Positions 1-64,000 of a stretch of DNA of 64,000 nt are shown here, piece by piece. Source of the DNA: Arenibacter sp. P308M17 (lineage in GTDB: Bacteria > Bacteroidota > Bacteroidia > Flavobacteriales > Flavobacteriaceae). Every line of letters starts with the position of its first letter. The stretch's first letter is position 1. The translations under genes and the position numbers were made by a program. The notes under the pieces are model-generated. The model searched no databases. It was not told where the DNA came from and saw only the letters and a list, made by a program, of their open reading frames with translations. The stretch covers positions 558,001 to 622,000 of the forward strand of contig NZ_QVON01000002.1 of the NCBI RefSeq assembly GCF_003426735.1. Reading direction: 5' to 3'.

Positions 1-1
1 T

Positions 2-709
2 ATGTTCGGGGTCTTTCTCCACTACGGTCACAATGGTTTCTGCATCCACAAACCTGCACAAATCGTCTATATGGCCGTGGGTGTCGTCCCCTATTATGCC
101 ATCCCCCACCCAGATGGTATTGGTGATCCCCAGATATTCCTTAAAAATAGCTTCGTAATCCTTCTTGGTAAAGCCGGCATTCCTCACCTGTACCGTTGGG
201 TGCAAGAGACACTCCTCCGATGTAATCATGGTTCCCTTGCCGTTCACTTCAAGTGCCCCGCCTTCCAGAACCACGGGCTTGCCCTGGTATACCACCTGTG
301 TCAAAGGCAATTTCAGGACCTCCGCTACGGCCTTAGGAACCTTTCTGTCCAGTTTATGATTGGAATATTTGGCCCAACCATTAAAATTAAAGTTTAGGGC
401 TTCACTGTCCTTGCCATTTTTAACAATAATGGGTCCTGAATCCCGCATCCAACTACGGTTGGTCTTCTGAATGATAAAAGTGATTTTTTTAAGGTTCACG
501 GTGGCCGTTTCCAACATTTCCGCAACCTTTTCCCTATGTTGGGAACTGTCCACTAGCAAAAAAACCTCTTCATGGGAAGCCACCTTTTTAATGAACTCCA
601 CAAAAGCCCATTGTATGGCGCCATACTTACCTGGCCAATCGTTACCGTTATGGGGAAAACAGAGTAGAATGCCCTGTTGTTTTTCCCATTCTGCAGGAAA
701 CCTTCCCAT
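2..709 (-). CDS. aguA: agmatine deiminase, 5' 236 codons (runs off window)
   Basis: Hydrolyses agmatine to N-carbamoylputrescine and ammonia, in the cytoplasm. Reading left from ATG at 709 the frame is open to the window edge. It shows family hallmarks: an N-terminal PAEW with FPHNGNDWPGKYGAIQWAF, then WMRDSGPI around residue 80, and GDDTHGHIDDLCRFV near residue 220, which carries active-site acidic and histidine residues of the guanidine-modifying enzyme fold. The C-terminal part with the catalytic cysteine lies outside the window. The ATG directly abuts the stop of the preceding amidase gene (TAAATG), so the two are co-transcribed and probably translationally coupled. Together they convert agmatine to putrescine. 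Identity is firm; completeness cannot be judged. Confidence 0.93.
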   Translation of the reverse strand, partial: MGRFPAEWEKQQGILLCFPHNGNDWPGKYGAIQWAFVEFIKKVASHEEVFLLVDSSQHREKVAEMLETATVNLKKITFIIQKTNRSWMRDSGPIIVKNGKDSEALNFNFNGWAKYSNHKLDRKVPKAVAEVLKLPLTQVVYQGKPVVLEGGALEVNGKGTMITSEECLLHPTVQVRNAGFTKKDYEAIFKEYLGITNTIWVGDGIIGDDTHGHIDDLCRFVDAETIVTVVEKDPEH

Positions 710-1591
710 TTAGTCCAAGGCCCTTTTGGTGATGTCGGCAAAGGCATCTATACGCCGATCCCTGAAAAACGGCCAATTCTGACGTACATTTTCCTGTAGG
801 TCCAGATCCACTTCGGCTATTAGGATCTCTTCCTTATCGTGGGAAGCCTGGGCCAGGATCTCACCTTGGGGCCCCGCGATAAAGGATCTTCCCCAAAACT
901 CGATACCTGCCGTATTGGGGAGATATTGCTCCAAACCGATTCTATTGGCAGCCGCCACAAATATTCCGTTGGCTACGGCGTGACCTTTCATTACGTTCAT
1001 CCAGGCATTGTATTGTTTTTCCCCGTATTGCTCCTTCTCCTGTGGATGCCAGCCAATGGCCGTTGGGTAAAATAAAACTTCGGCCCCTTTAAGTGCCGTA
1101 AGTCTGGCCGCTTCAGGGTACCATTGGTCCCAACATATAAGGGTCCCTATATTCCCTTTTTTAGTAGGATTGTTCTTAAAGCCCAGATCCCCTGGTGTAA
1201 AATAGAACTTTTCATAGAAGTGCGGATCGTCCGGAATGTGCATTTTTCGATATAGGCCGGCTTCGGTACCATCCGTATCAATAATATAGGCACTATTGTG
1301 ATAAATACCTGCCATCCGCTTTTCAAAAAAAGGTACAATAATTACTACCCCCAGCTCCTTGGCCAAAGCACTAAACGCCTTAAAAGAGGTGCCGTACAAT
1401 GGCTCTGCCAAGGCAAAATTGTCAGTATCCTCACTTTGACAAAAATAGTGGCTACTATATAGCTCAGGGAGACAAATAACCTCTGCCCCTTCATCAGCGG
1501 CCCTTCCAACCCAGAACATGCATTTTTTAAGGTTGTTTTCGGCAACATCGTTGAGGTTCAATTGTACTACTGCAATCTTATATTTCTTCAT
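710..1591 (-). CDS. aguB: N-carbamoylputrescine amidase
   Basis: Nitrilase-superfamily enzyme that hydrolyses N-carbamoylputrescine to putrescine, CO2 and ammonia, the step after agmatine deiminase, which is encoded immediately downstream. The 293-residue length is normal. The Glu-Lys-Cys triad is visible as E43 in CLPELYSS, K116 in GLYRKMHIPDD and C153 in LICWDQWYPE. GLYRKMHIPDDPHFYEKFYF and the ICWDQWYPEAAR segment are characteristic of the carbamoylputrescine subgroup rather than generic nitrilases. The ATG at 1591 lies about 22 bases below a -7 box TACTTTTG at 1621-1614. It is the first gene of a two-gene putrescine operon. No arginine decarboxylase gene is seen in the window. Confidence 0.95.
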   Translation of the reverse strand: MKKYKIAVVQLNLNDVAENNLKKCMFWVGRAADEGAEVICLPELYSSHYFCQSEDTDNFALAEPLYGTSFKAFSALAKELGVVIIVPFFEKRMAGIYHNSAYIIDTDGTEAGLYRKMHIPDDPHFYEKFYFTPGDLGFKNNPTKKGNIGTLICWDQWYPEAARLTALKGAEVLFYPTAIGWHPQEKEQYGEKQYNAWMNVMKGHAVANGIFVAAANRIGLEQYLPNTAGIEFWGRSFIAGPQGEILAQASHDKEEILIAEVDLDLQENVRQNWPFFRDRRIDAFADITKRALD

Positions 1592-1613
1592 CTTGTTATT
1601 ATAAAAGATGTTG

Positions 1614-1621
1614 CAAAAGTA
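1614..1621 (-). promoter_or_regulatory. -7 promoter box of aguB-aguA operon
   Basis: TACTTTTG on the minus strand matches the Bacteroidota TAnnTTTG consensus and sits 22 bases before the aguB ATG. Confidence 0.65.
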
Positions 1622-1956
1622 ATATATATTATCATTATTGTCCGGTTAAAGACAAAAGACCTCTTCGTTGCAAGACTTAAGACTAAAGATCCTATTACAA
1701 CCAGCTGATTTAAAGCCTCCCTTTTTATTAGGATATATCGAATCAAAAAGCAGGATACAAAAGACGTCAATGACTTTAAATTATTTTTATTAATGGACTT
1801 ATGATGATTTGTAAAAAATTTATCGGACAACAATAATATATAATAGAATATATAGACCCATTAAGCCGGGGCCTAAATAATTTCCACGGAATAGGGCATG
1901 CGGTCCTATCTTTCGCTTATAACGATTTAAAAATGATCCCATAAGGTATGTCCAAA
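1622..1956. other. AT-rich intergenic stretch
   Basis: About 335 bases between the aguB promoter and the 3' end of the metallo-hydrolase gene. An 81-codon open frame crosses it on the minus strand but has low-complexity composition and no recognisable domain or start signal, so it is not called. Nothing else recognisable. Confidence 0.6.
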
Positions 1957-3057
1957 TTATTGCCACCATTGGGAGGTTGAAACTTCTATACCATTAATGG
2001 GGATAGGCTCCCCTATTCTTGGGGTCAATACCTCCAAATTGTGCTCTCTTGCCTTGTTGGTAACACGCTCTATAGGTTCTGTCCAAGGATGCATTGCCAA
2101 CTTAAAAGCGCCCCAGTGGATGGGTATTATCTGTTTGGCCCTTACGTCCAATCCGGCCTGGGCCGTCTGTTCGGGAAACATATGTATATCGGGCCACATC
2201 TCATTGTACTGCCCGCATTCTATCATCGCCATATCGAAAGGTCCGTACTTGTCCCCTATTTCCTTAAAATGTGGTCCGTAACCACTGTCCCCACTAAAGA
2301 AAATATTATCGGTTTCCGATTGTATTATCCAAGAACTCCACAAGGTGCCGGCCCTATCCGTCAATCCCCTTCCTGAAAAATGTTGTGCGGGAGTACATCT
2401 GAATACCAAGCCTTCATGGACCACTTCCTGCCACCAATCCAGTTCAACAATACGTTCCTTTGCCACGCCCCATTTTTGCAAGTGTACCCCAACGCCCAAG
2501 GGGGTAAAGAACATATTCACCTTGCCCTTTAACTTCTGAATGGAGCTGTAATCCAAATGATCATAATGGTCATGTGAAATTAATACGGCATCTATTCTGG
2601 GAAGTTTTTCCACGTCTATCGGAAGATTTTTGCTAAAACGATTGGAGCCCAACATGGGATGTGGTGCGGGTACCTTACCGAACATGGGGTCGATCAAAAT
2701 TGTTTTATTGTTCGTTTGCAATATAAAGGCGGAATGGCCGAACCAGATAAGACGGGTACTTCCCGTGTAATTGGCAATATCCATGGAATCCAATTTCTCC
2801 ACGGGAATATCCCTAGCGGGTTTGGTATTGGGCGGGGCGCCGAAGTAACCTGCCAGACTTTTTCCAAAATCGCGCAGCCCCATATCCAGTTTTACCTGTT
2901 CCCTATTGATGAACTTCCCATCTTTATAGTTGGGCGATTTAATATAGACCATTTTCTGCTCCACAGAGGGAGTACCTCCAAATTCGGGGCTTAGATACAC
3001 AAATAGAACGATTATTAGGATCACCAATAAAAGTCCGCTTCCAATTACTATGCTCAT
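1957..3057 (-). CDS. membrane-anchored metallo-beta-lactamase-fold hydrolase (NAPE-PLD/UlaG type)
   Basis: Metal-dependent hydrolase of the beta-lactamase superfamily, most like N-acyl-phosphatidylethanolamine phospholipase D and UlaG-type proteins; substrate unknown. An N-terminal hydrophobic helix (IGSGLLLVILIIVLFVYL) suggests an inner-membrane anchor with the enzyme outside. Metal ligands are all present: ISHDHYDHLD (HxHxDH), a His in PAQHFSGRG, Asp in FFSGDSGYG and His in IPIHWG. The longest frame starts at TTG 3078; ATG 3057 is preferred and keeps the anchor. It lies downstream of a TetR-family gene on the same strand, and the gap holds a second copy of that regulator's candidate operator, so this is probably its target gene. 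Enzyme class is sure, substrate is not. Confidence 0.85.
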   Translation of the reverse strand: MSIVIGSGLLLVILIIVLFVYLSPEFGGTPSVEQKMVYIKSPNYKDGKFINREQVKLDMGLRDFGKSLAGYFGAPPNTKPARDIPVEKLDSMDIANYTGSTRLIWFGHSAFILQTNNKTILIDPMFGKVPAPHPMLGSNRFSKNLPIDVEKLPRIDAVLISHDHYDHLDYSSIQKLKGKVNMFFTPLGVGVHLQKWGVAKERIVELDWWQEVVHEGLVFRCTPAQHFSGRGLTDRAGTLWSSWIIQSETDNIFFSGDSGYGPHFKEIGDKYGPFDMAMIECGQYNEMWPDIHMFPEQTAQAGLDVRAKQIIPIHWGAFKLAMHPWTEPIERVTNKAREHNLEVLTPRIGEPIPINGIEVSTSQWWQ

Positions 3058-3124
3058 TTGCTTTATTATTTTTTTCAATGGATAAATAGTTTTTACTGCG
3101 ATGGCGGCATTTAATGCATTTATT

Positions 3125-3150
3125 ATCGAATAAATATTCTGTTTTAATTC
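3125..3150. promoter_or_regulatory. candidate TetR operator, downstream copy
   Basis: ATCGAATAAATATTC followed by TGTTTTAAT, between the tetR stop and the hydrolase start. It repeats the site in front of tetR (3753-3780) almost base for base, with one half-site changed (CGAATA...TATTCt). Seen in sequence; function inferred. Confidence 0.55.
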
Positions 3151-3158
3151 AAAAAAAA

Positions 3159-3731
3159 CTAACTTTTAATGGCATCCCAAACCATTAGGAACATAAAGTC
3201 GATATTTTCCTGGTTCAACTCCATTTTTCCTTCCATAATCAATTTTACGGTTTCCCCCATTAAGGCTCCTATGATACCCATAAGTATATTATTGTCCACA
3301 TTCTTGAGCAAGCCTTCCCTTTTCCCCAATTCTATAAGGTCCATGGCCATTTTGCTTTTGGTCTCCTTTACGGTAAGCGGTACTTTTTCATAATAGGGCG
3401 ATTTTTTCAACTGCTCTAAAAAACTCATTTCCCTTTTGTTGTTGATACTGAAGTTGATCCAAAAAAGCCATAGTTTCTTTAGTTTGAGCTTATAGGGCAG
3501 ATCTTCCGTGATTTCCTGTTCGCTTCTCTGGGTTTCCCTTTCTATGAGCCCTATGGCAATGGAAACTATTAAATCTTCCTTATTCCTGTAATATACATAG
3601 AGCGTAGAAACGGAAAGACCCACCCGATTGGCGAGGTCCGCCATTTTTATCCCGGCAAAACCCCTTTCGAAAACAATATCCAAAGTGTTTTCTACAATCG
3701 CCCATTGTTTTGTTTCATCCTTTACCCTCAC
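3159..3731 (-). CDS. TetR/AcrR family transcriptional regulator
   Basis: Ligand-responsive repressor of 190 residues. The N-terminal helix-turn-helix is typical: an FERGFAGIKMADLANRVGLS recognition region at residues 22-41 followed by STLYVYYRNKEDLIVSIA. The C-terminal ligand/dimer domain is divergent as usual. The start is GTG at 3731; the next Met lies inside the HTH, so no shorter start works. A -7 box TATATTTG ends only 4 bases before the GTG, implying a very short leader or leaderless message. The inverted repeat CGAATAttTATTCG lies just upstream of that box, and a near-copy precedes the downstream hydrolase gene, which fits autorepression plus control of the hydrolase. Confidence 0.9.
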   Translation of the reverse strand: MRVKDETKQWAIVENTLDIVFERGFAGIKMADLANRVGLSVSTLYVYYRNKEDLIVSIAIGLIERETQRSEQEITEDLPYKLKLKKLWLFWINFSINNKREMSFLEQLKKSPYYEKVPLTVKETKSKMAMDLIELGKREGLLKNVDNNILMGIIGALMGETVKLIMEGKMELNQENIDFMFLMVWDAIKS

Positions 3732-3735
3732 GGTG

Positions 3736-3768
3736 CAAATATAGCATATTAAATCGAATAAATATTCG
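3736..3768 (-). promoter_or_regulatory. tetR promoter with overlapping palindromic operator
   Basis: -7 box TATATTTG at 3743-3736 (minus strand) and the palindrome CGAATA-n2-TATTCG at 3755-3768, which lies between the expected -33 and -7 elements. Occupancy of the palindrome would block RNA polymerase. Confidence 0.6.
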
Positions 3769-3790
3769 TTTTAATGAATTATGTTGGATG

Positions 3791-3947
3791 CTAGATTCTA
3801 GACACTAGAATTGAGATGTTAGAGCTTTCAACTTTATAACTTTCAACATTCCAACTTTGAACCTTGAACTTTGCAGCCTCCATCCCTTCCGTCTTCTCCT
3901 CCTTGGGTCGGAGAATCCACCTTCCCTTAACCAAGGGAAGGAGCTTT
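3791..3947. repeat. intergenic direct repeat, copy 1
   Basis: Starts CTAGATTCTAGACACTAG and ends in a CTTCCCTTaaccAAGGGAAG hairpin and GAGCTTT. A second copy lies at 4144-4306 in the same orientation. The last ~65 bases (from CCATCCCTTCC onward) are nearly identical; the TTCAACTTT-rich middle is more variable. Between the copies is more C/G-run, hairpin-prone sequence (3990-4110). No gene is supported in 3769-4424. Confidence 0.8.
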
Positions 3948-4143
3948 AACTCGCGTCGTTATAATTTACTTATTGAATTTTGGTCCCCACCTTTACCCCC
4001 ATCCTTGGGAGGTAAATTAAATAATTTATACCTAGGAATTATTCCCCCTCCTTGGAAGTGCCTGTGCCCCTTTTGGGCGGGAGGGTTAGGGGGAGGAGTG
4101 ACGGGGGTTTAGATGTTAGATGCGAGATATTGGAATTGAAATA

Positions 4144-4306
4144 CTAGATTCTAGACACTAGAATTGAGATGTTAGATTTAGATTTTTTCAACTTTTAAAC
4201 TTTCAACTTTTAAACTTTGAACATTGAATCTTGCAACTTCCATCCCTTCCGTCTTCTCCTCCTTGGGTCGGAGAATCCACCTTCCCTTGCCAAGGGAAGG
4301 AGCTTT
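4144..4306. repeat. intergenic direct repeat, copy 2
   Basis: Partner of 3791-3947: same CTAGATTCTAGACACTAG start, same GGGTCGGAGAATCCACC segment, same CCTTCCCTT/AAGGGAAGG stem with a shorter loop. It is followed to 4424 by further TTGAAC/TTCAAC-rich sequence, a composition also seen at 48.2-48.4 kb. Confidence 0.8.
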
Positions 4307-4424
4307 TGTTACGTTCAAACCGTTAATTGTGAACCTGCCTACTGAAGATCAATAAATCTCAATACTCTATACTATGTACTCAATACTTTGAACCTTGAAC
4401 TTTCAAACCTTGAACTTTTAACCC

Positions 4425-4874
4425 CTAAACTTCCTGAAGCTGTTTTTTGGATTGCCTATAGGTGTATTTGGGATAGATCATGCGCTTCGCAAAACGGTTT
4501 ACCGTATTGGAATTGACCATCTTTATATACACTTGCTTGGTAACGCCAAAATACTCATAGGTAGATCCGTCCATAAAGGTTATTTCCAAAAGCAGGCCTT
4601 TATGATGGTAGTCGGCTATTCCGGAATTGGTAATGGTTTCCGTATAGGCCTCCAAGTTTGCCGCTATGGTTTCAGGGGCAATGCTCACCAAAAAATGATA
4701 GCCGTCAATAATCCTTCTGCTGTTTACCTCGGCCTCTTCCCGCTTACTATCGCCTTCCTGAAATTTATCGGGGTGCCATTCCTTTACCAAATCGCGGTAA
4801 CTTTTCTTAAGTACCTTTAGATCTATTTCCCTTTCAATCCCAAATAATTTCCTGTATTCGTTTATGCGCTTCAT
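4425..4874 (-). CDS. J-domain and KTSC-domain protein
   Basis: The N-terminal half has a DnaJ-like segment: YRKLFGIEREIDLKVLKKSY, then KEWHPDKF with the HPD tripeptide that stimulates Hsp70. The C-terminal half matches a KTSC domain (GLLLEITFMDGSTYEYFGV, VNRFAKRMIYPKYTY), a short fold found in phage and bacterial proteins and often linked to nucleic-acid partners. The function of the fusion is unknown. The longest frame begins at 4922, but ATG 4874 starts the J domain cleanly and has a -7-like box TAGTTTCG at 4902-4895 about 20 bases upstream, so 4874 is used. It precedes no operon partner. Confidence 0.75.
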   Translation of the reverse strand: MKRINEYRKLFGIEREIDLKVLKKSYRDLVKEWHPDKFQEGDSKREEAEVNSRRIIDGYHFLVSIAPETIAANLEAYTETITNSGIADYHHKGLLLEITFMDGSTYEYFGVTKQVYIKMVNSNTVNRFAKRMIYPKYTYRQSKKQLQEV

Positions 4875-4941
4875 AAGAGTATTTTTACAAGCTGCGAAAC
4901 TACGTCTAATTTCCCATATCACGATGGGTATAGCGCATAAA

Positions 4942-4967
4942 AAAGCCCATCATTGCTGATGGGCTTT
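4942..4967 (-). terminator. terminator of cold-shock gene
   Basis: AAAGCCCATCA and TGATGGGCTTT form an 11-bp stem with a 4-base loop just after the csp stop; on the minus strand it is followed by a run of T. Confidence 0.85.
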
Positions 4968-4990
4968 ATCATTAAACATGGAAGTATATA

Positions 4991-5185
4991 TTATATAACT
5001 TGTACGTTTACTGCGTTTAATCCTTTGTTACCTTCTTTTAGGTCAAAAGATACTTCATCGCCTTCGCGAATTTCATCGATCAAACCTGAAATGTGTACAA
5101 AATGATCCTTTTCAACACCTTCTTCAGTGATAAAACCAAAACCTTTTGTTTCGTTGAAAAATTTTACTGTTCCTTTACTACTCAT
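4991..5185 (-). CDS. cold-shock protein (CspA family)
   Basis: Single cold-shock domain of 64 residues that binds single-stranded nucleic acid. RNP1 (KGFGFI) and RNP2 (HFVHI) are intact, with the usual GTVKFFNETKGFGFI start. It probably acts as an RNA chaperone. The leader has a -7-like CATCTTTG at about 5227-5220, giving a roughly 30-base 5' untranslated region. Monocistronic, bounded by a good terminator. The 250 bases upstream up to the DUF3037 gene hold nothing recognisable. Confidence 0.95.
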   Translation of the reverse strand: MSSKGTVKFFNETKGFGFITEEGVEKDHFVHISGLIDEIREGDEVSFDLKEGNKGLNAVNVQVI

Positions 5186-5436
5186 CGTAATGTAATTAAA
5201 TTTATTATAATATTATCCGGCAAAGATGGCGCTAATAATTTAAATAACAGCCATTTACTTCATTTATATTTAAAAAACTATGTTTTTTAAGCCCTTTTTC
5301 TGCAATTTTCATTGCATGGGTACCCTATCCAATACCCCGTAATACTTACTTCCCAAGGACTTTTTTTGAAATTAATTCCCTTTCCTTTTAATGCCTACAC
5401 AATACTACCTCGCATCCCGGGAAATTTAGTATATGC

Positions 5437-5820
5437 CTATAAAACGTATGCCTCAAATAGATTTTCCAGTTCGGTCTTGGGATCATGGCATAGGCCCGAA
5501 TGGGTTTCCGAACTCTGAATCATTGTACTTCTGGAGGCTGTTAACCATCTAAATCTATCCGGTAGATCCAATTTACCGATGGCCCCTCCATAAGGCGCTC
5601 CTTTGCACACCAAGGTCCAGGCCTTTAAATATTTGTCTATGGCATTAATATCCACTTCCTTGGAAAAACATCCCAATTTTTTGGGATCCACCAAATATTT
5701 TACTTCTAGAAACTTTTTCCGCCTCGAATACAGTATTACCCCGATATTAAAGAATTCCGCACGCTCCACTTTGGGAACAAGTCTAATAATTGCGTATTCG
5801 TATTTGTCCCTATCTTGCAT
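5437..5820 (-). CDS. DUF3037 family protein, partner of HipA-like kinase
   Basis: 127 residues matching DUF3037: YEYAIIRLVPKVERAEFFNIGVILYSR, then residues ending FRWLTASRSTMIQSSETHSG. Function not known. It overlaps the 3' end of the HipA-like kinase gene by 11 bases, and this kinase/DUF3037 pairing recurs in many bacteria, so the two probably act together. No membrane or export signal. The start ATG at 5820 lies inside the kinase frame, implying translational coupling. Confidence 0.8.
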   Translation of the reverse strand: MQDRDKYEYAIIRLVPKVERAEFFNIGVILYSRRKKFLEVKYLVDPKKLGCFSKEVDINAIDKYLKAWTLVCKGAPYGGAIGKLDLPDRFRWLTASRSTMIQSSETHSGLCHDPKTELENLFEAYVL

Positions 5821-6589
5821 TTTCAGATTCTTTAACCAAGGTATCGATCATAGCAAGTTTGGCATCCAAATATTCCTTATAGGCCGCTCTAATTTCAACG
5901 GGACTTAGATCATCCGCCTCGTCCAACAGCCATTCTTCAGGGATTAGTCCAATAATTTCCGAAATTTTATCGGTACCTAGCGCCCCTTTAATTACCAAGG
6001 CCGCCTCCTTCAGCCTGGTAGCAAATTCTAAAAGTACATGGTCTTTTATTAGGGGAAAGGTTCGCTTAAGGTGGTCTTTCCAAGTTTCCCAGTTATGGTG
6101 AAAATAAAAACTGGCCCCATTATCTATTACCCAAAGCTCCTTGTTCCAATTTAACAGATTGGTGTTTTTTGCAGTCCGATCAATATTGCTCATAATACTG
6201 TCCAACAATACAATTTTCGAGGCAGTAATGGCATCTACCTTGGAGACCAAGGGATCAAAAGTAATGGCACTGGACAAAAAATGTAAGCCAAGATTAAGAC
6301 CTACGCTAAATTTTAATAAGTCTTGGACTTCCTCGTCCGGTTCCGTCTTACTAAAGGAATCATCAAGATTCATAAACACCAGCTCAGGAACCTTTAGGCC
6401 GATGGCCCTCGCCAACTCTCCTCCCAAAAGTTCGGCTATCAACGCTTTTTTGCCTTGTCCGGCCCCCCTGAATTTTAAAACATACAAAAATCCATCATCC
6501 GCCTTTACAATTGCCGGAAGGGAACCGCCTTCCCGTAATGGCTTTATATATTGAACAACATTGACCGTCCTTATCTCAATTGGATCCAT
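5810..6589 (-). CDS. HipA-like kinase family protein
   Basis: 259-residue protein of the short HipA-like kinase group, which lacks the HipA N-terminal domain. Kinase features: YVLKF with a candidate ATP-binding lysine (K39), the catalytic-loop segment SNIDRTAKNTNLL (D137, N142/N144), and the metal-binding VIDNG (D156). Classical HipA phosphorylates a tRNA synthetase and is held by HipB; here there is no HipB, and a DUF3037 gene follows with an 11-base overlap. Whether the pair is a toxin-antitoxin system or a different phosphotransfer module cannot be told from sequence. The start has a weak -7-like TAACTTTT upstream. Confidence 0.8.
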   Translation of the reverse strand: MDPIEIRTVNVVQYIKPLREGGSLPAIVKADDGFLYVLKFRGAGQGKKALIAELLGGELARAIGLKVPELVFMNLDDSFSKTEPDEEVQDLLKFSVGLNLGLHFLSSAITFDPLVSKVDAITASKIVLLDSIMSNIDRTAKNTNLLNWNKELWVIDNGASFYFHHNWETWKDHLKRTFPLIKDHVLLEFATRLKEAALVIKGALGTDKISEIIGLIPEEWLLDEADDLSPVEIRAAYKEYLDAKLAMIDTLVKESENAR

Positions 6590-6713
6590 AACTGCTAATA
6601 TATAAAAGTTACGGAAGATTTTTCCAGGAATATAATCTACAATTACCGGACTATCCTAATTTACAAAGCCAGCAGCCCGAACAGCTTGGAACACTTTAGG
6701 TTAGGATGCACAT

Positions 6714-9224
6714 TTAGAATTCTTTTTTACCAAACTCACTTTCTATAAACTTTGCCTTATTTTTTATGGCATTAAAAGTGTAGGACAAATTAATGGATAT
6801 CATATCTACCTCGTACCTATAATTCGTGGTAGTGTAAAATTCATTGTCCTTAAAGGTTGTGATCCGTTGTTCATTGGTGTCCAATAATCCCATATCCATA
6901 TGCTGCCATTGAAGGGTTGCCGTTAGTTTGTCATCGAAAAAGGACTTTCTAAAACTAAGATTGGGGGAATAGAACCTGGAGTCTTCCCCTTGGGCGGTAT
7001 TTGTATCGGACAAATAGTTGAAAGTAAATTGCAGGGAAGCATTTTCCCAGAAAGAATAGGTAGAATTTAGGTTGAAAGAATAGATGGTGGCATTGCTATT
7101 CACGGCGTAATTCCTGGTAATGCCATCCCTATGCCTGAATACAAAGGCTCCTTGAATATCATAGGAATAAATATTGGCCCCAATATAATTGCTCCAATTT
7201 TGGCATGTTTTTAATTGCGCCCCTATTTCCAGACCAATGGCATTGCTCTTGCCCACATTGGAATAGACCCGATTAATAATACTGTCCAATACGGCCCCAT
7301 TGGCTTCATAGGCCAAGGTATTTACCCGGTTTATTACATTGTCCACATGTCTGTAATACGCAGTGGCGCTGACCGAATTACCACCTTTAAAATTTTTTAC
7401 GACCCCCAATTCCACCAGATCTATGAATTCCGGTCTCAATTGATTGTCCCCTTGTTCAAAAACCTCGGAGTGTTCCCTTTCCGCAAAACTGTTCATTTTT
7501 AAGGTGGTGGTCCGTTCTACCCTTTTGCTATAGGCCGCCTTTAATTTGGTAGCGTCGTTAACCGTATACTGTAAGGAAGCGGATGGAAATAGTTTCACAA
7601 AATCATAGGTATAGGTTTGTTCGGGATCGGCGGTCCTTAGGTTCTCCGAATAGGTACGATCCATGGATTCCAGGCGCAGACCGGCCGCATAATCCCATTT
7701 ATTACTTGTATCCGTTAGTTGCGTATATCCGGAATGGATGGTACGCTGCAGGCTTATATTGCTTGAAAATTCGGGTACCAAAACACCATCCCGCTCATAA
7801 ACGAACTCTCCGGTATGGTCTATATCCCTATATTGGTAACCGGTTTCCAAGGTACCAAAAGCAAAGGGCTTGAATTGATAATCCAAATTCACCCTATATC
7901 CATTTAAGGGGTTGTCGTTGGTATTGTATTCCTGCTGATAAACAATACTGCGATCGGTAAGGCCCAAATTATCATTATAGGTCGGGCCGCCCAAAAAAGT
8001 GTATTCGTACAATAGGGAGGTGGACAACTTGGAAGCATTGTTAAATTTATGGGAATAATCAAAACTTCCCAGGGCAAAATCGCCTTTTCTGGTTCTTAAA
8101 TTATGGTTATAATACTGAAAGGTATATTCCCTGTTGCCACTGCCTATGGGCGAAATGGCATGATTGTCATAATAATCGATATCGGCCAAACGATCTACCG
8201 TATGCTTTCCTGCATAGAAACCTATAGAATAGGTGTCGGAGGCATTGGGCGTATAATCTATCCCCAACCTACCATTATAGCTAATATCATCAAAACTACG
8301 CTCCCCATCGGAAGGTAAAAATGTTTGTTTGTCCTCCACTTGATTAATTACAAATACCTCTCCTTCCCTCCTACCGGTCCTATCATTACGCTGGTAACTT
8401 GTGCCAAAGGACAGGTTCCATTTGTCCGTTCTTTTATTTATAGTGGCATCCACTCCATATCTTTGGGCAGCTTCCTTGGTATCATAAGGTTCTATTGAAG
8501 GTAATCCCCCTCTCAGGTTTACTTGGGTATAAACCCCATTGGTCGCGCCCTTTTTTGTTATTATATTTAAAATTCCACCTTTGCCCTCAGGATCATATTT
8601 GGCCGAAGGTGCAGTTATCAACTCCACTGTTTCCAATGCATTTGCGGGCAATTGGGCCAAAATGGCACTGACATCGCCTTGGGTTGGCTTCCCGTTGATT
8701 AGGACGGCAAATCCGGAACTGCCCCTTACACTGATTCCGCCTTGTGCATCAACGGTGACCGATGGCAAATTTCTTACTACGTCTATGGCGTTGCCGCCCT
8801 GACTGCTTTGAAACTTTTTGGTATCATATACCTGACGGTCTATTTTATGGAGTACAGTGGCCCTTTCACCCTGAACGACCACTTCATCCAATTGGTTACC
8901 AAGGGATAGGCCAATTATGGCAAGGTCTTTTACGATCTGTCTTTTATCCAATTCAATATCGGAAATTGTTTTGGTATTGTACCCCATAAAGGAAGCCTCC
9001 AAGTAGTAGGTTCCGGGTTTCACCCCTTCTATAACAAAGGAGCCGTCCTGGGAAGTAACCACTCCCGTAATCAGGGAGCCATTGGTCTGATCGTACAGGG
9101 CAGCCGTAGCATATTCCAATGCCGAATTATCGGTGGCATCTATTATTTTACCTGAAATTTGTGCCGTTGAAGCTTGGAAACCCAACAATAGGGCAACAAT
9201 CATAAAAAGGTTCCTATTATTCAT
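6714..9224 (-). CDS. TonB-dependent receptor-like outer-membrane protein
   Basis: Large outer-membrane beta-barrel protein (836 residues from ATG 9224). Order: signal peptide ending around STAQ; a carboxypeptidase-regulatory-like domain (ISGKIIDATDNSALEYA... GVKPGTYYLEASFMGY); a plug region with VVRNLPSVTVDAQGGISVRG and INGKPTQ; and a long barrel of alternating aromatic strands, closest to the outer-membrane beta-barrel family 3 receptors. The ligand is unknown; no SusD-like gene is adjacent, so a glycan utilisation locus is not indicated. The longest frame starts at 9239, only a few bases from the -7 box TATTTTTG (9260-9253), so ATG 9224 is preferred. Confidence 0.9.
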   Translation of the reverse strand: MNNRNLFMIVALLLGFQASTAQISGKIIDATDNSALEYATAALYDQTNGSLITGVVTSQDGSFVIEGVKPGTYYLEASFMGYNTKTISDIELDKRQIVKDLAIIGLSLGNQLDEVVVQGERATVLHKIDRQVYDTKKFQSSQGGNAIDVVRNLPSVTVDAQGGISVRGSSGFAVLINGKPTQGDVSAILAQLPANALETVELITAPSAKYDPEGKGGILNIITKKGATNGVYTQVNLRGGLPSIEPYDTKEAAQRYGVDATINKRTDKWNLSFGTSYQRNDRTGRREGEVFVINQVEDKQTFLPSDGERSFDDISYNGRLGIDYTPNASDTYSIGFYAGKHTVDRLADIDYYDNHAISPIGSGNREYTFQYYNHNLRTRKGDFALGSFDYSHKFNNASKLSTSLLYEYTFLGGPTYNDNLGLTDRSIVYQQEYNTNDNPLNGYRVNLDYQFKPFAFGTLETGYQYRDIDHTGEFVYERDGVLVPEFSSNISLQRTIHSGYTQLTDTSNKWDYAAGLRLESMDRTYSENLRTADPEQTYTYDFVKLFPSASLQYTVNDATKLKAAYSKRVERTTTLKMNSFAEREHSEVFEQGDNQLRPEFIDLVELGVVKNFKGGNSVSATAYYRHVDNVINRVNTLAYEANGAVLDSIINRVYSNVGKSNAIGLEIGAQLKTCQNWSNYIGANIYSYDIQGAFVFRHRDGITRNYAVNSNATIYSFNLNSTYSFWENASLQFTFNYLSDTNTAQGEDSRFYSPNLSFRKSFFDDKLTATLQWQHMDMGLLDTNEQRITTFKDNEFYTTTNYRYEVDMISINLSYTFNAIKNKAKFIESEFGKKEF

Positions 9225-9252
9225 AAACGTCAATTTCAATTAAAGACTTTGA

Positions 9253-9260
9253 CAAAAATA
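9253..9260 (-). promoter_or_regulatory. -7 promoter box of receptor gene
   Basis: TATTTTTG on the minus strand, exact TAnnTTTG match, about 28 bases before the preferred ATG. Confidence 0.6.
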
Positions 9261-9352
9261 GAGGAGCCCCTCAACCTAAAATGGTGTATTTGAAAAAGGA
9301 ATGGTACTAGAATCCTAAACCTATTGCGGATTTAAACCTTGCCTAAAACTTA

Positions 9353-9475
9353 AACTAGTGTTATGTTAAGGATGTTTTGTCATTTAATTTAGGTCTCGAC
9401 TCCGCTCGACCAGACAATCGATCGTCACTTCGAGCGGAGTCGAGAAGTCATTTCACGGTTAACTTAACACTAGTT
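9353..9475. repeat. nested inverted-repeat element overlapping araC 3' end
   Basis: Outer arms of 17 bases (9353-9369 and 9459-9475, one mismatch; AACTAGTGTTA core) enclose perfect 16-base inner arms TCTCGACTCCGCTCGA / TCGAGCGGAGTCGAGA (9394-9409, 9430-9445). The right outer arm supplies the last codons and stop of the AraC-family gene. It resembles a small non-coding mobile repeat and may also end transcription. Confidence 0.8.
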
Positions 9476-10274
9476 TTTTTCTATACTGAAGTGGGGTAAG
9501 TTGTGTGTAGCGCTTAAAATATTTGGTAAAATGCGAGGTGTCCTTAAATTCCAGGTCATAGGCAATTTCGCTTATAGGTTTGTTCGTATATGCCAATTGT
9601 CTTTTTACCTCCATAATAATATGTTCGGCAATTACATCCGATGCCGTTTTGTTGAACACTTTATGACATAGGGCATTGAGGTTTTGGGAAGTAGTATTTA
9701 AGGCCTCTGCGTAAAAAGCAACATTATTTTTTAAATTTTCGGATAATAAGTTTACAAATTGCATGGTCCTATCCGTATTTTCCCCACCTTGTAAAGTGGC
9801 ATACTTGACCATTTTTGACAATATGGCCTTTAATCCCCCCTCTACGGCCTCTTGGTTCAAATTAACCTGATCCATCTCCCAGCACAAGGCCTTGAACAGG
9901 GCCTTCAAGGATTTATCCCCATCATTTACCTTTATTTTCTGACAATTGTTCAATTTTATCAACTGTGAATTGATGTATTTGTCCAGTGTTCTTTCCAAAA
10001 ACGATTCCTTGATAATGATGACATAGCCCTTGGGCTTTGTAGTGATCTCCCAATGGTGTACCTCATCCTTTTTAACAAAAAACAACAAAGGAGGTTCTAT
10101 GCTATGGCTAACCATGTCCATATGGTGAAACCCGCTGCCTTTTACAAAATAGATTATTTCCAGGTACTTATTGTGCTTGTGGGGCTTGGTATACCTTTTG
10201 GCAACATCAAAAGGGGCTATTTTTATCCCCACTTCAGAGTGGATTTTGTTGTATGTTCTAATGGAGTTGTTCAA
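9459..10274 (-). CDS. AraC family transcriptional regulator
   Basis: 271 residues: an N-terminal cupin-like sensing domain (KPHKHNKYLEIIYFVKGSGFH) and a C-terminal double helix-turn-helix (KQLAYTNKPISEIAYDLEFK, then DTSHFTKYFKRYTQLTPLQYR). It probably senses a small molecule and controls transport or metabolism. The start is TTG at 10274; an in-frame stop lies just upstream and the next Met is inside the cupin domain, so TTG is the only reasonable choice. The final codons lie in the inverted repeat at 9353-9475. Its target is not evident; the receptor gene downstream has its own promoter. Confidence 0.88.
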   Translation of the reverse strand: MNNSIRTYNKIHSEVGIKIAPFDVAKRYTKPHKHNKYLEIIYFVKGSGFHHMDMVSHSIEPPLLFFVKKDEVHHWEITTKPKGYVIIIKESFLERTLDKYINSQLIKLNNCQKIKVNDGDKSLKALFKALCWEMDQVNLNQEAVEGGLKAILSKMVKYATLQGGENTDRTMQFVNLLSENLKNNVAFYAEALNTTSQNLNALCHKVFNKTASDVIAEHIIMEVKRQLAYTNKPISEIAYDLEFKDTSHFTKYFKRYTQLTPLQYRKKLVLS

Positions 10275-10373
10275 AATAGGCTATAGTTGGTAAATTACAA
10301 TTATGGTAAATGTAATTATTACGTTTTAAAGACGATTTTGGTAAGCCTAACTTTATGATAAAATTATAAGACT

Positions 10374-10787
10374 TTATGGGTTACAGTGCTCACAAATTCC
10401 CTTTACCAGCATATTCACATCTTCAGGTATAAATTTGTCCGGAAGATTAATTTGTGGTATTCTATATTCCGTTAAACAGATCGTCCTATTGCATTTGGTG
10501 CAATGAAAGTGTAAATGCAGGTCCGAATGCTTTACCAAACCTTCATCATGATCGCAGAGCGCGTATTTTGGAATTCCTGTGCCATCATCAATTTGATGGA
10601 CAATGCACTTCTCTTCAAAAGTCTTTAAGGTCCTATACAGGGTGGTCCTATCCGATTTTTCAAAATTTTCTTCCACAATACTCAGGCTTACGGCCGAATT
10701 CTGGGAAACCATAAACCGATGCACCAAAATGCGCATGGCAGTTGGCCTAATACCAAATCTTTTTAATTGTTTTTCAGTTTCTTCCAC
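10374..10787 (-). CDS. Fur family transcriptional regulator
   Basis: Metal-responsive repressor of 137 residues. The N-terminal winged helix (RPTAMRILVHRFM... DRTTLYRTLKTFEEKCIVHQ) is typical of Fur/Zur/PerR. The metal site region HLHFHCTKCNRTICL and the C-terminal CEHC give two CxxC pairs, the structural zinc site. Iron versus zinc specificity cannot be decided. Start is GTG at 10787. It stands alone between the AraC gene and a divergent pseudouridine synthase. Confidence 0.88.
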   Translation of the reverse strand: MEETEKQLKRFGIRPTAMRILVHRFMVSQNSAVSLSIVEENFEKSDRTTLYRTLKTFEEKCIVHQIDDGTGIPKYALCDHDEGLVKHSDLHLHFHCTKCNRTICLTEYRIPQINLPDKFIPEDVNMLVKGICEHCNP

Positions 10788-10993
10788 TATTTCCGGCTAT
10801 ATCCACTACTACTGCTATTGAAAAATTGATTCTTGGGGTGGTCTGGTCGCCATAATTCTACCTAATATTGGGAACCATATGTTTTACTGTTCCAAGCTAC
10901 ATATTTCTTGGAAATTAAACGGCCTTTTCGGGGCAAACATAAAAAATTACAGTTGAAGGGTTTCTTCCATTCTAAAAAAAGTATCTTCCGACC

Positions 10994-11581
10994 ATGTTGG
11001 AAACTGCACATCTTCACTTTAAAATATTCAAGCCTTTCGGCATGTTGAGTCAATTGCACTCCAATGATGCCAAGGAGTCGCGCAACAAACGCTTCTTGAG
11101 CGAACTGTATGATTTTCCTAAAGGAACCATGCCCATTGGGCGCCTGGATGAAAAATCGGAGGGATTGCTCCTGCTTACTACCGATGGGAAACTCAGTGAT
11201 CTAGTAAACCGCTCGGGGATTGAAAAGGAATACTATGTGCAGTTGGATGGGGAAATAACCAATGAGGCCATAGAGTTGCTACGAAATGGGGTGGAAATTG
11301 GATTCCATGGTAAAAAATATGTAACCAAACCTACTCTGGCCCACAGATTGTACACCCTCCCTACCCTACCCGAAGCGGATAAAAAATTGAGGATAGGAAG
11401 GCATAGGCCAACTACATGGATAAGTATCACCATAACCGAAGGCAAGTTTCGCCAAGTACGTAAAATGACGGCCGCCGTTGGTTTTCCTACCTTAAGATTG
11501 ATCCGATTCCGCATTGGAAATATGAATTTGAACGGACTGGCCCCGGGAAAAGTAATCCCGATAAAAGAACCATCCTTTTGA
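10994..11581 (+). CDS. pseudouridine synthase, RluE/RsuA type
   Basis: 195 residues, without the S4 RNA-binding domain, as in RluE-type 23S rRNA pseudouridine synthases. The catalytic aspartate is D52 in PIGRLDEKSEGLLLLTTDG, the family's GRLD motif. KEYYVQLDG and EGKFRQVRKMTAAVGFPTLRLIRFRIG are further conserved segments. It probably modifies one uridine in 23S rRNA. Single gene, convergent with the downstream lipoprotein gene. Confidence 0.9.
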   Translation: MLETAHLHFKIFKPFGMLSQLHSNDAKESRNKRFLSELYDFPKGTMPIGRLDEKSEGLLLLTTDGKLSDLVNRSGIEKEYYVQLDGEITNEAIELLRNGVEIGFHGKKYVTKPTLAHRLYTLPTLPEADKKLRIGRHRPTTWISITITEGKFRQVRKMTAAVGFPTLRLIRFRIGNMNLNGLAPGKVIPIKEPSF

Positions 11582-11639
11582 ATACAGGCTTATTGAACCG
11601 TACCATGGGCATTTCAATAAACGGACAAAACCTTGTACC

Positions 11640-12335
11640 TCAGGGGGCCGTTTCACTGAGCTGCGTAATGGGCGTTAACAGTACTTTTCGAAATTCCACT
11701 TCCGCACCCTCTGCCTGTAATGCAATATTTCCACTGCCCACTGTAGCATTATAGCCATAATTTACCAAATCCCCATTTACCCACACCTTTATTGAATTTT
11801 TAAGGCACTCAATGGTCATATAGTTCCATTCGCCCAAAGGTTTTTCGGAGCCATCGGTCAGGTTCTTTATTCTTCGCAATTTGCCTTCGGTGACCCCCCA
11901 TTCTTCCTTAGGTCCGCGCCTTTCCAACATATTATCGGTCGTGATATCCTGAACAATGCACCAAAAGTCCCCTGCATTTTCATGCATCATTTGAACCTCG
12001 ATAGATTTGGGAAACATTTCATATAGGGATCTGGGAGTGGAAGCAAATACCAGCACCCCACAATTTCCAGGTTCCCCTGCAAAACGATATTCCACTTCCA
12101 ATCTAAAATCCTGATAAACAGCATCCGTAATAAGATGGCCCTGTGGTTCTCCCAAACTTACCAACATTCCCTCCCTAACTATAAAAGGGTTTATGGCCTT
12201 GGGGTTATTGTCCATTTCCGGAACATCTATATGCCACCCCTCCAAATCCTTTCCATTAAAAAGACTTGTGGAAGACTGGGAAGTGCAACTTAGCAGGATC
12301 AAAAAAACGGTAAAGACCAATACATTGCTCTTCAT
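11640..12335 (-). CDS. DUF1080 lipoprotein (3-keto-disaccharide hydrolase-like)
   Basis: Secreted concanavalin-like lectin/glucanase-fold protein of the DUF1080 family; members include 3-keto-glycoside hydrolases. Starting at ATG 12335 gives a lipoprotein signal VFLILLSC with the lipid Cys at position 17. The mature part has SLFNGKDLEGWHI, then DFRLEVEYRFAGEPGNCGVL and SIEVQMMHENAGDFW, all typical. Another ATG at 12368 would put a charged tail before the signal. It probably sits on the outer membrane or in the periplasm and acts on modified sugars. No sugar operon is adjacent. Confidence 0.85.
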   Translation of the reverse strand: MKSNVLVFTVFLILLSCTSQSSTSLFNGKDLEGWHIDVPEMDNNPKAINPFIVREGMLVSLGEPQGHLITDAVYQDFRLEVEYRFAGEPGNCGVLVFASTPRSLYEMFPKSIEVQMMHENAGDFWCIVQDITTDNMLERRGPKEEWGVTEGKLRRIKNLTDGSEKPLGEWNYMTIECLKNSIKVWVNGDLVNYGYNATVGSGNIALQAEGAEVEFRKVLLTPITQLSETAP

Positions 12336-12531
12336 CCGTTCACTTTTGCAGGTTATAGTATTCCACATAATAGAATTTCAAATCCAAGATTACATAAATG
12401 TATCATTTTCTATTGACATATGCTGTAATGGAATCAACCTATTGGATTTTCCTCCAATCCCCAAAAACTAATCAGTTGCAAAAGAACCGGCATTGGGTTA
12501 CTTGAACCAAATATTGTAATCATTAAATAAC

Positions 12532-12559
12532 AAAAAAACCGCCCAAAAAATTGGACGGT
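12532..12559 (-). terminator. terminator of SlyD-like gene
   Basis: ACCGCCCAA/TTGGACGGT stem (one G-U pair) followed on the minus strand by a T run, about 30 bases after the stop. Confidence 0.8.
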
Positions 12560-12588
12560 CCTTTTGTTATTTAAAAAGTGGTTTAAAC

Positions 12589-13017
12589 TTATAGAATGGC
12601 CACCAACTCCAATTCAAAAGTAAGGTCCTGACCTGCCAATACATGATTGGCATCAATCACAATAGTTTCTTCCTTTACATCCGTAATCCGCAATTGATTC
12701 TCCGTTCCGTCCGGATTCTTCGCCATCAACATCATTCCTATTTCCGGTTTTATATCTTCGGGAAGTTCCTTCCTGTTAATTTCATGAAATAGTTCCTCCA
12801 TTATATCGCCGTAGGCTTCCTCCTTGGGAACGTTTATCGTTTTCTTTTCATTGACCTCCATATTCACCAATTCCTTTTCAAAACCGGGAATAAGTTGCCC
12901 TTGTCCCAAAGTAACTTCAATAGGATCCCTTTCCAAAGAACTGTCAAAAATTTGACCATTATTCAATTTTCCCGTGTAATGTACTTTTACAGTGTCATTT
13001 TCCTTAACTCTACCCAT
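12589..13017 (-). CDS. FKBP-type peptidyl-prolyl isomerase, SlyD-like
   Basis: 142-residue cytoplasmic prolyl isomerase/chaperone. The FKBP core is split as in SlyD: VKVHYTGKLNNGQIFDSS and LGQGQLIPGFEKELVNM, then an inserted chaperone flap (residues ~70-115), then HVLAGQDLTFELELVAIL. The metal-binding His/Cys-rich tail of E. coli SlyD is absent. A -7 box TAGGTTTG lies at 13066-13059 and a terminator follows, so it is monocistronic. Confidence 0.92.
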   Translation of the reverse strand: MGRVKENDTVKVHYTGKLNNGQIFDSSLERDPIEVTLGQGQLIPGFEKELVNMEVNEKKTINVPKEEAYGDIMEELFHEINRKELPEDIKPEIGMMLMAKNPDGTENQLRITDVKEETIVIDANHVLAGQDLTFELELVAIL

Positions 13018-13058
13018 AAAATTCAGTATCTCTAATTTTTAAACCTTTTATTAGATTA

Positions 13059-13066
13059 CAAACCTA
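13059..13066 (-). promoter_or_regulatory. -7 promoter box of SlyD-like gene
   Basis: TAGGTTTG, exact TAnnTTTG match, 42 bases before the ATG. Confidence 0.6.
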
Positions 13067-13177
13067 AAGGATATAGATTTTATGAAAGAATAAATTGCCT
13101 TAAATCCACTATATTTTAGAATATCTTAACACTTTGCCCAATACATTTACCGTTTCCAGCTATATATTGGGCATATT

Positions 13178-14461
13178 TTATTCCAAAATAGCCTGATAGA
13201 CCAAACTTCTCAACTTGGCATGGTCATCAATGCCATTAGTGGGTATGAGCTGCTTAAAATAAACCACAACAAGCTCTTCCACGGGATCTGCCCAATAGGT
13301 AGACCCGTATGCGCCGCCCCATTCAAAAGTACCTACGGAACCGGGCTCTCCCCTTTCACCTACATTTTTTGTTATGGAAAATCCGAGGCCAAAGCCCGAG
13401 CCGTTCCTACTACCATAGGGTATACCCCTCACATCAACATGATCGGCAATCATTAACTCGACCGTTTTTGGGGACAATATCCTATTCCCGTTAAATTCGC
13501 CTCCATTCAGCATCATTTGTAAAAATTTGGCATAGTCCGTTGCGGTAGAAAGAAGTCCGGCACCGCCCGAAAAGCTTTTGCGGGGCCCTTTTACGTAATG
13601 GCCCTGGCCCATACCCAAACCGGGATCCGGAGACCTTTCCAAGGGTTTGCCTTCATAGGCCATATAGGAAGTAGCCAACCGCTCCGCTTTATCTTTTGGC
13701 AAATAAAAATAAGTATCCACCATACCTATGGGCTCCAGAATTCTTTCCCTAATAAATTCATCCAAAGTTTTCCCCGAGGCCTTTTCTACGATCACACCCA
13801 AAATATCCGTATTATAACCATAGACAAACCGTTCTCCGGGTTGGGCATCCATTGGTAATTTGGCCATACGGGCTATGGTTGCTGCAATGGGCTCGTTTCT
13901 GTCCGCAAAATACCAATTCTGTATCCCGGCTTCTTCCCATTCCTTCTTTGCCGGACCATGTCCGTAACCTATACCGGCAGTATGGGTAAGCAAATCCCTG
14001 ATGGTAATGGACCTATTTGCCCTAACCACATCGTAGCCCCCGTCTTCACGGACTTTGGCTACAGTTGTTTCCTTCCATTCCGGCAAATATTTCCCTATAG
14101 GGTCCGCAATCAATAATTTTCCTTCTTCCTGCAAGATCATGACCGCAACACTTACAAGGGCCTTTGTTTGTGAAGCGATCCTGAATATGGCATCTGTGGA
14201 CATCTTTTTCCCTGCCTCCATATCGCTTTCCCCAAAGGCCTGGTGATAGACAATTTTGCCCTTTCTGGCAACAAGCGCAACATTACCGGACATCTTACCG
14301 TCTTTTACATACTGCTCCAGCGTAGTGGAAAGTCGCTCCAACCTTTCAGTGGACATTCCCACCTCCTCGGGCGTGGCAGTGGTTAAATTTTGGGCTTGTG
14401 AATAGGATAGAAATAATAGACATCCCAACAATAATACTTGACTTTTAATAAATTTTACCAT
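13178..14461 (-). CDS. secreted serine hydrolase, class C beta-lactamase family
   Basis: Esterase/DD-peptidase-like serine hydrolase of 427 residues from ATG 14461. It has a signal peptide (VLLLGCLLFLSYSQAQ). The nucleophile motif is SxxK in RIASQTKALVSVA, the second element is YGYN in ERFVYGYNTDILG, and the C-terminal region has GGAYGSTYWADP. The substrate is unknown; the family covers esterases and peptidases as well as beta-lactamases, and nothing here shows antibiotic resistance. A longer frame from 14503 is excluded because a -7 box (TAACTTTTG) lies at 14509-14501. Confidence 0.9.
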   Translation of the reverse strand: MVKFIKSQVLLLGCLLFLSYSQAQNLTTATPEEVGMSTERLERLSTTLEQYVKDGKMSGNVALVARKGKIVYHQAFGESDMEAGKKMSTDAIFRIASQTKALVSVAVMILQEEGKLLIADPIGKYLPEWKETTVAKVREDGGYDVVRANRSITIRDLLTHTAGIGYGHGPAKKEWEEAGIQNWYFADRNEPIAATIARMAKLPMDAQPGERFVYGYNTDILGVIVEKASGKTLDEFIRERILEPIGMVDTYFYLPKDKAERLATSYMAYEGKPLERSPDPGLGMGQGHYVKGPRKSFSGGAGLLSTATDYAKFLQMMLNGGEFNGNRILSPKTVELMIADHVDVRGIPYGSRNGSGFGLGFSITKNVGERGEPGSVGTFEWGGAYGSTYWADPVEELVVVYFKQLIPTNGIDDHAKLRSLVYQAILE

Positions 14462-14500
14462 GGTTTTTGATAATTGGATTAGTTGTTCTTTAAAGAAGGC

Positions 14501-14509
14501 CAAAAGTTA
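14501..14509 (-). promoter_or_regulatory. -7 promoter box of serine hydrolase gene
   Basis: TAACTTTTG (one base longer than consensus), 40 bases before ATG 14461; rules out the 14503 start. Confidence 0.5.
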
Positions 14510-14632
14510 TTGCTTTTTTTGTTTAAAAAAAACAGCATCCCGTTTTCGATCAGGATTTTATACGTTGGATGGAATTTCAGCAAGAAACACGAAAATAACG
14601 TATGACCCTTAAAATGACAGAAGAATATGGTA

Positions 14633-14683
14633 CAAAAAAAATAGTACATACATTCAATACTATTTTGAATTAATATGTACTAT
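14633..14683 (-). terminator. terminator of cold-shock-domain gene
   Basis: Perfect 10-base arms ATAGTACATA / TATGTACTAT (14641-14650, 14674-14683) with an inner TTCAA/TTGAA pair, followed on the minus strand by eight T. Confidence 0.8.
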
Positions 14684-14747
14684 CCTTTATATGTTATAAT
14701 AGCCCAAGTCCGATTACGGAAATTGGCTTAATAGCATTGACACGACA

Positions 14748-15203
14748 CTAGATTTTTTTTACACGAACCGCATTCATGCCCTTCATGCCCTTCTCCAGTT
14801 CAAAGGAAACCTTATCGTTTTCTGCTATCTCATCTATTAGGCCACTAACATGGGTAAAATATTTCTCCTGGTTCTCCATATCGATTATAAATCCAAAGCC
14901 TTTGGAGGTATCAAAAAATGATACTTTTCCATTTCTAACCGGGTCGAATTCCTCAATATCGCTATCATCCCTTTTAGGAACCCCTATTTCAATGGTAGAG
15001 GCATCTATTTTAATTTTTTTAGAGGGATCTGGCGGCGTATCCGTTAAATTTCCATCGTGATCAACGTAGGCAAATTGGATGCCCGGTCCATTTTCCTTCG
15101 ACTCCAATTTACGGGCCTCCTTTTTCTTTTGTTTCTCCTCGCGCTTTTTTAGACGCTTCTTTTCCTTTTCACTTTTACTATACGTTTGTTGCGATTTTGC
15201 CAT
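14748..15203 (-). CDS. cold-shock-domain protein with basic N-terminal extension
   Basis: 151 residues. The first ~35 residues are strongly charged (SEKEKKRLKKREEKQKKKEA), likely helical and RNA-binding; a linker follows; the C-terminal ~65 residues form a cold-shock domain with GKVSFFDTSKGFGFI (RNP1) and YFTHVSGL (RNP2). This extended architecture is common in flavobacteria and probably acts on RNA or ribosomes. Monocistronic with a clear terminator. The 315 bases upstream carry only the osmC terminator at 15431-15459. Confidence 0.9.
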   Translation of the reverse strand: MAKSQQTYSKSEKEKKRLKKREEKQKKKEARKLESKENGPGIQFAYVDHDGNLTDTPPDPSKKIKIDASTIEIGVPKRDDSDIEEFDPVRNGKVSFFDTSKGFGFIIDMENQEKYFTHVSGLIDEIAENDKVSFELEKGMKGMNAVRVKKI

Positions 15204-15430
15204 TGTTTTTTTAAAGTTTATAAATTGTATATCCCGTTCGAGCAGCGGTTGAAATACTAAACGAGTGTTTGAAAAAGAAAAATGAATCTAATTTAATCTA
15301 CCCAAGAATTTAGTAGCAGCAATGGTGATTACAGGTCAATGCGCAACTCTTAAAACTTCAACAAATATAAGGCTAGTATTTCAAATAATTCCATTTCCTC
15401 CCCCAATTTTATTCCTTTGTAATAAAAATG

Positions 15431-15459
15431 GAACAAGCCACTTTTAGAGTGGTTTGTCC
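15431..15459 (-). terminator. probable terminator of osmC-type gene
   Basis: Imperfect stem built from CAAGCCACT and AGTGGTTTG, followed on the minus strand by ATTTTTATT. The rest of 15204-15518 holds no recognisable feature. Confidence 0.6.
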
Positions 15460-15518
15460 TTATGGACCGACCTTAAATTGTTTTGCTGTACACGTTCTGC
15501 TTATAGATACGATGACCT

Positions 15519-15938
15519 TTAACCTTCCAGCTCCACCTCCAACACTATATTTGTTTTCAACAATTTGGAAATGGGACAGATCTCTTTTGCCTTTTGGGCT
15601 ATCTCTTTAAACTGATCCAATTTGATACCCGGTACCGCACCGTTAAGACTAAGGGTTATCTGGGTTATACTCCCGTCCTCAAAGTTTACCTTGGCCGCCG
15701 TATCCAAATTGGTCGGAGTAAACCCGGCCTCCCCCAATAAAAAACTGAGCTGCATTGTAAAGCATCCCGCATGGGCCGCTCCAACCAACTCTTCGGGATT
15801 GGTCCCCTTTCCTTCTTCGAACCGGGACTTAAAGGAATATTGGGTATCCTTCAAAATGGTACTTTCCGTACTCAGGCTTCCTTTACCGTCCTTTCCGCTA
15901 CCTTTCCAGTTTGCACTTGCTTTTCTAGTGAATTTCAT
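15519..15938 (-). CDS. OsmC family peroxiredoxin-like protein
   Basis: 139-residue OsmC/Ohr-superfamily protein that reduces organic hydroperoxides through two cysteines, here C59 (VGAAHAGCFTMQLS) and C121 (KEICPISKLL). The spacing and NPEELVGAAHAGCF motif are closer to OsmC than Ohr. Cytoplasmic, probably stress-induced. No neighbouring regulator is evident. Upstream lies the repeat- and palindrome-rich stretch that separates it from the micro-ORFs. Confidence 0.92.
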   Translation of the reverse strand: MKFTRKASANWKGSGKDGKGSLSTESTILKDTQYSFKSRFEEGKGTNPEELVGAAHAGCFTMQLSFLLGEAGFTPTNLDTAAKVNFEDGSITQITLSLNGAVPGIKLDQFKEIAQKAKEICPISKLLKTNIVLEVELEG

Positions 15939-15990
15939 ATCTATTCATTTTAAGTTATTGGAATCCTTTATTTACTCGATAATCGAGATT

Positions 15991-16120
15991 TAAACCTGCC
16001 TGCCGCAGGCAGGTGCTCCGACGCTTGCCTGCCCGTTCCGTTCAGGCGGGCGTCAAAATCAAACTTGAATTTCCTTTCAATGCCTCGTGGGCCTGCCTTT
16101 GTCGGCAGACAGGCTTGCCC
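15991..16120. repeat. GC-rich CCTGCC/GGCAGG palindromic repeats
   Basis: CCTGCCTGCCGCAGGCAGG, then GCCTGCC...GGCGGGC, then GCCTGCCTTTGTCGGCAG, in otherwise AT-rich DNA. Related fragments occur at 20529-20550, 36030-36110, 42045-42075, 58498-58515 and 63155-63181, so this is a dispersed family. The remainder of 16121-16354 holds nothing recognisable. Confidence 0.75.
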
Positions 16121-16354
16121 CGAGGTAGTTTACTTATTTAAATCAATTCTGCCCATCCTTGACCCATAAAGCTCCATCTTGTTGGGGTATTTGGAAAGCC
16201 TGTTTGCCATGTATGTTGGGGAATTAAGTACCCCCGACCCCTAAGATATTAAATAGGCTATAATAATCCATAATAATTCGCACAATTCCTTCAACACTAC
16301 TGACACTGTACCCTATCTGAATTTTTATTTTTAGGGGCAAGAATAATTATATGT

Positions 16355-16385
16355 ATATAAATAATTGATAATCAATTATTTATAT
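16355..16385. promoter_or_regulatory. perfect 31-base AT palindrome
   Basis: 15-base arms ATATAAATAATTGAT and ATCAATTATTTATAT around a single central A. It contains AAATAATTG-n5-CAATTATTT (16359-16381), matching the site at 39462-39484 near the sigma-54 promoter in arms and spacing. It lies about 140 bases before the first micro-ORF. Candidate regulator-binding site. Confidence 0.6.
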
Positions 16386-16436
16386 TTTATTCTATTATTT
16401 TCATAAACGTACTAATGTTAAATATTGCTTAAAACG

Positions 16437-16457
16437 GTACTATTTTATACATAGTAC
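16437..16457. promoter_or_regulatory. inverted repeat before micro-ORFs
   Basis: GTACTAT-n7-ATAGTAC, 66 bases upstream of the first micro-ORF. No TAnnTTTG box is visible nearby, so it may be an operator or an RNA hairpin. Confidence 0.4.
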
Positions 16458-16522
16458 TGTAACAATAATGAACATCTGTCGTCTTTTAGTAGTAAATCAA
16501 TTAATCATAATAAAAAAATATC

Positions 16523-16609
16523 ATGGAAACACTCAACAAACATCTGGTAAAACAAACATTGGAATCTTCAAAAAGTAGAATTTGGAACAGTAAAAGGAGA
16601 TACAGTTAA
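16523..16609 (+). CDS. micro-ORF 1, 28-residue basic peptide (tandem paralogue)
   Basis: ATG to TAA, 28 codons. The peptide begins METLNKHLVKQTLESSKS and ends IWNSKRRYS. It is followed 53 bases later by a paralogue with the same length and pattern (NKH.VKQT.E.SKS.IWN.KRR), and the sequence before both ATGs is alike (AATTAA...ATCATGGAA). Substitutions between the copies are mostly conservative (L/V, L/F, L/I, S/T, Y/F) and many codons differ at third positions, which favours real coding. The predicted product is basic, with one Trp and a C-terminal KRR. Function unknown: a signalling or regulatory peptide, a RiPP-like precursor, or a leader peptide are possible. No maturase is adjacent. Confidence 0.6.
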   Translation: METLNKHLVKQTLESSKSRIWNSKRRYS

Positions 16610-16662
16610 CAACACCCCATCAATCCAAAAAACAGTTTATTCATCAATTAAAAATCAACATC

Positions 16663-16749
16663 ATGGAATCAGTCAACAAACATTTCGTAAAGCAAACCAT
16701 TGAAAACTCCAAAAGTAACATTTGGAACACCAAGAGGCGTTTCAGGTAA
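16663..16749 (+). CDS. micro-ORF 2, 28-residue basic peptide (tandem paralogue)
   Basis: ATG to TAA, 28 codons, product beginning MESVNKHFVKQTIENSKS and ending IWNTKRRFR. Seventeen or more of 28 positions match micro-ORF 1, and the length is identical. A-rich sequence (CAATTAAAAATCAACATC) precedes the ATG, as expected for translation in this phylum. It is followed 15 bases later by a third small ORF and then a terminator, so the three appear to form one short transcript. Function unknown. Confidence 0.6.
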   Translation: MESVNKHFVKQTIENSKSNIWNTKRRFR

Positions 16750-16764
16750 TTAAAAACAGTTGTC

Positions 16765-16896
16765 ATGAAATCATTCATTCATAAATCCCAGTCAGAGTCA
16801 ACCAATTTTCAGTTGACCGGGGAAAGTATTTTCCTTGTAAATTTTAAAAATATCAAGAAAAACCGTTGGGCGGAGCGCAGAATCTTTTTAAATTGA
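16765..16896 (+). CDS. micro-ORF 3, 43-residue basic peptide
   Basis: ATG to TGA, 43 codons, beginning MKSFIHKSQSESTNFQ and ending with KKNRWAERRIFLN. It is not a close paralogue of the two 28-residue peptides but shares the basic tail pattern Trp-x-x-(K/R)-R followed by an aromatic or aliphatic residue. It begins 15 bases after the stop of micro-ORF 2, and a clean terminator follows 33 bases after its own stop, so it is the last gene of the unit. Unknown function. Confidence 0.5.
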   Translation: MKSFIHKSQSESTNFQLTGESIFLVNFKNIKKNRWAERRIFLN

Positions 16897-16929
16897 TTTA
16901 ACTTAAGCGAACAAGGTGCTATATGTAAA

Positions 16930-16962
16930 AGCAGTTGATGTGGTAGTCACCTGCTTTTTTTT
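16930..16962 (+). terminator. terminator of micro-ORF unit
   Basis: AGCAGtTGA / TCAcCTGCT stem (one mismatch) with an 8-base loop followed by eight T on the plus strand. It shows that this stretch is transcribed rightward. Confidence 0.85.
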
Positions 16963-17029
16963 CATCATATCTTACGGCCCCTCCCAACCTTCCCCTATTG
17001 CTTCGAACATGAAAGGTATTGGCCAAAGG

Positions 17030-17971
17030 TTACTGATCCTCTTTTGGTGCAAACCGACTTGAAAATCGGTTAAAAAGGACCAATTTTTTTCTGGTATTGA
17101 TAAAATAAACCCCGGTCAAAAGCACTATAGCCGCAATTGCGGACTGGGTGGTTATCTGTTCATCCAGGAAAAACCAGCCCAATAAAAGTGCTATTATTGG
17201 GTTGACATAGGTGGAGGTAGCTACCTTTTCCGGAGAAACCACTTTTAACAAATAATTAAAGGCCGTAAAAGCAACTATACTGCCCAAAACGATTAGGAAC
17301 AGCATGGCATATTGCACCTGACTGCTCCAGGTGGTGGGAAGGGTCCAGGTCTCACCAATAAGCATACTCCCTACCATAAGTATTATTCCCGCTGTAAACA
17401 TCTGAAATCCAGTATTCACAAAATAATTCTTGGGCAGATCCTCCTTGGCAACAAATAAACTGCCGTATGCCCAACTGACCATACAGAGAAATATCATGAC
17501 CATCCCCAAGACCGAGTTCTCCTGGCTAATTACTTGGTTTTGACTAACCAATAAATAGATGCCAAATATGCCTATTACAACCCCTACAACGGACATGGCC
17601 TGAATCCTTTTCCCTTCAAGAATCCGCATCAAAAGTAGAATTACCAATGGTTGGGCCGCTATTTCCAAGGCTGCAAAACCACTGTCCACATACTTAAGTG
17701 CCCATACCACAAATCCGTTTCCAAACGCGAGGAACAGAAATCCTGCCACCGTGGAATTCCATAGTTGTTTTTTAGTGATGTGCAGGGGTATCCCCATGAT
17801 TTTGCAAAGCAAAAAAATTAAAATTCCCGCGACGGAAAAGCGAATGGAAGCCAACATAAAGGGAGGTAGTTCCTGTACGGCAACCTTGTTCATTAGGTAG
17901 GTGGAGCCCCATATTACATAAATGGCAAAAAAAGCAAGTACTATAAAAAGTGCATTATGGGATTTGGACAT
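17030..17971 (-). CDS. EamA/DMT-superfamily transporter
   Basis: 313-residue inner-membrane protein with ten predicted hydrophobic helices in two EamA repeats. The first repeat has FFAIYVIWGSTYLMNKVAVQ and PPFMLASIRFSVAG; the second ends STYVNPIIALLLGWFFLDEQ, both typical of drug/metabolite exporters. Substrate unknown; amino-acid or metabolite efflux is common in the family. A -7 box TACTTTTG at 18003-17996 lies 25 bases before the ATG. It is convergent with the micro-ORF unit. Confidence 0.9.
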   Translation of the reverse strand: MSKSHNALFIVLAFFAIYVIWGSTYLMNKVAVQELPPFMLASIRFSVAGILIFLLCKIMGIPLHITKKQLWNSTVAGFLFLAFGNGFVVWALKYVDSGFAALEIAAQPLVILLLMRILEGKRIQAMSVVGVVIGIFGIYLLVSQNQVISQENSVLGMVMIFLCMVSWAYGSLFVAKEDLPKNYFVNTGFQMFTAGIILMVGSMLIGETWTLPTTWSSQVQYAMLFLIVLGSIVAFTAFNYLLKVVSPEKVATSTYVNPIIALLLGWFFLDEQITTQSAIAAIVLLTGVYFINTRKKLVLFNRFSSRFAPKEDQ

Positions 17972-17995
17972 AAAAATAGCTTTTCCAATGAGCTA

Positions 17996-18003
17996 CAAAA
18001 GTA
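17996..18003 (-). promoter_or_regulatory. -7 promoter box of EamA transporter
   Basis: TACTTTTG, exact TAnnTTTG match. Confidence 0.65.
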
Positions 18004-18095
18004 AGTTAACTTTTATTAAATGCGCCCATCCGGGAAGCTGTGTTTCATTATTTTGGTTCCCGGACATTTATTTATAATTGGAGCAACCTTATAGC

Positions 18096-19790
18096 CTACC
18101 AACTACCTCCCCCGCCGCCGCCAAAACCACCACCGGACGAACCTCCACCAGAACTTCCACTACTGGAGGGGGAACTCACCATATTGGATTTAGTGCTGGA
18201 CATGGATTTGGAGAACGATTTGAAAAACTGGTTCATGGATAGGCTACTACTTGAGGGGGAAGTATACCAATTCGGGGGAGGTATATTTAGATCCCGGAAC
18301 TTTTTGGCCCATTGATCGAACAGACCAAAGGCCAATGCATACCCTAGGGTATTTTCAAAATAATGGGGATCATCCTTCAAAAGCATTTTTATTCTGTTTT
18401 CCTCCGCTACCTTAATAAATCTTTTAAATCCCATTAATTCCGAAAGCAGTTCATTGCCCTTGGCATTCTTTTTGACCATATATCGATTGACAAAAATAAG
18501 TACCACACAAAAGCCTACTATTGCCAATGCTGCCAAAAGTCCCCAGAAAAATAAACCCACCATAGTCAATCCTATAGCCAAAAGAATCAGGACAACATAC
18601 ATAATTCCCTGCATTTTTTTTGATTCCGCTTCGTAATAGGGCTTTGCACTTTCCTTTAGCTGGCTACGGGCCCTTATCATCTTGGTATAAAAGGTATCCT
18701 TTAAACTGCTTACCAGTACTTCGGTCCCAACAATGTTGTTATTGTCGCCAAACAGGCCCTTAAAAATTTCCAGTTCGTAGGAAGGGGAATCCAATGGCAA
18801 AGACCGGAGCCTTATAATCTTAGTGTCCTTTGATCCAAAAAGACCTTTTTTGGGAATTTCCTCCAGTCTTATCAGCCCCTTTGAGCCCCAATATGGTATT
18901 AAAGCTATTAGATCCGAGTTGTCCTCCCTATCGTTGATCAAAAAACCTACCATGGCCGGATCCAATCCAACCGGCGGAAAATAGCTGGTAGCAGCAATTA
19001 CACGTTGGTCCTTGCCAAATTTCCACCATACCCTAAAAAAAGCAAATAGCATTATTGCGATGAGGAACACCCATCCGTAATTGTTCCAAAAAGGCCAAAA
19101 AGGCTTTTCTTCCGTGACCGATCCCAATGGGAGATTGATCAATACGGTTACACTTTGCCCGGGGCGGGATACAAAGTCCGCCCTGCTTGTTCCCGAAAAT
19201 TCATTGCCCGAATAATATAACTGCATGTCCGAAGTGGTCGTGGAAGTACCTCTATCCCCGGTATAGACAAAGCTATTTTCTTTACCGGGGTATACATTCT
19301 CTGGAAGTGTGATGGTAAAACTGACCTGATGAAAATCGGCTTGCCAGTCCTCCGGTTTTATGTTCCAATAAAAACGGATCTGCGAACCCTCAAAAAGCAA
19401 GGCATTATGTACCCTATATCTTATTTCATAATGTTGCGGGCCCACCAAGGTGATATCCTTATCCCCTATTTTGATCTCCACCTTGTCCTGTAACTTCTGT
19501 ACAAAATCGAACGGAGCTTCAAATTTATAATCGGGAACCTTAATCTTACTGATCCTGATCTTTCTGGTGGATGCGTTTCCCACGGAATCGACAAGGTCGT
19601 ATTCTGTTTGGATGGTCCTATAAATACCATGTTTGGGGATTTCAAAGTTAAGGTCGTAGTTCTCCACCACATCAAAATAACCTTCTTGATGCACCCTAAT
19701 GTCCACAGTGTAATTTTTAACCGTAAAATCCTGGGCCAAGCCCGTATTTATGGTTAGAAGCAATAAAACGAAGTAATAACCGCCCTTCAT
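18096..19790 (-). CDS. DUF2207 membrane protein, Gly/Ser-rich C terminus
   Basis: 564 residues: signal peptide (VLLLLTINTGLAQ), an extracytoplasmic beta-rich DUF2207 domain (FTVKNYTVDIRVHQEGYFDVVENYDLNF), a membrane helix near residue 240 (WVFLIAIMLFAFFRVWWKF), a cytoplasmic region, a paired hydrophobic stretch around residues 395-430, and a tail of repeated GGGSSGGG ending GGSW. Function unknown; probably an envelope protein. Its ATG overlaps the LemA stop (TAATG), so both are translated together, and LemA/DUF2207 pairs are widespread. Confidence 0.88.
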   Translation of the reverse strand: MKGGYYFVLLLLTINTGLAQDFTVKNYTVDIRVHQEGYFDVVENYDLNFEIPKHGIYRTIQTEYDLVDSVGNASTRKIRISKIKVPDYKFEAPFDFVQKLQDKVEIKIGDKDITLVGPQHYEIRYRVHNALLFEGSQIRFYWNIKPEDWQADFHQVSFTITLPENVYPGKENSFVYTGDRGTSTTTSDMQLYYSGNEFSGTSRADFVSRPGQSVTVLINLPLGSVTEEKPFWPFWNNYGWVFLIAIMLFAFFRVWWKFGKDQRVIAATSYFPPVGLDPAMVGFLINDREDNSDLIALIPYWGSKGLIRLEEIPKKGLFGSKDTKIIRLRSLPLDSPSYELEIFKGLFGDNNNIVGTEVLVSSLKDTFYTKMIRARSQLKESAKPYYEAESKKMQGIMYVVLILLAIGLTMVGLFFWGLLAALAIVGFCVVLIFVNRYMVKKNAKGNELLSELMGFKRFIKVAEENRIKMLLKDDPHYFENTLGYALAFGLFDQWAKKFRDLNIPPPNWYTSPSSSSLSMNQFFKSFSKSMSSTKSNMVSSPSSSGSSGGGSSGGGFGGGGGGSW

Positions 19791-20350
19791 TAATTGAAAT
19801 CTACCTTTACATTCGACCTACTGGCATCCTCGGCTTCAAAATAATCAAAATGTTGATATTTAAACATGCTGGCCACAAGAACCCCCGGTACACTTTCCCC
19901 ATAAGTATTGTTTTCCCGTACAGTGCCATTATAATACCTTCTGGCACGCTCCAGATTTTCTTCAATTTCATTTAACTTTTGTTGAAGGTCCAAATAATTG
20001 GTATTGGCCTTAAGTTCCGGATAGGCTTCCCCTAGGGCAAAAATACTTCTCAAACTTTGTTGAAGTTGGTTTTCTGCCTTTATCTGGGCATTGATATCGC
20101 CGGATGGAACGGCCATGGCCGCATTACGGGCATTTATTACGGCCTCCAAGGTAGATTTTTCATGTTTTGCATATCCCTTTACGGTCTCTACCAAATTGGG
20201 GATAAGATCGTACCTTCTTTTTAGGGCCACATCTATATTGCTCCAAGCATCCTTGACCAAGTTTCTAAGGGAGGCAAAGCGATTGAAAACATTTATGAGG
20301 AACAGGGCGATCAAGGCCAGGATTCCCAAAAAAATAAATAACGTAATCAT
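19790..20350 (-). CDS. lemA: LemA family protein
   Basis: 186-residue LemA protein: one N-terminal membrane helix (LFIFLGILALIALFLINVF) and a coiled-coil helical body with KDAWSNIDVALKRRYDLIPNLVETVKGYAKHE, the family signature. It probably lies in the inner membrane with the body outside. First gene of a two-gene unit with DUF2207; the stop and next start share one base. Biochemical role not established. Confidence 0.93.
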   Translation of the reverse strand: MITLFIFLGILALIALFLINVFNRFASLRNLVKDAWSNIDVALKRRYDLIPNLVETVKGYAKHEKSTLEAVINARNAAMAVPSGDINAQIKAENQLQQSLRSIFALGEAYPELKANTNYLDLQQKLNEIEENLERARRYYNGTVRENNTYGESVPGVLVASMFKYQHFDYFEAEDASRSNVKVDFN

Positions 20351-20509
20351 GGTTCGGTTTTTAAGTTGTTATCAAAATGGCTTCACTAAGTTACTTTATT
20401 TTTTGTTTGCACAGTAGGCAGGGACAGAATTAAAAACTTGATTGGCAATGGCAACATTAGGGGTACGAATAACTTATCATAGATCAATGCGCAGATTCCA
20501 AATGAATCT

Positions 20510-20550
20510 TAAATTTGGACAAATAAAACCTGTCTGCCGAACAGGCAGGC
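20510..20550 (+). promoter_or_regulatory. -7 box and hairpin in pirin leader
   Basis: TAAATTTG at 20510-20517 matches the -7 consensus. The leader then contains a CCTGTCTGCCGAACAGGCAGG hairpin element (20529-20549) of the dispersed GC-rich family, so the repeat is probably transcribed with the gene. Confidence 0.5.
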
Positions 20551-20565
20551 AATACATATAAACAG

Positions 20566-21276
20566 ATGAAAACCATACTACATACAGCGGAGAGCAGGGG
20601 ACATGCCGATCACGGTTGGCTAAATTCCTACCACAGTTTTAGTTTTGCCAATTATCACAATCCGGAAAGAATGAACTTTGGAGTTCTACGGGTGTTGAAC
20701 GACGATACCGTCTCGGGCGGACAGGGCTTTGGACAACATCCCCACAAAAACATGGAAATCGTTTCCATTCCCTTGAAAGGGGATTTGGAACATAAGGACA
20801 GTATGGGCAATACCACGGTCATCAAAGAGGGTGATGTTCAGGTAATGAGTGCAGGAACCGGAGTTTTTCACAGCGAGTATAACAAGAACAAAAATGAAGA
20901 GGTGAAATTTTTACAGATCTGGGTGTTCCCAAAAACCCAAAATGTGAGTCCGAGATATGATCAAATTTCCACCCGTGACCTGGCCGTTAAAAATTCTTTT
21001 TACCAAATCCTTTCTCCCGATAAAACAGGGCAAGGCGTTTGGATCCATCAGGAGGCGTGGTTTTCCTTGGGGGATTTTGAAACAGGAAATACTTCAACCT
21101 ATACTTTAAATAATAGCAATAATGGATTGTACGTATTTGTTCTGGAAGGCGAAATTACTATTGAAGACCAGGTTCTAAATAGACGTGATGCCATGGGGAT
21201 ATGGGACACGGACCTAATTACCCTTACCACCAAAGCGCCCAGCAAGGTACTATTGATGGAAGTTCCTATGGCCTAA
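20566..21276 (+). CDS. pirin family protein
   Basis: 236-residue double-cupin protein. The N-terminal cupin has the metal ligands H58 and H60 (FGQHPHKNMEI) and H102 and E104 (GVFHSEYNKN), matching pirin/YhhW. Some members are quercetin 2,3-dioxygenases or redox-sensitive regulators; the role here is not known. The C-terminal cupin is reduced, as usual. Cytoplasmic, single gene. Confidence 0.93.
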   Translation: MKTILHTAESRGHADHGWLNSYHSFSFANYHNPERMNFGVLRVLNDDTVSGGQGFGQHPHKNMEIVSIPLKGDLEHKDSMGNTTVIKEGDVQVMSAGTGVFHSEYNKNKNEEVKFLQIWVFPKTQNVSPRYDQISTRDLAVKNSFYQILSPDKTGQGVWIHQEAWFSLGDFETGNTSTYTLNNSNNGLYVFVLEGEITIEDQVLNRRDAMGIWDTDLITLTTKAPSKVLLMEVPMA

Positions 21277-21417
21277 CACCCAAACCCCACTTACCGCCCC
21301 GCTGCATTCTGCCATTTGGCGATGTGGTACGTGGTTTATCGATTTTAGTACGCGCACAGGGATTTATATGCTATATTATCCCTAATTTAATGGTACTTAT
21401 TTCCAAACACCTTTGTT

Positions 21418-22890
21418 TTGAAAAATATTAGACTCCTGTCCGCAGCAATCATTCTATTTTTCCTAGTCCTATCCTGTTCCAAGGAAAGCAAGGAGGATCT
21501 TATAGACATTCTGGTCAATGAAGTACCTACCGACCAACCGGAAGAAGAGCCCGAAGGAGAAGAACCTTTAATAGAAAGCAGGCCACTTCTTGACAACCCC
21601 CAACGACCTGGGGACGCCTTGGCCGGGTACGAATATTTAATTTCAGGCAATTATATGAGCTCCGGTGTTCCCTATGATGCATTTTTACTGGGGACCAATG
21701 TAAATCCTGATAACCGCCTGAACAGAACCGGGGACAATGCAAACCTACCATACGACTACACTGCTGTAACCGCTGCCAATGGAGCAAAAGTGGTTGCCCC
21801 TAATTGTATGGCATGCCATGCCTCTACCATAAACAATGAATTTATTATTGGCCTAGGGAGCCATGACGCCGATTTTACGGTTAACCGGGCAAGTAATATA
21901 GCCTTTTTAAATTCGGGCATCAGAGCTTTGTATGGCGGGGAGGAAAGCGCGGAATGGCTGGCGTACGATCAATTTAGAAAGAGCATAGTCGCCATTGGCC
22001 CCAGGACAATGACAGAAACCAGAGGTTCGAATCCCGCAGATAAAATTACCCAGGTGTTAATAGCGCATCGGGATAAAAGCACCTTGGTATGGCAGGACAC
22101 TCCATTGGTAGATATACCAGAAGAGGTAATCCCCTCAGATGTGCCCGCATGGTGGCTGTTAAAGAAAAAGAATGCCATGTTTTACCACGCCATTGGTCGA
22201 CTAGATTTTTGCAAATCTTTTATAGGTTCCAGTCTACTGACCTTAGGTGACGCAACAAAGGCAGCTGAAATAGACGCCAAAATGGTAGATGTACTGGCCT
22301 ATATACATAGTTTGGAAGCCCCTGAATATCCGTTTCCGGTAGATTATGATTTAGCGCAACAGGGCAAACAATTATTTGAAAATACCTGTGCAACCTGTCA
22401 CGGTACCTATGGGGACAGCCCAACCTACCCTAATTTACTAGTGACCCTAAGATCCGTTGGCACAGACCCGGAACTATCCGATCATTACACAGAATCTTCC
22501 CCCATGAACGATTATTTTATGGATTGGTTCAATACAGGTTGGTTCGGTACATATGGCAATAATTTGCAGATAAAAGCGGAAGGCGGCTATATAGCTCCCC
22601 CCTTGGATGGTGTATGGGCCACTGCCCCTTACTTCCACAATGGATCCGTGCCTACCTTGGAGGATGTCCTGAACAGCAAGAACAGACCTAGACTATGGAG
22701 CAGGTCTTTTGACAATACCGATTACGATCAATCAAAAGTGGGCTGGATCTATACCACCGAACAGACCAAAGTGGATAAAAATACTTATGACACTACCTTG
22801 AAAGGATATGGAAATTTTGGCCACACCTTTGGCGACCAATTGACAGATTCTGAAAGATCCGCCTTATTGGAATACTTAAAAACACTGTAA
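21418..22890 (+). CDS. dihaem c-type cytochrome lipoprotein
   Basis: 490-residue lipoprotein (lipobox LVLSC, Cys20) followed by an acidic Pro/Glu-rich linker (residues 35-52). There are two haem-binding motifs, CMACH (130-134) and CATCH (324-328). The region after the second haem (GGYIAPPLDGVWATAPYFHNGSVPTLEDVL) is typical of periplasmic cytochrome/peroxidase-related proteins that end an electron-transfer chain. The partner oxidoreductase is unknown. The start is TTG at 21418: no ATG lies between the in-frame upstream stop and the signal peptide. A weak TTACAG stem follows the stop. Confidence 0.85.
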   Translation: MKNIRLLSAAIILFFLVLSCSKESKEDLIDILVNEVPTDQPEEEPEGEEPLIESRPLLDNPQRPGDALAGYEYLISGNYMSSGVPYDAFLLGTNVNPDNRLNRTGDNANLPYDYTAVTAANGAKVVAPNCMACHASTINNEFIIGLGSHDADFTVNRASNIAFLNSGIRALYGGEESAEWLAYDQFRKSIVAIGPRTMTETRGSNPADKITQVLIAHRDKSTLVWQDTPLVDIPEEVIPSDVPAWWLLKKKNAMFYHAIGRLDFCKSFIGSSLLTLGDATKAAEIDAKMVDVLAYIHSLEAPEYPFPVDYDLAQQGKQLFENTCATCHGTYGDSPTYPNLLVTLRSVGTDPELSDHYTESSPMNDYFMDWFNTGWFGTYGNNLQIKAEGGYIAPPLDGVWATAPYFHNGSVPTLEDVLNSKNRPRLWSRSFDNTDYDQSKVGWIYTTEQTKVDKNTYDTTLKGYGNFGHTFGDQLTDSERSALLEYLKTL

Positions 22891-23010
22891 TTCAATATCT
22901 TACAGTTGTTTGTTTAACTCAAAAAAAATAACTTAAACAATCAGTGCCTAGAAAATTTACAGAACTCTTGTGTTGGTGTCTTCCATAATAACATAGACTA
23001 CGGAAAACTG

Positions 23011-24570
23011 TTATTCCTCCGGTGGCCTACCGTGGATATCTTCGTAAATAGTATCAAAATTTTGACGTAAATGCGTACTTAACTTTTTGTGATAGTCATC
23101 CGTTAACCACTTCAGAAAGTTAAAGGTACTTTTACTAATACACTTGGCATAGCGCTGAATCCTATCGTCAATATCCGGACCCAACATTTTGGAGAGTGCC
23201 AGGGCATCATAAACATCCTCACTGTTTTCAACACATATTTTGGCATGTTGCGCTATGGATCGTTCCAATACGACCTTTGACGATTCCCCGTTTTTTACGG
23301 AATCCACATAGGTTTCCTTAATATCGAAATACACCTCCTCGGATTTGGCAAACTCGGCCCGCAATTCTTCGGGCATTTCCCATTTGAAATTGCTTTCCAG
23401 CTCCTCATCGCTTAAAAGTCGGTCCGCATAGAAATTGGGCGATTTAAAAATGGTCTGCCAGTCCAAATCCGCCCCCCAGGGACCAAAGCGATGGAAATTA
23501 TTTCCAAGATCAATTACCGAAAAGGTAGATTTATTGTTCAAAATTCTGGAACCACGGCCAATCATTTGGTAATACAGGGTCAAGGATTTAGTGGCCCGGT
23601 TCAATATAATGGTATCTATGGTGGGTTCATCAAATCCGGTAGTCAATATACTTACGGACGTTAAAATGGCATTAGGTGTCATATTAAACCACTTTAAGAT
23701 GGTTTTTCGTTGCTTTTTGGTGGCCGTATTGTCCAAATGTGCAATGGGATAGCCCGCCGCCCTGAAAGTCTCATAGACATGCAGGGAAGTGTTGATGCCA
23801 TTGTTGAAAATCAACGTCTTTTTCCCTTTGGAGTGTTTTTCATAGGCCTCCAAAAGCTTGGTGAGCATCTGGCTGTTATTGTAAAGATCCTCTGAAGATT
23901 TTACCGTATAATCCCCATTGGAACCTACCTCCAAAGAAGTTAGCCCCATATTGTACGAATAGAATTCCGCACGGGCCAAAAACTCGTTTTCAATAAGGGA
24001 TCCTATGGTTTCCCCTACGATCAATTCATCGTAATTGTCCTTCATGGGCAGGTCTTTATTGGAGCTCAACGGGGTTGCGGTAACGCCCAAAACAAATGAA
24101 TTCTCAAAAAACTTGAACAATTTTGTGAACGAATTATAATGTGCCTCATCAATGATTACCAAGCCAACATTGGAGATATCCAATTTATCGTCCTGAAGCC
24201 TGTTGTTCAATGTCTCCACCATGGCCACGAAGCAACTGTACCCTTCCTGATCGTCCAGATTGGCCTTACTGTCCACTACTTTATTGGTTACCCCAAAACT
24301 GGTCAACATGGTAGAGGTTTGTTTGCAAAGCTCTATACGGTGGGTCATGATCAGCACCTTTTTATTATGGTGCTTGAGGTATTGCTTTGCTATTTCCGAA
24401 AAAATAACGGTTTTACCACCACCAGTGGGCAATTGGTACAAGAGATGGTAATCATCCGGGGCCGTTTCAAATTTATCAAAAATCTGGTCTATGGCTCCTT
24501 TTTGATAGCTGTACAGCTCCTTATCCGTTTTCCTTTCTACAATGGCATTGGCAATCAAAGTCTCCGACAT
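23011..24570 (-). CDS. DEAD/DEAH-box superfamily 2 helicase
   Basis: 519 residues from ATG 24570. Motif I PTGGGKT, motif II DEAH, TATP (III), a helicase C domain with LTTGFDEPTIDTIILNRATK and QMIGRGSRIL (VI). It resembles the SSL2/RecQ-unrelated DNA helicases found as stand-alone genes in Bacteroidota, with a C-terminal ~130-residue extension. Precise role (repair, defence or other) unknown; no nuclease or methylase is adjacent. ATG 24570 is chosen over TTG 24591 because a -7 box TAGTTTTG covers the latter. Confidence 0.88.
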   Translation of the reverse strand: MSETLIANAIVERKTDKELYSYQKGAIDQIFDKFETAPDDYHLLYQLPTGGGKTVIFSEIAKQYLKHHNKKVLIMTHRIELCKQTSTMLTSFGVTNKVVDSKANLDDQEGYSCFVAMVETLNNRLQDDKLDISNVGLVIIDEAHYNSFTKLFKFFENSFVLGVTATPLSSNKDLPMKDNYDELIVGETIGSLIENEFLARAEFYSYNMGLTSLEVGSNGDYTVKSSEDLYNNSQMLTKLLEAYEKHSKGKKTLIFNNGINTSLHVYETFRAAGYPIAHLDNTATKKQRKTILKWFNMTPNAILTSVSILTTGFDEPTIDTIILNRATKSLTLYYQMIGRGSRILNNKSTFSVIDLGNNFHRFGPWGADLDWQTIFKSPNFYADRLLSDEELESNFKWEMPEELRAEFAKSEEVYFDIKETYVDSVKNGESSKVVLERSIAQHAKICVENSEDVYDALALSKMLGPDIDDRIQRYAKCISKSTFNFLKWLTDDYHKKLSTHLRQNFDTIYEDIHGRPPEE

Positions 24571-24588
24571 AATCTCTTTTTTGGATTG

Positions 24589-24596
24589 CAAAACTA
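24589..24596 (-). promoter_or_regulatory. -7 promoter box of helicase gene
   Basis: TAGTTTTG, exact TAnnTTTG match, 18 bases before ATG 24570. Confidence 0.65.
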
Positions 24597-24764
24597 AGCT
24601 CTTTGTTGGGTGTTTAACGAATATTTTTAGAAAATTTAAGGATTATTTTTTTTGAATATCATCACTAATGGCCTATTGGGGCCATTATACGGTATAGAAT
24701 ATAGCACAATATTCACAAAAAGGCCATAAAACAGCTTGAAGAGGGTCTGGCGCTAGACTAGACA

Positions 24765-25757
24765 CTAGGTCTTGGCAAGGTTTCTTAACGCCACCCATTG
24801 CTTCAACATTTCCCTGGAATCCGTGGCCGGATAACCCAATACCGTTTTTCCAGGAGCTACGTCGCACATTACTCCGGACCCTGCCCCTACCACTGCACCT
24901 GAATTAATGGTAGTATGATCTTTGATGGAAGCACTACCTCCTATTATTACACCATCGCCCAAGGTTACGGAACCGGCCAAACCACTGTGTCCGGCCATAA
25001 TACAGGATCTTCCCAATATACAATTATGCGCTATTTGGACCAAATTGTCGATTTTACAGCCATCCCCTACAATTGTAGAGCTGAATTTTCCACGGTCAAC
25101 ACAGGAATTGGCCCCGATCTCAACATAATTACCGATCACCACATTTCCTATTTGAGGAATTTTCACCAAACCCCTGCCGCCCTCACTGGGCCGATAACCA
25201 AATCCATCCGCACCAATACTGACATTGGTATGAAAAATGCAGTTGCTGCCTATTATGCTCCGCTCTCTGATAACGGTACCCGACCATACCACGGTATGGT
25301 CGCCAATAGTAGTATTATCAAAAACGGTAACGTTGGGATAAAGAATGACCCCGTTTCCCAAAACTACATTTTTCCCCACATAACTGCCCGCTCCAATTTT
25401 ACAGCCTTTACCTATCACAGCAGTTTCATCCACCGTTGCACGGGGATGTATTTCCTCCAATTGCCGGGGCGGTTCCGGCTGAAGGGCCTCGAGCAATTTC
25501 GCCATGGCCAAGTCGGCATTATCTACCTTTATGAAGGCCCTGTCCGTGCCGGGCAATATTTTTATGGTCTTGGGCACAATGGCGGCACTGGCACCGCAAG
25601 ACTCCCATTGCCGTTCATATTTATTACCGGAGATAAAAGTGATTTGTCCGTCCCTGGCCCGGTCTATTTGTTCGGCACCAATGATAGGCTTATTATACGA
25701 CCCTATAAGCTCCCCATCCAAAAGCTCACTTATTTCTGCAACGGTAAATGATTTCAT
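24765..25757 (-). CDS. lpxD: UDP-3-O-acylglucosamine N-acyltransferase
   Basis: Third step of lipid A synthesis: transfers a 3-hydroxyacyl chain from ACP to UDP-3-O-acylglucosamine. 330 residues, normal length. The N-terminal uridine-binding domain is followed by a left-handed beta-helix of hexapeptide repeats (AVIGKGCKIGAGSYVGKNVV onward), with HNCILGRSCIMAGHSGLAGS carrying the catalytic histidine region and GFGYRPSEGG. Usually encoded with other lpx genes; here it stands alone, perhaps a second copy. Confidence 0.93.
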   Translation of the reverse strand: MKSFTVAEISELLDGELIGSYNKPIIGAEQIDRARDGQITFISGNKYERQWESCGASAAIVPKTIKILPGTDRAFIKVDNADLAMAKLLEALQPEPPRQLEEIHPRATVDETAVIGKGCKIGAGSYVGKNVVLGNGVILYPNVTVFDNTTIGDHTVVWSGTVIRERSIIGSNCIFHTNVSIGADGFGYRPSEGGRGLVKIPQIGNVVIGNYVEIGANSCVDRGKFSSTIVGDGCKIDNLVQIAHNCILGRSCIMAGHSGLAGSVTLGDGVIIGGSASIKDHTTINSGAVVGAGSGVMCDVAPGKTVLGYPATDSREMLKQWVALRNLAKT

Positions 25758-25824
25758 TTAATGATATTGTTTTTGATTTATGGCTGCTAATATTGATTAA
25801 TTAATTGATATATAATTAAATATA

Positions 25825-25863
25825 CTGTTAAATATTAAACTATATATTTAATATTTAATACAG
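25825..25863. repeat. AT-rich palindrome upstream of lpxD
   Basis: Arms CTGTTAAATATTAAA and TTTAATATTTAATACAG (two-base bulge) separated by a few bases. It lies between the VF530-family and lpxD genes and could be a terminator or a regulatory site. Confidence 0.5.
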
Positions 25864-25942
25864 AATTCATAAAAACTAAAAATATCTGGTGGGTAACTTT
25901 GCTATTTTCTCCGCGAAGTATTTGGTTTTCCTTACTGGACAG

Positions 25943-26158
25943 TTATTTCCGTTGCGACTTTAGGTACAGTTGTTCCACCTTCTCCCTGGCCCATGGGGTT
26001 CTTCTTAAAAACTTTAAACTGGATTTAATGGAGGGATCGTGATTAAAGCAGCGTATGTTGATTTTAGCCCCCAGTTCCTCCCAACCATACTGCGCCACCA
26101 GGGAATCCAGAATATTGGCCAAAGTTATTCCATGTAAAGGATTCTTATTGTTATTCAT
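25943..26158 (-). CDS. VF530 family DNA-binding protein
   Basis: 71 residues closely matching the VF530 family (DUF2132): [40 protein letters not shown] and [13 protein letters not shown]. The Vibrio fischeri structure is annotated as a putative DNA-binding helical fold; cellular role unknown. Only about 50 bases separate its start from the 3' end of the RNA helicase gene, so it may be co-transcribed with it. Confidence 0.9.
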
Positions 26159-26211
26159 TTAAAGTAAAACATTAAATAAAAATAATTATATATTTAAAAT
26201 ACAGATAAATA

Positions 26212-27570
26212 TTATTTTCTTTTTTTATTTTTTTGGGCAAACTTCTTATCCCCCCTGGTAATCGGTTTTTTATACTTCTTGGCTATTGTCCTTTTATATG
26301 ATCCTCCTTGGTTTACCTTTTTATTTTTTTCTGCTTTCTCATGAAAGGCCGCCCCTCGGGCCTCCAGTTCGGCGGCACTTACAGGGTTGTTGTGTTCCAA
26401 ATTTATAGGGCGCTCCTCCGGTGCCAATTCCTCCGATATTTTCACCTCCTTTGGAAACTCCATCAAGGGAATTTCAAAATCCATTAATTGCTCTATGGCA
26501 TTTTTGAACTCTTCCTCTTTCTCGGTATAAAGTAATAAGGAGTTCCCTTTCTTCTCCGCTCTTCCTGTTCTTCCTATACGATGCATATAGTTCTCAGGAT
26601 ATATGGGGGTGTCAAAATTTATGACATGGGTAATTTGTTCAAGATCCAAGCCCCTGGACATTATATCCGTAGAAACCAGTATCCTATTTTTTCCTTCATC
26701 GAATTGCTTGATGGACCTAATTCTGTAATTCTGTGTTTTATTGGAGTGAATTATAGCGGCCTCATCACCAAAATCCCCTTTCAAGGCCTCAAATAACCTG
26801 TCGGCACTTCTCTTATTGGAAACAAATATCAAAACCTTTCCAAAAACGGCCCTATCTTTCAGCAAAAAGGCCAAAAGATTTACCTTGGTGTAATAGTTTG
26901 GAACGGCATAGGCCACTTGTTCTATATTTTCCAACGGGGTTCCACTAACGGCAATCGATATTTTTTCAGGTGCAATAAAAAAGTCACCTATTAATTTGGA
27001 AACCTCCTCCGTCATGGTAGCCGAAAACATAATGTTCTGTCTTCTCTGGGGCATTAACTCAAAGATATTGGTAATCTGAAAACGGAAGCCCAGGTCCAAC
27101 ATCACATCTACCTCGTCGATTACCAATTTTTTGATATCCCGGAGCTTAACCGTCCTATCCAGAGTAAGATCGTACAATCTACCAGGAGTGGCCACCAAGA
27201 TATCACATCCTAGGGCAACGGCTTGCCGCTGGGTATTTATATTTGCGCCTCCATATATACCGCAGACCCGGACACTCATATATTTGGAATAAGATTCGAT
27301 ATTGGCAACCACCTGTAAAACAAGTTCCCTAGTTGGCACCAATATCAAAATTCTCGGATTGGATTGTTTGGAAAATTTCAACTCTTGTAAAAGCGGCAAC
27401 ATATAGGCAAAGGTTTTTCCCGTACCTGTCTGTGCTATCCCAACTATATCCTTGCCCGACATGATTACGGAAAAGGCCTCTTCCTGGATCGGTGTCGGGG
27501 AAGCAAAGCCCAAATCCTCAATGGAATATTGTAATTGCTGTGATATTTTAAAATCTGAAAAACTGCCCAT
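26212..27570 (-). CDS. DEAD-box ATP-dependent RNA helicase (DEVD variant)
   Basis: 452 residues from ATG 27570. Q motif (FASPTPIQEEA), motif I AQTGTGKT, Ia PTRELVLQV, motif II DEVD in VIDEVDVMLDLGF, III SAT, and HRIGRTGR (VI). The C terminus is a Lys-rich tail. Probably remodels RNA in ribosome assembly or decay. Motif II reads DEVD instead of DEAD. ATG 27570 is preferred over TTG 27591 because a -7 box TACCTTTG lies at 27596-27589. Confidence 0.92.
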   Translation of the reverse strand: MGSFSDFKISQQLQYSIEDLGFASPTPIQEEAFSVIMSGKDIVGIAQTGTGKTFAYMLPLLQELKFSKQSNPRILILVPTRELVLQVVANIESYSKYMSVRVCGIYGGANINTQRQAVALGCDILVATPGRLYDLTLDRTVKLRDIKKLVIDEVDVMLDLGFRFQITNIFELMPQRRQNIMFSATMTEEVSKLIGDFFIAPEKISIAVSGTPLENIEQVAYAVPNYYTKVNLLAFLLKDRAVFGKVLIFVSNKRSADRLFEALKGDFGDEAAIIHSNKTQNYRIRSIKQFDEGKNRILVSTDIMSRGLDLEQITHVINFDTPIYPENYMHRIGRTGRAEKKGNSLLLYTEKEEEFKNAIEQLMDFEIPLMEFPKEVKISEELAPEERPINLEHNNPVSAAELEARGAAFHEKAEKNKKVNQGGSYKRTIAKKYKKPITRGDKKFAQKNKKRK

Positions 27571-27588
27571 TACCAATATTTTTTTTGG

Positions 27589-27596
27589 CAAAGGTA
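27589..27596 (-). promoter_or_regulatory. -7 promoter box of RNA helicase gene
   Basis: TACCTTTG, exact TAnnTTTG match, 18 bases before the ATG. Confidence 0.65.
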
Positions 27597-27742
27597 GCCT
27601 TTATAATCCTGATTGCTACCCTTTTTCCAATTGTTGGTACGGATCAATATCACATAAAGTATCCTAATTAAAACTTAATTACCACGTTTAAATATTCGAT
27701 TATTGTTATTTTGAAACCTACAAACAATTAAAATCCAAAAAA

Positions 27743-27799
27743 ATGAAAAGCTTATGCCCCTATATGCCAAGTGAAGGTCCGAATGTGGCCTCCCGGTAA
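27743..27799 (+). CDS. possible 18-residue micro-ORF
   Basis: ATG to TAA within the 400-base gap before the hibernation-factor gene; product MKSLCPYMPSEGPNVASR. It follows an A-rich stretch and a -7-like TTATTTTG about 30 bases upstream. There is no paralogue or terminator to support it, so it may be chance. The rest of 27597-27992 shows nothing recognisable. Confidence 0.2.
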   Translation: MKSLCPYMPSEGPNVASR

Positions 27800-27992
27800 A
27801 AAGAATATTTTCGATCCGTTCCAAAACCGGGGAAGCATCCTTTTGGCCTACACCGAGTTACCCTAATGGAAGCTACGGTTGTAAGAATTTACCAAGAACT
27901 TCCCTTGGGTTTATTAAAAATAAAGACTAACTTAAATACCAGAATTTAAACCAGATGCAATCTTGGATCTGTTAACTTAAAAACCCTTTTAT

Positions 27993-28295
27993 ATGAATAT
28001 CAATTTTGAATATGATGATGTAAAAGCCAGTGCCCGTCTAGAGGAATTGGTTACCAAGAAGTTGGAAAAACTAGAGGACAAGTATGATTTTATAGTGCGC
28101 GCGGATGTTTTCTTTAAAAAAGAGAACACTTCCACGCCCAATACCGGGTTAATCTGCAACATACGGCTCAGTGCCCCGGGCCCTAGGTTATTTGCCGAGT
28201 CCAATAATGCCAAATTTGAAATGGCCATTGCGGCTTCGGTAGAAGAACTGGAACGACAATTGGAAAAAAGAAAAGGCAAAATGAAAACCCATTGA
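27993..28295 (+). CDS. hpf: ribosome hibernation promoting factor, short form
   Basis: 100-residue HPF/RaiA-family protein that binds the 30S decoding region and favours inactive ribosomes in slow growth. The start MNINFEYDDVKASARLEELV and the NIRLSAPGPRLFAE segment fit the family; the C-terminal dimerisation domain of long HPF is absent. It is followed by an (AAT)6 run at 28314-28331 and a strong terminator. Confidence 0.9.
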   Translation: MNINFEYDDVKASARLEELVTKKLEKLEDKYDFIVRADVFFKKENTSTPNTGLICNIRLSAPGPRLFAESNNAKFEMAIAASVEELERQLEKRKGKMKTH

Positions 28296-28330
28296 CCTAA
28301 TTTCCATTAGTTAAATAATAATAATAATAA

Positions 28331-28367
28331 TGCCCCTTGAAAAAATGGTATCTTCATGGGGCATTTT
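28331..28367. terminator. terminator after hpf
   Basis: TGCCCCTTGAA / TTCATGGGGCA stem (one mismatch) followed by TTTTTA on the plus strand. It also lies just below the convergent 28408-28755 gene and may serve both. Confidence 0.85.
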
Positions 28368-28407
28368 TATTTGCCAAAATTTAAACAGTTTCTTAATTTA
28401 CAGATTC

Positions 28408-28755
28408 TCAATCCCCTTCACCCTCAAATTTAGCATCTGCCAAAGTTTTTAGCAATCTCTCCGAAAACGGGTTCTTATATAAATCCTTTAGCAGTTTTTT
28501 TCTTTTGCGGTCCGGGATGTCCAACGTATCCAAAATGCCCTGTCTTCTTTTGGCCTCGACCATCCGCTTTTTCTTGAGGTCCATCCGGTCCTTGGCCGAT
28601 AATATCATGTCGGGCTCATACTCCTCCAGTACCGTCCGTTTTTCTACTTTCAGCTTTTTCCCCAAAGTGTCCTTTTTTTCTGATTGGGCACTACCGCCCA
28701 CCCAAAAAAGAACCATTATAAGCACTATAACGGCCCTGTACATATCTTTAATCAT
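28408..28755 (-). CDS. small exported protein, unknown function
   Basis: 115 residues with an N-terminal signal peptide (MYRAVIVLIMVLFWVGGSAQ) and a charged helical body rich in Lys/Arg/Asp (DRMDLKKKRMVEAKRRQGIL). No family is recognised. A -7-like TATAACTTTA precedes it. It may start at ATG 28755 or four codons later. Convergent with hpf. Confidence 0.65.
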   Translation of the reverse strand: MIKDMYRAVIVLIMVLFWVGGSAQSEKKDTLGKKLKVEKRTVLEEYEPDMILSAKDRMDLKKKRMVEAKRRQGILDTLDIPDRKRKKLLKDLYKNPFSERLLKTLADAKFEGEGD

Positions 28756-29120
28756 ATTTCATAAAAGTGTCTCCCTAAAGTTATAGCATTTTATGTGACC
28801 TGCCATACCAATATTCCGGTAGGGACCTACCGTATATCGTGTTTTATGGCCATTGTATCGATTTTTACCTCAATGAACTACCTTGACGCAGAGCGTACAA
28901 GGTATTAGAACCAAGACCGCTGCGTTACATGAACCTAGGTATAAGACAAAATAATCCAATCCCGTACATCATGACTACCTATAAAACTTCCCCCGAGGCT
29001 CTGCCTCGGGGGAATTCTATTGATTAATATTTATCCCCCCGGTTAAGCAAGTAATGCAAGCCACTATTGTCCAAAAAAAAGAATGTTTCTTTACCCCGCC
29101 CGTGATTTAAAAATGATACT
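28756..29120. other. intergenic region with hairpins
   Basis: No gene supported. It contains CGGTAGG-GA-CCTACCG (28817-28832), TACCTTG-n12-CAAGGTA around 28881-28907, and a perfect 12-bp stem TTCCCCCGAGGC/GCCTCGGGGGAA with a 3-base loop at 28988-29014. The last is not followed by a T run and looks like a dispersed palindromic repeat. Confidence 0.6.
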
Positions 29121-29128
29121 TACATTTG
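29121..29128 (+). promoter_or_regulatory. -7 promoter box of terC-type gene
   Basis: TACATTTG, exact TAnnTTTG match, 22 bases before the ATG. Confidence 0.65.
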
Positions 29129-29149
29129 TGCCTTTAAATACTATAGTGT

Positions 29150-30094
29150 ATGTTGGTCTGGGGATTGTTTATTGGTCTTATCATTATTTTTTTAGCATTG
29201 GATCTCGGTGTTTTCCATAAACACGAACATGTAATAAAAACCAAGGAAGCAGGGATATGGACTGCCATATGGGTTACCGTTGCCCTTAGTTTTAGTGGGG
29301 TCATTTATTGGTTGTTCTCCAATGATATTATTGACAACCCTACTGCATTGACCCCTAATGATGCGGTTTTAAAATATATTACCGGTTATCTCATCGAGCT
29401 TTCCCTAAGTGTGGACAATGTCTTTGTAATTGCCGTAATATTCAGTGCATTCAAGATTCCCGCCATATACCAGCACAGGGTATTGTTCTGGGGGATATTG
29501 GGGGCCATTTTTTTCAGGGCCGTAATGATCCTATTTGGGGTTGCCCTGATTACCAAATTTGATTGGATCATTTATGTGTTTGGAGTATTCCTACTGTACA
29601 CTGCCTTTAAGATGTTAAGGTCAGGCAATAACGAATTCGACCCAAAAAATTCTTTTGTTTTTAAGAGGTTAAAAAAGTTTTATCCCATAACCTCAACTAT
29701 TCAAGGCCATGATTTTTTTGTGAAGCGTATGGGGGTCAAGGCGGCTACACCACTTTTTGTTGCCCTGATAGTCATTGAACTCACGGATATTCTTTTTGCG
29801 TTGGACAGTATCCCTGCAATCTTGGCCATTACGGCCGACCCATTTATCGTTTTCAGTTCCAATATTCTGGCCATATTGGGATTAAGATCCATGTATTTCC
29901 TGATATCCAGAATGCTGGAGAAATTTAGGTACATTAACTATAGCCTAGTGGTAATCCTAGCTTTTGTAGGATTAAAAATGTTGTTCTCCCATCATATTGA
30001 AATTGCGGAATGGGTTTCCCTAACGGTAATTTCCGTATCCTTGGTTGGCGGAGTAGTTTCATCACTATTCATCCCTGAAGAAAAAAAAGAATAA
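29150..30094 (+). CDS. TerC family integral membrane protein
   Basis: 314 residues, eight to nine membrane helices. ELSLSVDNVFVIAVIFSAFK and LTDILFALDSIPAILAIT contain the paired acidic residues (SVDN, ALDS) conserved in TerC/Alx proteins. Alx-type members export manganese in alkaline or high-Mn conditions; tellurite resistance is not implied, as no other ter genes are present. Single gene, convergent with the ACP/KAS/PKS cassette. Confidence 0.92.
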   Translation: MLVWGLFIGLIIIFLALDLGVFHKHEHVIKTKEAGIWTAIWVTVALSFSGVIYWLFSNDIIDNPTALTPNDAVLKYITGYLIELSLSVDNVFVIAVIFSAFKIPAIYQHRVLFWGILGAIFFRAVMILFGVALITKFDWIIYVFGVFLLYTAFKMLRSGNNEFDPKNSFVFKRLKKFYPITSTIQGHDFFVKRMGVKAATPLFVALIVIELTDILFALDSIPAILAITADPFIVFSSNILAILGLRSMYFLISRMLEKFRYINYSLVVILAFVGLKMLFSHHIEIAEWVSLTVISVSLVGGVVSSLFIPEEKKE

Positions 30095-30117
30095 ACTAAC
30101 TCGGGTAAAGGATCCGG

Positions 30118-30375
30118 TTATTTTTTATCCCTTAATTTTTGGGTTATGATATTTAGGGCATCCCTTACGGTCTGCATCCTGTCCATATCCTCATTTTCCA
30201 AACGTATCCCAAAGGCATCCTCTACATCCAGAACAATATCTACTAAATTGGCCGAATTGATATTGAGTTCCTTGATAAAATTACTATCCATTCCAATAGC
30301 CCCGACCGGGACATCTTCCGGAAGGTACATCTTAACAATATCCTTCAATTGTGTAAAACGGTGATCATCCTCCAT
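30118..30375 (-). CDS. acyl carrier protein
   Basis: 85-residue acyl carrier protein. S41 in ELNINSANLVDIVLDVEDAF replaces the usual DSL context (here NSA) but is the only serine at the phosphopantetheine position, and helix II has the expected acidic face. It is the last gene of the PKS cassette, 8 bases after the ketoacyl synthase stop, and is probably its dedicated carrier rather than the housekeeping ACP. No phosphopantetheinyl transferase gene is present in the window. Confidence 0.9.
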   Translation of the reverse strand: MEDDHRFTQLKDIVKMYLPEDVPVGAIGMDSNFIKELNINSANLVDIVLDVEDAFGIRLENEDMDRMQTVRDALNIITQKLRDKK

Positions 30376-30383
30376 AGTTACAT

Positions 30384-31655
30384 TTACTTATATTCCTTAA
30401 AGATAACACAGGCATTTACATCTCCAAATCCAAAACTTGCTTTTGCCGTTATTCTAGGTCTATGGGAAATTGTTTTCAAAGGAATTTTGGAAGGATCTAC
30501 CAAATCCAATATTTCAGGATGAAGATCATGACAATTTGGGTTCCCAAAAACCAAAGCCTCCCTGAATTGCAACAGGGCAGCCACACATTCCACGCTGCCA
30601 GAAGCGGCAAGGCAATGCCCTACCAGCCCCTTTGTTGCGTTTATGTACGGAAAATCCTTGCCGGTCCGCCCCAAGGCCTCGCTCCAATTTTTAATTTCTT
30701 CCGCATCTTTCGATGTGGCCGTTAAATGACCATTAATAACATCCACTTCAGATTTTTCAATCCCTGCATCATTAAGAGCTTCCAGAATACATTTTTGTAC
30801 CGCTTGGCTATTAGGAGCCGTCATACTGCCCACTCCACGCTGTCCTCCGCTATTTACCGCACCACCCAAAACCTCGGCATATATTTTGGCCCCTCTTCCT
30901 AATGCGCTTTCCAACGACTCCAAAACCATTGCTCCTGCCCCGCTACCCGGAACAAACCCGGAAGCACTTGCACTCATAGGCCTGCTGGCCTCTTGCGGAT
31001 TATGGTTGTAATAGGATGGCAGTATACGCATAGCATCAAAACCGCCCCAGATATACGGGCCACTATCGTTACAACTCCCTACCAACATTCTTTCCGCTTT
31101 TCCTGACCTAATGCGCTCCATCCCCATAATTACCCCTTCCGTACCCGTTGCACAGGCCGAAGAATTGGTCGTTACTTGATTGCCACATCCCAAAATTCCA
31201 CCTAAATAAGCACTGATGCCACTGGCCATGGTCTGCATTACCGAACTACTGCCCAAACGACGGGCGTTATTATCATCTATTAAATAAATGGATTCCCGTA
31301 GCTTGTCTATTCCCAATATCCCGGTTCCAAAAATTATTCCACTGTCCCAATCCGGGCAATCCTTACCTGTCAAGGACAGACCCGCATCCTTCCATGCATC
31401 CGTTCCGGCCATGACGCCATAAACGAGGCCGCTGGAGTTTAATCCCCTTAATTGTAATTTGGTAAAATAGGCTTCCTTTAAACTATCCGGTATTTCCGGT
31501 TTTCCAGCTATTTGACATCCAAACCCCAAATCGGCCAACTCCTGATGAAACCTAATTCCACTTATACCCTTTAGCATGGAATCATAAAAATTGGAAACGC
31601 CTACCCCGTTCGGGGCGCATATTCCTAGTCCGGTTATCATTACCCGCCTGTTCAT
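30384..31655 (-). CDS. beta-ketoacyl-ACP synthase (KAS II type)
   Basis: 423-residue condensing enzyme. The catalytic triad is intact: C168 in TNSSACATGTEGV, H310 in INGHLTATSKDAEE and H347 in KGLVGHCLAASGSV. The HLTAT context differs from the common HGTST of FabF, which suggests a specialised member, as in aryl-polyene or polyketide lipid clusters. It overlaps the preceding dehydratase gene by 4 bases and is followed by the ACP. Probably extends the acyl starter for the cassette's lipid. Confidence 0.9.
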   Translation of the reverse strand: MNRRVMITGLGICAPNGVGVSNFYDSMLKGISGIRFHQELADLGFGCQIAGKPEIPDSLKEAYFTKLQLRGLNSSGLVYGVMAGTDAWKDAGLSLTGKDCPDWDSGIIFGTGILGIDKLRESIYLIDDNNARRLGSSSVMQTMASGISAYLGGILGCGNQVTTNSSACATGTEGVIMGMERIRSGKAERMLVGSCNDSGPYIWGGFDAMRILPSYYNHNPQEASRPMSASASGFVPGSGAGAMVLESLESALGRGAKIYAEVLGGAVNSGGQRGVGSMTAPNSQAVQKCILEALNDAGIEKSEVDVINGHLTATSKDAEEIKNWSEALGRTGKDFPYINATKGLVGHCLAASGSVECVAALLQFREALVFGNPNCHDLHPEILDLVDPSKIPLKTISHRPRITAKASFGFGDVNACVIFKEYK

Positions 31656-32101
31656 GTATTGGTATACCTTATCATCCCGGACAAAACACCTCTGCAGACC
31701 AACTGGGCTTGCCGATTGTACATTTTAACCTCACATTTCAACTTATTGAAGCGAAAGAAAAGCATATTGGATTTTACGGTCACCGTCTCCAAAGGCAGGA
31801 CCGGTAACATAAACTGCATCTCGGAACCGCTTAAAGCCACCTGAAAACCTGCTGTTTCCCCTTCTTCCGTACTTAGTAGGTATATTCCCAAACACACCAA
31901 TCCTATCTGGGCACAACATTCCGTAAGAATCACTCCGGGAGTAACAGGATGTCCCTTAAAATGCCCTTTATAAAAAAATTCCTCCTTTTTAAAAGTGTAG
32001 CAACCTTCAATGGCATTGTCACTCACCATATTGATCCTATCCACGAACAAGAAAGGATCTTCATAAGGTAATTTTTTAATTATATCATTAGTAACAAGCA
32101 T
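31652..32101 (-). CDS. 3-hydroxyacyl-ACP dehydratase, FabZ-like
   Basis: 149-residue hot-dog-fold protein. The catalytic His51 (HFKGHPVTPGVILTECCAQ) and Glu61 are in the FabZ/FabA arrangement. It removes water from 3-hydroxyacyl-ACP. It overlaps the ketoacyl synthase start by 4 bases. No ketoreductase or enoyl reductase is encoded alongside, so those steps would have to come from primary fatty-acid synthesis. Confidence 0.88.
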   Translation of the reverse strand: MLVTNDIIKKLPYEDPFLFVDRINMVSDNAIEGCYTFKKEEFFYKGHFKGHPVTPGVILTECCAQIGLVCLGIYLLSTEEGETAGFQVALSGSEMQFMLPVLPLETVTVKSNMLFFRFNKLKCEVKMYNRQAQLVCRGVLSGMIRYTNT

Positions 32102-32229
32102 ATAAAAATCTTCTAACTAAATTATCACTTTATATATTAATTGAAATTAAAAGTAAATATATTTCGGTTAAGCCATTTGGCAATATGCAATTTGCCGCAA
32201 TCAAAACTTCTTTTTTCCACACCTCTTGC

Positions 32230-32278
32230 TTATGGCTTATGGTTTATGGTTTATGGTTTATGGTTTATGGTTTATGGC
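32230..32278. repeat. tandem heptamer repeat, 7 x TTATGGt/c
   Basis: Seven units of TTATGG(T/C), 49 bases in all: outer units end in C, inner five in T. It lies in the 231-base gap between the dehydratase and the type III PKS gene, splitting the cassette. Since 7 is not a multiple of 3 and the region is non-coding, length variation would alter the spacing but no protein. Confidence 0.9.
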
Positions 32279-32332
32279 AAAATTATTTTTTAGAAGCTAA
32301 AGCGGGATACGCTATAAACTTTTCCGTCGCCA

Positions 32333-33388
32333 TTACCATTCCAGCAAAATACGCTGGGCAGAGAATCCCGGCCCAAAACTCAACATTAATCCCTGTTCCC
32401 CTTCCAGAATATCCCTTTCCATAAATCGCTCCAAAACATATAGTACCGTGGCGCTGCTCATGTTGCCGTATAAACGCAACGTTTCTCTGGTATCATGCAA
32501 ATTCTTGCCCAATTCACCAAAAAGATTTTCCACGGTCTCCACAATTTTCTTTCCCCCTGGGTGAAAAACCAAATGATCCACTTTTTCAATATTACTTCCG
32601 TACCGCTTCAAAAATGGATGGATGATTTTTGGAAAATGGTCGGAAATGGCCTTTGGCACCATGGGGTCCAGAATCATTTTTAGACCGGTATTGGTCAAAT
32701 CGAAGCCCATCATATGTGTTGCACCGGGAAAATGGTACATTTCTTCCCCTATAATTCTAGGCCCCTTGGCGTCTTTTTCCGAAGACATCAGCACACAGGC
32801 AGCACCATCACCAAAAATAGCGGCACTTATCATATTGGCCATAGAGTAGTCATTGTGCTGAAAAGTTGCGGTAGGGCTTTCAACAGCCACAATGGCCGCC
32901 CTCTTCCCCGGATTGGCCCTCAAAAAATTACTGGCATATATTATACCGGATACACCTGCCGCACAGCCCATCTCCGTAACGGGCAAACGAACAATATCTT
33001 TCCTGAGGTCCAGATCATTTATAAGATAGGCATCCAAGGACGGAATCATTATCCCCGTACAACTCACAGTTATAATATAATCCAGGCTATCGGCCTCCCA
33101 GCCCCTTTTAACAAGGGCACTCTTCAGGACAGTTTTCCCCAACTTCTTGACTTCACGGACATATACCTTGTTTTTATCTTCGAAAGAAGTGGCTTCAAAC
33201 ACCTCTTCCGGACTCATTATACTATACCGTTTGTCTACAGCGGCCCCTTCAAATATTTTGAGCACCTTACGCTGTAAACGCTCATCCCTGCCGTACAGCC
33301 ATTTTTCTACAAAAGGTAAAATATCCTTAGTATCTCTACTGTATTGTGGCAATGATTTGGTTACTGCAACTATCCTAGTCCCTTCCAT
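32333..33388 (-). CDS. type III polyketide synthase
   Basis: 351-residue chalcone-synthase-family enzyme that extends an acyl starter with malonyl-CoA and cyclises it. Cys-His-Asn triad: C142 in TEMGCAAGVSGI, H276 in LVFHPGGKK, N309 in RLYGNMSSATVL. The closest functional guess is an alkylresorcinol or alkylpyrone synthase using a fatty-acyl starter. Its ATG lies 14 bases inside the preceding methyltransferase gene, so the two are coupled. Key enzyme of the cassette. Confidence 0.93.
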   Translation of the reverse strand: MEGTRIVAVTKSLPQYSRDTKDILPFVEKWLYGRDERLQRKVLKIFEGAAVDKRYSIMSPEEVFEATSFEDKNKVYVREVKKLGKTVLKSALVKRGWEADSLDYIITVSCTGIMIPSLDAYLINDLDLRKDIVRLPVTEMGCAAGVSGIIYASNFLRANPGKRAAIVAVESPTATFQHNDYSMANMISAAIFGDGAACVLMSSEKDAKGPRIIGEEMYHFPGATHMMGFDLTNTGLKMILDPMVPKAISDHFPKIIHPFLKRYGSNIEKVDHLVFHPGGKKIVETVENLFGELGKNLHDTRETLRLYGNMSSATVLYVLERFMERDILEGEQGLMLSFGPGFSAQRILLEW

Positions 33389-34106
33389 ATGGCAGCTGTT
33401 TTCCCTTAGTTCTTATTATCCATAAATACCTAAATGCCCACCTCCAACAAATATCGTGTTCCACATGGGGCAGACCAACAGAAAAAGTTATTAGATCCAA
33501 TTTGGTAAATGCACTTTTTATTGAAACCAGACCATCATGTTTTGCGATCTTGGTTTTTATAAAAATAAGGCTAAAGAGCTTAAAAAGATGATAGGATAGT
33601 TTACTTCTTTGTAAATCGTTTATTACAATGCCCAATCTGCTCAGCTTTACAAATTGATCCAAAAAAATAGATATCTCATCGGTATCAAAATGATGCATGG
33701 TTAGGGTACAGAGAAGAATATCGCATTGTAGCTCCTTTGCTTCCGGTGCCAGAATATCCAGTTCCTGGAATCTTATATTGGGGTGCTCCCTAGCTTTTTC
33801 TTTGGCCAGTGCAATGGATTTGGAATTTAAATCCACACCAATTAAATTCAGGCTTACCGGTTTGTCCCTGTAAAACGAAGCAACTTTTACTAACATGCTC
33901 CCGTCTCCGCAGCCCATATCAATAATAGTATAGGAATCCTGGGGATTTTCTTCCATTATTTTTTCAATGGCCCTTAGGGAAAGGGAAAAACCTTGCAAAA
34001 TAGTATTGACCTTGTTTATGTCCGCATAGACCCTTTGCAACATTAGCGTATCCAAATACGGGTCGTCCATGAGCTCTCTTGTGCAACTACGTTTCTTATA
34101 ATTCAT
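33375..34106 (-). CDS. class I SAM-dependent methyltransferase of PKS cassette
   Basis: 243 residues from ATG 34106. SAM motif I is IIDMGCGDGSMLVKV; the acidic motif II region is NLIGVDLNSKSIALAKEK; then LCTLTMHHF. The ATG overlaps the oxidoreductase stop (ATGA), and the longer upstream frame from 34268 is just read-through of that gene. It overlaps the PKS start by 14 bases. Probably methylates the aromatic polyketide product, by analogy with Streptomyces srs genes (synthase, methyltransferase, flavin hydroxylase). Confidence 0.88.
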   Translation of the reverse strand: MNYKKRSCTRELMDDPYLDTLMLQRVYADINKVNTILQGFSLSLRAIEKIMEENPQDSYTIIDMGCGDGSMLVKVASFYRDKPVSLNLIGVDLNSKSIALAKEKAREHPNIRFQELDILAPEAKELQCDILLCTLTMHHFDTDEISIFLDQFVKLSRLGIVINDLQRSKLSYHLFKLFSLIFIKTKIAKHDGLVSIKSAFTKLDLITFSVGLPHVEHDICWRWAFRYLWIIRTKGKQLPYGRD

Positions 34107-35233
34107 TGGCACCGGATAATTTGTCCATGGGTGTTTTTGATCAGCTTGTTCACAATATAAGGAGAATTGACTAGTATTCCCATAGCAACATGGGATAGTC
34201 TTGGGTTCAACAATACCGCTTGCAACTGCCTGCCCATCCAAAGCCTCTTGGCGAACATATGCTGCCATTGGGTTTCATAATCCCTTTCCAACTGGGACCT
34301 ATCCCCAAATCCGGTTTTAAAATAGGTATGGATAGATTCCGAAGCCATTTTAGCGCTATGAAGGGCCATGGCCATACCATTGCCACACAAAGGATGTATA
34401 AGACCGGCAGTATCCCCGCACATAATGATATGTTGCTCTACTGGTTTTTTTTTATGAAAAGAAACCTGTCCTATGGTCATAGGCTGGTCAAATAACATCT
34501 CCGCATCATTTAGAAATTTGTCGAGATAGGGATTCCTGGCAATAATATTTTGATTAAATCTTGCCATATTCTTTTCTTTCTTAAAGCTGTCGTAAGCAAC
34601 CAGATAACAAAAATTTACGGCCCCGCTCTCCGTTTTGGACAGTCCACCGTAACCACCCCTAAAATTATGGATAGCCACTAAATTTTCTGGGAAGGAGTCC
34701 AATTTATAATGGGCCTTTACAGCCAACCATGGGGATTTTTTCTGAATAAACCGTCGCTTTAAATCTTTATCCAACATCCCTCTTTTCCCATAAGACCCGA
34801 TCACAAACTTGCCCGTGCATTCCCTTCCAGATTCCAGACCGACCCTAAAATGGTTATTTACATACCTAATGGAGTTTACACTTTCAATAAAGACCTTTGC
34901 CCCCAATTCCTTGGCCCTTTTATACAAAAGATGGTCAAATGCATGCCTGCTAAGACCAAATCCTCCCATGGGCAATTTAGCCTTTAAAACGTTCCCGTTC
35001 TCCAAACTCAAAAGCATTTCATTAATTGGAATGGTAGGAGGCAAAGAAATACCCAAAAATTCCAAATAAGGTCCCACTTCGTTGGAAACATACTCTCCAC
35101 AAACCTTATGATGGGGGTATTGTTTACTTTCAAAAACCGCCACATTGTAGTTTTTGCTTCGCAAGTGAATTGCGGCGGTTAAACCGGCAAGGCCTCCCCC
35201 CACAATAATGACATCAAAATCGCACATAAACAT
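34103..35233 (-). CDS. FAD-dependent oxidoreductase (monooxygenase/geranylgeranyl-reductase type)
   Basis: 376 residues with the Rossmann dinucleotide motif VIIVGGGLAGLTAAIHL at the N terminus, YVSNEVGPYLEFLG, and the second FAD motif GDTAGLIHPLCGNGMAMAL near residue 280. Related to flavin hydroxylases and geranylgeranyl reductases. First gene of the PKS cassette and overlapping the methyltransferase by 4 bases, so it probably hydroxylates or oxidises the polyketide, perhaps to a quinone. The OmpA terminator lies just upstream of its ATG; no separate -7 box is clear. Confidence 0.9.
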   Translation of the reverse strand: MFMCDFDVIIVGGGLAGLTAAIHLRSKNYNVAVFESKQYPHHKVCGEYVSNEVGPYLEFLGISLPPTIPINEMLLSLENGNVLKAKLPMGGFGLSRHAFDHLLYKRAKELGAKVFIESVNSIRYVNNHFRVGLESGRECTGKFVIGSYGKRGMLDKDLKRRFIQKKSPWLAVKAHYKLDSFPENLVAIHNFRGGYGGLSKTESGAVNFCYLVAYDSFKKEKNMARFNQNIIARNPYLDKFLNDAEMLFDQPMTIGQVSFHKKKPVEQHIIMCGDTAGLIHPLCGNGMAMALHSAKMASESIHTYFKTGFGDRSQLERDYETQWQHMFAKRLWMGRQLQAVLLNPRLSHVAMGILVNSPYIVNKLIKNTHGQIIRCQ

Positions 35234-35251
35234 AATGTACTGAATTTATAC

Positions 35252-35280
35252 AAAAAAACCCGATGAATATCATCGGGTTT
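35252..35280 (-). terminator. terminator between ompA-like gene and PKS cassette
   Basis: Perfect 11-bp stem AAACCCGATGA/TCATCGGGTTT with a 3-base loop, then a T run on the minus strand. Confidence 0.88.
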
Positions 35281-35298
35281 TATATAAAAAAGCCTTAT

Positions 35299-35994
35299 TT
35301 ATTGCTTTGCATTTTGAAGGGCCTCCTGCTTTAAAGCTTCATTGGCTACGATAACCAGTTCTACCCTACGGTTTTTGGCCTTACCGGCTGAAGTACTGTT
35401 ATCGGCCTTGGGTTGTGTCTCACCATACCAGGTGGTGGTCAACCTACCCCCTGAAATACCATTGGTCACAAGATAATTGGTTACGGACTGCGCCCTCTGT
35501 TTGGATAAATTAAGATTATAATCATCTGGGCCTGCACTGTCGGTATGGCCTTCCACCAATATATTGGTATCGGGATACTCCTTTAAAATTCCTACCATTC
35601 TATCCAATGTTGTTGCTGAAGTACCCTTTACATCGGATTTATTGGTATCAAAATAAACCCCTGCATCCTCATTAAAGGTTACATTAATTCCTTCACCTAC
35701 CCTAGTGACCTCGGCACCTGGAATCTCTTCTTCGATCTGTTCTGCCTGTCGGTCCATTCTATCACCGATATAACCACCGGCAACGCCTCCAACTACGGCT
35801 CCAATGATTGCTCCTAAGGCCGTATTATTACCTTTTCCAACATTGTTGCCCAGCACACCCCCAATTACCGCTCCGCCGGCAGCACCTGTTGCGGCACCCC
35901 TTTGTTTATGATTGGTGTTCTTCACTGCCTGGCAGCTACTAAAGGTTGCAAGAATAATCATTACCGATAAACTACTTACTATTATTTTTTTCAT
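35299..35994 (-). CDS. OmpA family lipoprotein with glycine zipper
   Basis: 231 residues: lipoprotein signal (ILATFSSC, lipid Cys21), a glycine-zipper stretch (GAAGGAVIGGVLG... GAIIGAVVGGVAGGYIG) and a C-terminal OmpA/MotB peptidoglycan-binding domain (NILVEGHTDSAGPDDYNLNL, SKQRAQSVTNYLV, KNRRVELVI). Resembles YiaD. Anchors the outer membrane to the cell wall. Downstream of the lipocalin gene on the same strand and ended by a strong terminator. Confidence 0.93.
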   Translation of the reverse strand: MKKIIVSSLSVMIILATFSSCQAVKNTNHKQRGAATGAAGGAVIGGVLGNNVGKGNNTALGAIIGAVVGGVAGGYIGDRMDRQAEQIEEEIPGAEVTRVGEGINVTFNEDAGVYFDTNKSDVKGTSATTLDRMVGILKEYPDTNILVEGHTDSAGPDDYNLNLSKQRAQSVTNYLVTNGISGGRLTTTWYGETQPKADNSTSAGKAKNRRVELVIVANEALKQEALQNAKQ

Positions 35995-36029
35995 ATGTAG
36001 ATATTTATTGTTTTTTAGTGGTCATACCT

Positions 36030-36150
36030 GCCCTACTACATCGTTCAGGCGGGTGTAATTCGCATATCCTCATTTGGGTTTGCCCGCCAGAATGAATCTT
36101 TCGGGCTGGCGACCCAATTTTGGTCATGCTCATTTCATACGTTTAAATTG
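36030..36150. repeat. GC-rich inverted-repeat sequence before ompA-like gene
   Basis: CCTGCC...GGCGGG and GCCCGCCAG...CTGGCG motifs of the dispersed family described at 15991. The remaining parts of 35995-36266 hold nothing recognisable. Confidence 0.6.
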
Positions 36151-36266
36151 TTTAATGTTAATCCCAAAAACTCTTAGGACGATTACCTCTTTTTTATAAA
36201 CAGCAATCATGCCAAGTCCGGTTTATCCGTTTATGGGCACGAATATATCTTCTGGGTCAGAATTGA

Positions 36267-36770
36267 TTAAGGTAGGTCGTTTTTTGTAAATTCATAGACT
36301 ACGGTCAACGGTTGCCCCTCCACAGCCACTTTTGAGGTCATTCTCAACTGTTGATCGGTTAGTTGCTCTATGTCCAACCTATATCCAAGACCCCCGGAAA
36401 TATCCTTGTATTTATCATCGATAAACTTAAATTGCAACTGACTGGTCATCCCAGGTCTATCCACAACGGACCAACGTATAAAGCGTTCAGCACCATCACA
36501 ATTGGTACCATTGCCCAACATATAGCTACCGGTACTATTATTGTTTCTAAAAAACCAGGTACTACCTTCAAAACAAGAGGCATCGGAATCATTAAAAAGC
36601 ACCGATTCGAATTTTCCCTGCCCCCCTTGATAGGAAACACTGTTCAAGATCCAGTTACCGCTCAATACACTTCTGTCCTGTCTTGCCGCCTTGGAAACAG
36701 AACAGGAGGTAACAAAACCTGTTACCAACAATAGTGTAAATACAAGTTTTCTTAAATGCATAATTTTCAT
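36267..36770 (-). CDS. lipocalin-like lipoprotein
   Basis: 167 residues from ATG 36770. Signal and lipobox (LLVTGFVTSC), then a lipocalin-type beta-barrel pattern (LSGNWILNSVSYQGGQGKFE, STWFFRNNNSTGSYML). Such lipoproteins are found next to OmpA-type lipoproteins in flavobacteria; ligand unknown. A TTG start at 36806 is possible but would add a hydrophilic tail before the signal peptide. Confidence 0.82.
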   Translation of the reverse strand: MKIMHLRKLVFTLLLVTGFVTSCSVSKAARQDRSVLSGNWILNSVSYQGGQGKFESVLFNDSDASCFEGSTWFFRNNNSTGSYMLGNGTNCDGAERFIRWSVVDRPGMTSQLQFKFIDDKYKDISGGLGYRLDIEQLTDQQLRMTSKVAVEGQPLTVVYEFTKNDLP

Positions 36771-37103
36771 ATTTATAATTTGAAGATATATACGTTGAAA
36801 GTGCAAAAAAAGGATGTGTCACTGCTCTTTATCACAAATATTAAACTTAAAGGCTTAAGGCACAGAATGCTCCAATACACCTATTTCTTCAAAAATATAA
36901 CATATGGCCACAATTGCGTTGCTCATATAAAAAAATGATTGACTATTATCCCAAAAGGCGTTCAGTGTCAAAAACACTGGGTGGCGGTCCAATTATTTTG
37001 AAATAGTTCCTAAAAAAGCAAGGGAAAGCGTTGCTTTCCCTTGCGCATTAACAGCCAAAACTCTAATATTAAAACCAACAAACAGACTGCTAACAAAACA
37101 ACC
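36771..37103. other. intergenic region with terminator at 37012-37044
   Basis: About 330 bases without a supported gene. CAGTGT-n5-ACACTG lies near 36963-36979. At its right side is the perfect 12-bp stem of the greA-like operon terminator. Confidence 0.6.
37012..37044 (-). terminator. terminator of gdh-greA-like operon
   Basis: GCAAGGGAAAGC / GCTTTCCCTTGC, 12-bp perfect stem, 3-base loop, then TTTTTT on the minus strand, 60 bases after the last stop. Confidence 0.92.
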
Positions 37104-37484
37104 TTATAATTTCACCAAAATTCGTGTAAATAATTCTTCCTTCAATTTGTGGGACACCTTTAAAAGGCCCGTATACAGATTGCGATATTCTTCATGTTTG
37201 TTTACATAGTATATATCGCACTCCATATCATCACATTCATGTAAATTGTTCAAAGAACTCTTATACCTGTAGAAAACGCCAAGATGTAATTTATTTTCCA
37301 AAGTCAATTCTTTCAGATCCCTGACCATATCTTCGTCATTCGTCAATTTCCTGGCAATATTGATCAAAATTTCGATCTCTTGTCCATTGGCTACAAGATG
37401 GTCTATCCAATTGCCCAACTCCAGGGTATCTTTTTTGGCTATTAACCTATCGTCCGAATCATGCTCAAAAAACACTTCCATCAT
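37104..37484 (-). CDS. unknown protein, third gene of gdh operon
   Basis: 126 residues, soluble, acidic, helical (LTNDEDMVRDLKELTLENKL, LLKVSHKLKEELFTRILVKL), with two cysteines in ECDDMECD. No family recognised. Its ATG shares one base with the greA-like stop (TAATG), so it is translationally coupled to it. Likely a partner of the GreA-like protein; role unknown. Confidence 0.7.
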   Translation of the reverse strand: MMEVFFEHDSDDRLIAKKDTLELGNWIDHLVANGQEIEILINIARKLTNDEDMVRDLKELTLENKLHLGVFYRYKSSLNNLHECDDMECDIYYVNKHEEYRNLYTGLLKVSHKLKEELFTRILVKL

Positions 37485-37903
37485 TACAATAATATATTGG
37501 AATTAATAGTGCTATGTTCTTGCTTTACATCCGTAACCTTCAGGGTTTGCTCCCCGTTCCTAAACTCCCAAACAATATCGTCCCCTTTGGCATATCCAAT
37601 AACCGCTGCTCCCATGGGAGTCAAAATTGAAATTTTGCTATTCTTGAAATCGCCTTGGGAAGGAATTACCAATTGGAATTGTTTGGACCATCCATTAGTT
37701 GCCTGTATGGTAACTATAGAGTTGAACCTTATAACATCTCCGGGCATTTCCTCCTCATTATGAACCACTGCCGAAGCTAACTCGTCCGTCAATTTTTCAA
37801 TGGAATTCTTATACGTATTATCCGTATAAAATCCGGATACATTTACAAGACGCTTTAAAAACACGAACTCCTTCTTCTCCAGTACTAAATTTCCGTACTT
37901 CAT
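37484..37903 (-). CDS. GreA/GreB-family C-terminal domain protein (Rnk-like)
   Basis: 139 residues. The C-terminal half matches the FKBP-like GreA/B domain (ISILTPMGAAVIGYAKGDDIVWEF), with the PxGxA and GD landmarks. The N-terminal part is a short helical region rather than the full GreA coiled coil, as in Rnk and related regulators of RNA polymerase. It follows gdh by 23 bases and is likely in the same operon. It probably binds RNA polymerase near the secondary channel; the effect is not known. Confidence 0.78.
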   Translation of the reverse strand: MKYGNLVLEKKEFVFLKRLVNVSGFYTDNTYKNSIEKLTDELASAVVHNEEEMPGDVIRFNSIVTIQATNGWSKQFQLVIPSQGDFKNSKISILTPMGAAVIGYAKGDDIVWEFRNGEQTLKVTDVKQEHSTINSNILL

Positions 37904-37926
37904 TATGCTGTATTTTTTATATTAAT

Positions 37927-39210
37927 TTATGGAAATATCCCTCTTTGGACATAAGCCCTTTCAATTCTCTCAATAGCAATGATATAGGCGGCGGTCCTCA
38001 TATCCCCATCCCTGTTTTCTGCCTCTTCATATACCTTTTTAAAAACTTCTTTCATCTTCTTTTCCAGTTTGGCCAATACCTCCTCCAGTGACCACAATTC
38101 ACCATTTCTATTTTGCAACCATTCAAAATAACTGCCTATAACCCCTCCGGAATTGCAAAGGATATCCGGTATAATGCCTACCCCATTTTTCAATAATATC
38201 TCCTCAGCTTCCACATCGGTTGGTCCGTTTGCCCCTTCCGCTATTAAAAATGCCTTGATCTTTGCTGCGTTCCCAGCGGTAATTTGATTTCCCAAGGCGG
38301 CAGGAATGCATATATCGCAATCCAATTCAAAAAATTGGTCCTTGTCCACAGCCTCTGCCAAGGGATAACCCACAATACTCCCCTTATTGCCCTGCAAATA
38401 TTGGTACAACTTGGATACCTCGATTCCATAGCCGTTGGCAATACTACCATAGGCATCCTGTACCCCCACCAATTTAGCGCCCTCATTTTCCAAAAAATAG
38501 GAGGTCCAATAACCCACATTACCAAAACCCTGGACAATAAACCTCTTGTTCCCCAGGTCTACCTTTTTCTTTTCGGCCCACAATTTTATATTCAGAAAAA
38601 CACCGTAGCCCGTAGCCCTGTCCCTGCCTTCAGAACCTCCGGAACCCAAGGGTTTTCCGGTTACCACGTGCTGGTTTTTAGACCTTTCGGCCGGTGGTTT
38701 TGTAGACATATACGTATCTACGATCCAAGCCATGGTCTGCGAATTTGTATTAACATCCGGAGCGGGAATATCGTGTTCCGGACCAATATTGTCGCCCAAT
38801 GCATATGTAAATCTTCTTGTAATCCTTTCCAATTCCGCATTGGAATATTTGAAAGGATCAATTTGAATCCCTCCCTTGGCACCACCATACGGCAGACCTG
38901 CCAAAGAGGTTTTCCAGGTCATCCACATTGCAAGTGCTTTTGCCGCATCTATATCTACTGTAGGGTGATAACGCAATCCTCCCTTGTATGGCCCTAGAGC
39001 ATTATTGTGCTGTACCCGATATCCTGTAAAGACCTCAACATCCCCATTATCCATTTTAACAGGGAAATGTATTAGTAATTCATTATTGGTTATGCTAAGT
39101 ATTTTTCTAATATTACTATTTAGGTTGATTATATCGGCAGCATGATTGAACTGACGCATCACGTTTTCCAGCATGCCCTGTTTCAAATTTGTTTTAGATT
39201 TTGTAATCAT
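37927..39210 (-). CDS. gdhA: Glu/Leu/Phe/Val-type dehydrogenase (glutamate dehydrogenase)
   Basis: 427 residues, typical for hexameric GDH. The substrate-binding lysines appear in GPYKGGLRYHP and LPYGGAKGGIQIDP; the NAD(P) domain has VQGFGNVGYWT. Catalyses reversible reductive amination of 2-oxoglutarate. First gene of an operon with greA-like and orf126, and downstream of the NtrC-type regulator. A sigma-54 promoter (39431-39417) with a palindromic site upstream lies in the 360-base leader region, so it is probably activated by the neighbouring two-component system. Start ATG 39210. Confidence 0.92.
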   Translation of the reverse strand: MITKSKTNLKQGMLENVMRQFNHAADIINLNSNIRKILSITNNELLIHFPVKMDNGDVEVFTGYRVQHNNALGPYKGGLRYHPTVDIDAAKALAMWMTWKTSLAGLPYGGAKGGIQIDPFKYSNAELERITRRFTYALGDNIGPEHDIPAPDVNTNSQTMAWIVDTYMSTKPPAERSKNQHVVTGKPLGSGGSEGRDRATGYGVFLNIKLWAEKKKVDLGNKRFIVQGFGNVGYWTSYFLENEGAKLVGVQDAYGSIANGYGIEVSKLYQYLQGNKGSIVGYPLAEAVDKDQFFELDCDICIPAALGNQITAGNAAKIKAFLIAEGANGPTDVEAEEILLKNGVGIIPDILCNSGGVIGSYFEWLQNRNGELWSLEEVLAKLEKKMKEVFKKVYEEAENRDGDMRTAAYIIAIERIERAYVQRGIFP

Positions 39211-39276
39211 AAATTTCTGTTTAGAACAATCTCACTTCATTCTTAAAAATCATATGGTTTTCTCGAGATAATGCCC

Positions 39277-39294
39277 TTGAATCCGCTGATTCAA
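39277..39294. other. inverted repeat in gdh leader
   Basis: TTGAATC-CGCT-GATTCAA, 7-base arms, within the ~195-base leader expected from the sigma-54 promoter. Possible RNA hairpin. Confidence 0.4.
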
Positions 39295-39416
39295 ATTCAT
39301 TGCAATTCCATATACGCTTTTTATTTTTTGTAAGTACACATGTTCTGAAATACTCACAACTTGGACATAAACTAGTGCTGTTTCCCATAACCGTGTATTT
39401 TAATAACTCAGTAATG

Positions 39417-39431
39417 GCAACTAGGGTGCCA
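39417..39431 (-). promoter_or_regulatory. sigma-54 (-24/-12) promoter of gdh operon
   Basis: On the minus strand TGGCAC-n5-TTGC, an exact match to the RpoN core in spacing and sequence, followed by C. Transcription would start about a dozen bases further on and run into gdh. The encoded activator is the next gene upstream. Confidence 0.8.
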
Positions 39432-39461
39432 TAAAACGAAAGCGTTATAATTATTCAACAC

Positions 39462-39484
39462 AAATAATTGTTAGTCAATTATTT
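39462..39484. promoter_or_regulatory. palindromic upstream activating site
   Basis: AAATAATTG-n5-CAATTATTT, centred 56 bases above the -12 element, a normal place for an NtrC-type activator. Same arms and spacer length as 16359-16381. Confidence 0.65.
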
Positions 39485-39525
39485 ACGATTAAAAAAAGGC
39501 TGTTCACTTGAAGAAATATATGGGA

Positions 39526-39546
39526 TTTACTCCCCGGATGAGTAAA
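39526..39546 (-). terminator. possible terminator of response regulator gene
   Basis: TTTACTC-n7-GAGTAAA hairpin, 25 bases after the stop of the regulator gene. No strong T tract. Confidence 0.45.
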
Positions 39547-39570
39547 AAACTCCCACAGGAAACCAAGGAA

Positions 39571-40905
39571 TTATTGTATTTTTTGGCGCAGTGTTTTGCG
39601 ATCTATCTGTAGAATTTCCGCTGCTTTGGATTTATTATGGCCGGTGGCCTCCAGTACCTTTTGGATGTATTTTTTCTCAACCTCCCTTAAGGGCAATAGC
39701 TGGTCTTCAGGAAAATCTATCTTATATTTCAAGTTATTGGGCAAATTGTCGATTTCAATTCTTTTGTCGCACATTATAACCGCTCTCTGAATTACGTTTT
39801 CCAGTTCCCTAATATTTCCCGGCCAAGGGTACCTTTCCAAAAGCTCCAAGGCCTCGGGTGCAATGGTAATTAACCTATCCTTATATTCCACTCCATATTT
39901 TAGAAGAAATTTGTTCATCAACAAGGGAATATCCTCTTTTCGATCCCGGAGGGGAGGAACATTGATTTCTACCACGGTTAACCTATAATAAAGATCTTCC
40001 CTGAACATTTTTTTCTGCACTTGGGAATACAAATTGCTATTGGTGGCCGCAATTACCCGTATGTCTATTTTTTCCGACTTTTGGGATCCTACCTTCACCA
40101 CTTCCTTTTCCTGCAATGCCCTTAACAATTTGGACTGGACGGACAGGGAAGCGTTGCCTATTTCATCCAAGAACAGGGTTCCTTTGTCCGCAGCCTGAAA
40201 AAAACCGTTGCGATTTTCATTGGCACCCGTAAATGCTCCTTTGGCATAACCAAAAAGCTCGGCCTCCAATAGACTTTCGGGTATAGCGCCGCAATTCACT
40301 GCGACAAATGGTGCTCTGGAAAATTTCCCCATATAATGTACGGAACGGGCCACCAATTCCTTACCGGTGCCGCTTTCCCCATTGATCAATACCGTTGCCT
40401 TGTTATCTTTAACCCTATCTATGATATCGGTCACTTTTTTTAAGGCCTCGGAGCTACCAATGAGCTCCCCATAAGCATCCACTTTATTTATTTTTTGGTC
40501 TGAACGGACGTTGGAAACGGCCCTGTCCGTGGAATTGCCCAAAAATGATTTTAGCACCGCCTGTTTTAATTCCTCCTTGGTAAAAGGTTTCACCAAATAA
40601 TCCAAGGCACCGGACTTTAGAACGCTCATGGCGTCATCTACCGAAGGATAGCCGGTAACCACTAATTTTGGCAACTTGGGATAATGTTCGGAAACATATT
40701 TTACCAACTGTAGTCCATCCACATCCGGCATTTTAAGATCCGTAATCAAAAGGTCTATTTTGGAATCCTTTAGGATCACTAGGGCCTCCTTAACGGAAAC
40801 CGCTTTATAGGTGTGGTAATTAAAGGATTGAAGGTGCCTATGGATCAATTCCAAAATATTTAGATCATCATCTACGATCAATACATTTTCTTTATTAAGA
40901 CCCAT
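39571..40905 (-). CDS. NtrC-family sigma-54-dependent response regulator
   Basis: 444 residues from ATG 40905. The receiver domain has phospho-acceptor D56 (LLITDLKMP); the AAA+ domain has Walker A GESGTGKE (176-183), the sigma-54 contact loop GAFTGA (223-228) and FLDEIG; the C terminus is a Fis-type helix-turn-helix (NKSKAAEILQIDRKTLRQK). Starts 4 bases after the histidine kinase stop. Its likely target is the gdh operon directly downstream, which has a sigma-54 promoter and a palindromic site. Signal unknown; a nitrogen or carbon cue is a guess from the gdh link. Confidence 0.95.
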   Translation of the reverse strand: MGLNKENVLIVDDDLNILELIHRHLQSFNYHTYKAVSVKEALVILKDSKIDLLITDLKMPDVDGLQLVKYVSEHYPKLPKLVVTGYPSVDDAMSVLKSGALDYLVKPFTKEELKQAVLKSFLGNSTDRAVSNVRSDQKINKVDAYGELIGSSEALKKVTDIIDRVKDNKATVLINGESGTGKELVARSVHYMGKFSRAPFVAVNCGAIPESLLEAELFGYAKGAFTGANENRNGFFQAADKGTLFLDEIGNASLSVQSKLLRALQEKEVVKVGSQKSEKIDIRVIAATNSNLYSQVQKKMFREDLYYRLTVVEINVPPLRDRKEDIPLLMNKFLLKYGVEYKDRLITIAPEALELLERYPWPGNIRELENVIQRAVIMCDKRIEIDNLPNNLKYKIDFPEDQLLPLREVEKKYIQKVLEATGHNKSKAAEILQIDRKTLRQKIQ

Positions 40906-40909
40906 AATT

Positions 40910-42022
40910 TTAATTTTTTGGAAATTCAACGGTAAATATAGCCCCTTTAGGTATGTTGGATCTATACTTTATTGTTCCTTTATGACTTTTAACTATCCCG
41001 TGTACCACACTTAACCCCAATCCGGAACCCTCACCAACGGGTTTGGTACTGTAAAATGGTTCAAAGATCCTATCCCTAATCTTGGGGTCTATACCCGGTC
41101 CTTCATCCGTTATGACAATTTCGATATTCTTATGGATCTCTTTTACCACTATTTTGATCTTGCCCTTGACCGGAGAAAAATATATGGCATTGAGCACCAA
41201 ATTAAAAATAACCTGTGTCAATTGAATGGTATCCACCTTTAAGAAAATGGGTTGCCCGCTCAAATTGAGTTCGGTAACAATTTTCTTTTTCTTAATACTG
41301 GGTTCCATTAAGTTTAAGGCATTGACAATAATGGGGCCTATATTGACCATGGACATTTGTTGGGGCATTTCGCAGGCAAAGAACATGAGCTTTTTTACCA
41401 CTTCCCTGGAAAATATGGCACTATTAATTATTTTATCAACATCTTTTGAGGCCTGGGTGTCCTGTGTTATCCTAATCTTCAATAATTCTGCAAATCCAAG
41501 GATATTCGCCAAAGGGGTATTTAGTTCATGGGCGATCCCCGCAGTAATCTCACCTAAAATGCCTAAGCGATCCGCCCTTTCCATTTTACGTTTTATAATA
41601 ATCTCGTTGTCCTTGATCTGTTTTCTTTCCAAAAGATTTCCGACCTCCAAGCATACATTTTGAAGTAATTTTTCTTCTTCCAGCAAAAAATCATCTTCGC
41701 TATATTTTGCTCTGGGATAGGCCACTTGTATTTCACCTACCTGTTTATTAAAAACCTTTACACTGCACTTGAGGGATACTGGATCATCAGGAAAATCCTT
41801 GGTCACTATTTGGTATTCGTCCGTAATGAGTTTCACTTGGGCGGCCTCACTAAAAAGCCAGGCCTTCTGCAAGCAATGCATAATGCCCTTTAGCGCATCC
41901 TCGACCTGATCATAGTCGCAATTCACAATTATGGAGGTTACTTCATACAAACATGTAAGCTCCTTTATACGTTCCTTAAGTTTTTCTTCCGCTGTAATCA
42001 TGGGCATATAGATCCAATTCAT
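40910..42022 (-). CDS. soluble GAF-type sensor histidine kinase
   Basis: 370 residues without membrane helices, so it senses a cytoplasmic signal. The N-terminal ~130 residues are GAF-like; a coiled linker follows; HisKA has the phospho-His H165 in AGIAHELNTPLANI; the ATPase part has NLVLNAIYFSP (N box), DEGPGID, FEPFYSTK and GSGLGLSVVHGI. Gene order kinase-regulator with a 4-base gap fits a two-component operon. It lies 84 bases after the fused E1 dehydrogenase stop, with a piece of dispersed repeat in between, so co-transcription with E1 is possible. Confidence 0.92.
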   Translation of the reverse strand: MNWIYMPMITAEEKLKERIKELTCLYEVTSIIVNCDYDQVEDALKGIMHCLQKAWLFSEAAQVKLITDEYQIVTKDFPDDPVSLKCSVKVFNKQVGEIQVAYPRAKYSEDDFLLEEEKLLQNVCLEVGNLLERKQIKDNEIIIKRKMERADRLGILGEITAGIAHELNTPLANILGFAELLKIRITQDTQASKDVDKIINSAIFSREVVKKLMFFACEMPQQMSMVNIGPIIVNALNLMEPSIKKKKIVTELNLSGQPIFLKVDTIQLTQVIFNLVLNAIYFSPVKGKIKIVVKEIHKNIEIVITDEGPGIDPKIRDRIFEPFYSTKPVGEGSGLGLSVVHGIVKSHKGTIKYRSNIPKGAIFTVEFPKN

Positions 42023-42044
42023 TATCTAGTTAATGGCCAATACC

Positions 42045-42075
42045 TTGCCTTTGTCGGCAGGCAGGTATATAATTT
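42045..42075. repeat. fragment of dispersed GC-rich repeat
   Basis: On the minus strand GAAATTATATACCTGCCTGC and following CGACAAAGGCAAGG; similar to the start of the repeat at 58480 and to 16090-16110. Confidence 0.6.
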
Positions 42076-42105
42076 CATTAGATAGTTCAGTTTTTGGAGA
42101 GGTAT

Positions 42106-44082
42106 TCAATAATTTAATAAATTTAAAAGCGCATGTACGAATCTTTCTTTGGGCAAATAATTATTTTCTAAATTTTTCGCAAAAGGAATAGGCGTTTCCA
42201 AACTGGCTACCCGTTTTACAGGGGCATCCAAATACTCAAAACAGTTTTCCATTACCATGGCGGAAATATCACTGGCCACTCCCCCGAACAAACTATCCTC
42301 CTGCAAGATAATAAGTTTACCGGTCTTTTTTACCGAGGTAAAGATCGTACCCATATCCATAGGTTGCAGGGTCCTTAGATCTATCAGATCGGCCTTTACC
42401 TCCGGATGATCATTTAGTGCATCCAAAGCCCAATGTACGCCCAAGCCATAAGAAACCACTGTAATATCCGTACCTTCCCTTAACAGGGACGCCTTACCAA
42501 ATGGCAACGTATAATACCCCTCGGGCACCTCTTGGTAAATATTCCTATATAATCCTTTATGTTCAAAAAACAAAATTGGGTTGGGATCATTAATGGAAGT
42601 CGCCAAAAGGCCCTTGGCATCATAAGGAAAGGCAGGATAGACCACTTTTAACCCGGGAGTCTTCGTAAACCAGGCTTCATTGGTCTGGGAATGAAAAGGT
42701 CCTGCCCCCATCCCTGCCCCACAGGGCATCCTTATTACAACATCCGCATGCTCCCCCCAACGGTAGTGTACCTTGGCCAAATAATTTACAACTGCGTTAA
42801 ATCCGGTACTTATGAAGTCCGAAAACTGCATTTCCACTACGGATTTTATACCGTTTATAGAAAGGCCCATTGCTGCCGAAACCACTGCCGATTCGCATAT
42901 TGGGGTATTTCTTACCCGGTCTTTCCCGAAGGCCTCCACAAAGCCCTCGGTAATCTTGAACACTCCGCCATAATCCGCAATATCCTGCCCCATCAAGACC
43001 AATTCATTATGCCTTTCCATAGACTGTTTCAATCCCTGGGAAACAGCATCGACCAACCTGATGTTTTTAGTTATGGAATTATGATCAACTTGCTGATAAT
43101 CAAATTCTTTATATACATCCTTTAATTCCTTTGTTTCATCTACTTCAATTTCCTTCTCCGTAAAGGCCTTTTTGAGATGGTAATCAATTTCCTTATATAT
43201 TTCATTTTTAAGGGTTTCTATTAAAAGATCTGAAAGGATCTTTTCCTCCAAAAGAAAGTTTTCGAAATTTACAATGGGATCCTTTTCCTCCCAGGCATCC
43301 AATAATTGCTGCGGGACATATTTGGTACCACTGGCCTCCTCATGGCCGCGCATCCTAAAGGTCTTGAATTCCAATAAAACAGGTCTGGGGGTTTTCCGCA
43401 TGCTCCGGCAAATAGAATCTACCTGGGAGTATACTTCCATAATATTGTTCCCATCCAAAATATGGGATTCCATTCCATAACCCACACCCTTATCCGCCAA
43501 ATTTTCACATCTGTATTGTTCGCTTGTTGGAGTGGACAAGCCGTAACCGTTGTTTTCGATACAGAACAAAACGGGCAGGTTCCATACCGCAGCAAGATTT
43601 AAGGCCTCGTGAAAATCCCCTTCACTTGTACCTCCTTCACCCGTAAAGACCGCGGTTACCCTATTATTCCGTTTCAGAAGGTCTGCAAGGGCTATTCCGT
43701 CGGCTACCCCTAACTGGGGGCCTAAATGGGAGATCATCCCTACAATTTTATATTCTTGGGTTCCAAAATGAAAACTTCTATCCCTGCCATTGGTAAAGCC
43801 GCTTGCCTTGCCCTGCCATTGGGTGAAAAGTCGGTACAATGGTATATTTCTGGTGGTAAAAACGCCAAGATTACGGTGCATGGGCAAGATGTATTCATCA
43901 GGCCTTAAGGCGCTGGTAACCCCAACCGATATGGCCTCCTGTCCTATACCGCTAAACCATTTGGTAATTTTTCCCTGACGTAGAAGAACCAACATCTTCT
44001 CCTCTATCAAACGCGGTTTTAGCATTCGTTGATAAAGTTTCAATTGCATGGACTTATCAACGCTATCTCCTTTGTACTCCAT
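42106..44082 (-). CDS. 2-oxoacid dehydrogenase E1, fused alpha-beta subunits
   Basis: 658-residue thiamine-diphosphate enzyme: residues ~1-320 are the alpha subunit (GIGQEAISVGV; TPP site FTGEGGTSEGDFHEALNL with ENNGYGLS) and ~330-658 the beta subunit (MGQDIADYGGVFKITEGFVE, CGAGMGAGPFHSQ). The fused form is common in Bacteroidota and is generally assigned to branched-chain 2-oxoacid decarboxylation, feeding branched fatty acids. No E2 or E3 gene is adjacent. A -7-like TACATTTA lies at 44125-44118. Confidence 0.9.
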   Translation of the reverse strand: MEYKGDSVDKSMQLKLYQRMLKPRLIEEKMLVLLRQGKITKWFSGIGQEAISVGVTSALRPDEYILPMHRNLGVFTTRNIPLYRLFTQWQGKASGFTNGRDRSFHFGTQEYKIVGMISHLGPQLGVADGIALADLLKRNNRVTAVFTGEGGTSEGDFHEALNLAAVWNLPVLFCIENNGYGLSTPTSEQYRCENLADKGVGYGMESHILDGNNIMEVYSQVDSICRSMRKTPRPVLLEFKTFRMRGHEEASGTKYVPQQLLDAWEEKDPIVNFENFLLEEKILSDLLIETLKNEIYKEIDYHLKKAFTEKEIEVDETKELKDVYKEFDYQQVDHNSITKNIRLVDAVSQGLKQSMERHNELVLMGQDIADYGGVFKITEGFVEAFGKDRVRNTPICESAVVSAAMGLSINGIKSVVEMQFSDFISTGFNAVVNYLAKVHYRWGEHADVVIRMPCGAGMGAGPFHSQTNEAWFTKTPGLKVVYPAFPYDAKGLLATSINDPNPILFFEHKGLYRNIYQEVPEGYYTLPFGKASLLREGTDITVVSYGLGVHWALDALNDHPEVKADLIDLRTLQPMDMGTIFTSVKKTGKLIILQEDSLFGGVASDISAMVMENCFEYLDAPVKRVASLETPIPFAKNLENNYLPKERFVHALLNLLNY

Positions 44083-44117
44083 GTTATTTTTTTATTCCTT
44101 TTCACTTAATTAATTTA

Positions 44118-44125
44118 TAAATGTA
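44118..44125 (-). promoter_or_regulatory. -7-like box of E1 gene
   Basis: TACATTTA, seven of eight consensus positions, with TTTG about 20 bases further upstream. Confidence 0.4.
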
Positions 44126-44181
44126 ACAAAAACAAAAAAAACAAAGTGGAATAATATTTCAAGAAGATTGGCCATATTTAT

Positions 44182-44189
44182 TAACTTTG
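44182..44189 (+). promoter_or_regulatory. -7 promoter box of 2OG-oxygenase gene
   Basis: TAACTTTG, exact TAnnTTTG match, 17 bases before the ATG cluster; divergent from the E1 promoter. Confidence 0.65.
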
Positions 44190-44205
44190 AGGTTATTAAA
44201 AATCC

Positions 44206-45162
44206 ATGATGATGAGTGCAATTCCAAGTGTAGATCTTGAAGATTTTATATCCCACGACAATAAAAGAAAAGAAAAATTCATTGAAGAAATAGGCAGTGC
44301 TTTCGAGAATATTGGCTTCGTTGCCTTAAGAGGCCATTTTTTGTCCGAAAAATTGGTGAACGATCTCTATGCCGAAATCAAGGATTTTTTTAACCTACCC
44401 CAAGAAATAAAGGATAAATATGAAATTCCCGGAATTGGGGGGCAAAGGGGATATACTTCCTTTGGAAAAGAACATGCCAAGGGAAAAAAGGAAGGGGATT
44501 TAAAGGAATTTTGGCATTTTGGACAGTATGTGGAAAATAATCCAAAGTTGGAAAAGGAATATCCGGCCAATGTGATGGTCCAGGAATTGGCCAATTTCAA
44601 CACCACCGGCAAGGAAGCCTATAAAATGTTGGAAAAAACGGCCCAATTTGTCCTACGTGCACTTGCCCTTCATTTAGAGCTGCAGGAAACCTACTTTGAT
44701 GGGTATATTAAAAATGGGAATTCCATTTTAAGGCCAATACATTACCCGCCTATTCAACAAGAGCCTAAAAATGCCGTTAGGGCAGCTGCCCATGGGGATA
44801 TAAATTTAATTACCTTATTGATGGGCGCCCATGGCAAGGGACTTCAGGTAAAAAACCATGAAGGGCATTGGATAGATGCCATTGCCCGGCCGGATGAATT
44901 AATGATCAATGTAGGGGATATGCTTTCCCGATTAACAAACAATAAATTAAAATCTACCATACACCAAGTGGTTAATCCTCCCAAGGAACTTTGGGGTACT
45001 TCCAGGTATTCCGTACCGTTTTTTATGCATCCCATTAGCGAAATGCCCTTAAATTGTTTGGAGAATTGTGTGGACAAGGACCATCCAAAACAATTTGGGG
45101 ATATTACCGCTGGCGAGTATCTGTACGAAAGACTTATCGATCTAGGCTTAATTACCAAGTAG
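44206..45162 (+). CDS. 2-oxoglutarate/Fe(II) oxygenase, isopenicillin-N-synthase family
   Basis: 318 residues. N-terminal non-haem dioxygenase domain (SAIPSVDLEDFI... GFVALRGHFLSEKLV), C-terminal double-stranded beta-helix with iron ligands H196 and D198 (AAAHGDINLITLL) and H253 (STIHQVVNP), and the 2OG-binding R267/S269 (SRYSVPFF). It oxidises a small molecule; substrate unknown, and there is no beta-lactam cluster. Three consecutive ATG codons open the gene, any of which could be used. Confidence 0.9.
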   Translation: MMMSAIPSVDLEDFISHDNKRKEKFIEEIGSAFENIGFVALRGHFLSEKLVNDLYAEIKDFFNLPQEIKDKYEIPGIGGQRGYTSFGKEHAKGKKEGDLKEFWHFGQYVENNPKLEKEYPANVMVQELANFNTTGKEAYKMLEKTAQFVLRALALHLELQETYFDGYIKNGNSILRPIHYPPIQQEPKNAVRAAAHGDINLITLLMGAHGKGLQVKNHEGHWIDAIARPDELMINVGDMLSRLTNNKLKSTIHQVVNPPKELWGTSRYSVPFFMHPISEMPLNCLENCVDKDHPKQFGDITAGEYLYERLIDLGLITK

Positions 45163-45239
45163 GCCATAATTGGTATAAGCATAATTATTGTCTATGGCGT
45201 TGAACAATATTCAATATCAAACATTTAATCTATGACACT

Positions 45240-45845
45240 ATGAAAAAAGTAATTTTACCAATCGTATTATTGGCGGTTTTGGCATTTGGAGTATTTAAAT
45301 CTACACTAACGGATGCCGAAAGGGAATTTGCAGTAAAGGAAATGACAGATTCCCATGATCATTTATTAAACACTTTGGAAGGCTTAAGTGAGGTACAGCT
45401 TAATTTCAAGGCAACGGACGATTCTTGGTCCATAGCCGAATGCGCCGAACACATTACCATTTCGGAAAACATGATCTTTGGCATGCTTCAGGGTACTTTG
45501 GCCAATGAGGCAGACCCTTCCAAGCGTTCAGAAGTTAAAGTTACGGACGAGGAACTAATTGCCATGATAGAGGACCGTAGCCATAGGGTAAAAACTGGCG
45601 AGGCTTTTGAACCATCCGGGAAATATGGTAGTTTTGAAGAAACTGTGGAGGAATTTAAATCCAAGAGAAAGGAACATATAGAATATGTTAAAATTACCCA
45701 GGATGATCTTCGAAACCGTTATCAACAGCTCCCCTTTGGAACTGTGGATGCCTATCAAATACTTTTGTTCATGTCCGGACATACGGAAAGACATATTGCA
45801 CAAATGGAAGAAATAATGGATGACAAGGACTTCCCAATGGAATAA
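45240..45845 (+). CDS. DinB-like protein with N-terminal signal/anchor
   Basis: 201 residues: hydrophobic N terminus (VILPIVLLAVLAFGVF), then a DinB four-helix bundle (TDSHDHLLNTLEGLSEVQL, ATDDSWSIAECAEHITISE, HTERHIAQMEEIM), with the His residues that bind a metal in this fold. DinB_2-type thiol/hydrolase-like proteins have diverse roles; the export signal suggests a periplasmic location. Ended by an ACCCATTCC/GGAATGGGT terminator at 45865-45903. Confidence 0.85.
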   Translation: MKKVILPIVLLAVLAFGVFKSTLTDAEREFAVKEMTDSHDHLLNTLEGLSEVQLNFKATDDSWSIAECAEHITISENMIFGMLQGTLANEADPSKRSEVKVTDEELIAMIEDRSHRVKTGEAFEPSGKYGSFEETVEEFKSKRKEHIEYVKITQDDLRNRYQQLPFGTVDAYQILLFMSGHTERHIAQMEEIMDDKDFPME

Positions 45846-45864
45846 TTAACACCTAATTAAAGAG

Positions 45865-45915
45865 ACCCATTCCAACCAAAAATTCAATTTATGGGGAATG
45901 GGTTTTAATTTTTTG
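45865..45915 (+). terminator. terminator of dinB-like gene
   Basis: 9-bp stem ACCCATTCC/GGAATGGGT followed by TTTAATTTTTT. Confidence 0.8.
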
Positions 45916-45955
45916 CACTGAAATATTATTTTAGCATAACTTTTTAGAATTTACA

Positions 45956-46285
45956 ATGGACTTAAAGGATCAATTGAAGAATCTATTTCCGGATCACGAG
46001 CCAAGGGAGGAGGAGGATAAAAAAGATATGGAAAGTGGAATTTGGCTACAGGATGAACCTATTGTCTGCAAGTATGAAAAAAGAAAGGGAAAACCAATTA
46101 CCATTTTGGAGGGGTATACCGGGGCGGATGAAGATTTTAAAAAATTGGCGAAGGAGCTTAAGACCAAACTTAACGTAGGCGGAAGTTTTAAGAACAATTC
46201 CATAATCATTCAAGGAGATTATAGAGATAAAATAATGGCCATTTTAAAAGAAAAAGGATTCAAAGTAAAACGTGTTGGAGGTTAG
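45956..46285 (+). CDS. SUI1/eIF1-like translation factor (YciH family)
   Basis: 109 residues. The C-terminal SUI1 domain is clear: KGKPITILEGYTGADEDFKK, LKTKLNVGGSFKNNSIIIQG, DYRDKIMAILKEKGFKVKRV. N-terminal ~35 residues are acidic. Thought to influence start-codon selection. A -7-like TAACTTTT lies at 45937-45944, 12 bases before the ATG. Confidence 0.92.
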   Translation: MDLKDQLKNLFPDHEPREEEDKKDMESGIWLQDEPIVCKYEKRKGKPITILEGYTGADEDFKKLAKELKTKLNVGGSFKNNSIIIQGDYRDKIMAILKEKGFKVKRVGG

Positions 46286-46358
46286 ATTTTTGTTAATTAT
46301 TTTTTGATATTAAGATAAAACACTACATTTATTAGCCACAACCTAAACCACCATTATA

Positions 46359-47291
46359 ATGAGTTCCCAATTACACATAACAGACGGTGATATACTCACC
46401 AACAAATTAAGTACCCTGAAATTGGAAGGGGATATTATTACTTGGCGTGAAATGTTATGTGAGGGCAAGACGGAAACCAGTGTTGGCAGTGAATCATTTT
46501 GGAAAACCAGGTTCGAGTTCCTAAATAAAAACTATAAAGTTTCCAAATCTTGGTTTATCGATAAGACCTTAAAAGAATACCGCACCCTTTGTAATCATAA
46601 ACAGGAAGACCGTATTGTACTTTGGTTCGATTTCGATCTTTTTGATCAGATAAATATGTTGGCGGTAATTAGTTGGTTAAAGACACATAGACCTTATGCC
46701 GAAATCTCTTTGGTATCCAGTGAAGCAGAGAAAAATTCCGTTGACATAACAGGTCTAGGAGAACTTGATGCTGAACAACTGCGCAAATTATACACCAACC
46801 GCACTCTTTTAACCCAGGACGATATTGAATATGCGGATTATGTATGGCAGTTATATTGCAGCGATAATCCCATTAGATTAGAGAACTTAAAAGATTTTGA
46901 TAGTTTTCAATTCTCCCATTTATCCGGTGCCATTGAAGCCCATTTAATGCGTTTCCCGACCATTAGAAATGGCCTCAATGAAGTGGAGAACAATATTTTG
47001 AGATTGGCCCGTAGTGCCAAACCAAAGACCAAGCTGGAATTACTGAACACCGTTCTAAGAAATCAGGGACGTTATGGTTTTGGTGATACACAGTACGATC
47101 GGGTAATGACCAAGTTAAAGCCTCTTTTTACCAATTTCAACCCTGTTAAACTTTCAAAAAAAGGGATGGAGATACTGGAAGGAAAAACCAGTTATTATTC
47201 CTGTATCCAAGAGAATGATGCCTATTTGGGAGGAGCCTTAAAATATAATTTCCTTTATAACTCTGAAACGAACCGCATACTAAAATTGTAA
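46359..47291 (+). CDS. DUF1835 domain protein
   Basis: 310 residues matching DUF1835 (LHITDGDILTNKLSTLKLEG, RIVLWFDFDLFDQINML) with a C-terminal helical region (LSHLSGAIEAHLMRFP, GLNEVENNILRLA). Function not established. Only one base separates its stop from the nucleoside phosphorylase ATG, so the two form an operon, which hints at a role near nucleotide metabolism. Confidence 0.85.
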   Translation: MSSQLHITDGDILTNKLSTLKLEGDIITWREMLCEGKTETSVGSESFWKTRFEFLNKNYKVSKSWFIDKTLKEYRTLCNHKQEDRIVLWFDFDLFDQINMLAVISWLKTHRPYAEISLVSSEAEKNSVDITGLGELDAEQLRKLYTNRTLLTQDDIEYADYVWQLYCSDNPIRLENLKDFDSFQFSHLSGAIEAHLMRFPTIRNGLNEVENNILRLARSAKPKTKLELLNTVLRNQGRYGFGDTQYDRVMTKLKPLFTNFNPVKLSKKGMEILEGKTSYYSCIQENDAYLGGALKYNFLYNSETNRILKL

Positions 47292-47292
47292 A

Positions 47293-48171
47293 ATGAAAAT
47301 TGGTTCTTCTGAGCTAATATTAAACGCAGACCGTAGCGTATACCACCTTAATTTATTTCCCAAAGACTTAGCAGACATCGTAATAACCGTTGGTGATCCG
47401 GATAGGGTACGTCTGGTGTCACAGTATTTTGATGAAATTGAACTAAAAAAAGGAAAGCGGGAATTTCTTACCCATACCGGATGGCTTAACAATAAACGTA
47501 TTTCTGTAATTTCCACGGGTATAGGTACGGACAATATAGATATTGTTTTAAATGAGCTGGATGCCTTGGTCAATATAGATTTTGAAACCAGGACCATAAA
47601 AAAGGACAAAAAGCGACTGGATATTATTCGTATAGGCACTTCAGGTACCATTCAGCCCAATATTCCCGTAGATTCTTTCTTGTTGAGCGAATATGCAATT
47701 GGTCTGGACAGCCTTTTGCATTTTTACGACAGTGCCCATATTCAGCACCCCAGGATTCAACAAGCTTTTCTGGAACAGACCGATTGGCCGAAAGATAGGT
47801 CCGCTCCCTATGTGGTAGAATATGACAAAGATCTGGGGAGCCTTTTCATCTCGGACAAAATACAGCTTGGATTCACCGCCACCAATGTTGGATTCTATGG
47901 TCCCCAAGGCAGAAGTTTACGGTTAAAATTGCAGGATGAAAACATGAATGCCAAACTGGCCGGTTTTAATTACAATAATAAACGAATTACAAATTTGGAA
48001 ATGGAAACCTCTGGAATATATGGCTTGGCAAAATTATTGGGACACCGGGCCGTTTCCCTAAACTGTATTCTGGCAAACAGGTCCAGTGGAGAGTTTTCAT
48101 CACGGCCGGATTGGGCCATGGATGAACTAATTAAATACACGATGGGCAAAATAGCCAAAAGCAGTTTATAG
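47293..48171 (+). CDS. nucleoside phosphorylase (PNP/UDP family)
   Basis: 292 residues. Phosphate-binding GDPDRVRLV, substrate motif RIGTSGTIQPN, and the nucleoside-binding NLEMETSGIYGLAKLLGH all fit the PNP_UDP_1 family. Uridine versus purine preference cannot be assigned. Cleaves ribonucleosides to base and ribose-1-phosphate for salvage. Directly after the DUF1835 gene. Confidence 0.92.
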   Translation: MKIGSSELILNADRSVYHLNLFPKDLADIVITVGDPDRVRLVSQYFDEIELKKGKREFLTHTGWLNNKRISVISTGIGTDNIDIVLNELDALVNIDFETRTIKKDKKRLDIIRIGTSGTIQPNIPVDSFLLSEYAIGLDSLLHFYDSAHIQHPRIQQAFLEQTDWPKDRSAPYVVEYDKDLGSLFISDKIQLGFTATNVGFYGPQGRSLRLKLQDENMNAKLAGFNYNNKRITNLEMETSGIYGLAKLLGHRAVSLNCILANRSSGEFSSRPDWAMDELIKYTMGKIAKSSL

Positions 48172-48452
48172 GTTAAATGTTTAAAGTTCAAGGTTTAAGG
48201 TTTGAAGTGAAAAAAAATTATGGCATTGGGTCGAAATCGCTGCATGTAAAAGTGAGTATTGAATAGTGTGAATCGAGAGTCTGGATTCTGGAGCCTAGAT
48301 ACCGATGGAGGCTTTTGTTGAAAGTTTAAAGCTCACACTCCACAAACCTGAAACTTAACCTTGAACTTTCAACTTTGAAACATTGAATATTGGACCAGAA
48401 TCCTCTGCCCACCATGGACCACCAAAGTTTATAAAAACAAAAAATATCGGAT
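48172..48452. repeat. TTGAAC/TTCAAC-rich dispersed repeat
   Basis: 281 bases of low-complexity sequence (AAGTTCAAGGTTTAAGG, CCTTGAACTTTCAACTTTG, TCTGGATTCTGGAG, CCGATGGAGGCTTTT) resembling the repeats at 3791-4420, partly in reverse orientation. No gene. Confidence 0.65.
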
Positions 48453-49307
48453 ATGAAAAATGTTAATATTATAGGCGTTCCCGAACACTTCAATTTCCCA
48501 TGGCAATTGGCTATAGAGGAAGGCGCTTTTGAAGCCCGTGGAATAAACATAAAATGGAAGGATATCCCGGAAGGAACCGGTAAAATGGTGCAATTGTTAA
48601 AGGATAACAAAACTGATTTGGCCATTATACTCACCGAGGGGATTATAAAAAGTATAACCGAGGGGAACCCCTCAAAAATAGTACAGGAATATATAGCAAC
48701 CCCCCTCCTATGGGGAATCCATGTAGCGGCTAAAAGTAATTATCGGACCTTGGGCGATCTAAAGAACAAAACAGCCGCCATAAGCAGATATGGGAGTGGC
48801 AGCCACCTAATGGCCTACGTGAACGCCCAAGGCCAATCTTGGGATACCAAAGAATTAAAATTTGAGGTAGTCGACAATTTGGATGGAGCGGTGGCCAGTT
48901 TAACGGAAGGCAGGGCCGATTATTTTATGTGGGAACGTTTTACCACAAAACCCCTGGTAGATCAGGGAGTATTTAGAAGAATTGCAGATTGCCCAACGCC
49001 ATGGCCTTGTTTCGTAATTGCCGCTACGGATAAATTTATAACTGAAAATCCGGGAACCTTGGCACATATATTGGAAACCATCAATATATATACCTCAGAT
49101 TTTAAACAAATCCCCAGCATAGACCGGACCTTGGCCAATAGGTATAAACAGCAACTGGAGGATATTAAACATTGGTTGTCCCTAACGCAATGGGGACATA
49201 GGAATATCAGCAAACAGAATTTGGAATTGGCACAAAATACCCTGAAGGACCTAAGGCTTATTGAAAAGGTGGTTTCAAATACGGAAATAGTATATATGGC
49301 CACTTAG
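48453..49307 (+). CDS. periplasmic-binding-protein-like protein without signal peptide
   Basis: 284 residues with the type 2 solute-binding fold used by thiamine-precursor, taurine and nitrate binders: VPEHFNFPWQLAIEEGAFEA, GTGKMVQLLKDNKTDLAIIL, SRYGSGSHLMAYVNAQGQ. It begins without an export signal, so it is predicted cytoplasmic. No ABC permease or ATPase gene is nearby. It could be a cytoplasmic ligand sensor or a THI5/SsuA-like enzyme; function undecided. Confidence 0.8.
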   Translation: MKNVNIIGVPEHFNFPWQLAIEEGAFEARGINIKWKDIPEGTGKMVQLLKDNKTDLAIILTEGIIKSITEGNPSKIVQEYIATPLLWGIHVAAKSNYRTLGDLKNKTAAISRYGSGSHLMAYVNAQGQSWDTKELKFEVVDNLDGAVASLTEGRADYFMWERFTTKPLVDQGVFRRIADCPTPWPCFVIAATDKFITENPGTLAHILETINIYTSDFKQIPSIDRTLANRYKQQLEDIKHWLSLTQWGHRNISKQNLELAQNTLKDLRLIEKVVSNTEIVYMAT

Positions 49308-49352
49308 ACAGTCTCTTAAACAAACACATTTCCCCTTTGATGGCTGACTGAG

Positions 49353-49769
49353 CTACTCGCAAAAATAAGTTTGGATAATGCTTCTGAAATTGATATCCGA
49401 CAAAGGTTTATTAAGGCATTCCTTGACCCGGGGATTGGATAGTGCCCTGTACGTTACTTCTTCACTACCATTGGCCGTTAAAACGGCTATTACAATTTTT
49501 TCCTTTTCCTCTTTTCTAAAAAGAATATCAAAAGCCTCCAAGAATTGCCATCCGTTCATTATTGGCATTTCAATGTCCAAAATTAAAAGAAAACTTCCCT
49601 GGTCTATATCATTAATATTGGCCTCAATAAAATCCAAAGCTCTATGACCATCCGTAACAGTATCAATTTCAAGGTCAGGAATCAGTTTTTTTAAAAATAG
49701 TTTATTTAGCATATTGGTCGTTCCGTCGTCATCAACCAATAAGACCCATTTTAATCTAGTAGAATTCAT
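49353..49769 (-). CDS. single-domain response regulator
   Basis: 138 residues from ATG 49769, a receiver domain with no output domain. The acidic pocket (VDDD) and phospho-acceptor D65 (LLILDIEMPIMNGW) plus CLNKPLS with the conserved Lys are intact. Such CheY-like proteins relay phosphate or act by protein contact. No kinase is adjacent. The longer GTG start at 49793 adds only eight residues and is not preferred. Confidence 0.88.
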   Translation of the reverse strand: MNSTRLKWVLLVDDDGTTNMLNKLFLKKLIPDLEIDTVTDGHRALDFIEANINDIDQGSFLLILDIEMPIMNGWQFLEAFDILFRKEEKEKIVIAVLTANGSEEVTYRALSNPRVKECLNKPLSDINFRSIIQTYFCE

Positions 49770-49979
49770 TAACCTATTAATATTTAATATCACAATTGTC
49801 GGCCCAAGCGCTTAAATACCGAATAAAAAAAACACAAATATAGATTTAGTTAGCACTTCATATTCCCTTTTGGAAAAAAAATTAATATAAATGTTCTTTC
49901 TTAGGCTGGTATTGATTAAAATAATGGAATCGTACGGATAGGTCATGGCCATATAACTGTTTGGCGAAAAAATTTCAGG

Positions 49980-50645
49980 TCACCAATTAATTGGTTGTTT
50001 TCCATTTTCCAATAATATTTTATTCGTTTTACTGAAGTGCTTGTTCCCAAACCAGTACCCTCTGTTGGCACTCAAGGGAGAAGGATGTCCGGAAGTCAAA
50101 ATATAATGTTTCTTAGTGTCTATCAATTTCGACTTCTTCTTTGCGAAACCTCCCCACAACAAAAATACCAATCCCTCCTTTTCATTGGATAATTTTTGGA
50201 TAACGGTATCCGTAAAACGCTCCCACCCTTTTTTTTGGTGACTACCGGCTTCATGCGCCCTTACCGTTAAGATGGCATTCAACAAAAATACACCTTGATT
50301 GGCCCAATGTTCCAAATTTCCATCTTCGGGGTAGGCTTTCCCCAAATCCGATTCAATTTCCCGAAAAATGTTGACCAGAGAGGGTGGATGTGCTACACCC
50401 CTACTTACGGAAAAACAAAGTCCGTTGGCCTGATTTGGGCCGTGATAGGGGTCCTGACCAATAATAACCACCTTGGTTTTCTCCAAATGGCAATGGTTAA
50501 AAGCAGCAAAAATGTGGCTCTCCCTAGGATAGCATGTATGCTTGGTATATTCCTGTTGGACAAACATCATTAACGATTTATAATAAGGCTTGTTATCTTC
50601 GCCATGTAAAAGCCCGTGCCAACTATCGTGCAAACCAGAGATCAC
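49980..50645 (-). CDS. ung: uracil-DNA glycosylase
   Basis: 221 residues, normal for family 1 UDG. Water-activating motif GQDPYHGPNQANGLCFSV, FLLWGGFAKKK, and the leucine-loop TSGHPSPLSANRGYWF are all present. Removes uracil from DNA in base-excision repair. Start is GTG at 50645; a -7-like TATCTTTA at 50676-50669 supports it. Confidence 0.97.
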   Translation of the reverse strand: MISGLHDSWHGLLHGEDNKPYYKSLMMFVQQEYTKHTCYPRESHIFAAFNHCHLEKTKVVIIGQDPYHGPNQANGLCFSVSRGVAHPPSLVNIFREIESDLGKAYPEDGNLEHWANQGVFLLNAILTVRAHEAGSHQKKGWERFTDTVIQKLSNEKEGLVFLLWGGFAKKKSKLIDTKKHYILTSGHPSPLSANRGYWFGNKHFSKTNKILLENGKQPINW

Positions 50646-50783
50646 TTATAATTTCATTTTATAATCGTTAAAGATACTATGGATACCTTTTTGCAAGGAA
50701 TACCATCAAAAATAGTTAAAAAACAGAAATGATTATCTTTAAAATGCTGTAAACTAAAAAATAAGGCGGTAGTTAAACTTGTT

Positions 50784-50791
50784 TACCTTTG
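50784..50791 (+). promoter_or_regulatory. -7 promoter box of ECF sigma gene
   Basis: TACCTTTG, exact match, about 62 bases before the ATG. Confidence 0.6.
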
Positions 50792-50853
50792 CAAAGAGAG
50801 GTCAAGAATAATAAAGCTATAAATAAACCTTTTTCAATTTTTATAGTCCTATA

Positions 50854-51417
50854 ATGGAACTTAAGTCCGAAATATTGATTGGCGAAGAAACTTTAATAAT
50901 TCAATTAAAGCAAAAGGACCATCAGGCCAAGGCCTTTGAGCTGCTGATAGGCACATACAAGGAGCGTCTGTATTGGCATATTAGACGAATTGTATTGAAT
51001 CATGATGACACCGATGATGTGTTGCAAAATACTTTTATAAAGGTTTTTAGAAATATCGATGGCTTTAAAGGTGATAGTAAGTTGTATTCCTGGATCTATA
51101 GGATAGCCACCAATGAAGCTCTGTCTTTTTTAAAATCCAAATCACAAAAACTACAGATCAATAATCAGGAGTTAATGGGCAAGGCGGTAGAGGGGCTAAG
51201 GGCAGATGTATATTTTGAAGGGGATGAAATTCAGCTCAAACTACAAATGGCCATTGCAACGCTGCCCGAAAAGCAAAAATTAATTTTTAATATGAAATAT
51301 TTTCAGGAAATGAAGTATGAAGAGATTTCAGAAATTTTAGAGAGCTCCATAGGTGGATTAAAAGCTTCCTACCATTTGGCATCAAAAAAGATCGAAACTT
51401 TTTTGAAAGAAAATTAA
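50854..51417 (+). CDS. ECF-type RNA polymerase sigma factor
   Basis: 187 residues. Region 2 (FELLIGTYKERLYWHIRRIV, DDVLQNTFIKVFRNIDGF, SKLYSWIYRIATNEALSFLK) and region 4 (TLPEKQKLIFNMKYFQEMKY, YEEISEILESSIGGLKASYH) are typical. First gene of a three-gene unit with a small membrane protein and a periplasmic protein, the flavobacterial sigma/anti-sigma/sensor arrangement. Signal and targets unknown. Confidence 0.93.
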   Translation: MELKSEILIGEETLIIQLKQKDHQAKAFELLIGTYKERLYWHIRRIVLNHDDTDDVLQNTFIKVFRNIDGFKGDSKLYSWIYRIATNEALSFLKSKSQKLQINNQELMGKAVEGLRADVYFEGDEIQLKLQMAIATLPEKQKLIFNMKYFQEMKYEEISEILESSIGGLKASYHLASKKIETFLKEN

Positions 51418-51450
51418 ACCTTTTAAATCGCTCAATGTCAAACTATTGAA

Positions 51451-51969
51451 ATGGATAAACTAAATAAAAATAATAGCTTTAAGATCCCTGATGGGTATTT
51501 TGATACCTTGCCCTATGATATAATGAACCGGATTGCCAAGGAAGGTTATCCCGTTCCTTCAAATGAAGGGTTCAAAATTCCGGAAGGTTATTTTGAGACT
51601 TTCAACAGCAGGCTATTGACCCAACTGAAAAACAACCCAACAGAGACTAGGATTATCCCATTGAAACCAAATAAAAAATACTATTATACCGCTGCCTCGG
51701 TAGCTGCGGTTATATTACTTTTTATTGCAATCCAATGGTATGGAAATATGGCGCCATCCTATTCGGATTTGGCCAATTCGGACATTGAACATTATTTTGA
51801 ATTTAACGACTTGGAACTTTCATCCCAAGATTTGGCGGAAATACTTCCAATTCATGATTTGAACTTGAACGATATTCTAGAAAATAGATTGGATAATGAA
51901 AATATCATAGATTATATAGATTCCCATATTGAAGATTTTGAAGAATTAAATATGCACAATGATGAATAG
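51451..51969 (+). CDS. single-pass membrane protein, likely anti-sigma partner
   Basis: 172 residues. The N-terminal part has two related short repeats (FKIPDGYFDTL, FKIPEGYFETF); one membrane helix follows (YYTAASVAAVILLFIAIQW), then an acidic outer domain (IEHYFEFNDLELSSQDLAEI). No canonical zinc-binding anti-sigma motif is present. Position between the sigma factor and the periplasmic sensor supports an anti-sigma role; it overlaps the next gene by 11 bases. Confidence 0.7.
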   Translation: MDKLNKNNSFKIPDGYFDTLPYDIMNRIAKEGYPVPSNEGFKIPEGYFETFNSRLLTQLKNNPTETRIIPLKPNKKYYYTAASVAAVILLFIAIQWYGNMAPSYSDLANSDIEHYFEFNDLELSSQDLAEILPIHDLNLNDILENRLDNENIIDYIDSHIEDFEELNMHNDE

Positions 51970-52411
51970 AAAAATAAAAATATTGGCCCCTCTACTGTTC
52001 CTTTTTGCTACACTGTCCTTAAGTGCACAGGAAAAACAGGACTGGGAAAAAATAAAGTCACTTAAAGTAGCATTCATTACCGAAAAATTGAACCTCACAT
52101 CAAAAGAGGCCCAGAGCTTTTGGCCCATATACAACCAACATCAAGCCGAAAAAGAAGGATTCTATAGGGAAGATCGCTTTGAAATAGGTAGCGAGATTAA
52201 AAAACTGGACGCGCTTTCGGACGCACAGGCCGAAGAGCTTCTTGTTCGTATGCAAAGATTGGAAGGAGAAAAATATAAAGCGGAAAAATCCTATATCGAA
52301 AAGGTATCCAAAACAATTTCAGCCAAAAAGACCATTTTGTTGATGCGTTCGGAAGAGGATTTTAAACGTCAACTCCTTAAACAATATAAGCAGGGAAAGG
52401 GTAATAGGTAA
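51959..52411 (+). CDS. periplasmic sensor of ECF-type sigma factor
   Basis: 150 residues with a signal peptide (KILAPLLFLFATLSLSAQ) and an all-helical charged body (FITEKLNLTSKEAQSFWPIY, LVRMQRLEGEKYKAEKSYIE) resembling Spy/CpxP-type periplasmic sensors; similar flavobacterial proteins are annotated as sensors of ECF-type sigma factors. Third gene of the sigma unit. It may start at the first or second of two adjacent ATGs. Confidence 0.8.
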   Translation: MMNRKIKILAPLLFLFATLSLSAQEKQDWEKIKSLKVAFITEKLNLTSKEAQSFWPIYNQHQAEKEGFYREDRFEIGSEIKKLDALSDAQAEELLVRMQRLEGEKYKAEKSYIEKVSKTISAKKTILLMRSEEDFKRQLLKQYKQGKGNR

Positions 52412-52665
52412 TTTATATCCTAACTCCAAATAAAAGGGCATCCAATAAACTGCCTCTTCACCGAGCCTACGGGGTCTCATAAGCATTACCTCTGCATTAA
52501 AAGAACCAAGATATAGGCCACGCCTACCTATAGCCCCCCCCACGGTAGTGCCCTGTCTGTGTCCGACAAAGGCAGGACCGTCCTAAAGGCACTTTTAGAT
52601 TTGTATTTTAAATATAATCTATTATGATGATGGTGAAAAGAGGGGGTCCGGGGAAATTGGATTTT

Positions 52666-53697
52666 TCAGCGAAAAATAAGTTTGGCAATCCTGTCCTTTC
52701 CTGCTGCATATGCAATGGAGTCGTTCATAAACCTAAGGGTATAAAAGGACTCATTGGAAAGTTGTTTCCAGGTTTCGCCACTATCAAAAGAATAGGCAAC
52801 ACCCTCAAAGCCAATGGCAATCAATGACTTTCCCATGGAATTTGGCACAAATTGCACACAGCTTCTATAATTAGGGAGTTTACCATTGGCGATCAGTTTC
52901 CAAGTCCTGCCACCATCCATTGTTACCGCCTTGTTGCCCTTATTATTTTTCGGATCGGTATAGTCTCCTCCAAAAACAATGCCTGTATTTTCATCATAAA
53001 AATCGATGGAAAAGATACCTTGTGTAGGTTTTTCGCTTGTGATAGGGGTTTTTATAACCTCCCAAGTAAATCCTTTATCATAGGTAATATAAACATTTCC
53101 ATGTGTCGTTGCTATCCACGCCTTAGTACCCAAGGTCTTGATATTGGTATTACTGGCTACAAAGGCTCCCTCTCCTGTTTCCGATTTTGGCAAAGAGGAA
53201 CATGGTATCTTTTTCCAAGTATTGCCGCCATCCCTGGTAATGATAATAGATAGGCACCCATCCAAACTGTCCCCAACGGCGATGCCTTCCTGCTCGTTCC
53301 AAAAGGTCATGGCATCATAGAATACCCCCTCACCCCCTTCCCTGTACACCAATTCCATATTGCCCTTTCCACCGGTCTTGTACAGCAAGGCCGGATTACC
53401 TATCGAAAGCATAAAAAAATCGGTAGAGTTCTGTGCTACTGCCCTAAATTCCGGAAGAATGCTATCATATTTTTGGGTATTTACCCTTACTTTGCTGAAC
53501 CCGAGGTCCAGCAAACCAAAAGCGCCCTTATTGGCCGCGAATGCAATATTGCCGCCATCCATAATTTGGATTGCCCTAAAGCTTAATGAATCGGTATAAA
53601 TATTCTCTATTTTTACGGTGTTGAACGTTCTCCCTTCCTCCATTTCAGAACATGCTCCCAAAATAGATAGCATTAGAATTGCCAAATAATTGCGCAT
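52666..53697 (-). CDS. beta-propeller lipoprotein (YCF48/BNR-repeat type)
   Basis: 343 residues from ATG 53697. Lipoprotein signal (ILMLSILGAC), then repeated Asp-box motifs (ITRDGGNTWKKI, ITYDKGFTWEVI, VTMDGGRTWKLI, YSFDSGETWKQL), which build a beta-propeller like YCF48 and sialidases. It lacks the catalytic residues of sialidases as far as can be seen, so a binding or assembly role is likely. A -7 box (TATTTTTG, 53720-53713) excludes the longer TTG start. Confidence 0.85.
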   Translation of the reverse strand: MRNYLAILMLSILGACSEMEEGRTFNTVKIENIYTDSLSFRAIQIMDGGNIAFAANKGAFGLLDLGFSKVRVNTQKYDSILPEFRAVAQNSTDFFMLSIGNPALLYKTGGKGNMELVYREGGEGVFYDAMTFWNEQEGIAVGDSLDGCLSIIITRDGGNTWKKIPCSSLPKSETGEGAFVASNTNIKTLGTKAWIATTHGNVYITYDKGFTWEVIKTPITSEKPTQGIFSIDFYDENTGIVFGGDYTDPKNNKGNKAVTMDGGRTWKLIANGKLPNYRSCVQFVPNSMGKSLIAIGFEGVAYSFDSGETWKQLSNESFYTLRFMNDSIAYAAGKDRIAKLIFR

Positions 53698-53712
53698 ACT
53701 TATAATTTTTCC

Positions 53713-53750
53713 CAAAAATAAGGGGAATAGGTTCTAATACAATACCTTTG
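53713..53750. promoter_or_regulatory. divergent promoter pair
   Basis: Minus-strand TATTTTTG (53720-53713) for the propeller lipoprotein and plus-strand TACCTTTG (53743-53750) for the methyltransferase, both exact -7 matches 22 bases apart. Confidence 0.65.
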
Positions 53751-53768
53751 CAATCTTAATTTTTAAAA

Positions 53769-54998
53769 ATGCGATTACATAGAAATCTAGTGTTTGCGGT
53801 TGTTGATGCGTTAAATTATATATTTAATGAAGGTGAATATGCAGATAAGGTGGTAGAAAAAGTATTAAAATACGACAAGCGATGGGGTGCCCGCGACAGA
53901 GGATTTATTGCAGAAACTACTTATGAATTGGTACGTTGGAGGCGATTGTACGCAGAAATAGCCGAAGTTAAGGCCCCATATAGTAGACAAAACCTATTTA
54001 GAATGTTCGCCGTTTGGGCGGTTCTTAAGGGCATTAAACTGCCGGACTGGAAGCAAATTGAACCAACACCGGAAAGAAGGATCAAAGGAAAATTTGATGA
54101 GCTCTCCAAAATAAGGAAATTTAGGGAATCCGTACCGGATTGGATGGACGAGCTATGTGCTAAAGCCTTGGGGGAAGCACTTTGGACCAAAGAGATCCAT
54201 GCCCTAAATGAGCAGGCGGAAGTAATCTTAAGGGTAAACACCCTAAAAACAACCAAGGATAATTTAAGTAGTGTTCTCCACGAAGTCGGGATTGAAACAG
54301 AATCGATAAAAGGGTATCCCGATGCATTGAGGCTAAAGGAGCGTTCAAATGTGTTTCTTACGGATGCCTTTAAAAATGGCTGGTTTGAAGTACAGGATGC
54401 CTCCTCCCAATTGGTAGCCCCATTTTTGGACGTTAAACCTGGCCAACGTGTGGTCGATACCTGCGCCGGGGCCGGTGGAAAAACACTTCATTTGGCCGCA
54501 TTAATGGAAAATAAGGGGCAGCTAATAGCACTGGATATTTATGGCAATAAACTTAAGGAATTAAAAAGAAGGGCCAAACGGGATGGTGCACATAATGTGG
54601 AGGCCAGGGCCATAGATTCTACCAAGGTCATCAAGAAACTATACGATACCGCAGATAGGGTACTCATTGATGCCCCCTGTACAGGATTGGGGGTCCTAAA
54701 AAGAAATCCGGATGCCAAGTGGAAATTGCAACCCGATTTCCTGGATAAAATAACGGTTACACAACAACAAATCCTTCAGGATTATAGTCGCATCGTAAAG
54801 CCCGGGGGGAAATTGGTCTATGCCACTTGCTCTATATTGCCGCAGGAAAACATTCAGCAAGTAAAAAAATTCCTCGGTTCCGATGCCGGTAAGGACTTTA
54901 GTCTTATCAAGGATAGTAATATTTATGCCTGCAAAACCGGATTTGACGGATTCTACATGGCCCTTTTGGAAAAAAAGCTCTTAGAAAAGAAGGAATAA
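53769..54998 (+). CDS. RsmB/NOP-family rRNA methyltransferase
   Basis: 409 residues: an N-terminal NusB-like RNA-binding region and a C-terminal m5C methyltransferase with SAM site VVDTCAGAGGKTLHLAAL, the DAPCTGLG motif IV and a TCS motif VI (YATCSILPQENIQQV) giving the two catalytic cysteines. Modifies cytidine in rRNA (or tRNA). Followed by a good terminator at 55001-55034. Confidence 0.92.
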   Translation: MRLHRNLVFAVVDALNYIFNEGEYADKVVEKVLKYDKRWGARDRGFIAETTYELVRWRRLYAEIAEVKAPYSRQNLFRMFAVWAVLKGIKLPDWKQIEPTPERRIKGKFDELSKIRKFRESVPDWMDELCAKALGEALWTKEIHALNEQAEVILRVNTLKTTKDNLSSVLHEVGIETESIKGYPDALRLKERSNVFLTDAFKNGWFEVQDASSQLVAPFLDVKPGQRVVDTCAGAGGKTLHLAALMENKGQLIALDIYGNKLKELKRRAKRDGAHNVEARAIDSTKVIKKLYDTADRVLIDAPCTGLGVLKRNPDAKWKLQPDFLDKITVTQQQILQDYSRIVKPGGKLVYATCSILPQENIQQVKKFLGSDAGKDFSLIKDSNIYACKTGFDGFYMALLEKKLLEKKE

Positions 54999-55000
54999 AA

Positions 55001-55036
55001 AAAGAGGCCGTACATGTTTATGGACAGCCTCTTTTT
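55001..55036. terminator. bidirectional terminator
   Basis: AAAGAGGC / GCCTCTTT stem with A and T runs on both sides, between convergent genes. Confidence 0.85.
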
Positions 55037-55052
55037 AATTAAATTTTGTTTC

Positions 55053-55493
55053 CTAAAGCCCTATTCCAACACTAGGTACACTTATCCCTAATCCAGTCCG
55101 GACAGTTGTTCCTCTAGAATAATTTCTATACCGATAGGGTTGGTTATGATAATAGTAGAAACTGGTATGTGCATGGTAATGGTTGCTGTGCTGACAACGA
55201 TCGTCACAATATCTGCGGTGTTCAGCGTAGGCATCCCTCTTACCTTTCATATACGCTTTATAGGCCTTTTTATCCCTTTTTTTCAATTGTCCCTCATACT
55301 CCTTCTGTGATTCCCAGAATTCTTCCTCCCCATCTTCCGCCAATTGCTGTGATTGCTCAAATTGTGCATCTTCTTTGGCCCTTTGTTCATAATAAGTTAG
55401 TTTTTCCTGCTCTGTGTATGTTACTTCCTGGGCCATTGATCCAACAAAAGAAAAAAGTAGGATCGCTAAACTAAAAAATGTGAATCTCTTCAT
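55053..55493 (-). CDS. small exported His/Tyr-rich protein, unknown
   Basis: 146 residues. Signal peptide (FFSLAILLFSFVGSMAQ), a Glu/Lys/Gln-rich helical segment, then a C-terminal His- and Tyr-rich part (CDDRCQHSNHYHAHTSFYYY) that could bind a metal. No family recognised. Probably periplasmic. Confidence 0.7.
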   Translation of the reverse strand: MKRFTFFSLAILLFSFVGSMAQEVTYTEQEKLTYYEQRAKEDAQFEQSQQLAEDGEEEFWESQKEYEGQLKKRDKKAYKAYMKGKRDAYAEHRRYCDDRCQHSNHYHAHTSFYYYHNQPYRYRNYSRGTTVRTGLGISVPSVGIGL

Positions 55494-55597
55494 AACTTAA
55501 ATGTTTTATTTAAACTGTGATTTTTTTTAATGGCACTGTTTGTGTATAAAACAACCAATAGGAAAATTACCCTACCTAGTTTAGAAAAAAATGATTT

Positions 55598-57409
55598 TCA
55601 AAAAATCTCCTTCTTGGTATTTATGGTGAGTTCGTCCGGATGCATCATCGATTCTGCCAGACTGCCTGTTTTTGGCAACTCGTACTTGAAATAGTATTTC
55701 ATAGTATGGATTTTACTGTTGTAAAATGCTTCCGAATAAGTCTGGTCCCCGGCCTTTATATTTCGCTCTGCATTTACTGCAATATCCAACCATAACCACC
55801 CCACTACAACACAACTTAAAAATTCCATGAATAAATTAGCATCGGATAAATAGCGCTCATAATTTTCTTTTTTGGCAAAGGGCGTTAAAAAATCCAAGAC
55901 CTCTCTAATTAACTTAATCTTTTCACCCAGTATTTTAGCCGAAGAACGCAATTCATCTAATTCCATTGCCGTAGTTATGGTATGCAGTATTTCTGTCAAC
56001 AACAATTCCAAAGCCTTGCCATTCTCCAAGGGTACCTTACGTCCCAATAAATCTTGGGATTGAATCCCAGTAGTACCTTCGTATATACTGAATATCCTAA
56101 TATCGCGATAGTATTGCTGAAGGATAAAATCTGAACAAAATCCATATCCTCCCAATATCTGCATCCCATTGCTAACGGATAAAGTACCCGCCTCCGTAGG
56201 ATAGGTTTTTACAATGGGAATGACCATTTCCAATAATAGACCGTACTTTTCCTTGATTTCAGGATCTTTAGTGGAATTAATAATATCATAATACTTCGCG
56301 GCCAAAAGCACCAAACTTAAGGAGCCCTCGGCAATTGATTTTTGCAATAAGAGCATGCGCCGTACATCTGGATGCTCAATTATTAAACAAGGGGTTGAAA
56401 CAGGATCTTTTTTTCCGTCACTGGAAAGTTTTCGTCCCTGGGGTCGTTCGTTGGCATACTCCAATGAAGCCCTGTAAGCTGCCATACTTATGGCGGCACC
56501 GCCACGCCCTACACTTATCCTGGCACTGTTCATCATTAAGAACATATACTTAAGCCCCTGATGCTCCTCCCCTACCAGCCAGCCATGACAATCGTCCTTT
56601 TCACCAAATCCCAGATGTGTCGTAGCATAACCCCTTTGACCCATTTTCTGAAAATCGGCTACGGTAAGCACATCGTTATTGGTTAAACCTCCATCCGCAT
56701 CCACTCTGTGTTTGGGCACAATAAATAAGGATATACCCTTGGTTCCTGGTGGAGCACCTTTTATTCTGGCCAACAATAAGTGGACTACATTGTCCACATA
56801 CTGATGATCGCCACCTGAAATGAATATCTTTTGTCCTGATATCTTATAATGCCCCTCTTGGGTGGGGGTTGCCATGGTAGTTATATCCGACAGTGAACTA
56901 CCTGCCTGGGGTTCTGTAATACACATGGTACCGCCCCAAGCACCGGATAGCATTTTAGGAACATAGGTTTTCTTGAGACCCTCATTGGCAAAATGAACGA
57001 TCAGTTCAGCAGCCCCTTGGGTCAACCCAATATATCCCGGCAGGTGATTGTTTGCCGCTTCCATAATATAGGCCGAAGCGGTATGGATTATAAAAGGTAA
57101 CTGCAATCCGCCATCCCCATAATCGAACGGACCGGATATAATTCCCATTTTCCCGCCTTTCCTCATCATTACTTCTACCTGTTTATGCACCTCTATAGTG
57201 CCATTTTTATAACTGGCCGGTGTTTCATCCATTTCTTTGAAATAAGGAAATAATTCGCGATCCGAAAATTCCTTGATCGCATTCAAATACAGATTTAGGG
57301 AATCCTTGTCGTAATCTTGAAACCGCTCTGTTGACAGCAAATTTTCCACTCCATGTACATGGTATAACAAGTATTTTAATGTTGGGATATCTACATATTC
57401 CTTAGCCAT
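55598..57409 (-). CDS. acyl-CoA dehydrogenase
   Basis: 603 residues from ATG 57409. The flavin domain shows MCITEPQAGSSLSDITT and QKIFISGGDH, and the catalytic Glu lies in IFSIYEGTTGIQSQDLLGRK, typical of the long acyl-CoA dehydrogenases with an extra C-terminal helical domain. Removes two hydrogens from acyl-CoA in fatty-acid or amino-acid breakdown. A -7-like TATCTTGG (57454-57447) excludes the longer start. Confidence 0.93.
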   Translation of the reverse strand: MAKEYVDIPTLKYLLYHVHGVENLLSTERFQDYDKDSLNLYLNAIKEFSDRELFPYFKEMDETPASYKNGTIEVHKQVEVMMRKGGKMGIISGPFDYGDGGLQLPFIIHTASAYIMEAANNHLPGYIGLTQGAAELIVHFANEGLKKTYVPKMLSGAWGGTMCITEPQAGSSLSDITTMATPTQEGHYKISGQKIFISGGDHQYVDNVVHLLLARIKGAPPGTKGISLFIVPKHRVDADGGLTNNDVLTVADFQKMGQRGYATTHLGFGEKDDCHGWLVGEEHQGLKYMFLMMNSARISVGRGGAAISMAAYRASLEYANERPQGRKLSSDGKKDPVSTPCLIIEHPDVRRMLLLQKSIAEGSLSLVLLAAKYYDIINSTKDPEIKEKYGLLLEMVIPIVKTYPTEAGTLSVSNGMQILGGYGFCSDFILQQYYRDIRIFSIYEGTTGIQSQDLLGRKVPLENGKALELLLTEILHTITTAMELDELRSSAKILGEKIKLIREVLDFLTPFAKKENYERYLSDANLFMEFLSCVVVGWLWLDIAVNAERNIKAGDQTYSEAFYNSKIHTMKYYFKYELPKTGSLAESMMHPDELTINTKKEIF

Positions 57410-57573
57410 AGTATTTAAATATTTTGTGTTTGTCGCTATTATCTTCCCAAGATACAATTTACTCCTCTAACAGAACCATGATAAAAAATGAAATTACTAG
57501 GAATGTAGACACGTTAAAAAAACTATAATGACCTATTCTACTTTCTTATCCAAAAAAACAATTATAAGTTTCT

Positions 57574-57581
57574 TACCTTTA
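57574..57581 (+). promoter_or_regulatory. -7-like box of CDF transporter
   Basis: TACCTTTA, seven of eight positions, 26 bases before the ATG. Confidence 0.5.
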
Positions 57582-57606
57582 ATTTTTTATCGGGTTTAAG
57601 AAAAGA

Positions 57607-58473
57607 ATGAACAACGAACAGTCGGCCATAAGAACCACTTACTTCAGCATTGCAGGAAATATTGCCTTGGCCGCAATTAAAGGTTTTGCAGGTTTTTTTG
57701 GCAATTCATATGCTTTGATCGCCGATGCCATTGAATCCACTACCGATATATTCTCCTCCCTTTTAGTGTTGTTCGGGCTTAAATATGCCAAAAGACCGGC
57801 CGATGACAATCATCCCTACGGCCATGGGAAAATTGAACCCCTGATTACTTTTTTGGTAGTAGGTTTTCTAATTACTTCGGCCACTATTATAGCCTATGAA
57901 AGTATAATGAATATATTGACGCCCCATAAAACACCAAAATCCTGGACACTTCTGGTCCTCGGCACCATTATTCTATGGAAGGAAATTTCATACAGGGTGG
58001 TATTGAAAAAAAGTATCCAGACCAATAGCTCATCCCTAAAGGCGGATGCATGGCACCATAGAAGCGATGCAATCACCTCCATTATGGCCTTTATTGGGAT
58101 TTCCATTGCCTTGATCTTTGGCAAAGGATATGAAACGGCCGATGACTGGGCTGCCTTGGCGGCATCCCTTTTTATTTTCTATAATGGATATCTGATCTTT
58201 AGACCTGCCCTTGGTGAAATAATGGATGAACATCTTTATGATGACCTCATAGATGAAATTCGCCAAGTTTCCTCTAATGTCGATGGTATATTAGGTACCG
58301 AAAAATGTTTTATTAGAAAGGCGGGCACCAAATATCATATCGACCTGCATGCCCAAGTAAACGGTAAAATTAGCGTTAAGGAAGGACATGACCTTTCCCA
58401 TAAACTCAAGGACAGGCTCCGCAGGGATATTCCCAACATTGGGCATGTATTGATTCACATAGAACCAAACTAA
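57607..58473 (+). CDS. cation diffusion facilitator transporter
   Basis: 288 residues, about five to six membrane helices plus a cytoplasmic C-terminal domain. Metal-binding acidic pairs in YALIADAIESTTDIFSS and WHHRSDAITSIMAFIG, and the family's HPYGHGKIEPL. Exports divalent cations such as zinc, iron or manganese using the proton gradient; specificity unknown. Its stop is followed within 7 bases by a dispersed repeat. Confidence 0.93.
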   Translation: MNNEQSAIRTTYFSIAGNIALAAIKGFAGFFGNSYALIADAIESTTDIFSSLLVLFGLKYAKRPADDNHPYGHGKIEPLITFLVVGFLITSATIIAYESIMNILTPHKTPKSWTLLVLGTIILWKEISYRVVLKKSIQTNSSSLKADAWHHRSDAITSIMAFIGISIALIFGKGYETADDWAALAASLFIFYNGYLIFRPALGEIMDEHLYDDLIDEIRQVSSNVDGILGTEKCFIRKAGTKYHIDLHAQVNGKISVKEGHDLSHKLKDRLRRDIPNIGHVLIHIEPN

Positions 58474-58479
58474 ACTTAT

Positions 58480-58731
58480 ATGAAATGAAATTACATACCT
58501 GCCGGCGAGGCAGGGGTTTTGGAACGGAATGGAATTCCTTGTCAAGGACTGGGAGTCAAATTGGCAGTATGTAGTGGGCAGTGAAATCCATTCTTTTGCC
58601 AACTGTAAACTGCCACTGCCAACTTTTGATACCCAAAACTTATAAAAACCAATCCCGATAACCATCGGGAACAGGCCTGTCCGACTACTTTCAGGCGCTG
58701 TTTTAACCTTTAATTGGATTATAAAAAATTA
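58480..58731 (+). repeat. ~250-base dispersed repeat, copy A
   Basis: Begins ATGAAATGAAATTACATA, has GGAACGGAATGGAATTC, AAATTGGCAGTATG..GCAGTGAAATCC, CTTATAAAAACC, and ends CCGACTACTTTCAGGCG..TTTTAACCTTTAATTGG. A degenerate inverted copy lies at 63131-63351. Two inner GC hairpins (CCTGCC/GGCAGG; CCCGATAACCATCGGG). Confidence 0.7.
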
Positions 58732-58826
58732 AGCAGGCTACATTTAATATTGGACCACATTCAGAAATTAACAATCGTTGTCCAAAACTGTTAACTATTC
58801 TAATAAATAATTACGCATTAAAACCG

Positions 58827-58834
58827 TAAATTTG
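58827..58834 (+). promoter_or_regulatory. -7 promoter box of purL
   Basis: TAAATTTG, exact TAnnTTTG match, 33 bases before the ATG. Confidence 0.65.
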
Positions 58835-58866
58835 CAGCTTTCTCAACCTTACAATTAATATATTAG

Positions 58867-61800
58867 ATGATTCATTTCTTTGGAGACCCTAGCACTAAGA
58901 TATTTGCGGTACAGACCAAAAACGACCTTACCCAGGAAGATAGCGTAAAACTTACGTGGTTGTTCGGCAACCAACCTAAGTTAAACACGGCGTCATTGGA
59001 CGCCTTTTTTGTTGGTCCCAGAGCTGCCATGATTACTCCATGGAGTACCAATGCAACGGAGATAACCCAGAATATGGGTATTTCCGGTATAATTAGAATT
59101 GAGGAGTATACGGCAGTTGACCAAGATGAAAAGGGATTCGATCCCATGCTTTCCCAAAAATATAAGGACCTTTCCCAGGATATTTTCAAGGTTGATATAT
59201 TGCCAGAACCCATTTTGGAAATAGTGGATATTGCCCAGTATAATGAAAGGGAAGGATTGGCTCTAAGTGATGAAGAAGTTGCTTATTTAAAACAAGTCTC
59301 CGAGAAAATTGGACGTAAGCTCACAGATTCCGAAGTGTTTGGATTTAGTCAGGTGAATTCCGAACATTGTAGGCATAAAATTTTTAATGGGACCTTTGTT
59401 ATCGATGGCATAGAAAAACCATCATCACTATTTAGGCTAATTAAAAAAACATCACAGGAGCACCCTGGGAATATTGTATCTGCCTACAAGGATAATGTGG
59501 CCTTTCTAAAAGGACCCAAAGTGGTCCAGTTTGCCCCTAAAAGTGCCGACAGACCCGATTTCTACCAAGAAAAATTTTTTGAATCGGTTATTTCGCTAAA
59601 GGCCGAAACCCATAACTTCCCAACTACCGTAGAGCCTTTTAATGGGGCGGCCACAGGAGCTGGAGGAGAAATCAGGGATCGTTTGGCAGGAGGAAAAGGC
59701 TCCCTGCCCTTGGCCGGAACTGCGGTTTATATGACCGCCTATTCCCGTTTGGAGGAAAATAGGCCTTGGGAAAAAGGAATGCAGGAAAGGAACTGGCTGT
59801 ACCAAACCCCAATGGATATATTAATAAAGGCCTCCAACGGAGCCTCCGATTTTGGAAATAAATTTGGCCAACCTTTAATTGCCGGATCCGTACTTACTTT
59901 TGAACATGACGAGGCCAATGAAAACCCTGTAACGGGCAAGAATAGAAAATTAGGATACGACAAAGTGATCATGCAGGCTGGTGGCATTGGCTATGGAAAG
60001 GCCGAACAGGCAATAAAGGATGTGCCCAAGACCGGTGATAAAATAGTAATCCTTGGGGGGGACAATTATCGCATTGGCATGGGAGGTGCAGCGGTATCCA
60101 GTGCCGATACGGGAGAATTTGGAGCAACTATAGAATTGAACGCCATTCAGCGTTCCAACCCTGAAATGCAAAAAAGGGCTGCCAATGCCATACGGGCTAT
60201 GGTAGAGAGTGACCACAATCCCATAGTTTCCATACACGATCATGGTGCGGGCGGACATTTAAATTGTCTGTCCGAATTGGTCGAGGAAACGGGAGGAAAA
60301 ATAGATATGGACAAATTGCCAATTGGAGACCCTACCCTATCGGCAAAAGAAACTATTGGAAACGAATCCCAAGAACGTATGGGCCTGGTCATCGGAAAAA
60401 ACGACGTGGATAGGTTGCACCGAATTGCGGATAGGGAAAGATCCCCCATGTATGAAGTTGGCGATGTTACGGGAGACAAACGGTTTACCTTCAAATCTTC
60501 CACAACGGGAGAAAGTCCAATGGACCTGGATCTTTCAGATATGTTCGGGAGTTCACCAAAGACGGTAATGAACGATACTACAGTAACAAGAAAATATAAG
60601 GCCCCATCCTATTCCCTGGAACACTTCCATGATTATTTGGACCAAGTTCTGCAATTGGAGGCTGTTGCGGCAAAGGATTGGCTTACGAACAAGGTAGACC
60701 GTTGTGTAGGTGGCAGGGTGGCCAAACAGCAATGTGCCGGTCCGCTGCAGTTGCCCTTGAACAATTGTGGGGTCATGGCTTTGGATTACAAAGGGAAGGA
60801 AGGAATAGCCACCTCCATAGGCCATTCCCCTATTTCAGGATTGATAGACCCTTCTGCCGGAAGTAAAAACAGTATTGCCGAAGCCCTGACGAATATTGTT
60901 TGGGCGCCTTTAAAAGATGGTTTGGACGCTGTTTCACTTTCTGCCAACTGGATGTGGCCCTGCAAAAATCCCGGTGAGGACGCAAGACTATATGAAGCCG
61001 TGCAGGCCATTTCGGATTTTACCATTGAACTGGGAATAAATGTGCCAACAGGAAAAGACTCCCTATCCATGAAACAACGCTACAAGGACGCAGAAGTCAT
61101 AGCCCCTGGTACCGTTATCATTTCCGCTGCAGGTAACTGCACCGATATCACCAAGGTGGTAGAACCCGTCCTGCAAAAAAATGGTGGGGACATTTACTAC
61201 ATTAATTTATCCCAGGACTCCTTTAAATTGGGAGGGTCCTCCTTTGCCCAAATTTTGAATACCATTGGCGATGTGGCCCCCACAATAAATAATGCCGAAA
61301 ATTTTAAGTCCGTATTCAATACGCTCCAGAAACTAATTTTGGAAGGTAAGATTCTGGCCGGTCACGACGTGGCTTCGGGTGGATTGATAACCACACTTTT
61401 GGAACTTTGTTTTTCCCATTTGGATCTGGGTGCCACCTTGGACTTGACCGCCATTGGTGAAGCCGATACCATTAAATTATTGTTTTCAGAAAATGCGGGA
61501 GTCGTTTTTCAGGCCAAGGACAGCAGCGTGGAAAAGGTGTTGGCCAATGCCGGAATAGAGCATTTCAAAATTGGATCGGTAAATGCATCAGCTAGTCTTA
61601 CCATTAAAAATCAGGGTATGGAAATGGGACTGAACATTAATTCCCTGCGCGACACCTGGTTTAGGACCTCCTATCTATTGGACAGAAAGCAGACCGCCAA
61701 TAACTTGGCCAAGGAGCGCTATAACAATTATAAAAACCAGCCATTAAACTATATATTCCCAACCCATTTTAACGGCAAAATACCCAACAGGCCAAATGCA

Positions 61801-62559
61801 CGACCAAAAGCGGCCATCCTGCGCGAAAAAGGCAGTAACTCGGAACGCGAAATGGCCAATGCCATGTTCCTGGCCGGTTTTGATGTTAAGGATGTTCATA
61901 TGACCGATCTAATATCGGGAAGGGAAACCTTGGAAGATATCCAATTTATCGGTGCTGTGGGCGGATTCTCCAACTCTGATGTATTGGGAAGCGCCAAAGG
62001 TTGGGCCGGAGCCTTTAAATACAACGAAAAGGCCAATACGGCTTTAAGGAATTTCTTTGCCAGGCCAGACACCCTTTCCATTGGTATTTGTAATGGTTGT
62101 CAACTATTCATGGAATTGGAATTGATAAACCCTGAGCACGCGGAACATGGAAAAATGACCTTTAACGATTCCCATAAACATGAAAGCGGATTTACATCCG
62201 TGGTTGTCCAAAAGAACAATTCCATTATGCTTTCAAGTTTGGAAGGATCCAATTTGGGCGTTTGGATATCCCATGGCGAAGGAAAGTTTAAATTACCAAT
62301 GGCCAAGGAAAATTACAATATAGTGGCAAATTACGGTTACGAAGGTTATCCTGCAAATCCCAACGGCAGTGACTTCAACACGGCTATGCTATGTGATGCT
62401 TCCGGCAGGCATTTGGTGACCATGCCCCATATTGAGCGTTCCATATTCCAATGGAATTGGGCCTATTACCCGGCAAACAGAAAGGATGAGGTTTCCCCCT
62501 GGTTGGAAGCCTTTGTAAATGCCAGAAAATGGCTGGAGACCTATAAAGGGCAAGAATGA
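58867..62559 (+). CDS. purL: phosphoribosylformylglycinamidine synthase, single-chain
   Basis: Fourth step of purine synthesis: converts FGAR to FGAM using glutamine and ATP. 1230 residues, the long fused form (PurL plus PurQ in one chain). N-terminal PurS-like domain; FGAM synthase domains with GFSQVNSEHCRHKIFNGTF, ETHNFPTTVEPFNGAATGAGG and DHGAGGHLNCLSEL; C-terminal glutaminase with the Cys nucleophile in SIGICNGCQLF and the His/Glu pair in TMPHIERS. Followed by an acetyltransferase gene with a 4-base overlap. Confidence 0.97.
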   Translation: MIHFFGDPSTKIFAVQTKNDLTQEDSVKLTWLFGNQPKLNTASLDAFFVGPRAAMITPWSTNATEITQNMGISGIIRIEEYTAVDQDEKGFDPMLSQKYKDLSQDIFKVDILPEPILEIVDIAQYNEREGLALSDEEVAYLKQVSEKIGRKLTDSEVFGFSQVNSEHCRHKIFNGTFVIDGIEKPSSLFRLIKKTSQEHPGNIVSAYKDNVAFLKGPKVVQFAPKSADRPDFYQEKFFESVISLKAETHNFPTTVEPFNGAATGAGGEIRDRLAGGKGSLPLAGTAVYMTAYSRLEENRPWEKGMQERNWLYQTPMDILIKASNGASDFGNKFGQPLIAGSVLTFEHDEANENPVTGKNRKLGYDKVIMQAGGIGYGKAEQAIKDVPKTGDKIVILGGDNYRIGMGGAAVSSADTGEFGATIELNAIQRSNPEMQKRAANAIRAMVESDHNPIVSIHDHGAGGHLNCLSELVEETGGKIDMDKLPIGDPTLSAKETIGNESQERMGLVIGKNDVDRLHRIADRERSPMYEVGDVTGDKRFTFKSSTTGESPMDLDLSDMFGSSPKTVMNDTTVTRKYKAPSYSLEHFHDYLDQVLQLEAVAAKDWLTNKVDRCVGGRVAKQQCAGPLQLPLNNCGVMALDYKGKEGIATSIGHSPISGLIDPSAGSKNSIAEALTNIVWAPLKDGLDAVSLSANWMWPCKNPGEDARLYEAVQAISDFTIELGINVPTGKDSLSMKQRYKDAEVIAPGTVIISAAGNCTDITKVVEPVLQKNGGDIYYINLSQDSFKLGGSSFAQILNTIGDVAPTINNAENFKSVFNTLQKLILEGKILAGHDVASGGLITTLLELCFSHLDLGATLDLTAIGEADTIKLLFSENAGVVFQAKDSSVEKVLANAGIEHFKIGSVNASASLTIKNQGMEMGLNINSLRDTWFRTSYLLDRKQTANNLAKERYNNYKNQPLNYIFPTHFNGKIPNRPNARPKAAILREKGSNSEREMANAMFLAGFDVKDVHMTDLISGRETLEDIQFIGAVGGFSNSDVLGSAKGWAGAFKYNEKANTALRNFFARPDTLSIGICNGCQLFMELELINPEHAEHGKMTFNDSHKHESGFTSVVVQKNNSIMLSSLEGSNLGVWISHGEGKFKLPMAKENYNIVANYGYEGYPANPNGSDFNTAMLCDASGRHLVTMPHIERSIFQWNWAYYPANRKDEVSPWLEAFVNARKWLETYKGQE

Positions 62560-63008
62560 TATTTAGACGGGCTAACAAGGAAGACCTTCCGGCTATAATA
62601 AAAATGATAGCCAATGATACTTTGGGCAAATTACGGGAGCAATATAGGGATCCCCTTCCCAAAGCATATTATAGCGCTTTTGAAATAATTGATGGGGACA
62701 AAAACCAGCAGCTGATGGTTATAGAGAATTCCGAGGGAGAAGTGGTAGCCTCCTTTCAGTTGAGTTTTCTGCAATACCTTACCTATGTAGGCGGCATCCG
62801 CTGTCTTGTAGAGAATGTACATGTAAGGGAAGATCAAACGGGCAAGGGCATAGGAAAGCAAATGTTTCAATGGATCATTGAAACAGCCAAGAAAAAAGGG
62901 GTTCATCTGATACAGCTGACCTCCAACAAACTGCGGCCCCGTGCTATTCGATTTTATGAAGGCATCGGATTCAAGGCCACCCACGAAGGGTTTAAACTAC
63001 ATTTATAA
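62556..63008 (+). CDS. GNAT family N-acetyltransferase
   Basis: 150 residues. Acetyl-CoA-binding motif VHVREDQTGKGIGKQMFQWI and the C-terminal segment LTSNKLRPRAIRFYEGIGFK are characteristic. Its ATG overlaps the purL stop (ATGA), so it is expressed with purL. Substrate unknown; the link to purine synthesis may be only positional. The short hairpin at 63019-63089 follows. Confidence 0.92.
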   Translation: MIFRRANKEDLPAIIKMIANDTLGKLREQYRDPLPKAYYSAFEIIDGDKNQQLMVIENSEGEVVASFQLSFLQYLTYVGGIRCLVENVHVREDQTGKGIGKQMFQWIIETAKKKGVHLIQLTSNKLRPRAIRFYEGIGFKATHEGFKLHL

Positions 63009-63018
63009 AACCAAATTA

Positions 63019-63089
63019 AAATCCCTTGAAATGAAGTTGGGACTAAATGCATATAGGGCATTAAAGTTCATCTTCATTTCAAGGGATTT
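63019..63089. terminator. long inverted repeat after purL-GNAT
   Basis: Perfect 18-base arms AAATCCCTTGAAATGAAG / CTTCATTTCAAGGGATTT with a 35-base loop, 10 bases after the acetyltransferase stop. There is no T tract, so it may be an atypical terminator or a mobile-element trace. Confidence 0.6.
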
Positions 63090-63130
63090 GTGAATAAAAC
63101 AATTCCCGATTCCATTAGGAAAGCATCTCG

Positions 63131-63351
63131 TTTATTATCTAGTTAAAGGTTAAAACCCCGCCTGAACGTAGTCGGGGCGGGCCTTTAATTTCAATATAGT
63201 TGCTTTAGTTTCTATAAACTTTGGTAGTCCACAATTGGCAATGGGCAATGAAATCCGTCATCTTGCCAACTGCTTGCTTACTGCCAACATATCATCAAGT
63301 CCTAGCCATAGAATCCCATTCCGTCCCGAAACCTATGTAATTTCATTGCAT
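63131..63351 (-). repeat. ~220-base dispersed repeat, copy B (inverted)
   Basis: On the minus strand it begins ATGCAATGAAATTACATAGG, has GGGACGGAATGGGATTC, GTTGGCAGTA, GGATTTCATTGCCCATTGCC, and ends CCGACTACGTTCAGGCGGGG and TTTTAACCTTTAACTAG, in the same order as copy A. It supplies the stop codon of the glycosidase-like gene. Confidence 0.7.
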
Positions 63352-63999
63352 ATTCGTTTTGTCCTTTGAGTAATCGGCATGGATTGCCTTGTCAAAAGCC
63401 GCCCAATGTTCTGGTTTCATTCTTTCGGGAGTAAAAAGGCATATTCCGGTAGCTCCATTCTCCATGGAAGTCCTGATGGCCGTTTCTATTTCCGAAGGCA
63501 GCAAGCCGTGATTTTCTGGGTCGTTTTCCTTGGTTTTGTTCTCCGGGTTTGGACATATGAAGAGTCCACTGTAAATAGGCTTTTCCCCCTTAACGGATGC
63601 CACTTCCTCTTTGGTTATCTCCCCGACCCATTCAGGACCCTTTAAATAAAAATCATTATAGTTCATAGGATAAAAGGCATCCAAATCCCATTTGTTCCAT
63701 TCCTGTCTCACCATCTTCATTGCATTGCTGGGTCCTGGAAAAACTGCTGCATTGATCTTTTTGCCCTTTTCATGGACCACCTTTGCCAAACGATTTACAA
63801 TATTGGTGATCAAATCATATCTATACTGCTTCCATTCCTGAACCTTGGATGGATCTTCAACCTCTTTTATATCTATTCCCGATTTCTCCTTAAAATCCGA
63901 TACACATTTATCACAATAGCAATAATCGGCTACTGGGTATTCCTCGTTCATTACCAGTCCATATTTGTCCCAAAGGCCTTCGGCCAATATTACATCCGG
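63343..63999 (-). CDS. glycoside-hydrolase-like protein, 3' part (runs off window)
   Basis: The last ~218 codons of a gene whose 5' end is outside the window; the frame stays open to position 64000. PVADYCYCDKCVSDFKEKSGI is a Cys-rich pattern seen in several uncharacterised family-10-like glycosylhydrolases, followed by NAAVFPGPSNAMKMVRQEWN, LDAFYPMNYNDF and ENGATGICLFTPERMKPEHW, consistent with a TIM-barrel sugar-active enzyme. The exact family is not assigned. The C-terminal Gln-stop lies inside the dispersed repeat. Confidence 0.7.
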   Translation of the reverse strand, partial: PDVILAEGLWDKYGLVMNEEYPVADYCYCDKCVSDFKEKSGIDIKEVEDPSKVQEWKQYRYDLITNIVNRLAKVVHEKGKKINAAVFPGPSNAMKMVRQEWNKWDLDAFYPMNYNDFYLKGPEWVGEITKEEVASVKGEKPIYSGLFICPNPENKTKENDPENHGLLPSEIETAIRTSMENGATGICLFTPERMKPEHWAAFDKAIHADYSKDKTNMQ

Positions 64000-64000
64000 G

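What the first reader, a model, noticed from the sequence alone, without database searches (positions are those of the whole stretch)
16523..16896. Tandem paralogous 28-codon micro-ORFs plus a third small ORF in one transcript
Two consecutive ORFs of exactly 28 codons share NKH.VKQT.E.SKS.IWN.KRR, with conservative substitutions and third-position codon changes, and similar leaders before each ATG. A 43-codon ORF with a W..RR tail follows, then a hairpin-T8 terminator. Duplication with selection-like substitutions argues these are real basic peptides rather than noise. No known family comes to mind. Candidate roles: secreted or regulatory peptides, RNA- or membrane-binding microproteins, or peptide precursors (the Trp-Asn-x-Lys core recalls cyclophane-type substrates, but no maturase is near). 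This is my leading candidate for something undescribed.
Basis: partly seen in the sequence, partly recalled or inferred. Interest (0 to 1): 0.75.

Follow-up and report, generated by a model that had tools for sequence, protein, structure and literature searches.

The report
Tandem microproteins under a stress-type promoter
A marine bacterium carries a short run of tiny, positively charged proteins that belong to no catalogued family; many relatives carry similar runs behind one shared DNA switch, parts of which also sit in front of two stress-type control genes, so this is probably an overlooked output of a stress response.

Summary
In detail: two 28-aa ORFs and one 43-aa ORF form one transcript-like unit. 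They are real genes: dN/dS is 0.05, 0.05 and 0.09 over 11-12 distinct sequences of the genus. The 28-aa family occurs in 149 of 349 sampled genomes of the taxonomic family at E<=0.1, often in tandem. ORF3 belongs to a second family. Searched alone, it led to such micro-ORFs at 69 of 71 testable loci. Its -35/-10 (GTAAC-N16-CGTC) also precedes a PG0214/GFO_1088-type ECF sigma gene in 29 of 29 orthologues. Its operator-like block also precedes a padR gene, which in this genome lies in a DUF4870-PadR-PspC/toastrack-DUF2807 operon; 29 of 30 genomes show <=2 mismatches to the dyad. Best reading: cationic cytoplasmic microproteins co-controlled by an ECF sigma factor and the regulator of a PadR/PSP-type envelope-stress operon. 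Regulation is inferred from shared sites, not measured. Molecular action is unproven; binding RNA/ribosomes or a regulatory protein is my guess.

The parts
16416..16434 (+). upstream repeat element (TGTTAA ... TGCTTAA), first half of the shared regulatory block
   Evidence: near-invariant in the genus; counterpart of the TGTTAA repeats upstream of padR
16437..16457 (.). operator-like dyad GTACTAT-N7-ATAGTAC
   Evidence: one other place in the genome at <=1 mismatch, upstream of the DUF4870-PadR-PspC genes
16459..16463 (+). -35 element GTAAC of an ECF-type promoter
16480..16483 (+). -10 element CGTC of an ECF-type promoter, 16 nt after the -35
16523..16609 (+). ORF1, 28-aa type A microprotein METLNKHLVKQTLESSKSRIWNSKRRYS
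16663..16749 (+). ORF2, 28-aa type A microprotein MESVNKHFVKQTIENSKSNIWNTKRRFR
16765..16896 (+). ORF3, 43-aa microprotein, relative of the 37-aa type C family
16927..16962 (+). terminator-like hairpin AAAAGCAG/CTGCTTTT with T8, stem kept in the genus

Best explanation
The locus is one transcription unit making three small cationic cytoplasmic proteins (two type A, one type C). Transcription starts from an ECF-sigma promoter (GTAAC-N16-CGTC), most simply recognised by the PG0214/GFO_1088-type ECF factor. An abutting operator-like block is shared with a padR-PspC/toastrack operon, most simply a site of that PadR regulator. When envelope stress frees the ECF factor and changes PadR binding, a short mRNA with A-rich start sites gives many copies of the peptides. 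They then act through the C-terminal motif (S/T)-K-x3-W-x3-R-x-(Y/F) on an anionic or regulatory partner, most likely RNA or the ribosome, otherwise a regulatory protein. Shown by sequence: genes, selection, families, shared sites. Inferred: sigma and PadR binding, stress induction, molecular target.
For: Coding and selection. Start sites: A at -3 in 93% and at -12 in 93% of 175 leaders (a few are internal ATGs) against about 32% at background ATGs; these positions promote initiation in F. johnsoniae (PMC6847099, abstract and passages). Promoter-first test: 69 of 71 loci with micro-ORFs, 55 of 71 with two or more, against 369 and 17 of 8349 control windows. Reverse test: of 40 protein-found loci, 38 gave ORFs by my filter and 37 of these 38 have GTAAC-N16-CGTC within 420 nt upstream. 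ECF link: 29 of 29 orthologues, dinucleotide shuffles 1 of 2900, farther-upstream sequence 0 of 29; family NF058625. PadR link: best dyad mismatches 0, 1, 2, 4 in 7, 6, 16, 1 of 30, against 2, 3, 4, 5 in 4, 38, 163, 95 of 300 shuffles; upstream of the ECF gene only 1 of 29 reaches 2. A TAnnTTTG box follows that dyad in 30 of 30 padR loci and 0 of 79 cassettes. PadR-HAAS-PspC-toastrack systems are proposed envelope-stress modules (PMC11237479, passages). Charge +4.6 for each ORF.
Against: No expression, binding or phenotype data. A shared site does not prove that PadR binds it; in the own genome the padR-side dyad also lies about 65 nt upstream of a divergent 154-aa gene, and the gene order of the operon was checked only there. 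GTAAC-N16-CGTC is not enriched in the own genome (8 sites against 36 for the reversed pattern), so regulon size is unknown. The ECF gene and padR block also occur in genomes where no cassette was found (for example G167, G408, G424). Types A and C resemble each other only weakly (hhalign probability 21%; ORF1 and ORF2 score at shuffle level against type C). One type A gene (L112) lacks the promoter. Two promoter loci drive a longer protein instead (L169, L212). Four same-genus genomes show no such promoter at <=2 mismatches. A review's passages name other P. gingivalis ECF mutants, not PG0214, as peroxide-sensitive (PMC9862357). The structure model is poor (pLDDT 63.5).
Confidence: 0.6

Rival explanations
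1. Same regulation, other target: the peptides are feedback regulators that bind a sensor kinase, anti-sigma factor or the PspC complex, as small DUF1127 proteins bind PhoR. (Differs from the best reading only in the target, so the odds overlap.)
For: Control sites shared with two regulatory operons. DUF1127 small Arg-rich proteins bind PhoR (PMC12501420, abstract and one section).
Against: No partner known; no Pfam hit; genomes such as G167, G408 and G424 have both regulators and no cassette was found in them.
Confidence: 0.3
2. A regulatory RNA with incidental or dual-function ORFs, tandem like the four homologous small RNAs downstream of ccaF1.
For: Tandem units, conserved terminator stem, short transcript.
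Against: 0 of 53 predicted pairs has a compensatory change in 11 sequences; inter-ORF sequence varies while codons are constrained; no Rfam hit at E<=1.
Confidence: 0.08
3. Toxin of a type I toxin-antitoxin locus.
For: Tiny ORFs in multi-copy arrays.
Against: Hydrophilic, not membrane-spanning; promoter-like sites on both strands near the shuffled number; conserved ECF-type promoter; no PADLOC hit at E<=1.
Confidence: 0.05
4. Precursor of a modified secreted peptide (cyclophane-type RiPP).
For: W-N-x-K core and tandem copies.
Against: Window neighbours are OsmC, CSD and EamA genes; neighbour sets differ between clades and no maturase was noticed, though not every neighbour was annotated.
Confidence: 0.03
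5. The dyad is bound by another regulator common to both loci, with ECF control unchanged. (Differs from the best reading only in the name of the regulator.)
For: Only position links the site to PadR; the TGTTAA repeats suggest a second protein; a divergent gene also flanks the site in the own genome.
Against: It is the only other match in the own genome at <=1 mismatch and lies upstream of genes that include a PadR regulator; the sigma-A-type box after it points towards padR in 30 of 30.
Confidence: 0.3

Closest known systems
Small DUF1127 proteins (CcaF1, YjiS)
   Same: Short, Arg-rich, several copies per genome in some species; CcaF1 sits in an operon with four homologous small RNAs (PMC12501420, one section)
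   Different: No Pfam hit; shorter; here the ORFs themselves are tandem; other phylum
HAAS-PadR / PspC / toastrack (PSP-type) envelope-stress operons
   Same: Shares an operator-like block with the padR locus
   Different: The cassette encodes none of these domains; the words microprotein, small protein and short ORF do not occur in PMC11237479
PG0214/GFO_1088-type ECF sigma operon (NF058625, NF058626, DUF4252)
   Same: Same -35/-10 and spacing
   Different: Not adjacent to the cassette in the own genome (contigs C2 and C12), and without the operator block: dyad best mismatch 2 in 1 of 29, 3-5 in the rest
SM6 ECF promoters of F. psychrophilum (PMC9723704)
   Same: CGT -10 box; includes an ECF/anti-sigma pair
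   Different: Whether the ECF is the same was not tested; the 11 promoters in the main-text selection name no such cassette, though one drives an unexplained RNA, Rfp11

Membership tests
DUF1127 small proteins | match to the Pfam domain | tested here: not met
   no Pfam family at E<=1 for ORF1-3
DUF1127 small proteins | RNA or sensor-kinase binding | not testable with these tools
   needs biochemistry
PG0214-type ECF regulon | promoter with the sigma gene's own -35/-10 and spacing | tested here: met
   29 of 29 sigma genes and the cassette share GTAAC-N16-CGTC
PG0214-type ECF regulon | transcription depends on that sigma factor | not testable with these tools
   no expression data
PadR/PSP-type regulon | shared operator-like block | tested here: met
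   30 padR loci, 29 with <=2 mismatches to the dyad; consensus comparison
PadR/PSP-type regulon | PadR binds the block | not testable with these tools
   inferred from autoregulation, a habit of PadR regulators (recalled)
Type I toxin-antitoxin | hydrophobic membrane peptide | tested here: not met
   GRAVY -1.26, -1.31, -0.62
Type I toxin-antitoxin | antisense RNA | tested here: inconclusive
   6 promoter-like sites on both strands, shuffles mean 4.2, sd 2.4
Cyclophane RiPP precursor | adjacent maturase | tested here: inconclusive
   none among the three window neighbours annotated; elsewhere neighbours were clustered, not all annotated
Structured regulatory RNA | covarying pairs or Rfam match | tested here: not met

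The most novel reading that the evidence does not exclude
An undescribed effector arm of the Flavobacteriaceae envelope-stress response: several interchangeable families of tandem cationic microproteins, converging on one C-terminal motif (S/T)K-x3-W-x3-R-x-(Y/F), placed behind a promoter that joins the operator of a PadR-PspC/toastrack operon to a PG0214-type ECF promoter, so that both pathways must agree before the peptides are made in bulk.
Probability: 0.4. Interest if true: 0.85.

Novelty: new variant of a known kind. Interest (0 to 1): 0.72.

Why it matters
Nearly half of the sampled Flavobacteriaceae genomes (163 of 349, my hand count at E<=1e-3 for type A or C, taking the two samples of 349 to be the same) carry micro-ORFs that no family library consulted here knows. 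The conserved promoter gives a direct handle: it suggests the sigma factor, a regulator and a condition, links two circuits, and lets such genes be annotated by pattern. It makes the question of what 28-residue proteins can do in a stressed cell testable.

Tried and rejected
RiPP, toxin and structured-RNA readings (see rivals). The perfect palindrome at 16355-16385 is not kept as such in the genus, so it is not used as the operator. Pattern GTAAC-N17-CGTCT had the wrong spacer and was repeated with N16. Viral contigs: promoter pattern, 0 hits. Plasmids (type A only) and phages (type C only): no match at E<=1. PDB sequences with the type C profile: four chance-level matches, E>=0.68. One structure model, too poor for a fold search. 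Random 1500-nt windows of L090-L129 reach <=2 dyad mismatches in 21 of 200, but these loci contain the cassettes themselves, so this control is not clean. Papers: three peptide fragments and one promoter string in 0 papers; a combined-term search 0; GFO_1088 0; listings only, where I saw nothing on this family. Only open-licence papers are held, so absence in print is not established.

Full report
What is there. The window holds two 28-aa ORFs and one 43-aa ORF on the + strand at 16523-16609, 16663-16749 and 16765-16896. ORF1 and ORF2 are paralogues (68% identity) in a 103-nt repeat of 75% identity that includes the leader. A hairpin with T8 follows at 16927-16962. The flanking genes are OsmC and cold-shock-domain genes on one side and an EamA transporter on the other, all on the minus strand. 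The genus is most likely Arenibacter: a promoter hit in A. hampyeongensis lies on a contig of the same length, 560,846, as the contig of the same-genus genome G005.

They are genes. In 60 relatives the 28-aa query hits 20 genomes at E<=1, including 11 of 17 same-genus genomes; ORF3 hits the same 11 strongly. dN/dS is 0.05 (11 distinct sequences), 0.05 (12) and 0.09 (11), with most differences at third positions. One ORF3 (L005) was left out because its third residue escaped my filter. A 13-row profile finds the 28-aa family in 149 of 349 genomes of the taxonomic family at E<=0.1, in 112 of 237 genera; at E<=1e-3 I count 117 by hand. Some rows of the profile come from genomes in that sample. 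Copies are often tandem: at the promoter loci the median ATG-to-ATG distance is 145 nt over 102 pairs, a few of which are internal ATGs.

More than one family. In other genera the 28-aa type A (MRTLNxNQ...WNxKRRYR) is often followed by a 43-44-aa type B, typically ending WKGTKRYAH. Other loci carry a 37-aa type C (TES...SKRVQWAxYRN), a 33-aa type D or a 38-42-aa type E. ORF3 of the window is a type C relative: score 23.0, reached by 0 of 2000 shuffles of itself (alignment). Type C occurs in 52 of 349 genomes at E<=1e-3. A or C together: 163 of 349 by hand count. Types A, B and C align weakly over the tail with W on W and R on R; against the type C profile ORF1, ORF2 and a type B protein score no better than many of their shuffles (379, 106 and 715 of 2000), and one other type A protein better than all but 13. 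Common ancestry of all types is therefore not shown. Two same-genus genomes without a type A hit (G004, G011) have the same promoter followed by type E and C ORFs: the contents vary under a constant promoter.

The promoter. A block of about 50 bp upstream of ORF1 is nearly invariant in the genus while its surroundings vary, and recurs in distant genera. Nine loci had under 500 nt downstream and were dropped; of the remaining 71, 69 have at least one micro-ORF with the W-x(2-4)-[RK] tail and 55 have two or more, against 369 and 17 of 8349 random windows. The two misses, L169 and L212, encode a longer protein with an N-terminal hydrophobic stretch and repeats. Conversely, of 40 loci fetched by protein search 38 gave ORFs by my filter, and 37 of these 38 have GTAAC-N16-CGTC within 420 nt upstream, 34 the extended form. 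At up to two mismatches the pattern has 16 places in 12 of 296 genomes of the order; all 12 lie in the window's family, 0 in the 246 genomes of other families. At 13 of the 16 places micro-ORFs of this kind follow; the other three (G536, G607) look like chance. No viral contig has the exact pattern.

The sigma factor. In the own genome GTAAC-N16-CGTC occurs 8 times, fewer than its reversed control (36), so the motif alone is not enriched. One site precedes an ECF sigma gene of NCBIfam NF058625, sigma_PG0214/GFO_1088, followed by a 140-aa protein without a family match, in the place of an anti-sigma factor, and two DUF4252 proteins. Searching 30 genomes found this sigma gene in 29, and all 29 carry GTAAC-N16-CGTC within 260 nt upstream; shuffles 1 of 2900, farther-upstream sequence 0 of 29. 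ECF factors commonly transcribe their own gene (general knowledge), so this factor is the best candidate for the cassette. In P. gingivalis PG_0214 to PG_0218 were 5- to 11-fold up under peroxide, and 2.4- to 3.0-fold without it, in strain FLL361, which I take to be the PG_0686 mutant (PMC10101095, passages). Against an oxidative role, a review's passage names PG0985, PG1660 and PG1827 mutants as peroxide-sensitive, not PG0214 (PMC9862357).

The operator block. The dyad GTACTAT-N7-ATAGTAC (<=1 mismatch) has two places in the own genome: the cassette, and a site with similar TGTTAA repeats 170-190 nt upstream of genes for DUF4870, PadR, PspC/LiaF-TM/toastrack (with a weak HAAS match) and DUF2807. 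That site also lies about 65 nt upstream of a divergent 154-aa gene. The padR gene was found in 30 of 30 genomes searched; the best dyad upstream (580-1310 nt from padR) has 0, 1, 2 or 4 mismatches in 7, 6, 16 and 1 of them, while 4 of 300 shuffles reach 2 and none fewer. I did not annotate the intervening genes in the other genomes. Consensus there: TGTTAAatTTaTGTTAAtTTtTAGTACTaTG-N5-CAtAgTAC, followed in 30 of 30 by a TAnnTTTG box, the sigma-A -7 consensus of PMC9723704, which 0 of 79 cassettes have. Upstream of the ECF gene the dyad is not found (2 mismatches in 1 of 29, 3-5 in the rest). So the cassette looks like the padR block joined to an ECF promoter. PadR-HAAS-PspC-toastrack systems were proposed as envelope-stress modules from comparative genomics (PMC11237479, passages). 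Three of the 30 genomes belong to group g147, probably Flavobacterium (my guess), which gave only the chance-like promoter hits, so the block may be older at padR than at the cassette (inference).

Neighbours. In the type A loci a divergent 224-aa protein without a Pfam match lies within three genes in 32 of 38, and an ExbD gene in 22 of 38; this looks like an ancestral site of one clade. Over the 80 promoter loci plus the window, with two genes taken on each side, the largest neighbour cluster has 19 members, so the cassette stands in many places. A functional tie to ExbD is not excluded.

Translation. Of 175 micro-ORF leaders 93% have A at -3 and 87-93% at -11 to -13, background about a third, in line with the positions reported to favour initiation in F. 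johnsoniae (-3, -12, -13; PMC6847099, abstract and passages). This supports translation but is not proof.

How it may act. The proteins are hydrophilic and charged +4.6 each at pH 7; by eye there is no signal or membrane segment. A model of ORF3 gives one helix, 19-42, at low confidence. I commit to binding of an anionic partner, RNA or ribosome, through the conserved tail (about 0.4 of the probability), then a protein regulator (about 0.3). Nothing here tests it directly.

What it is not. 0 of 53 consensus pairs show a compensatory change in 11 sequences and Rfam gives nothing at E<=1. No phage, plasmid or viral-contig match in the searches made. No match for ORF1-3 in Pfam, NCBIfam, PHROGs or PADLOC at E<=1; representatives of other types gave none in Pfam and NCBIfam and one chance-level PHROGs hit at E 0.33 for type B.

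Known or new. No paper held carries the peptide or promoter strings tried. The F. psychrophilum transcription map describes ECF-type SM6 promoters with a CGT box, including an ECF/anti-sigma pair and an ABC ATPase (PMC9723704, abstract, passages and part of one section); whether that ECF is the same was not tested. The nearest functional parallel is the DUF1127 group (PMC12501420, abstract and one section), without homology. I file it as a new variant of a known kind: stress-regulon small basic proteins.

Noticed in passing
window 16355-16385: Perfect 15-bp palindrome ATATAAATAATTGAT/ATCAATTATTTATAT; in the genus only a core like TGATWATCA is partly kept, possibly another regulator site.
   Followed up: partly
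window 16013-16141 and L323 about 4670-4817: Intergenic sequence whose translations are nearly alike (KLEFPFNASWACLCRQTGLPRGSLL), likely a dispersed repeat in this genome.
   Followed up: no
L169 and L212: The cassette-type promoter drives a protein of roughly 150-180 aa with an N-terminal hydrophobic stretch and internal repeats instead of micro-ORFs.
   Followed up: no
L112 6030-6116, minus strand: A type A micro-ORF without the promoter, squeezed between two larger genes in the same direction.
   Followed up: partly
L013: Same-genus locus where no type A ORF1 is found (an unrelated-looking 41-aa ORF lies there) and the promoter has two mismatches.
   Followed up: partly
L140: Another GTAAC-N16-CGTC site upstream of what looks like an ABC-transporter ATPase; the F. 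psychrophilum SM6 list also has one.
   Followed up: no
L095 and L099: Type A copies followed within about 50 nt by a 113-aa protein with a signal-like N-terminus.
   Followed up: no
L103, L104, L117, L119, L092: A small heat-shock (Hsp20-like, by eye) gene cluster member lies next to the cassette in these five of 38 loci.
   Followed up: no
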